IMG/VR virus record: IMGVR_UViG_3300027708_000290
Coordinates: 1-24,292 of that record
Origin: a virus
Reading direction: 5' to 3' (one strand)
Length of the DNA: 24,292 nt
Both the position numbers and the translations under genes were made by a program. The notes below the pieces were generated by a model. It had not been told where the DNA came from, made no database searches, and was given only the letters and a program-made list of their open reading frames with translations. How positions within the stretch are numbered: position 1 is the first letter of the stretch; each line of letters starts with the position of its first letter. Shown one piece after another: positions 1 through 24,292 of this stretch.

Positions 1-30
1 TCCTTCGGATAAACCAAATGGATCGGGCAT
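1..30 (-). CDS. Possible start of a further minus-strand gene (partial)
   Basis: An ATG at 28-30 opens a frame reading MPDPFGLSEG to the left window edge, nine bases after the stop of the preceding gene. The tight spacing matches the rest of this module, so a gene probably starts here. Only ten codons are visible, no strong Shine-Dalgarno sequence precedes it, and no function can be assigned. Confidence 0.35.
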   Translation of the reverse strand, partial: MPDPFGLSEG

Positions 31-39
31 AACACACTT

Positions 40-246
40 TTATTTCACCTTCTTTGTACGAGTAGTTTTCTTTGCCGCTGGTTTTTTAACAGCTGGTTTT
101 TTAATAGGCGTTGGCTCTTCTGCCAAGGATTTAATTTCTACTTCAGCTAAAAATGGCCATTTTGTAGCTACATTAACTTTACCAACTTGCATATCCATCT
201 TTGGCATATAGCCTAGCTTGTCAAACATCCAGTTAATAATAAACAT
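40..246 (-). CDS. Small protein with a basic Lys/Pro/Ala tail
   Basis: A 68-residue protein of unrecognised family. The first 40 residues are mixed and include a hydrophobic, Trp-containing start (MFIINWMFDKLGYM). The last 20 or so are almost all Lys, Pro, Ala and Thr in a KKPAVKKPAAKK pattern, as in histone H1 or HU tails. The ATG overlaps the stop of the upstream S74 fibre gene by one base (TAATG), so it is probably translated by coupling. The tail suggests nucleic acid or polyanion binding, but that rests on composition alone. It could equally be a small virion or lysis-module protein, since it lies just past the fibre genes. Confidence 0.7.
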   Translation of the reverse strand: MFIINWMFDKLGYMPKMDMQVGKVNVATKWPFLAEVEIKSLAEEPTPIKKPAVKKPAAKKTTRTKKVK

Positions 247-1835
247 TATTTAGCTCCCTTTAGGGCTGTAATTTCTGCAGCTTGTGCGTCTATTTTAGTT
301 TCTGCCGCAGTAACACGCTTACGTAAAGACTGTAGCTCACAAATTATCAAAGCAATCATTTCTGGCGTTGACGCATCAACACCTTGATAAATAGGTTTAC
401 CCTCTTCATCAACAGCATCAGGCTCACCACTCACTGCGCCTGGAATTATTTGCTGTAGTTCATCGGCAATAAAACCTTTTTTAGTTTCACCTGTGGTTTT
501 CCAAGTAAATTGTCTTGGTTTTAAAGCGTCAATTTCAGCGCCAGAATTTTCTAAAGGAACTATATTGTCTTTAAGTCTACGATCTGAAGTTGTTTCATAA
601 CTAGTAGCTCCAGGTGTTACTACAATTTGTCCAGAACTTGTGCTGTTATATTGAAAAACTAACGCATAAACACTGCCGCCAACCATGTTAATACCCAAAC
701 CCGAAGACCCACCACTGTAACTTTCAATATACGCAGCAGATTGTGAGTAGTTGGTTCCTTTTACTGTTAAGTTAAAATTACCATAAAACAGATTACCGCA
801 ACCAATACTGCCAGTTGCTATCAAATTAGATGTCCCTATTCCACTAGAGGTAAACTTAGCGCCTACTACGCCCCCGGCATAAATAAATACTTGGTCAGAA
901 ACAGATTGGGTTATGTAGTTACTACCTGTACCAACATAGTAAGTGGGGGATGTTACGGACGATGAAAATGTAGGGCTTGTTGTGGTGGCGGGGGTATAAC
1001 CTAGGGCGTTAACAACATTTGAATTAGTCAAACTAATCACAACGTTTCCAGAGGCAGGGCTTACGTTAATGTTTGAACCTGCAATGCTGTTTACACCTGC
1101 GGCGCTCCCAGACGCTGAAATTTGAATACCACCTGAGGTGTTGTTAATACTAATTCCCGTGCCTGCGCTCAAAGCCGCCGGGACATACGCTCCGGAAGAA
1201 GTTCCTATTAAAAGCTGCCCAGCGCCAGGGGAAAGAATAGTTCCTGTACCACCACTTCCTATGGGTAAGACACCTGAGATTTCCGTTGTAGCGCTGACAG
1301 TGGCAGAAGAGGTAAAATCACCTGTACCACCCGGGGTTTTAACAAATCCCGCTGTAGAAAAGCTACCCTTGCCTGTACCGCCTTTTGTAACGGTTAAAAT
1401 AGGGCTAGTGTTTGTAGTTTGAATACCTACAATAGCGTACGTGCCATCACAGAATACTAAAGTAGCTTCGTTAGTTAATAGTTCTACTCCACCCAACAAA
1501 GGGTTAGAAATTTGTGCAGCGGTTCTAACTGTAATGGTCTGGTTAGTGCTGTTTCGTACTACATAAAGTTTTGTAGTAGAAGGAATTTTAATGGTTACAG
1601 CGCCGCCAGGAGTTCCTGTAAACTGTAAAACAGAAGAGCGAGCCTCGTCTTTTGTACCATCTAAAGCCTGTACTTCATAAATCCCTGCAGACACCAAAGG
1701 AATTACGGCCACCCCCGCTACCGCCTGTTCAAGCAAAGTGCCCAAGTTTTTATTGGTAGTATCGCCCCATAATCCAGATTGTTCGCCTGGACCAATTAAC
1801 TCTAGTCTAAGTAGGGGGGAGTATTCAGATGGCAT
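246..1835 (-). CDS. Tail fibre/spike with C-terminal S74 intramolecular chaperone
   Basis: A 529-residue tail fibre. The N-terminal 130 residues (MPSEYSPLLRLELIGPGEQSG...) look like a phage-attachment domain. The middle, about 140-400, is rich in Gly, Ser and Thr with repeated GGTG motifs, as in a trimeric beta-structured shaft. From Ser417 (SDRRLKDN) to the end is a Peptidase_S74 domain with the Ser-Asp pair at 417-418, the later GFIADELQ motif and a helical tail at about 490-525. In this family the domain helps the trimer fold and then cuts itself off before the catalytic Ser, so the mature fibre should end near residue 416. Start supported by GAGGAT upstream of the ATG. It lies 12 bases after the repeat-protein gene and probably helps bind the host surface. 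Confidence 0.9.
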   Translation of the reverse strand: MPSEYSPLLRLELIGPGEQSGLWGDTTNKNLGTLLEQAVAGVAVIPLVSAGIYEVQALDGTKDEARSSVLQFTGTPGGAVTIKIPSTTKLYVVRNSTNQTITVRTAAQISNPLLGGVELLTNEATLVFCDGTYAIVGIQTTNTSPILTVTKGGTGKGSFSTAGFVKTPGGTGDFTSSATVSATTEISGVLPIGSGGTGTILSPGAGQLLIGTSSGAYVPAALSAGTGISINNTSGGIQISASGSAAGVNSIAGSNINVSPASGNVVISLTNSNVVNALGYTPATTTSPTFSSSVTSPTYYVGTGSNYITQSVSDQVFIYAGGVVGAKFTSSGIGTSNLIATGSIGCGNLFYGNFNLTVKGTNYSQSAAYIESYSGGSSGLGINMVGGSVYALVFQYNSTSSGQIVVTPGATSYETTSDRRLKDNIVPLENSGAEIDALKPRQFTWKTTGETKKGFIADELQQIIPGAVSGEPDAVDEEGKPIYQGVDASTPEMIALIICELQSLRKRVTAAETKIDAQAAEITALKGAK

Positions 1836-1847
1836 GGTTTATCCTCT

Positions 1848-2804
1848 TTAATGTATTATATCTGTCCAATTGCCGGTTTGGGTATCGTCTACATCATCCC
1901 AACCTGTAATTGGTTTTGGTATATTGTTCCAAGTGCTTGCTTGTAAGTCATTTACAGGGGTCCAACCACCTGTTTGAGAAGCGTTTACATCATCCCAAAT
2001 CGAAAGCTGACCATCTGGCACTAGACCCCATACTAGCACACTTGTTACGTTAATAATAGCCGGAATGCCGGTAGGACGGACGGTTGCGTTACCCTTCCCG
2101 GTAACAACACCTGGAGGGTCCACAGCGAACAACATTTGCTGGCCAGTGGGTTTCCCAGTTGCGCCTGCTTTGGCTCTTACGCTATTTACTAAAATATGTA
2201 GGGCTTCACCAGTAATTAGGCTATTAGCATCTGCTTTGGTCCGTAAGTCATTAATTGCGGCACTTAGCTGCTGCCCTGTAATCCTGTAGCCAATCTGGAC
2301 ACGAAGGCTATTTTGCAAAATTCGTAGCTCTTCCCCTGTAATTCTTCCGGAAGCATTTGCTTTAGTTACTACGGAGTTAATCAAGGCATTAAATTCTTGC
2401 CCAGTAACTGAGGTATTTGCGTCCGCTTTTGCACGGACACTATTCTGGTATGCGGTTAAAAGCTGGCCTAAAACATAGATAGCAATACCTGTTTTAATGG
2501 TTCCAGTAAAGGCAATTAGCTGTTCGCCAGTGAGGGTTGCAGAGGCTTTAGCAGATACTGTGACATCATTAATATAGGATGTCATTGAAACGCCGGTTAT
2601 TAAGTATCTTGCAGCACCATTCAGTGAACCTGAATAGATGACTAAATTTTGGCCATTTAAAGTAACATTACCAATGCCTTTAATCTGTAAGTCATTGATA
2701 TAACTGGTTAATTGCTGACCAATTAAGTTTGCGCTTGCAGGGGTTCCTGTACCAAGGATCGTACACCAAGGTGCTTGAGAGAAGGCTGCAAACCCGAAGC
2801 TCAT
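1848..2804 (-). CDS. Repeat-rich tail/virion protein with Trp-Asp C-terminal repeats
   Basis: A 318-residue protein. Residues 25-225 are built from about nine imperfect units of 20-25 residues with a shared pattern, ITGxxLxxxxNxxRxKAxA (for example ITGQQLSAAINDLRTKADAN). Regular short units like this often form beta-solenoid or stacked structures. The last 50 residues carry a second repeat around WDDVxxxQTGxWT, seen twice, with a related WNNI unit between. The start (MSFGFAAFSQAPW) resembles openings of tail proteins in aquatic phages. Its ATG overlaps the bilin reductase stop by four bases (ATGA), so it is co-translated with the pigment genes. I read it as a structural tail component, but no named family was recognised. 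Confidence 0.75.
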   Translation of the reverse strand: MSFGFAAFSQAPWCTILGTGTPASANLIGQQLTSYINDLQIKGIGNVTLNGQNLVIYSGSLNGAARYLITGVSMTSYINDVTVSAKASATLTGEQLIAFTGTIKTGIAIYVLGQLLTAYQNSVRAKADANTSVTGQEFNALINSVVTKANASGRITGEELRILQNSLRVQIGYRITGQQLSAAINDLRTKADANSLITGEALHILVNSVRAKAGATGKPTGQQMLFAVDPPGVVTGKGNATVRPTGIPAIINVTSVLVWGLVPDGQLSIWDDVNASQTGGWTPVNDLQASTWNNIPKPITGWDDVDDTQTGNWTDIIH

Positions 2805-3508
2805 TTAGCCTCGCCATAAGATGATAAATACTTAGTAAATGCGTTTTGCTGCGGTGCAGCTATTTCTGGAAATAGGCATTCTTCTACAAACTTATTTACT
2901 TCTGCAGGATCTAACCCAAGCGAGGCCATTACCCGTGGGGTATGGGGATTCTTCTTTTGGTTTTGGCAGTAGTAATTCTGTTCCATGGTGTAGTCTTTTT
3001 CACTTTTAAACCCGTGTATATAGGCTAAATAATGGCTTAAATTACGCATAGCCAAATCCAAAACTTTTGCAAGTTCCGTCTCATCTGATATGTTACCAGC
3101 GGCCACCATGTTTGTACTAAAAATATTTCTAGCCCACTCCGGCAAATCTCGCTTTTTGCTCCACTCATAGGGGGCAACTTGCTCAGCAAACCAGGCGTTT
3201 AAAGGATGGTCCCCTATGGGGCTAAAGTCGTGGAAAGCGCCAGTAACCTTGTTGGCTCCGGCGATAATATCAAATCCGTAGATTGGGGCGGGATTGTTGG
3301 TATTGGGGAAGATGCACAAGTGCATCATGTACAGTTTTTTAGTATCCCTAGCATCCACAATGTCCAAATGAGCACGGCGAAAAGCGCACCCACCGTAAAC
3401 GTAATTAGGCCAAGAAAAACTATGTCCTTCATCTAATTCTTTATATAAGGCTAGGCGTTGTCTGACTTTACTAGCAAAGTCTTCAAGCTGTTGGAATATT
3501 GTGGGCAT
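2801..3508 (-). CDS. pcyX: Ferredoxin-dependent bilin reductase, PcyA/PcyX lineage
   Basis: A 235-residue enzyme that should reduce biliverdin IX-alpha to a phycobilin with electrons from ferredoxin. Compared from memory with Synechocystis PcyA, His63 and Asp80 (HLCIFP...PIYGFD) have the exact 17-residue spacing of His88 and Asp105. His47 matches His74, Asp49 replaces Glu76, and the C-terminal YCQNQKKNPHTPRV matches the PcyA YCSKQQQNDKTRRV block. PebS has Asn at the His88 position, so this is not PebS-like. Pro188 sits where PcyA has the conserved Asp220. The family described from uncultured non-cyanobacterial phages next to heme oxygenase is PcyX, which makes phycoerythrobilin; the symbol and product follow that family and are inferred. 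Phycocyanobilin is the alternative. It starts three bases after the upstream dioxygenase stop. Confidence 0.88.
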   Translation of the reverse strand: MPTIFQQLEDFASKVRQRLALYKELDEGHSFSWPNYVYGGCAFRRAHLDIVDARDTKKLYMMHLCIFPNTNNPAPIYGFDIIAGANKVTGAFHDFSPIGDHPLNAWFAEQVAPYEWSKKRDLPEWARNIFSTNMVAAGNISDETELAKVLDLAMRNLSHYLAYIHGFKSEKDYTMEQNYYCQNQKKNPHTPRVMASLGLDPAEVNKFVEECLFPEIAAPQQNAFTKYLSSYGEAK

Positions 3509-3511
3509 ACA

Positions 3512-4087
3512 TTAAAATACCCAAGATGCAATTGAATATCTAACACCTTCTGTTATTTTTTGAACGGTGTGTGGATATATGAACAAACTAGGAAAAAGCA
3601 AAATATCTCCTTTTTCCATTGGAATAACTTCATCATCAAATAAAACAAATTCCCCGCCTTTAAAATCATCGTTAAGCAAAACAATCATTGTGAGTATTGG
3701 GATGCCTCTTCTTTCACCCTCAAACAAACTATGTAGATGGTCACAGTGCGTGTGCATTTCTGTGTTTTCGGTGTACTTTATGTGTTTAAAGCCTGTAAAT
3801 CCTTGCCAGGTAGTAAACCAACCAAAGCCTGTATCGTCCGCAACATACTTACGAATTGCCTCCCAGCATATAGGCATTAAAAGATCAGACGAGGTTGGTA
3901 GCTTGTCAAAGCCCGTTTCAGGATCTCCACCACGACTATACTCGTGTAATTTATTATCTACATAATGAGTAAAAATGTGTTGTTTCAGGCTGTTGGATTC
4001 TTCAAGCTCTTTGATAGTTAAATCACATAGTTCGCTAGAAATAACACCTTTGTTTAGTACGGCATAATCAGACAGGTTCTTTTTCAT
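3512..4087 (-). CDS. 2-oxoglutarate/Fe(II) dioxygenase, prolyl 4-hydroxylase-like
   Basis: A 191-residue jelly-roll dioxygenase that uses O2 and 2-oxoglutarate to hydroxylate an unknown substrate. Metal ligands are visible as His114-Cys-Asp116 (HTHCDH) and distal His173 (YPHTVQ). Arg183, ten residues after the distal His, would bind the 2-oxoglutarate carboxylate. The strand between (GGEFVLF...GDILLFPS) is typical of P4H-like enzymes. I chose ATG 4085-4087 (MKKNLSDY) over an upstream ATG at 4141. The longer form adds 18 residues with no family resemblance and would overlap heme oxygenase by 74 bases; the chosen start overlaps it by 20. Related enzymes are common in T4-like cyanophages with mostly unknown targets. 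Fibre proteins encoded alongside or host proteins are possible substrates. Confidence 0.85.
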   Translation of the reverse strand: MKKNLSDYAVLNKGVISSELCDLTIKELEESNSLKQHIFTHYVDNKLHEYSRGGDPETGFDKLPTSSDLLMPICWEAIRKYVADDTGFGWFTTWQGFTGFKHIKYTENTEMHTHCDHLHSLFEGERRGIPILTMIVLLNDDFKGGEFVLFDDEVIPMEKGDILLFPSLFIYPHTVQKITEGVRYSIASWVF

Positions 4088-4619
4088 CGGTATCCAGTAA
4101 GTTGTGATTATCCGCAATTTCGTCAAACAATTTAATCGCAAAGTCTAGTGCCATATTAGCCTCGTCCCCCAAGTCATCAGATAAGCGCTCACGGACTTTA
4201 GCAATTAATCCAGTACGGTCATCAAACTCATACATGTGCCCCGATCCAGGAATAACTTTTTTAATCATTTGGCCACCATATAAATCACCAAAATGCTTTG
4301 CGTAGATATGCCCCATTAGTTTTTCTTTTGGGACGGTCTCTAAATACTCTAAGTAATCTGTAGTTGATTGATAAATCTTTGCTGGGAGAAACGTTTCGAT
4401 AATATCTGTTTCAATAGCTTCGGCCCTGCAAATTTCTTCAATGCCTTCAAGAAGACCATAATGCTTAGCTAGTAGTTCTAATTTGGTATAGCAGAGAAAT
4501 TGATTTAATAATAAGTCAGCATATATTTCTTTGGGTATGCTGCCAGATAAAAGAAGCTTAACAAAGCGGTGGTTTTCCGCCCTGTCGTGATTATCTTTAA
4601 TTAAGTCTTTAAGTGGCAT
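4068..4619 (-). CDS. hemO: Heme oxygenase (biliverdin-forming)
   Basis: A 183-residue heme oxygenase, which opens heme with O2 and reductant to biliverdin IX-alpha, CO and Fe(II). The axial ligand is His11 in NHDRAEN, matching the VHTQAEN block around His25 of human HO-1. The distal-helix signature is GDLYGGQ at 111-117 (GDLSGGQ in HO-1), with Asp112 at the position of catalytic Asp140 and glycines next to the heme. The following HMYEF stretch also fits. It is shorter than cyanobacterial HO1 (about 240), closer to compact bacterial or phage types, and lacks a membrane anchor. It overlaps the upstream dioxygenase by 11 bases and precedes a second dioxygenase and the bilin reductase, its obvious pathway partner. 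Electrons probably come from host ferredoxin, since no reductase is encoded here. Confidence 0.93.
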   Translation of the reverse strand: MPLKDLIKDNHDRAENHRFVKLLLSGSIPKEIYADLLLNQFLCYTKLELLAKHYGLLEGIEEICRAEAIETDIIETFLPAKIYQSTTDYLEYLETVPKEKLMGHIYAKHFGDLYGGQMIKKVIPGSGHMYEFDDRTGLIAKVRERLSDDLGDEANMALDFAIKLFDEIADNHNLLDTDEKEPV

Positions 4620-5262
4620 CTGGAAATCCTATGTTAAAACTAATAATAATCCGATCTTCAGTAGAATTATTTGGTAGTGTTTTGTGGGGAAGCCATGACG
4701 GAAACAAAAGCATTTTCCCAGCTTCTGCCTTTTCTTGGTGTTTTGTATATACGCCAGGGAATACAGTAGGATTGCTGTGAACTAGGCACATAGTTTTTGT
4801 AACCCAAGACGGATCGTGGAGTACTATATCTCCACAATCCTCTGGAGCTTTTGCATAAAAAACACCGCTTAATAACGAGTTTGAGTGCACGTGTTCTGGG
4901 ACAAAGCACCCTGTTGGGTATATAGTTGTCCACATATTTATTATATGGAATTGAAAAGAGCCGTCTGAAACGCTTTTAATCATTGTCCCTGCAAAATCAT
5001 AAATAAACCGAGTTACGTTATCCCATTCGGGGTTTGTATGGAGGTCTTGAACAGAATTAAAAGATGTTATCCCTTTAGTTAAAAAGTCATTTTTATCACT
5101 TGACTTTGTTCCTCTATCCCATTCTTCAGATACTAAACTACCCTCAACCACATTGTCCCTAAACTTATAAGCTAATGTAACAGTCTCATCACATATATCT
5201 TGACAATCTGATTGCCCAGCTAATAAAGGGGTGTGAAAAATACTTTTAAGGAATTGGCTCAT
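4609..5262 (-). CDS. Putative 2OG-Fe(II) oxygenase, 2OG-FeII_Oxy_5 type
   Basis: A 217-residue protein with the signature of the 2OG-FeII_Oxy_5 family common in marine phages: HVHSNSLLSGVFYAK at 124-138, then GDIVLHDPSW, then LLFPSWLPHKTLPNN and EDRIIISFNI. Likely metal ligands are the HxH pair His124/His126 and distal His193. Arg204 in EDRIIISF is the expected 2-oxoglutarate contact. The N-terminal 100 residues are mainly helical with no recognised domain. It opens the four-gene run with heme oxygenase and the bilin reductase, 21 bases after the tail-chaperone-like gene. The best GGAG upstream is about 14 bases from the ATG, so initiation may be weak or coupled. The substrate is unknown. Confidence 0.82.
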   Translation of the reverse strand: MSQFLKSIFHTPLLAGQSDCQDICDETVTLAYKFRDNVVEGSLVSEEWDRGTKSSDKNDFLTKGITSFNSVQDLHTNPEWDNVTRFIYDFAGTMIKSVSDGSFQFHIINMWTTIYPTGCFVPEHVHSNSLLSGVFYAKAPEDCGDIVLHDPSWVTKTMCLVHSNPTVFPGVYTKHQEKAEAGKMLLFPSWLPHKTLPNNSTEDRIIISFNIGFPDAT

Positions 5263-5283
5263 TTTATGTCGGGTATACTCCAG

Positions 5284-5757
5284 TTATTTAGTTTCTTCTG
5301 TAACTACTGGTTGATCTGGGCTTAAAGGCCATACCACTTCTTCAGGTGTTTTTACATTAGGATATTGTTTAGGCAAATCTCTTAAAGCTTGGCGATATTT
5401 TGCCCAAGCTTCTTTTTGAGTTTTTGTTAAAGGCGCATCAGTGGTTTGTGTCCAATCACTTGTAGCTAATCTTGCGCTACGTGGCCTTTTAACATACATA
5501 TCTAAAAGCTCTTCTTGAGTATATGGCGTTATTTCTATTTTATTTCTAACAATACCATCTGTATCCATGAAATATTCTGTAGTCCCAACGCAATAGCCCA
5601 AAGTTGCATCCATACGGGAATGTTGAAATTCTACATACCCATTTTCAGCTAAAATTTTAGGAGTCAATGCTGGAACTTCCAAAGCCCTTTGTAGGTTATC
5701 CCACACTAAAGGATGTCCAACCGGATTGTTGTTTTTGTCTACTTTAATATAAAACAT
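5284..5757 (-). CDS. Phage tail assembly chaperone-like protein
   Basis: A 157-residue protein. The C-terminal half holds the pattern RSARLATSDWTQTTDAPLT followed by QKEAWAKYRQALRDLP (about 95-132), which closely matches the Phage_tail_APC family found beside tail fibre genes. The N-terminal half (MFYIKVDKNNNPVGHPLVW) is typical of the variable part of such proteins, which is thought to contact the adjacent fibre. GGAG eight bases from the ATG supports the start. It lies 16 bases downstream of the 1390-residue fibre gene, so its probable job is to help fold or mount that fibre. Evidence is family-level. Confidence 0.8.
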   Translation of the reverse strand: MFYIKVDKNNNPVGHPLVWDNLQRALEVPALTPKILAENGYVEFQHSRMDATLGYCVGTTEYFMDTDGIVRNKIEITPYTQEELLDMYVKRPRSARLATSDWTQTTDAPLTKTQKEAWAKYRQALRDLPKQYPNVKTPEEVVWPLSPDQPVVTEETK

Positions 5758-5773
5758 CTAGAAATCTCCAATT

Positions 5774-8700
5774 TTAAGGTACAGGTGTTTGGTCAGCTGT
5801 AAGTGTAGATGGGAACGCACGTCCAGCACCCCAAATAATACGTACGCCTCCAGTTCCGCCGTATCCACCAGCTTGAGGCCAGCTATCTCCTTGACCACCA
5901 CCACCTGCTCCAAAGAATCCACCTTGGAGGTTAGATGATGTTGATCCAGTGCCTGAGTATGGGTTTTCACCATACATACCACCAGTACCTTGTCCTGACG
6001 CTGCGGATCCACCATAACCCCAATACCACACGCCACTACCAGGGCCATTATAAGAACCAGCGCCACCAGCGCCACCAGGACCGCCGCCAGATGGAGTCCA
6101 AGGTAAAAGGCCTGAAACAGCATTAGAACCTTGTCCCAATAACCCTACACCACCACCGGAGGGGTATCCGTATGTAGATGAATAGTTATAACCAGCAGCA
6201 CCTGCGCCGCCAGAACCAGTACCGGCGCTGGGATTACCACCATTACCTACGTAGCCTCCAGCGCCGCTACCAGAAGCATAACTACTACCATAACCACCAG
6301 CGCCGCCGCCATCTCCTGTCCAACCGCCGCCATAAGCATTTTGATTGGGGCCACCTGTACCGCCATATGTCCAATGGCCACCACCATATCCAGCAACGGT
6401 TGACGAATTAACAAAATAGGAATTACCACCTAAAAGCCCAAACGAACCATATGATGTTCCAGTAGCACCTTGACCTACAACAACAGTATATGAGTTTCCA
6501 GGGGTAACGCTAATATTATTTTTCCAGCCAAGACCACCACCAGAACCTCCACCGGCAGATGAGTTATAACTTCTTGGGCCAGAGCCTCCACCACCTACAG
6601 CTACAGCACTTACGGAAGTTACACCAGCAGGTGCTACCCATGTATATGTGCCCGGACTATAGTACAAAGACTGACCTACTGGATAGTTAATTTGGAATGT
6701 CCATGTAAAACTCTTAGACGCTGTATATGGGCCGTTTGTTACAGTAACAGTAAATGTATATGCTGTGCTAGGGGCAGTAGAACCAGGAGCAGTGCCAGTA
6801 AGTAAGCCGGTAGATGCGCCTAATGTCACCCATGAAGGCAACGCTCCCGCAGAAATTGTATAAGCAGGGGTTCCACTACCAACAGTAGCTTGAGTCGAGT
6901 TGTTGCTAAATGAAGAAGAAGGCACAACTAAAGTTGTAGTTGGCAAAGTATCCGTATTAGCAAATACTGGGACCGCTGTGTTAACTGCTGCTGTAATTGG
7001 TTTTGTAGCAGTTCCACTACCAGCACTACCTGTTGCAACAACGTTAAAGCTGTAGCTTCCTGCGGCTGTGCCTGAACCGAGGGCTAATAAACCCGTACTA
7101 GAATTAATACTAACTCCTGATGGCACAGTGCCAGTTAAACTCCATGTGTACGGAGCAATCAAGACATTCGAAAATACTGCATATTGCGATGTAATACCAT
7201 AACCAGGCGCTGTGTATAAACTTGCAGCTCCAACAATACTGTTTAAATCCAGTGCACTCCAAGACAAAGTTGTACCTGCACTTGTAAGAACTTTACCAGT
7301 TTGACCAACAGAAGTTGGAAGTGCTTGTGGAACACGATTATTTACATACCCTCTAACTGCATACTCAGTAGGTACGGCCTCATTAGAGTTACCACTTAAT
7401 GTTGCGTCAGAAGAGAACTCATTAATTGTTTCGCCTAACTGAGCGCCAATAGAACCTAAACGCAGCGATGTTAAACCGGCCAAGTTAAAAGCGTTAGCAT
7501 TCAAAGTTGCTGTACCAGTAGCTTGGTCTACTCGGAAATACTCACCAACACGGAAGTTACCATCTTGGTCTGTAGATACATAGTAAACACGTCCTGGGAG
7601 ATCCTCATTAACCTCATTACCTTGTGCAGGTGGCTGAGTTGGAATGCCGGGATAATTAGTTGTTGAAATGCCACCAGTGCCAATATTAAGGAAGTCATGA
7701 CCAGTTAAACGAATCTGACTGTAGCCATAACGAATAGTAACCACTGCACCAGGGGCAGATGCTGTTAACTTTTCTTGGGCAAGCGCAAGAGACATAACAC
7801 TTGACGAATTAACATATGTTCCACTTACAGATTGAATAACGTATGATGCTGAATCACCTGCAATTTGAATACTTGCTCCAGGGGATGGCGCAGCACTAAA
7901 TCCATTTGCTACTAATAAGAATCCTTTTTGGTTTGATACGCCACCAGTATCAATTACTAACGTGTTACCAAAACCGTCGTTAATTGTTTCGCCGTTTGTA
8001 AAGTTGGCTACGGATGTTTGGTTGTAGTAGACCTTACCTGCAGATGCTTGTAGGTTGGTAATTGTTCCAGTAGCACCAGAAGACTGACCTGTAACAGTTC
8101 TTCCCGCAGTAAAGCCGTTTAGGATTGGGGCAATTGTGACTGTTAATTGCTTGCCATAGAGTGCTCCTGTAAGTGGTGTTTCTGAAGCCAAGAAACCAAA
8201 AGAAGCTGCGCCCCATGTACCATAAGAGTTATTGCCGTTAAGCGCACGGATAACACCACCGCCAGATGAGGCGTATCCAAAATAGGCGTAGTATGTAAAG
8301 CACGATACTATTTCACCACGTGAACCTGCAGCAACCCAAAAGCCAATACCATTATTAGCAATAACAGTATATCCATGAAATAACATGGACTTATATCCTG
8401 AGCCTTGTACTGCGCCGTTTACATATGCACCAATACATCCAGTGCCAATAGCAGAACACTCTACAATATACGGTGATTTAGTAGTTACAGGAGAAGCTGG
8501 GTTTAACGCAACTACAATACCTTTTGGTGTTGATGTGCGAATATCGCTGGCAGTTGAACCAGGAACCCAACCAGTCATTCCACTAAATGTCATGCTATGC
8601 AAAGTAGATGCGTTTGACATCAAGAACATGGTTGCTTCGTTGTTTGGTGTAACTCCGTCTGCTGCTAAACCTGCTCCTGGAGTAATAATTACAGTACGCT

Positions 8701-9946
8701 GGTTATCACCAACAATTGCTACGCTTGGTGGCACAATAATCGGCAATAGTAACTCTGCGTAAGTACCTGGTTTAACATGAATTGTAGCTGATTGCCCTGA
8801 TGGTACAGCCGCTACTGCAGCTTGTATACTAGCAAAGGGTAATGATAGGTTAGTGCCTGGATTGCTATCACTGCCGTTTGGTGAAACATAAAATGTATTA
8901 GTTGATGCTGTTGTGTTAGACCAAATAGTACCTGTTCCAGCTGCATCAATTGTTAAAGATTTACCTTTATCAGCAGTGCTAAATATTGGGACAACCGCAT
9001 CACCTGCAAAAAACTGCCATTTACCTGCAGCTAAGTCGGCTGCAAAACTTGCGCCTGAAGTATTAGAAACAAGACAGATGTAGTTAGAACCACCGTTACT
9101 GATGGAGTCGTTTACAAGATAACTGGTAGCGGTAGCCCAAGGGCCTCTCCAACGAATACCACTATTAAATATTGCCCATTTACCTGCAGCAAGATCAGTT
9201 GCAAAAGCAGCGGAAGAAGTATTTTGGACTAAACACTGGTATGTATTACCGCCAACTACAACAATGTCGTTAATGTAATATAAAGTTGTGGCTGTCCAAG
9301 CGCCACGGGTACGGATTGTGTCAACAAACAAGGTCCAATAAGCTGTATTGGTAGGAATATTACCTGTAGTAGTAGCTATACATGTATATAAATTTGCGCC
9401 ATAAGCTACAAGGTTTCCAGGGAAATACTGTGTTGTATTGTTGTAAACGCTTTGTGGGGAAATACCTTGTACAAAAGAACTCCAGAAAGTAGCGTTGGTT
9501 GGAGGATTGTTATTAGTTGTTTGTTTAGCAATGTAAGTGGATGGGCCGTAAGTTACTACGTCGTTTGCTTGGTAAGTAGTAGTAGGGCTATAAACACCTT
9601 CAAACTGGATACCAACCGCAAACTGTGACCAAATCAACGGGAACAAATCTGGTTGTTTGTTAATGTTGTCAGCTAATGAAACATAAATTGTTGAGCCGTA
9701 AGCAACCGCATCACCAACGTAGTATTGAGTAGATGCACTCCAATTACCAACGAAATTAATACCCTCAACCATTAACGCCCAGTAAGCAGTGTTAGTTGGG
9801 ATATTACCAATTGTTCTAACGACGTTGGTATACACATATACGTTACCACCGTAACGCACTACGTCATTGAGTTCATATTCAGTGGTAATTACATAATCAC
9901 CAGCCCAATAAAAACGTAATTTGCCTAAGTCTACAATTGTCGTCAT
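5774..9946 (-). CDS. Large chimeric tail fibre/receptor-binding protein
   Basis: A 1390-residue multidomain fibre. Residues 1-315 contain six units of about 50 residues with the carbohydrate-binding pattern WSASTQYYVGDAVAYGSTIY, ending in Trp. From about 351 (TFYVSPNGSDSNPGTN) to 590 is a right-handed beta-helix/pectin-lyase-like domain with HVKPGTYAE. Around 790-890 is a block beginning VYYVSTDQDGNFRVGEYFRVD, known to me from cyanophage-type fibres. About 930-1090 looks like two Ig/cadherin-like domains (PSGVSINSSTGLL and ALPSWVTLGASTGLLTG). The last 280 residues start with GTYTWVAPAGVTSVSAVAVG and run into dense Gly/Ser/Tyr loops, a Gly-rich tip expected to contact the host. The ATG overlaps the previous stop by four bases. 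The module order suggests assembly by exchange of domains from different phages. Confidence 0.92.
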   Translation of the reverse strand: MTTIVDLGKLRFYWAGDYVITTEYELNDVVRYGGNVYVYTNVVRTIGNIPTNTAYWALMVEGINFVGNWSASTQYYVGDAVAYGSTIYVSLADNINKQPDLFPLIWSQFAVGIQFEGVYSPTTTYQANDVVTYGPSTYIAKQTTNNNPPTNATFWSSFVQGISPQSVYNNTTQYFPGNLVAYGANLYTCIATTTGNIPTNTAYWTLFVDTIRTRGAWTATTLYYINDIVVVGGNTYQCLVQNTSSAAFATDLAAGKWAIFNSGIRWRGPWATATSYLVNDSISNGGSNYICLVSNTSGASFAADLAAGKWQFFAGDAVVPIFSTADKGKSLTIDAAGTGTIWSNTTASTNTFYVSPNGSDSNPGTNLSLPFASIQAAVAAVPSGQSATIHVKPGTYAELLLPIIVPPSVAIVGDNQRTVIITPGAGLAADGVTPNNEATMFLMSNASTLHSMTFSGMTGWVPGSTASDIRTSTPKGIVVALNPASPVTTKSPYIVECSAIGTGCIGAYVNGAVQGSGYKSMLFHGYTVIANNGIGFWVAAGSRGEIVSCFTYYAYFGYASSGGGVIRALNGNNSYGTWGAASFGFLASETPLTGALYGKQLTVTIAPILNGFTAGRTVTGQSSGATGTITNLQASAGKVYYNQTSVANFTNGETINDGFGNTLVIDTGGVSNQKGFLLVANGFSAAPSPGASIQIAGDSASYVIQSVSGTYVNSSSVMSLALAQEKLTASAPGAVVTIRYGYSQIRLTGHDFLNIGTGGISTTNYPGIPTQPPAQGNEVNEDLPGRVYYVSTDQDGNFRVGEYFRVDQATGTATLNANAFNLAGLTSLRLGSIGAQLGETINEFSSDATLSGNSNEAVPTEYAVRGYVNNRVPQALPTSVGQTGKVLTSAGTTLSWSALDLNSIVGAASLYTAPGYGITSQYAVFSNVLIAPYTWSLTGTVPSGVSINSSTGLLALGSGTAAGSYSFNVVATGSAGSGTATKPITAAVNTAVPVFANTDTLPTTTLVVPSSSFSNNSTQATVGSGTPAYTISAGALPSWVTLGASTGLLTGTAPGSTAPSTAYTFTVTVTNGPYTASKSFTWTFQINYPVGQSLYYSPGTYTWVAPAGVTSVSAVAVGGGGSGPRSYNSSAGGGSGGGLGWKNNISVTPGNSYTVVVGQGATGTSYGSFGLLGGNSYFVNSSTVAGYGGGHWTYGGTGGPNQNAYGGGWTGDGGGAGGYGSSYASGSGAGGYVGNGGNPSAGTGSGGAGAAGYNYSSTYGYPSGGGVGLLGQGSNAVSGLLPWTPSGGGPGGAGGAGSYNGPGSGVWYWGYGGSAASGQGTGGMYGENPYSGTGSTSSNLQGGFFGAGGGGQGDSWPQAGGYGGTGGVRIIWGAGRAFPSTLTADQTPVP

Positions 9947-10179
9947 ACGAACACCATCTCTAAATGACCTTTAGTTCCCCAACGGAACTGATAGGTACTG
10001 GTTGAAAAGATCCAATTCACGTACTGATTTGGGCCTACAATATAAGTTGGTTCTGGTAAAGATACCACACCATTACCATTTTTAATAATATCCACATCTA
10101 AATTGCCAGTTTCCTGGGTTAACCTAAATCCGTAAAAAGTCTTACCCGCTAAATCTGTGCCTTCATAAAACCCAGCCAT
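9943..10179 (-). CDS. Small tail-module protein, unknown function
   Basis: A 78-residue protein starting MAGFYEGTDLAGKTF. I chose ATG 10177-10179 because it forms the TAATATG junction with the upstream stop that recurs four times in this stretch. A longer reading from 10236 adds 19 hydrophobic residues overlapping the previous gene. The content is beta-like (YIVGPNQYVNWIFSTSTYQF) with no Cys, signal peptide or known motif. It ends with a four-base overlap (ATGA) into the giant fibre gene. It may be a fibre connector or baseplate part, but that rests only on position. Confidence 0.7.
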   Translation of the reverse strand: MAGFYEGTDLAGKTFYGFRLTQETGNLDVDIIKNGNGVVSLPEPTYIVGPNQYVNWIFSTSTYQFRWGTKGHLEMVFV

Positions 10180-10180
10180 A

Positions 10181-10501
10181 TTAGACCCCTTCCAATGCGG
10201 AAATAATAACATCAAAAGCGTCGGTAATACCAGCAAATGTATTAGCTAAAAGGATGTCCCCTGCATTTACAACAAGTTTATTACCTGCTATTAGGGCCGC
10301 AGTATCTGCGGGTTCTACGTATTTATTCTGTACAAAAAAGGTATCTACCCCACTGCGCCTGTGAATAATACTGACGGGGAGCGCACTACCATAAATATTG
10401 GTTACATTAATGCCGATAACAACGCCTTTTGACCCCGCAGTATATATTGTTACTGGGGTTCCGCCAACATCTCTAGTGGTTGTGCTTATAAAATTTGCCA
10501 T
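10181..10501 (-). CDS. Small beta-rich tail/virion protein
   Basis: A 106-residue protein (MANFISTTTRDVGGTPVTIY) with alternating hydrophobic strands: GVVIGINVTNIYG, LPVSIIHRRSG, DILLANTFAG. I take ATG 10499-10501 as the start because of the recurrent TAATATG junction with a GGTGG sequence upstream. A GTG at 10510 would add three residues. The layout resembles small head-completion or tail-collar proteins of aquatic phages, but I do not recognise a named family. Confidence 0.7.
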   Translation of the reverse strand: MANFISTTTRDVGGTPVTIYTAGSKGVVIGINVTNIYGSALPVSIIHRRSGVDTFFVQNKYVEPADTAALIAGNKLVVNAGDILLANTFAGITDAFDVIISALEGV

Positions 10502-10502
10502 A

Positions 10503-10883
10503 TTAGCCACCTAGTGCAATTGCATATATGATAGCAGATCCAGCTGGGTCATAGACCAAAGAGCCATCAACATTATTATAAACAGCTCGTTCAGCTGGTA
10601 AATCACAAAATATTTCCTTAGTTCCAGCGGCAAAATTAACTAATGCCCCGCCGTTAGAACTTGTAAACACGGAATCCCGAGTAAGTTGCGTACCATTAAA
10701 AGTACCTGCTCCAACTTCCCACTCACCTGCAGCATTATTTGTAATTACATAAAAGGTTGTATTGCCTGTACCAATAGCAGCTGCAAAAGTAGTAAAGCCT
10801 GTGAATGCACCAGAAGGTGTGGCAGGGCCTGTACCTGTTACGGTAGTGACCTCACGGACTCGATCTGATACGACAAATGCCAT
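10503..10883 (-). CDS. Tail fibre-associated protein, conserved phage family
   Basis: A 126-residue protein with a layout common in environmental and temperate phages: MAFVVSDRVREVTTVTGTG, then a GFTTFAAAIGTGNTTFYVI strand, GEWEVGAGTF, LTRDSVFTSSN and CDLPAERAV. Homologues are usually annotated as tail fibre N-terminal or tip proteins. They form a short beta domain followed by fibre sequence; here only the domain is present, as a separate chain. It starts one base after the previous stop and belongs to the run of small tail genes before the giant fibre. Confidence 0.78.
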   Translation of the reverse strand: MAFVVSDRVREVTTVTGTGPATPSGAFTGFTTFAAAIGTGNTTFYVITNNAAGEWEVGAGTFNGTQLTRDSVFTSSNGGALVNFAAGTKEIFCDLPAERAVYNNVDGSLVYDPAGSAIIYAIALGG

Positions 10884-10884
10884 A

Positions 10885-11325
10885 TTATGTTAAACGGATA
10901 ACAGCGGTAGTTGCAGTAGGTGCTGGGAAGATAATAGTGAAATCACCGTCCGTAGCAGTCTTATCTGAGCCAAAATCAAATACAGCAACAGAAGCGTTTG
11001 AAACCGTTGTTGTAGTGTTGTAAATTAAACACCCACGAGCCGTCAAAGTTACGCTTGGAAACGTTAGATCGTTAAAATCCAAAATAGCTGTATTGGTAGA
11101 CAAAACAGGGCTAATGCTGGTTAAAGCAGAACCACCTGCGGGGTAGTTAGTACCTGTTGAAGAAACTTCACCACTGGTTGTATACGCAGTTGTGCCTGCC
11201 CCGATTGTTGCTGACGATGTATACAGGGCTAGATAAAACGTATTGCCACCTGGGTTATTAAAATTGTGAAGAGATTGAAACAACTGTTGTTTAAAGCTGT
11301 TGCAAATTGCTTGTGAAATGGCCAT
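10885..11325 (-). CDS. Tail/virion structural protein, paralogue A
   Basis: A 146-residue protein similar along its length to the gene at 12261-12686. Shared landmarks are MAI at the start, SFKQQLFQSLHNF, FYLALYTSSATIGAGTTAYTTSGEV, the GCLIYNTTT turn and a final VIRLT. It is Thr/Ser/Gly-rich and probably all-beta. The two copies are probably a duplicated structural gene, separated by an adaptor gene and a small gene. The precise location in the particle is unknown; the neighbours point to the neck or tail. Confidence 0.78.
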   Translation of the reverse strand: MAISQAICNSFKQQLFQSLHNFNNPGGNTFYLALYTSSATIGAGTTAYTTSGEVSSTGTNYPAGGSALTSISPVLSTNTAILDFNDLTFPSVTLTARGCLIYNTTTTVSNASVAVFDFGSDKTATDGDFTIIFPAPTATTAVIRLT

Positions 11326-11326
11326 A

Positions 11327-11611
11327 TTAAATCTCCAAAAGTTTTACTAATTCCGGATGTCCGGAAGTTCTAAATGTATTAGCTAAAGTCGTACGATCCG
11401 ATTTAATAGCCTGATTCATGTAATGCACAAGGATCTGCCTAATCTGTTCCCGGAAGGCGTTAGCTTGTTCTTTAATCGCTGGATGAGTAGTATCTCCAAC
11501 ATACAAAATGCGATCTAACGCATTATTAGCAAGTTCTTCTGGTGTGAACCCACGATTGTTAGTTGTCTGTACCTGTAAAATACCGGTCTCTGCTTGAGCT
11601 TCGATTTGCAT
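11327..11611 (-). CDS. Small helical virion-module protein
   Basis: A 94-residue, mostly alpha-helical protein (PEELANNALDRILYV, IKEQANAFREQIRQILVHYMNQAIKSD, HPELVKLLEI). It has no Cys pair, membrane segment or catalytic motif. Similar small proteins sit beside adaptor genes in many uncultured phages. Spacing is one base on each side. The function is not known. Confidence 0.7.
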   Translation of the reverse strand: MQIEAQAETGILQVQTTNNRGFTPEELANNALDRILYVGDTTHPAIKEQANAFREQIRQILVHYMNQAIKSDRTTLANTFRTSGHPELVKLLEI

Positions 11612-11612
11612 T

Positions 11613-12251
11613 TTAGGTTACCTGTACCCTTACTTGTCCACTGCGATAAGCATCTTGTCTGTTTAAACCATCACCTAAGCGTTTCAGTTCAGCTAGTGCT
11701 TCACCATATTTGGTGTTGTACAGGCTGATTAGGTCTTGCTCGCCCTTCATGAAAGTATATGCTTCCACGAGGCTGCCGTAAAGTAATACGGAAGAAAAAT
11801 GAGTTCCCAGCCAGCTAGTACCTGCAGTTGCAATAGTTTGTGGGTAGTAGTAATAATGTAACTCTACGTTGTAGGTGTCATTAGGGGTAGGTCCCATAAT
11901 AAAGCTATTTGCATCAAATTGACCATAAAACTTAGGCAATCCAATATCTGTGGGATTGGGGTAGCATTCCCGGATGTAGTTAACGTCTTTATTTAATAGG
12001 TAATTCTGAACTCCATCCCCTGGCAAAATAACTGCAAAAGAATAGGTAGACAGATAGTCTGGAGGCAGTGTTAGGTATTTATTGCCTGCAGTGGTATTAC
12101 CAATTTGATTGCGGCGCAAGGCAGGGATTTGAACGGTGTTGTAAATACGCTGTTCTGCTTGATCCACAAATACAGGGATATTTGCGACAAAATTCGTCTC
12201 AAAGTTTTCTGTGTACTGGCAAATGGCGCTAACTAGCTCTGTATAGTTCAT
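11613..12251 (-). CDS. Head-tail adaptor-like protein (SU10-adaptor/gp4-like)
   Basis: A 212-residue protein. The N-terminal helices (MNYTELVSAICQYTEN and FVDQAEQRIYN) are followed by LPALRRNQIGNTTAGNKYLTLPPDYL-type strands and the YYYYPQ segment. C-terminal helices include SVLLYGSLVEAYTFMKGE and LAELKRLGDGLNRQDAYRSG. This order matches the SU10-type adaptor family of short-tailed phages, which forms a ring between the portal and the tail. AGGAAT upstream supports the start. A second adaptor-like gene at 13015-13707 suggests a two-ring neck. Confidence 0.8.
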   Translation of the reverse strand: MNYTELVSAICQYTENFETNFVANIPVFVDQAEQRIYNTVQIPALRRNQIGNTTAGNKYLTLPPDYLSTYSFAVILPGDGVQNYLLNKDVNYIRECYPNPTDIGLPKFYGQFDANSFIMGPTPNDTYNVELHYYYYPQTIATAGTSWLGTHFSSVLLYGSLVEAYTFMKGEQDLISLYNTKYGEALAELKRLGDGLNRQDAYRSGQVRVQVT

Positions 12252-12260
12252 TATTTATTC

Positions 12261-12686
12261 CTACAGTACCCGAATTAAAGCTTCACCGGCTGTGTTATTT
12301 GGTAGTACCAGATTCAAAACGGCAGTCAATCCTGGGGTCATGTTTTGACCAAAATTATAAGCTGCCACGGCTTTGTTTCCCTTGCTACTATTATAAATCA
12401 AAGCCCCACGAGTAGTAAACGTCACCCCTGTCCAAGTGATAGGGGTATTGAATGTAATAAAAGCAGTATTTGCGCCTGTGGTAATTGTGGCTCCACTAAG
12501 GGCTAGTCCACCTGCTGTGTAGCCACCACCAACAACTTCACCTACAGTGGTGTAAACAGTGGTGTCATGACCAAGCACAGCGTCAGAAGTGTAAAGTGCA
12601 ATCTTAAACGTATCCACCAGGAAGTTATGCACTCCCTGATAAAGTTCCCGTTTAAAAGAAGTTGTTTGGGTTTGAATAATTGCCAT
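12261..12686 (-). CDS. Tail/virion structural protein, paralogue B
   Basis: A 141-residue homologue of the 10885-11325 product: MAIIQTQTTSFKRELYQGVHNF, IALYTSDAVLG, TVYTTVGEVVGGG, GALIYNSSKG and a final ALIRVL all line up. It differs by a shorter central loop. It is probably all-beta and structural. The ATG overlaps the zinc-ribbon gene stop by one base. Confidence 0.78.
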   Translation of the reverse strand: MAIIQTQTTSFKRELYQGVHNFLVDTFKIALYTSDAVLGHDTTVYTTVGEVVGGGYTAGGLALSGATITTGANTAFITFNTPITWTGVTFTTRGALIYNSSKGNKAVAAYNFGQNMTPGLTAVLNLVLPNNTAGEALIRVL

Positions 12687-13015
12687 TATGAGGATACCGC
12701 CCTTATGTTACCTACGTAGGAAGTAGCCGCTGTGGGAGCAGACAAAGAAACAGGGATCATACCGTTTGATCCAAAAGCGCTTGCCCCTATTTGGCCTATA
12801 AAAACATTATAAGCATCATCCGGTAAAGGACGGGGTTCAAACAGTGCAGTTGAATCAGAAACATTGCGCCGAGGCTCTAATTGAGGCTGTTTAGGCTCAT
12901 AACAAAAAGTGCAAACCTTAAGGTTATTCCACTCTTTTTTGAGGTCATTAAGCAAAAATCGCTGTCCACAGCGATCACACGCACCCCAGGCAAGTTTACC
13001 GGCAGCGTATGACAT
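12686..13015 (-). CDS. Zinc-ribbon protein of the adaptor region
   Basis: A 109-residue protein with a four-cysteine zinc site: Cys13-x2-Cys16 (CDRC) and Cys35-x2-Cys38 (CTFC), spaced as in a zinc ribbon. The linker CGQRFLLNDLKKEWNNLKVC is basic and amphipathic. The second half is Pro/Ser/Ala-rich and probably extended. It lies between two adaptor-like genes and overlaps both neighbours by one base (TAATG). Related small ribbon proteins are found next to neck genes of aquatic phages. A structural role in the neck or DNA contact is possible. Neither is shown. Confidence 0.72.
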   Translation of the reverse strand: MSYAAGKLAWGACDRCGQRFLLNDLKKEWNNLKVCTFCYEPKQPQLEPRRNVSDSTALFEPRPLPDDAYNVFIGQIGASAFGSNGMIPVSLSAPTAATSYVGNIRAVSS

Positions 13016-13707
13016 TAGACATTACCCCTCGCATCCGGTACAGCGTAGTAGCTTGCTCTGTCTACGTCAGCATCGGATACACGCTTCCAATCCTCTTCGT
13101 ACAGCTGTTTTAACAGAACTGTGCGATCTGGAGCTTTCTTCAAAGACAAGTAATAAGCAAGCCCTGAAGCTAAGCATGGGAGGAAACGGAAGTTTACGTC
13201 AGCCGTGTTTGAAAACGAACCAGCATCTTCAATTCTACGAATGCCATAATATACAAACGTGTATTGAATTGAATTATCAGGACATGGGAAAAAGAAAGCC
13301 TTAGGCTGAATTGTTCTCTGGAAATAGAACTGGGCTGGGCGACCTTGCGTGCCTGCTTTGTTTGGAGTGTGTAACCACTCTGCCTGGCTAAAACGATTTA
13401 AGGTTACGTCAAAGTATTGGCTTCCTACTACGCCCGTTTGCGGGGAACGAATTACAGAGGAAAGAACATCCACTATGTTCTTAGGAATGTCGTACTCAAA
13501 AACACCTGGAGTTAATAACTGCTCATGCTGCTCAATAGTCCACAAATTTAAACCACGGCTTGCCCACTCTGCAAAAAGCAGATTTAAGGACCGGCGAGCA
13601 GTCCTTAAGTCATAACCTGTTCGAGTCTCAATACCGCAGCGCTCGTAGGCTTCGGTAATAAGCTCCTCAATGTCCAGGTCAAAGCTAGTCGTACCTGAGG
13701 TAGCCAT
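13015..13707 (-). CDS. Head-tail adaptor/tail tubular-like protein
   Basis: A 230-residue protein. An N-terminal helical block (DIEELITEAYERCGIETRTGYDL; RSLNLLFAEWASRGLNLWTIE) is followed by strands (VFEYDIPKNIVDVLSSVI). A conserved motif RPAQFYFQRTIQPKAFFFP precedes the IQYTFVYYGIRRIED strand. The final helical part contains LASGLAYYLSLKKAPDR. This is the pattern of adaptor/gp4-like neck proteins of short-tailed phages. It is related in layout to the 11613-12251 product but has a longer, better conserved C-terminus. It probably contacts the portal directly. Confidence 0.8.
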   Translation of the reverse strand: MATSGTTSFDLDIEELITEAYERCGIETRTGYDLRTARRSLNLLFAEWASRGLNLWTIEQHEQLLTPGVFEYDIPKNIVDVLSSVIRSPQTGVVGSQYFDVTLNRFSQAEWLHTPNKAGTQGRPAQFYFQRTIQPKAFFFPCPDNSIQYTFVYYGIRRIEDAGSFSNTADVNFRFLPCLASGLAYYLSLKKAPDRTVLLKQLYEEDWKRVSDADVDRASYYAVPDARGNV

Positions 13708-13710
13708 TGA

Positions 13711-13887
13711 TTACCAGCTAGTAGGCTGAGGAATACGCTTTTGTGCAGGGGTGTCTACAGTACCGTGTACTTTTTGAGCGTTAAAATCAACGTCTACTGG
13801 AGCTGGTTTTTTAGCCTGCTCAGTAGTCTCAGAAAATACTGCACCAAAACCTTTAATTGCTGCACCTACGCCACGTTTTTTAGTCAT
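13711..13887 (-). CDS. Small basic protein
   Basis: A 58-residue protein starting MTKKRGVGAAIKGFGAVF. I chose ATG 13885-13887 because AAGGAG lies at the right distance; a start at 13905 would put the same AAGGAG inside the coding region. The first 20 residues are basic and Gly-rich. The rest is Pro/Lys-rich. The opening MTKKR is also the near-final sequence of the upstream gene, and the DNA is repeated (see findings). Function unknown. Confidence 0.65.
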   Translation of the reverse strand: MTKKRGVGAAIKGFGAVFSETTEQAKKPAPVDVDFNAQKVHGTVDTPAQKRIPQPTSW

Positions 13888-13898
13888 TTTATTGCTCC

Positions 13899-14315
13899 TT
13901 AGCAAGCACTACGTTTTTTAGTCATACCACCGTTTTTCTTATGCACACCTTCTGCTTTTTCGCCTTTTGCATAATCTTTCATAGAGATTTTGCCGGATTT
14001 AAGAGCTTTTGCTTCTTTCATCTCTTCAGCATAAGTTTCTTTACCGGCAAACAGCTTTTTTGCAGAACCACCTTTTGCATAAGCAGACTGTGGAGCAATC
14101 ATGGTTAGATTGCCTTTCATTTTGCCTGACATCAGTGCACGGCCTTCACGACTTTTTTTAGCAGTACCTGTAGCTGCTGGGGCAGTTTTGCCATCAGAGC
14201 CTTTAGTTACGCCACCACCAGTAGCTTTTTTCATCATTCCACCATTTCTTGCTTTGATTGGTTTGCCCATTGCCATTAGTTTATGGCGGTTTGTGTTACT
14301 TGCATTCATTTCCAT
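13899..14315 (-). CDS. Lys/Gly/Ala-rich basic protein
   Basis: A 138-residue, strongly basic, low-complexity protein. It has Gly-Gly-Met turns (RNGGMMKKATGGG), many Lys-Ala stretches and a final MTKKRSAC. No globular domain is evident. AAGGA six bases before ATG 14313-14315 supports the start. Similar small basic proteins recur at 20186-20918 and at 40-246, so this phage makes several. They could be DNA-condensing or internal head proteins, but composition is the only evidence. Confidence 0.72.
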   Translation of the reverse strand: MEMNASNTNRHKLMAMGKPIKARNGGMMKKATGGGVTKGSDGKTAPAATGTAKKSREGRALMSGKMKGNLTMIAPQSAYAKGGSAKKLFAGKETYAEEMKEAKALKSGKISMKDYAKGEKAEGVHKKNGGMTKKRSAC

Positions 14316-14324
14316 ATCTGATCC

Positions 14325-14561
14325 TTATTTTCCCCAATGTCCTGCTACAAATCCTGCTATTCCAGTAAAAGCACTAACTGCTCCACCCGCCCACATCAAC
14401 ACTTTCCAGCCACCACGAGCTTCGGATAAAGTTTTTTGGATATCTTGCAAAGCTGTTTTTATAGCTTCCATATCCGACACCAACTTATCCATATCGTCTT
14501 GAAGGTGTTTTATGTCACTAGCGTGGGTTGCCAATTCCCGTGCCGTTTCAATTTCTTCCAT
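14325..14561 (-). CDS. Coiled-coil plus single-TM protein, XhlA/holin-like
   Basis: A 78-residue protein. Residues 5-48 form an acidic amphipathic helix (HLQDDMDKLVSDMEAIKTAL) likely to be a coiled coil. A short WK turn follows, then a membrane segment at about 53-72 (VLMWAGGAVSAFTGIAGFV) and a short basic end. This layout is that of XhlA-type small membrane proteins that act with holins in lysis. No endolysin gene is visible nearby, so lysis is only one option; a virion membrane-contact role is another. AAGGAC precedes the ATG. Confidence 0.7.
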   Translation of the reverse strand: MEEIETARELATHASDIKHLQDDMDKLVSDMEAIKTALQDIQKTLSEARGGWKVLMWAGGAVSAFTGIAGFVAGHWGK

Positions 14562-14573
14562 TATAAACAGTCC

Positions 14574-14864
14574 TTAGCCATAAAATACCGTAACACTAGC
14601 TAGATTTGTCATAGTTGCATAGATACTGGTGGAACAAAGTACACCATCCCCCGGAACTGTCACATAAAAAGAATTTGGATTTGAGTTAGCGGGTATATCT
14701 AATTCAACTACTACGGAACCGCCTGTGCCACCGTCTTTTAACAATAAAGTGCCTGTAGAGCCTGCAGAGGCGCAGATGGCAATTCCTTTAATGCGAGACC
14801 TACCTGCAAAAATAACGCCTGAAGCATTTAAGTGCGTACTTTTTACGTCATATTGAAAACTCAT
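14574..14864 (-). CDS. Small beta-rich virion protein
   Basis: A 96-residue protein (MSFQYDVKSTHLNASGVIF) with alternating strands: IKGIAICASAGSTGTLLLKDG, GGSVVVELDIP, FYVTVPGDGVL, ATMTNLASVTVFYG. Such compact proteins are often placed next to neck or decoration genes of aquatic phages. AGGAGA upstream supports the start. Probable structural protein of unknown position. Confidence 0.72.
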   Translation of the reverse strand: MSFQYDVKSTHLNASGVIFAGRSRIKGIAICASAGSTGTLLLKDGGTGGSVVVELDIPANSNPNSFYVTVPGDGVLCSTSIYATMTNLASVTVFYG

Positions 14865-14906
14865 AATTAATCTCCTAGATTATTGGGGTAAACCCCTAAA
14901 GATTAA

Positions 14907-15164
14907 TTAAGTTGCTGAAATAGCTGTGCCAGCAGGAGAAATCCAGTTTGTACCATTACCAACAGCAACGCATGGGTTACCAGCTAAGCCATTAGATACA
15001 TAGATTGTCTTGCCAATAGTCTTAGGTGTTAAAGCGTTAGCTGTGGTTACTGTGTAAGCTGGGAGAGTAACAGAACCGGTTACAGAACCGGTTACATTAC
15101 CAGTAATTGAACCGATAAAGCCGTTTGCTGAGGCCACTGGGCCTGTGAACGAGGTACGTGCCAT
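14907..15164 (-). CDS. Small Gly/Thr-rich virion protein, first gene of the tail operon
   Basis: An 85-residue protein starting MARTSFTGPVASANGF. I chose ATG 15162-15164, with AAGGA about ten bases upstream. A further ATG at 15185 lies inside a leader hairpin and adds seven residues without family support. Residues 15-40 hold short repeats (GNVTGSVTGSVTLP), with a matching DNA tandem repeat near 15072. It is the first gene after the minus-strand promoter at 15268-15296. Related small proteins in uncultured phages lie among fibre or decoration genes. Confidence 0.72.
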   Translation of the reverse strand: MARTSFTGPVASANGFIGSITGNVTGSVTGSVTLPAYTVTTANALTPKTIGKTIYVSNGLAGNPCVAVGNGTNWISPAGTAISAT

Positions 15165-15178
15165 AATAAATTGTCCTT

Positions 15179-15210
15179 CATACAAAGATATAGCTCATTA
15201 GTCTTGTATG
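15179..15210 (-). other. Leader hairpin next to the ribosome binding site
   Basis: CATACAA and TTGTATG arms face each other across about 14 bases, extended by a GA/TC pair next to one bulged A. The structure ends immediately upstream of the AAGGA of the 15164 gene, so it could affect ribosome access. Predicted by eye. Confidence 0.4.
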
Positions 15211-15216
15211 CGTCTG

Positions 15217-15248
15217 CCGGGGCAGTCTAATAAGCCGGTTTTCCCCGG
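15217..15248 (-). other. Leader hairpin of the tail operon
   Basis: CCGGGG and CCCCGG arms separated by 20 bases, in the predicted 5' leader between the minus-strand promoter and the first tail gene. No U run follows on the minus strand, so a simple terminator is unlikely. Predicted by eye. Confidence 0.4.
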
Positions 15249-15267
15249 TTTCCTTTATATTAACACT

Positions 15268-15296
15268 ATTTTAGTTTTGTGCAATATATTTGTTAA
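15268..15296 (-). promoter_or_regulatory. Sigma70-type promoter for the tail operon
   Basis: On the minus strand TTAACA (15291-15296) and TAAAAT (15268-15273) are separated by exactly 17 bases, each one mismatch from consensus. The position, about 100 bases before the first tail gene and after the head-module terminator, is where a promoter is needed. It implies use of host RNA polymerase. The 15165-15373 gap otherwise holds the two leader hairpins and the upstream region of the plus-strand cassette. Confidence 0.65.
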
Positions 15297-15373
15297 AATA
15301 ACTAGGAGGGGCCGGGCCACGTATTGGCTTTAAGTTGTATTTTAACGGCCTGCTCACCAAATTTGGAGAAGTA

Positions 15374-15586
15374 ATGAAAGGTGTTAAATGGCTAGGGACA
15401 ATCTTGTGTTTGACTGGCATATGTTTAACGAGTTTTAACGTATACCCTACCAATATTATCCTCAGTTTGATTGGTAGTGCATTATGGACTTGGGCGGGGT
15501 GGTCACAAAAAGACACACCGCTTTTTTTAGTTGAAGCAGTAGCCGTAGCATTTTATCTTGCTGGTGTTATAGCACTTTTTTACTAG
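15374..15586 (+). CDS. Small integral membrane protein
   Basis: A 70-residue, very hydrophobic protein (MKGVKWLGTILCLTGICL). It has three likely membrane segments at about 5-21, 25-43 and 49-69, and a short polar loop WSQKDTP. ATG 15374 is chosen because GGAG lies five bases before it; an earlier ATG at 15335 has none. Similar small membrane proteins occur in aquatic phages. The function is unknown; holin or transporter-fragment ideas are not supported by any motif. It opens the plus-strand cassette, seven bases before the Ntn hydrolase gene. Confidence 0.75.
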   Translation: MKGVKWLGTILCLTGICLTSFNVYPTNIILSLIGSALWTWAGWSQKDTPLFLVEAVAVAFYLAGVIALFY

Positions 15587-15593
15587 AGGCCGT

Positions 15594-16025
15594 ATGACTA
15601 CTATTGTTGGCGATTGGACTAATAAAATACTGGTAGCAGATAGCCAGTTTACCGACTCTGATTCAGGTATTAAATACTTTGAAGACAAGATATTTCCTAT
15701 AGATGGGGGTTGGATGGGTGTGGCAGGTAATTATTGCGATGCGGAAAAAGTTTTAGATTACCTAAACAAAAAAAACAAGACTAAGCCAAAATTAAAATCT
15801 GACAGTTCGTTTTTAAAACTAACTAAAGAGGGGTTGTTTTCTTGTGGAGACGATCTTGAATGGGAAAGGGTGCGAACTTTTATGGCTATAGGCTCAGGGG
15901 CCATGGCTGCGGAGGTTTGTATGCGTATGGGCTTAACCGCTGAAGAAGCTGTTGGCTGGGCCTGTAACGTGGATGCTAACAGCCACGGGCCAATCAAAAC
16001 ATATAGAGTAGAAGATGCCGTATAA
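15594..16025 (+). CDS. HslV/proteasome-beta-like Ntn hydrolase
   Basis: A 143-residue protein starting MTTIVGDWTNKILVADSQFT, matching the opening of HslV (MTTIVSVRR) and proteasome beta subunits. Removal of Met1 would expose Thr2 as nucleophile. Asp16 (VADSQ) and Lys32 (EDKIF) lie close to the catalytic Asp17 and Lys33 positions. The core continues with GWMGVAGNYCDA, then AIGSGAMAAEVCMRMGLTAEEAV, the Gly-Ser-Gly turn and helix of this fold. HslV is about 175 residues, so this is a shortened form. No HslU-like ATPase is in the window, so it may use the host unfoldase or act alone. Its 3' end overlaps the HNH gene by 11 bases. Confidence 0.82.
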   Translation: MTTIVGDWTNKILVADSQFTDSDSGIKYFEDKIFPIDGGWMGVAGNYCDAEKVLDYLNKKNKTKPKLKSDSSFLKLTKEGLFSCGDDLEWERVRTFMAIGSGAMAAEVCMRMGLTAEEAVGWACNVDANSHGPIKTYRVEDAV

Positions 16026-16368
16026 AGATCCTAAAACTAGAAAACTTAAACATGCGGAGTACAGCCGTGAATATTATGAAAAAAATGGTGATAAGGTTAG
16101 AAAACGAGCAGCAGAGCTAAAACGAGAAAAACGTGCTATTTGGAGTGCGTTTAAAAGTACGATTAAATGTACAAAATGTGGGTTTTCTCATCCTTCAGCA
16201 ATTGACTTTCATCATATAGATCGTACAAACCACAAGTCAGTAAATCTTTTAGCACAAAGTGGAAAATACAAAGAAGCATTGGAAGAAATTAAAAAATGTA
16301 TAGCCTTGTGCGCTAATTGTCATCGAATCCACCACCACGAAGAACGCTTAAAGAAAAACCCCGCCTAG
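16015..16368 (+). CDS. HNH endonuclease
   Basis: A 117-residue HNH nuclease. A basic N-terminal helical region (DPKTRKLKHAEYSREYYEK) probably contacts DNA. A structural zinc site is formed by Cys52/Cys55 (CTKC) and Cys99/Cys102 (CANC). The catalytic HH pair is His66-His67 (DFHHIDR), with further His at 103 and 106-108 in CHRIHHH. It could be a free-standing homing-type nuclease, which often sit between phage genes, or take part in packaging. It lies at the cassette end, and its stop codon falls within the terminator hairpin. Confidence 0.88.
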   Translation: MPYKDPKTRKLKHAEYSREYYEKNGDKVRKRAAELKREKRAIWSAFKSTIKCTKCGFSHPSAIDFHHIDRTNHKSVNLLAQSGKYKEALEEIKKCIALCANCHRIHHHEERLKKNPA

Positions 16369-16380
16369 GCGGGGTTTTTC
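16353..16380. terminator. Bidirectional terminator between HNH and capsid genes
   Basis: A perfect 28-base inverted repeat: a GC-rich stem core (CCCCGCC/GGCGGGG) flanked by five A and five T, with TA at the centre. It makes a stem followed by a U run on either strand, so it should stop transcription from the capsid operon and from the plus-strand cassette. The HNH stop codon TAG at 16366-16368 lies at the loop. Confidence 0.9.
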
Positions 16381-16396
16381 AATGGTACTAGGAGTA

Positions 16397-17305
16397 TTAA
16401 GCTCCAGGTGAACCATAGATACCACGTGGGTCAGACCAGCCGAAGCTGTAACGCTCACGAGCTTTGTAACGTACGTTACCTGTATCGAAGTCACCTTCGA
16501 AGGCTGTACGAATTGGAGCACGTTGGAACATCTTGAGACCATTAGGAGCGTCAGTCAAGAGGAACCATGCGTTTACGTCGGTCAAGTAGTGGTTAACTAC
16601 GAAACCATCAGGAATCAAGCCCATAGACTTAATTGCGTTGATGTCATTGTCTGCAGTTGCAGTACGCAATGTAGACTTCATCAAACGCTCAGCAGTAAAT
16701 TGGAGTTCTTTTGGAACTACCAACTTCTTACCAACCAAAGCGATCTTCAAGCCACGCTCATCAGTAAAACCAGCGATATCAATAATACCTTGCTCGAGCG
16801 AAGTTTCGTTCAAGTCAGAGTTTACCAATGGTTTGTTGCTGAAGTTAGGACCTAAAGCTGTTGGGTGAGAATCGGAACACAATTGTACGCCGTCGCCACC
16901 TTTGTAGTTGCTGTCAAACGCATTGTTCAATACGCCAGCACCAAATACTTGCTTGGTGTGAGCCATTGAACGGGCCAAAGCCTTAGTATAGCGGCTTGCC
17001 AAACGGTCATAGAGGTTATCTTCAATCGCTTCTTCAGTGATTGAGAATGCCAATGCGATAGTCTGGTGTGTATAGCGAGCTGTGAAAGATTCTTGTGCAG
17101 AATCATAATTCACACCAGCGCCTTCAGCCTTAACTGGGGCTTGACCGAAGCCGGTCAACATAACTTCTTCTTCAAACGCACGCTCAGAATCTTCGATTTC
17201 AAAAATTTCTTCGTGTTCGTTTTCATAACGCTTGTACTCAAGACCGAATAAAGCGTTAAGACCTGGTTCTAGTTCTTTAACTAGTTGTGCACGTGTAATA
17301 GCCAT
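16397..17305 (-). CDS. Major capsid protein, Mu gpT-like
   Basis: A 302-residue HK97-fold shell protein of the Mu-like major head (gpT) family. Landmarks are an N-terminal helix (MAITRAQLVKELEPGLNALFG), an acidic E-loop-like stretch with EIFEIEDSERAFEEEVML, FSITEEAIEDNLYDRLASRYTKALARSM, VPKELQFTAERLMKS and a final SYGWSDPRG-like segment (YSFGWSDPRGIYGS). The length fits the family. AGGAGCTG upstream and a one-base overlap with the decoration-like gene give tight coupling, as expected for an abundant product. The perfect terminator follows 17 bases after the stop. Confidence 0.9.
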   Translation of the reverse strand: MAITRAQLVKELEPGLNALFGLEYKRYENEHEEIFEIEDSERAFEEEVMLTGFGQAPVKAEGAGVNYDSAQESFTARYTHQTIALAFSITEEAIEDNLYDRLASRYTKALARSMAHTKQVFGAGVLNNAFDSNYKGGDGVQLCSDSHPTALGPNFSNKPLVNSDLNETSLEQGIIDIAGFTDERGLKIALVGKKLVVPKELQFTAERLMKSTLRTATADNDINAIKSMGLIPDGFVVNHYLTDVNAWFLLTDAPNGLKMFQRAPIRTAFEGDFDTGNVRYKARERYSFGWSDPRGIYGSPGA

Positions 17306-17910
17306 TATGCAGCTCCTGCAGTAGGTGCTTTATACAGATGCTCATTGATCGTTACGATCAAGTCAGCGTACGCAGCGGTTAAGTCATTGTTACTTGGATC
17401 AGCAGTAACACCTAAAACTTTTACGTTGAGTGCTGAAGCAGCGCCCAAAGTACCAGTGCTAAGTTCTAATCCAGAAACGCCTGTTGATGTGTTACCAGCA
17501 ACTGTTTGTACCAAGTCAGCATTACGGCCGATGGCTGTTACGCCAGCTATGCCAGAAGCTTGTACGAGGAACTGTGCATAAGGATCGTCAACAACTAAAG
17601 CTACGATATCAGAAGCAGCTACGCCGCCTGGATAGTAGTTTTTCCATGTTGGCTTACCTGTCGTTGGGTCAGTGTACTGACAACCAATGAACACGCCAAG
17701 AATATTGGCTGAACCAGGAGTTGCTTTAATAATGTAGCCAGTAGACGCAGAACTACCGCCACCAGTAACATCGAATGTTACGATATCGCCTTGAAAAATA
17801 GCCGTTGCAGTACCAGAAGCGATGGAATACTTAGTATCACCATCACTGTTGTAGTTGCTTCCAACTTTTCCTAAAGGACGAAGACCAAAGGCTTTGTTAA
17901 TATTTGCCAT
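17305..17910 (-). CDS. Capsid-associated decoration-like protein
   Basis: A 201-residue protein conserved next to capsid genes of aquatic phages. Features: MANINKAFGLRPLGKVGSNY, then YSIASGTATAIFQGDIVTF, ILGVFIGCQYTDPTTGKP, YYPGG, VVDDPYAQFLVQ. It is beta-rich, with Gly/Thr turns, as in head decoration or head-fibre proteins. GGAGAAAAAC before the ATG is a strong ribosome site. The role as decoration is inferred from the position and fold type, since the exact family name is not recognised. Confidence 0.8.
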   Translation of the reverse strand: MANINKAFGLRPLGKVGSNYNSDGDTKYSIASGTATAIFQGDIVTFDVTGGGSSASTGYIIKATPGSANILGVFIGCQYTDPTTGKPTWKNYYPGGVAASDIVALVVDDPYAQFLVQASGIAGVTAIGRNADLVQTVAGNTSTGVSGLELSTGTLGAASALNVKVLGVTADPSNNDLTAAYADLIVTINEHLYKAPTAGAA

Positions 17911-17935
17911 TGTTTTTCTCCAAAATTAATTTTAA

Positions 17936-18427
17936 TTAGCTCTTGTTGTTATCACCAGAGCCACCAAATGAAACACGGGTATTACGTTCAGGACTTTGGA
18001 AACGCATACTTGAATGTGCATTTTCCTTCATCATGTTGTTGTCTACTGCCTCAATCTGGTCTCTTGCACGCTGTCTGTAATAAGCTTCACGTTCAGCCAC
18101 AGTTTCCTTAGGAATCTTAGCTAACAGCAAACCACCTACACCGACAACTCCTTTATGACGGCCTTCTTCGACTGCAGGCATCGTATCTTGATACTCTTCT
18201 CCAAGCTCTTCTCTCTGAACGAGTTCATAGCCTTCACGGAGTTTTGTATATACGTTCTGCTTGTCTTCAAAGCCTTGAATTTCGGCACGAATCCAGCGGT
18301 ACTGATAGCCTTCTGGGGCAGGAGGAGCATCCAAACGGGAAGGTGGAGCCCATGGTTTACGTTGCGCCGACTTTGCACGGGTTTCCCCAGCACGAGAGCT
18401 GCGTTCAAATTTAACTTTTTCTACCAT
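17936..18427 (-). CDS. Conserved capsid-region protein, unknown function
   Basis: A 163-residue protein. The conserved core is RKPWAPPSRLDAPPAPEGYQYRWIRAEIQG followed by KLREGYELVQREE. The middle holds VVGVGGLLLAKIPKETVAEREAYYRQRARDQIEA, an acidic/basic helical stretch, and the end is polar (SFGGSGDNNKS). The same core appears before capsid genes in uncultured marine and freshwater phages. It could be an internal head or scaffold-cofactor protein. AAGGA precedes the ATG; it sits four bases after the scaffold stop. Confidence 0.75.
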   Translation of the reverse strand: MVEKVKFERSSRAGETRAKSAQRKPWAPPSRLDAPPAPEGYQYRWIRAEIQGFEDKQNVYTKLREGYELVQREELGEEYQDTMPAVEEGRHKGVVGVGGLLLAKIPKETVAEREAYYRQRARDQIEAVDNNMMKENAHSSMRFQSPERNTRVSFGGSGDNNKS

Positions 18428-18431
18428 GATC

Positions 18432-19412
18432 TTATTCCTTTACGTATTTGGCATATTCCTCAATAGGAACACCAAGTTTTTTAGCAATAGCGACTTGACT
18501 GGGACTCAGCCTTACGCTGCGGCGTGCATTGTTATTTACCCCGGATGACCGGGCTGCAGGAGCAACGGGTTGCACGGACCGTTGTTGCCTGTTAGGTTGT
18601 GCGGCAAATTTTTGTGGGAACTGAGCCCGAATTCGCCGATTTAACTCATCATAATACTCATCTGATGATCCGTCAAACCCTTCTGCTTCACGAAGTTGTT
18701 TATCAATTCCCCAAGCAGCGTAAGTCATGGTGTAATCTTGGCCAAACCAAGTATTTTCTTCCGCCCATGATTCTGCTTTTGGATCAATTTTAGGAGCCTG
18801 GGGCTGCTGATATTGAGGTTGTTGATAAACCGCTTGCTGCTGCGGAGGGTTATAAATAGGTTGCTGTGGAGGTACTGTCAGTCCTTCAGGAGCCTGATTT
18901 AGGTAATCCTGGAGTTGACGTTGCTCATGTGCCAAAGAAGCCAAACGTTCTTGAGCTTCGGTTTCAGTGTCAATATCACCTTCTTCACGGGCACGTTTGA
19001 TAATCTGGCGAATGGTCATAAGCTGGGTATCTACACGGCTTTTTGCCTCAGCCAGGCGGCCATAATCCGAGCTAACTGCACGTTGTTGTGCTTGATTAGC
19101 TTGAGTTTGAACACCTTTTGCGTATTCAATAGCTGCGTGCTCTCGTCTTTCGGCTTCCCGGAGCTTAGAGGTTAACTTATCAATACGCTTTTTAACACTC
19201 TCGCTATATTCTTTAAGTTCTCCTGCTTCGTCCGTTTTTGTTTCAACGGGGGCTGGTTCGTCTTTTGGCTCGGCTAAAGCAGGGCCTTGTTCTGGTTCAG
19301 CATCCTCTACTACCTCTGCTTTACCATTTTCATCGATATCAACATTAACATCACTGTCTTCTTCGTTGCCTACTTTAATATCGTAGGTGGGGTTTGCTGT
19401 TACGTTAGACAT
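18432..19412 (-). CDS. Capsid scaffolding-like protein
   Basis: A 326-residue protein with the composition of phage scaffolds. The acidic N-terminus (about 1-65) is followed by a long helical, Glu/Arg/Gln-rich region at about 66-175 (SVKKRIDKLTSKLREAERREH, RQIIKRAREEGDIDTETEAQERLASL). A Pro/Gln-rich linker (YNPPQQQAVYQQPQYQQP) comes next. A C-terminal part contains WAEENTWFGQDYTMTYAAW and ends with a basic helix. Such a basic C-terminal helix binds the capsid protein in known scaffolds. The position one gene group before the capsid protein fits. No protease domain is seen. Confidence 0.82.
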   Translation of the reverse strand: MSNVTANPTYDIKVGNEEDSDVNVDIDENGKAEVVEDAEPEQGPALAEPKDEPAPVETKTDEAGELKEYSESVKKRIDKLTSKLREAERREHAAIEYAKGVQTQANQAQQRAVSSDYGRLAEAKSRVDTQLMTIRQIIKRAREEGDIDTETEAQERLASLAHEQRQLQDYLNQAPEGLTVPPQQPIYNPPQQQAVYQQPQYQQPQAPKIDPKAESWAEENTWFGQDYTMTYAAWGIDKQLREAEGFDGSSDEYYDELNRRIRAQFPQKFAAQPNRQQRSVQPVAPAARSSGVNNNARRSVRLSPSQVAIAKKLGVPIEEYAKYVKE

Positions 19413-19421
19413 ATTTTTCCT

Positions 19422-19895
19422 TTACATGTGCAGAATATCTTCTGGGTCATTAACAATGCCGACAATCTCATCATCATTGAGAATTCGAATCTCGCCACCA
19501 TCAATATCTAAGCGTGCTCCAGCATAACGAGCAAAAATTACCCAATCACCCTCTTTACACCACGGGCCTGTTGGGAATTTGTCTTCGTCTCTATAAGCCA
19601 AAGGACCTACTTTTAACACATATGCACATACTGTGGATAACTGTGTCTTTTTACGGGTCTCTTCTGCCAAGACAATACCGCCTTTAGTTTTTTCTACACC
19701 CCTGTATGGAAGGACAGCAATACGCCAGCCTGTTGGGGTAGGAATACGGTCAAGAACGACCTCATCCAGCTTGGAAGGGTCTAAGCCATCTTCCGTGTAC
19801 GCATCATCTAGCTCAGGGCCTTTTGCGGCTTTTTCGTCAGCCCACTTCTGCTCCAAAGCAGTTAGCGGCTTAGATTCTAATAAATCATTCATCAT
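19422..19895 (-). CDS. GroES-like co-chaperonin
   Basis: A 157-residue protein with a Cpn10 domain at about 55-148. It reads GWRIAVLPYRGVEKTKGGIVLAEETRKK, with the mobile loop 68-80 and the IVL triplet (74-76) that binds GroEL. VLKVGPLAY, a GDWVIFARYAG strand and GEIRILNDDEIVGIV follow, as in GroES. The N-terminal 47 residues are an extra acidic, helical extension not found in the host protein (about 97 residues). No GroEL gene is present. As with T4 gp31, it probably redirects host GroEL to fold the capsid protein; its place just before the scaffold gene fits. GGAGGAGC supports the start. Confidence 0.88.
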   Translation of the reverse strand: MMNDLLESKPLTALEQKWADEKAAKGPELDDAYTEDGLDPSKLDEVVLDRIPTPTGWRIAVLPYRGVEKTKGGIVLAEETRKKTQLSTVCAYVLKVGPLAYRDEDKFPTGPWCKEGDWVIFARYAGARLDIDGGEIRILNDDEIVGIVNDPEDILHM

Positions 19896-19913
19896 TTCAC
19901 AGCTCCTCCAGGG

Positions 19914-20099
19914 TTAATCAATGTCGCCTTTACTCAACTTGTCTTGCACAAGTTGTTCAACAAATGTATAGCCCTCAAGCCTGCCCATCATCTGACGATA
20001 TTGCTCCATATTCTTCATGGAACCAGATGTGACAAGGTGTTCTGTGTCATGACGTAAACGTCTTATGTCGTGAAGCAAGTCTTCTACAAACTTGAGCAT
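19914..20099 (-). CDS. Short helical protein of the head module
   Basis: A 61-residue, mostly helical protein (MLKFVEDLLHDIRRLRHDTEHL; MKNMEQYRQMMGRLEGYTFVEQLVQDKLSK). It has no recognised family. GAGGAAACC sits before the ATG. It follows a candidate promoter and leader hairpin and precedes the co-chaperonin by 18 bases. The helical composition could suit a small scaffold or chaperone-associated peptide. Confidence 0.65.
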   Translation of the reverse strand: MLKFVEDLLHDIRRLRHDTEHLVTSGSMKNMEQYRQMMGRLEGYTFVEQLVQDKLSKGDID

Positions 20100-20118
20100 G
20101 GTTTCCTCTTACCACGGG

Positions 20119-20142
20119 CGGGAGAACTTATAGCTTCTCCCG
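20119..20142 (-). other. Leader hairpin before the co-chaperonin genes
   Basis: Perfect 8-bp arms (CGGGAGAA/TTCTCCCG) with an 8-base loop, about 20 bases before the ATG at 20099. No U run follows on the minus strand, so it is more likely an mRNA leader structure than a terminator. Confidence 0.45.
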
Positions 20143-20158
20143 ATAGCTAGTCACTGTG

Positions 20159-20164
20159 ATTATA
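20159..20164 (-). promoter_or_regulatory. Candidate -10 element
   Basis: A perfect TATAAT on the minus strand in the 86-base gap before the 20099 gene. No good -35 is found at 16-18 bases, so the call depends on the -10 and on the position before the leader hairpin. Confidence 0.3.
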
Positions 20165-20185
20165 CACAGCCTGTAAATAAAACCA

Positions 20186-20332
20186 CTATTTTTTCTTAGC
20201 AGTCTTTGCTGACTTAATAAATGCTTGTTTTGTTGGAGCGCCCTTAGTTCCAGGTTTTCTCATTTTTTCACCTGATCCTTCGGCAATCCGTTTTTTCTTT
20301 GCGGCGATATTGGCATAAAGTCCGGGTTTCAT
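20186..20332 (-). CDS. Small basic protein of 48 residues
   Basis: Read directly from the bases: it begins MKPGLYANIAAKKKR and ends SAKTAKKK. The pattern MKPGLYANI, then EGSGEKMRKPGTKGAP, is one I recognise from many uncultured aquatic phages, where it accompanies the two basic genes found upstream here. ATG 20330-20332 overlaps the stop of the preceding gene by four bases (ATGA), with AGGTGG eight bases before it. An alternative ATG at 20338 adds two residues. It is strongly basic and may bind nucleic acid; the function is unknown. Confidence 0.82.
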   Translation of the reverse strand: MKPGLYANIAAKKKRIAEGSGEKMRKPGTKGAPTKQAFIKSAKTAKKK

Positions 20333-20586
20333 GAGCATTTCCACCTTTTTAAACTTGCTGCTTTACGGGTTGGTTTGCCATTCTCATCTTTCATGGGTCC
20401 TGGCATACCAGACATTCTTGCACAGAATGATTTTTTACGAGCACCGCCCTCAGGCTGGGGAGCCTTTAGATTCGAGCCAGTAGCTTTGTTATATTTAGCC
20501 CGACCTTTGGCGGTAAGCCCAGCGCCCTTAGATACAGGCAACTTCTCACCACGGCCAATTGCCAGCGAAACACCTTTTTTAGCCAT
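20329..20586 (-). CDS. Basic protein, DUF6321-like
   Basis: An 85-residue basic protein with a strongly conserved phage pattern: KGAGLTAKGRAKYNKATGSN, then LKAPQPEGG, KKSFCARMSG, and a final KPTRKAASLKRWKCS. I associate it with the DUF6321 family, hedged because I rely on memory. Cys residues at the CARM and final KCS positions could bind metal or form a disulphide. It overlaps both neighbours. Function unknown; a DNA- or head-interior role is only a guess. Confidence 0.78.
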   Translation of the reverse strand: MAKKGVSLAIGRGEKLPVSKGAGLTAKGRAKYNKATGSNLKAPQPEGGARKKSFCARMSGMPGPMKDENGKPTRKAASLKRWKCS

Positions 20587-20918
20587 TAATAAAGTCCTAC
20601 AGGTAAGTTTCCATCACGTCTAAAAGTTACTTTACCACCACGTTTGTTGATCTTAGCTTCCTGACTAGTAACCATAGAATCGGGCGCTTGGATTTGCTTA
20701 GCTGTGAAACCTTTTTTAGACATTTCTTTAATCTCGCCGCCTTTTGCTTTCTTAGTTGCCCCCGCCTTGTTGTAAGCGATGGCGACCGCCTGCTTGACCG
20801 CAGCCGCTTTAGACTTAGGCTTAGACGTACCGATGCGGCCACTGCTCTTGTAGGCATCTACTACCTCCTTAATATTGCTACTCATTACTTTTTGACTTTT
20901 ACCGGATTTGAGAGGCAT
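20586..20918 (-). CDS. Basic protein, DUF6496-like
   Basis: A 110-residue basic protein. It opens MPLKSGKSQKVMSSNIKEV and continues with KAAAVKQAVAIAYNKAGATKK, the pattern of the DUF6496 family (named from memory). The C-terminus holds GGKVTFRRDGNLPVGLY. AAGGAGCTC is ideally placed before ATG 20916-20918, inside the end of the portal gene, which it overlaps by 20 bases. Function unknown. Confidence 0.78.
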   Translation of the reverse strand: MPLKSGKSQKVMSSNIKEVVDAYKSSGRIGTSKPKSKAAAVKQAVAIAYNKAGATKKAKGGEIKEMSKKGFTAKQIQAPDSMVTSQEAKINKRGGKVTFRRDGNLPVGLY

Positions 20919-23265
20919 TTTGAGCTCCTTGTTTTTGCATGGCCACCATTAGGCGTTCATTTGCAATCTTTTCATTGGATTGAATTTTTTGCAAGTCAAT
21001 CTGATCTTGCTTTGCTTTATCAGCTTGATCTAACTGCATACGCTGAGTTTCAATTTGAGTCTTCTGCTGATCTCGTTGAGCGCTTTGCTTAAGCTCTTGC
21101 TCTTTAAGTTTAACCAGTGGATCGCTTTGGTCACCCAAAAGTTCTTCTTGAACTTTTTTAGCTTCTTTGAGGTTTTCTACAACCTTAATAGCAATCATGG
21201 CTTCACGCTGTAAATCAGACACGAGGCCTTCAGGGTCTGTGCCATAGCTCTTAAAGATTTCAGCTTCTGTGTCTTCCTCAGCCTTGGTCTTAATGTGGTC
21301 CAAAATGTGTTTTTGCAGCTGCACTGCAGACATTGGGTTAGCTTGCAGGATTGGGGACATGCCTTGGATTAGGTGGCTCATAATATGAGCGTCATGTTGT
21401 TGGCCTGCAAAAGCCTTCAATGCTACACCATCCAATACATCCGCATTTTCAGATGCCGGGTCTTTTGGCATGTCTGGATTCTGTGGAGTCAGGATTGAAT
21501 CGATGTGCTTAGTTCCCAGTGCTTCGTACACTCGGCGATATGCCTCGTATAAGTTGTGCATTTGTGGGGCGCTCTGAGCGATCTGGAGCTGCGTTTGAGC
21601 CAAAGTGATACGTTGGGCTGACGAGAATATATTAGGGTCAGCAACAGGCTGTACGTCAACGCTGCCGTCAAAGTCAGAACGCTTAATCTTGCGTGATGCG
21701 CCTGGAACATCGTATGGGTACTCTTCAGGGAGAGATTCACCAAAACCTTCAGCCAACAATTTGAATTCAAGCTTCTGTGCATAGTGCATACGCTTGTGAA
21801 TTGCTGACATAACGGTTGCGCCTTTTTCAAGAAGCGCAATTGTTGTACCTACTGCTGCATTTTGATTGCCATCACCTACTTGCATGTCGGCAGTAGAGGC
21901 TAAACGCTTGCCTGCTTCTACACAGAAGCCCATCAATGTAAATAATGTCTGGCTTGGGTCTTTGTATGGCAACGGGAGCATAGAGCTTTGGAGCTCAGCG
22001 CCACCTACGTCAATATCACGCCACTCGCCTGGCTGTAACGGAATGTCACTGTTCTCAATCCGAGCACCTTTAGCTTTAAAGCCTGCCGGTAAGTTAGCCA
22101 AAGTACCTGCATCAATCAATTGACGCATTGCGGAAGTAGCAGACTTAGTTAAACCACCGATTAAGTGTACAAAACCAAGACCATAGGCTCCAGGACCTTC
22201 AATTAACACGTAATGCACAAACCATTCTTTACGTTGTTTGTTTAGAGAGTCTTTTTTCCAGTTACGACGGATACCTACAACCTGATTGCTGTGCTCTTCA
22301 ATCGTAATGACATAAGGAAGCTTGATACCAGTCTCTTCGCCGTCTTCGTTTTTGTCCTCAAAGCCTATTAAGTCCCATTCGACGTTAAATTCAAGTAAGA
22401 AAAGCTCTTCAGGATCGCTGGAAGGTACAACACCTGTAATTTTATTTAACGCATCTTGAATTTGATCGCCAACGTTACCCTGGGAAGGCTCTACTTCAAC
22501 GTCACGGTAAAAACCGCACGCTACAAGCTTCTTATACTCGTTTACATCCATTGGAATACGGTGCGTAATGCGTGGGCACTTGGACATCACCGAAGAACCG
22601 TTGTATGGGATGAACAAATCGTCAGGAAGCACTAACTTGCTGACCATTTTGTTAGTTTGTGGGTCTTCATAGACCTTTTTGAACGCAGAACCACCGTAAC
22701 CAGAGTAAAACAGGAGCTGATCAAACTCAGGAGTGTATTCCTGCATCTCGCAGGTGAGCTCAAAGTTCATAAACTCTTTAACACGCTCAGCTTTTGCTAA
22801 TTTTTCACGGGTTTCCTTGCCAAGTACCTGGGTTTTTACAGGTCCTTCGGCTGGCATGAGCTCTTTGAATGCTTGTGCCTGGAATTGGATGATGGCTTCA
22901 GTCAACATTGGGTGTGAAGTACCGCAAGCACCCTTAAATGGCTTGGTTCTCTCTTCATAGGAGAAGCCTAATAGCTCAAGGCCCTTGGAATATTGCTTTT
23001 CCCACTCACCACGAGAAGCTTTATCAGCGTCATACAGCGCTAAAAGCTCGGAAGAAATGAATCCGAGCTCAGATGGGTCAATTACTTCCGCTAAATTGGC
23101 ATCAAAAGGTACTTCTTCGTCTTCTTTTTCACCTAATTCAACGGTTGCGCCACCGTCTTCTTCCAAAATGACTTCAATATCAGCGTCTTCAGGCTTTCTA
23201 TAAGCCTCAGGCATCTCGATATCGATTTGTTCTTCGTCTTCGGGGCGGGATTTATGAATTGCCAT
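20899..23265 (-). CDS. Portal protein, P22-like
   Basis: A 788-residue portal, the dodecameric ring through which DNA enters and leaves the head. Characteristic stretches: YSKGLELLGFSYEERTKPFKG, HPMLTEAIIQFQAQAFKELMP, GPVKTQVLG, EYTPEFDQLLFYSGYGGSAFKK, and LPDDLFIPYNGSSVMSKCPR. The N-terminal 55 residues are acidic and probably flexible. The last 90 or so are Gln/Lys-rich helix (QSAQRDQQKTQIETQRMQLDQ), a probable coiled-coil barrel. The large size fits P22-type portals. GGAGAG lies ten bases before the ATG. Confidence 0.88.
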   Translation of the reverse strand: MAIHKSRPEDEEQIDIEMPEAYRKPEDADIEVILEEDGGATVELGEKEDEEVPFDANLAEVIDPSELGFISSELLALYDADKASRGEWEKQYSKGLELLGFSYEERTKPFKGACGTSHPMLTEAIIQFQAQAFKELMPAEGPVKTQVLGKETREKLAKAERVKEFMNFELTCEMQEYTPEFDQLLFYSGYGGSAFKKVYEDPQTNKMVSKLVLPDDLFIPYNGSSVMSKCPRITHRIPMDVNEYKKLVACGFYRDVEVEPSQGNVGDQIQDALNKITGVVPSSDPEELFLLEFNVEWDLIGFEDKNEDGEETGIKLPYVITIEEHSNQVVGIRRNWKKDSLNKQRKEWFVHYVLIEGPGAYGLGFVHLIGGLTKSATSAMRQLIDAGTLANLPAGFKAKGARIENSDIPLQPGEWRDIDVGGAELQSSMLPLPYKDPSQTLFTLMGFCVEAGKRLASTADMQVGDGNQNAAVGTTIALLEKGATVMSAIHKRMHYAQKLEFKLLAEGFGESLPEEYPYDVPGASRKIKRSDFDGSVDVQPVADPNIFSSAQRITLAQTQLQIAQSAPQMHNLYEAYRRVYEALGTKHIDSILTPQNPDMPKDPASENADVLDGVALKAFAGQQHDAHIMSHLIQGMSPILQANPMSAVQLQKHILDHIKTKAEEDTEAEIFKSYGTDPEGLVSDLQREAMIAIKVVENLKEAKKVQEELLGDQSDPLVKLKEQELKQSAQRDQQKTQIETQRMQLDQADKAKQDQIDLQKIQSNEKIANERLMVAMQKQGAQNASQIR

Positions 23266-23267
23266 GT

Positions 23268-24292
23268 TTATTTATCTCTCCACTGAGGCGGAACATGCGA
23301 TGGCCTCTCAGTAATTGTCAAATTCTTGCCAAGTTTAGCTGAATAATCATCTAAAAATGCGTTAATTTCTCCAAAATATTTCTCAGGGTTGTTATTTGCA
23401 GTGCCTTTTATCTGTGCAACCCGAGTAAATCCTTCTGGGGTTTTCTCAAGTTGAATAGTAACATGCGGAATACCTTTTTTATCTCTTAATGAAATAATTT
23501 TTGTAGTACCTTTAGCTACCGCACTACAGTAGTTAGAGCCACCAACGCAATGGCCCATGATATTACCTTCCAAGGATAACGCATCCGGGGTGCGGACATC
23601 GACCCAAGTATTTTTTTCTAAAGATAATACAGGCTCTGTTCCGTTAAATAAATCTTTACGACTAAACTTTTCAGGGTTTTTTCTAGCTTCGGCCATTCTG
23701 ACGTGCCATTGCTTGGCTTTTACTGCTACATCTACTACACCCATATTTTTAATTTCAGCCGGAGTGCGAGTAAATAAATAATCCCGCATCTCGTTAATAG
23801 GCAGCATACGGCTTGCACCGCCAGTAGAAGCATAAATAGGTTCGCCTTTAGCAACAGCTTGACGTACATGCGGCTGTAAATCCGTTTGATTTAACAAGCG
23901 TAACAACTTTCCAGCTTCGCCTTCGGCCACGATATCTTTAAATCCTTTTGGTCCGTAAATGCTAGAATATTTTTTAAGATCAGTAGGATCAATGCCAAAA
24001 GTGTTGGCCATTAAAGTGTCTTCCCCAGGAGATTGTTGTTTAATTAGCTTTTCAATATCCTTTTCTATGCCGTAAAGAGTTTTTCCCGTTCCTTTAAGAG
24101 CCGCTGTAGAAAACACTGCTTGAACATTGGTACTAGCGTCATAAGCCCGACGTAAGTTTTTGATTGCTTCTGGATCACCGGCACGAGCTTGAGCTATTAC
24201 TGTGTTATTTGCAATTGAAGGCTGAATACGATTTTCAAGGATTGCTTTAAATAATGGATCGTCTGGAGTGCCGTATTGATTCTGATAGAAGT
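23268..24292 (-). CDS. PcfJ-like protein, 5' end outside the window
   Basis: The frame is open from the stop at 23268 through the right edge, so the gene starts beyond the window; a GTG at 24114-24116 is internal. About 341 codons are visible. The C-terminal part matches PcfJ-like domains: LSLEGNIMGHCVGGSNYC, then IISLRDKKGIPHVTIQLEK, VAQIKGTANNNPEKYFGEI and NAFLDDY. The upstream portion is helical with no domain I can name. PcfJ was first named in a conjugative plasmid and the domain is frequent in phages, but its biochemistry is unclear. Being directly before the portal, this may be the end of a larger polyvalent protein. Confidence 0.72.
   Translation of the reverse strand, partial: FYQNQYGTPDDPLFKAILENRIQPSIANNTVIAQARAGDPEAIKNLRRAYDASTNVQAVFSTAALKGTGKTLYGIEKDIEKLIKQQSPGEDTLMANTFGIDPTDLKKYSSIYGPKGFKDIVAEGEAGKLLRLLNQTDLQPHVRQAVAKGEPIYASTGGASRMLPINEMRDYLFTRTPAEIKNMGVVDVAVKAKQWHVRMAEARKNPEKFSRKDLFNGTEPVLSLEKNTWVDVRTPDALSLEGNIMGHCVGGSNYCSAVAKGTTKIISLRDKKGIPHVTIQLEKTPEGFTRVAQIKGTANNNPEKYFGEINAFLDDYSAKLGKNLTITERPSHVPPQWRDK

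Follow-up and report, generated by a model that had tools for sequence, protein, structure and literature searches.

Phages of the Caudovirales carry a named family of proteins of about 140 residues, PPH, from which helix H2 is missing (PMC8665760). In HslV, BPH and the proteasome, the four flanking helices H1 to H4 mediate contacts between subunits (PMC8665760). PPH corresponds to PHROG 1040. Its members have no propeptide, possess a Thr1/Asp17/Lys33-type centre with an equivalent of the oxyanion Gly47, and are found in tailed phages. They also lack the extra C-terminal domain that distinguishes RPC. No literature on experiments with a phage PPH was found.

The stretch of DNA analysed here, hereafter the window, comprises 24,292 bp of a tailed phage from freshwater (IMG/VR record IMGVR_UViG_3300027708_000290) and is a 24-kb fragment, not a complete genome. 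It encodes a peptidase that has all the PPH properties listed above, and that appears to be a member of this already named but experimentally uncharacterised family, membership being assigned by the described features and the PHROG and not by the alignment of the family authors. It differs from the other PPHs examined by belonging to a freshwater subgroup only 24–32% identical to them, and by the location of its gene in a PPH-HNH cassette.

Three other systems are close. HslV (ClpQ) has the same fold, the catalytic Thr/Asp/Lys and the GSG motif, but the window protein is shorter, is devoid of H2, has no HslU partner encoded with it, and has, at D127..S130, an aligned counterpart of the D..S pair of 20S beta subunits. 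BPH is the next structural match after HslV and has the C-terminal D..S..PI motif in common with the window protein, but in BPH H1 and H2 are both present, together with a long acidic pore loop, and the identity is 14–18% in structural alignments. Phage DSL-LC04 (OR003939) belongs to the same group as the window phage, its annotated major capsid protein (MCP) being 72% identical to that of the window. Its protein annotated as "ATP-dependent protease" is its PPH, only 26–28% identical to that of the window. DSL-LC04 also has PPH and HNH genes that adjoin and overlap on the opposite strand, but their order is reversed and the pair lies beside the gene of the terminase small subunit instead of the capsid gene.

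Organization of the locus

The features of the locus are given in Table 1. Three open reading frames are on the plus strand, whereas the recognisable genes around them, which encode head, adaptor and tail proteins, are all on the minus strand. The cassette thus stands alone on the opposite strand between the head and tail modules, as the earlier note had described, flanked on one side by the capsid gene and on the other by the run of genes towards the SU10-type adaptor and tail. The coordinates, strands and residues given in that note were correct, and family matches and relatives identify the three open reading frames as genuine genes. The presence of capsid, portal and SU10-type adaptor genes places this PPH in a tailed-phage setting.

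Table 1. Coordinates of the cassette, of the adjacent palindrome and of the borders of the slot in the window.
Feature	Position	Strand	Basis
86-aa ORF, left-hand slot border	14907..15167	-	short nucleotide similarity to L091
Membrane protein, 70 aa, DUF6552 (PF20189)	15374..15586	+	hmmscan E 2.8e-10, over cut-off
Proteasome-like Ntn hydrolase, PPH family, 143 aa	15594..16025	+	phrog_1040, AlphaFold, Foldseek, invariant catalytic columns
HNH endonuclease-like protein, 117 aa	16015..16368	+	phrog_3106 7e-22, phrog_2255 6e-20
Palindrome AAAAACCCCGCCTAGGCGGGGTTTTT, 26 bp, perfect; probable bidirectional terminator	16354..16379		sequence read and fold
Major capsid protein (MCP), right-hand slot border	16397..17305	-	Phage_capsid_4 3.4e-15

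The palindrome lies between the HNH and capsid genes, which converge on it, and contains the stop codon of the HNH gene. The hairpin is symmetric, with A5/T5 flanks, an MFE of -21.7 kcal/mol and a z of -5.3, and it probably terminates both converging transcripts. Scans for sigma-70 promoters gave matches at chance level only.

The small membrane protein has a hydrophobic peak of 2.42 (19-residue window). With tblastn, it was found in no relative except the near-identical L001. In other loci (L183-L202, L033, L053, L070 and L072), the gene of a small transmembrane protein ends at the PPH start codon or beside it, often with a 4-bp overlap, the proteins coming from several unrelated families.

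Fold and active site of the peptidase

The peptidase matches phrog_1040, "peptidase HslV family", at 6.8e-27. It has 234 relatives among viral contigs, PPH relatives occur in about 500 phage records, and no relative was found in the bacterial genomes scanned with the window PPH. A single-sequence search of the PDB returned nothing relevant, whereas profile searches returned HslV and BPH as well as alignments with 20S beta subunits.

The AlphaFold model, based on 44 aligned sequences, is a confident Ntn fold (pLDDT 88.6, pTM 0.84). Between the sheets, a single helix (residues 47–58) is present where HslV has two, followed by a strand (72–77), and H3 and H4 are formed by residues 103–126. Helix H2 is absent, as required by the description of the PPH family. 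In the model, the last strand is followed by only a short stretch up to residue 143, the end of the chain, and there is no extra C-terminal domain. The peptidase is shorter than HslV, as remarked earlier (143 versus about 170–180 residues), and the missing part includes H2. The best Foldseek matches are HslV entries (6kui, E 1.7e-7; 4g4e, TM-score by query 0.78), with TM-scores by query of 0.71–0.78 for the top ones, followed by BPH (5ovs). The identity to HslV is about 17–23% in these structural alignments.

Residues T2, T3, D16, K32, G42, G45, G100, G102 and D127 are invariant in the 44 aligned homologues, of which 17 are only 24–32% identical to the window PPH (down to about 25%). From the sequence and the model, Thr2 is assigned as the nucleophile, together with Asp16, Lys32, the oxyanion Gly45, the G100-S101-G102 motif, Asp127 and Ser130. 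The profile search places the last two at the D..S positions of 20S beta subunits, which we take to be Asp166 and Ser169. There is no N-terminal propeptide, as the protein starts with MTT and its relatives start alike. The Ntn, HslV-like peptidase with Thr2, Asp16 and Lys32 proposed in the earlier note is therefore borne out by both predicted fold and residues: the predicted fold is not other than Ntn, and neither Thr2 nor Lys32 is lost in homologues. Given this fold and the retention of the catalytic residues in homologues, the N-terminal-threonine hydrolase chemistry appears intact on paper.

Comparison of the window PPH with its relatives gave a pN of 0.09 and a pS of 0.76, the synonymous sites being saturated. 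These values indicate strong purifying selection on the protein.

The HNH partner

The HNH gene overlaps the stop codon of the PPH gene by 11 bp. Of the 80 loci in the PPH group of the window, 63 have an HNH gene after PPH, and in 58 of these the two genes share the 11-bp overlap. In the DSL-LC04-like group, an HNH gene precedes and overlaps PPH (12 of 32 loci), so that the partnership exists in both gene orders. The metal-binding and HNH residues of the motif CxxC ... DFHH ... CxxCHR are conserved in 67 sequences as CTKC, DFHH and CANCHR. The Mantel correlation between PPH and HNH is modest (0.27), and HNH is absent from many PPH loci, including those of a freshwater group with PPH in a lysis module, of Jersey-type phages, of large phages with PPH near PhoH and lysozyme genes, and of Caulobacter phage CcrC3. 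Judged from these loci, the HNH gene appears to be a frequent companion of PPH and not a requirement.

A mosaic origin of the HNH gene, with its 3' half shared with L091, was considered and was not supported by a segment test. An HNH tree rooted at midpoint put the window with DSL-LC04; this tree was set aside.

Lateral exchange of the cassette

Many freshwater phages (clade B) encode a PPH about 80–92% identical to that of the window; their capsid proteins are only 65% identical to the window's, and their other head and tail genes mostly 30–50%. For PPH, the identity is 86% between the window and clade B versus 84% within clade B; for MCP, it is 65% versus 87%; and for g163, 38% versus 48%. 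Mantel correlations are 0.17 for PPH-MCP and 0.05 for PPH-g163, versus 0.53 for MCP-g163. The capsid tree joins the window to L091 (support 1.0) and not to clade B; the pair falls within a group of 84 relatives that contains no clade B member and the deepest node of which is weakly supported. As PPH is as close to clade B as clade B is internally, while the capsid protein is far outside, the PPH cassette was acquired laterally. A conservation of PPH exceptional beyond that of all structural genes was also considered and dropped, as PPH and MCP are similarly conserved within clade B; the discordance of the window therefore points to transfer. The saturation of pS while pN is low indicates that, besides being under strong selection, PPH was not transferred recently relative to the sampled donors.

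L091 is the closest relative (MCP 95% identical). This 26-kb record contains no PPH, and the same opposite-strand slot is occupied by genes for a GNAT acetyltransferase and a different HNH protein. In L105, a GIY-YIG nuclease is found after the capsid gene. The slot behind the capsid gene is thus a variable, nuclease-rich position. A comparison with relatives devoid of the cassette, suggested in the earlier note, gave the borders of the slot: on the left, short segments similar to L091 in nucleotide sequence, 15136-15164 (the start of the 86-aa ORF) and 15199-15229 (just upstream), and on the right, the capsid gene. The slots compared either carried the cassette or were filled with other genes.

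No window-type PPH was found among the 80 nearest capsid relatives within the sequence examined. Profile searches detected none in the complete genomes of HTVC023P, HTVC027P and Pag-Yong1 (capsid proteins 63–71% identical), positive controls being detected, and none was found in the 60-kb contigs behind L100, L141 and L152. The PPH-HNH cassette is, on this genomic evidence, an exchangeable accessory that is missing from most close relatives. The mobility proposed in the earlier note is supported by the swap in the slot of L091, by the PPH/MCP discordance and by the relatives without PPH. The nuclease may have carried the set, which would fit the PPH-HNH overlap and the presence of another HNH cassette in the slot of L091, but many PPH loci have no HNH gene.

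Another small gene has an unusual distribution. The window encodes an 85-residue DUF6321 protein (20329-20586, minus strand) mostly 90–95% identical to copies in phages with a 65% identical capsid protein, and only 64% identical to the copy of L091. In L052, the DUF6321 gene is located about 1.1 kb downstream of PPH. This small gene, too, seems to be strongly conserved and shared by lateral transfer.

PPH contexts in other phages

The surroundings of PPH vary. In one freshwater group, the next genes are those of a metallophosphoesterase and a GH108 endolysin, with no HNH gene. In other freshwater phages, it lies just upstream of the terminase and portal genes, and in Caulobacter phage CcrC3 directly after the TerL gene. 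It precedes two holin genes and an endolysin gene in Jersey-type phages, and is near PhoH and lysozyme genes in large phages. A role of PPH as a packaging component, considered for its adjacency to terminase genes, was rejected since the contexts are too varied.

A metallophosphoesterase-like gene directly follows PPH in L187, L189, L195, L197, L054, L012 and L052 (phrog_221 in L054). This order occurs in two groups of PPHs that share only about 27% identity, and in Klebsiella phage FBKp34 (L220) a calcineurin-like phosphatase gene is in the same position. The association of PPH with a phosphoesterase therefore seems to be a recurring linkage. In Escherichia phage Bas73, the gene directly upstream of PPH (L204:4711-5004) resembles an AP2-like DNA-binding domain upon reading of the sequence, and gives only a weak match (0.08) to an HNH PHROG.

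Possible functions of the cassette

The PPH family was already known; what is new is the evidence for the exchange of a coupled PPH-HNH cassette and for its dispensability in head assembly. With a probability of roughly 0.62, the locus is a laterally exchanged accessory unit in which the gene of the PPH hydrolase overlaps that of a small HNH protein; it occupies, in the opposite orientation, a variable slot behind the capsid gene, with PPH acting free of HslU. It is presumed that Met1 would be removed by the host methionine aminopeptidase, leaving Thr2 as the N-terminal nucleophile, the pKa of which would be set by Lys32 and Asp16, with Gly45 forming the oxyanion hole. PPH would then act independently of HslU, and not as a complete double ring of the HslV type, by cleaving an amide bond in a specific substrate from the phage or the host, and the HNH protein would help the unit to spread or to reside in the slot. 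By the comparison with relatives, PPH is an accessory that phages exchange and on which purifying selection is strong; it is not a capsid protease, nor is it likely to be a client of HslU.

A narrower version of this proposal is that PPH is a protease for counter-defence or host takeover, breaking down a host protein involved in defence or regulation. It would fit a gene that is accessory, exchangeable, strongly conserved and present in many unrelated phages, but PPH shows no similarity in PADLOC. This version is tentative and on the improbable side, though judged from the accessory distribution it is likelier than a role in lysis or head processing. Laboratory phages in which the role of PPH is tractable include GertrudWoker_Bas73 and Justusliebigvirus alia (E. 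coli K-12).

It is unlikely that PPH is a lysis-associated enzyme acting with an adjoining small membrane or holin-like protein. An upstream small transmembrane protein ending at the start of PPH is encountered in several unrelated groups (19/32 DSL-LC04-like loci and 12/67 loci of the window group, versus a background of 18/149), and PPH is followed by holin and endolysin genes in the Jersey-type phages and by metallophosphoesterase and endolysin genes in the freshwater group. However, the upstream proteins are not of one family, numerous PPH loci lack them, and no membrane segment is seen in the model of the window PPH.

A head maturation or scaffold protease, processing capsid or scaffold proteins of the neighbouring head module, is quite improbable. 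The position of PPH against the capsid gene in the window, and against terminase, portal or TerL genes elsewhere, would agree with such a role. Against it, the window PPH gene faces the opposite way and has a hairpin terminator of its own, and many phages have PPH in lysis, PhoH or other regions. The action on capsid-related proteins considered in the earlier note is not supported, as complete phages with the same head module have no detectable PPH (nor have the three contigs examined), and since these relatives have homologous head genes, PPH appears dispensable for head assembly in related phages.

The likelihood is equally low for PPH being a substitute of HslV that joins host HslU in a complex, diverting or blocking ATP-dependent proteolysis. 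HslV has the nearest solved fold, and the N-terminus MTTIV of PPH is identical to that of the aligned HslV chains. However, the sequence identity is low, and H2 is missing, which is one of the four flanking helices engaged in inter-subunit contacts (PMC8665760). Loss of H2 alone would not exclude rings. No partner unfoldase was found in the window, in agreement with the earlier note, and no AAA_2 domain (Clp/HslU-type) exceeded the curated cut-off in the 14 PPH-carrying phage records searched (the window and 13 further); a sub-threshold AAA protein of 377–384 residues is encoded in 3 of the 14. Use of host HslU, which that note had put forward, is possible but unsupported, as nothing speaks for it and the missing H2 speaks against it; PPH is probably not an HslU client. 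Finally, PPH and HNH forming a functional two-enzyme module, in which a non-ring Thr hydrolase or ligase (a connectase-like monomer) and a nuclease would act against the host or a competing phage and be exchanged as a unit among freshwater phages, is very improbable.

Two further genes of the window were identified. A 157-residue protein with a GroES (Cpn10) domain is encoded in the head module (19422-19895, minus strand), and its homologues in DSL-LC04, HTVC023P, HTVC027P and Pag-Yong1 are found in the same place and annotated as co-chaperonin GroES. A PcfJ-like protein (PF14284) is encoded next to the portal gene (23268-24290, minus strand) and is cut by the end of the window; in DSL-LC04, the PcfJ-like gene lies between those of the portal and of the terminase large subunit.
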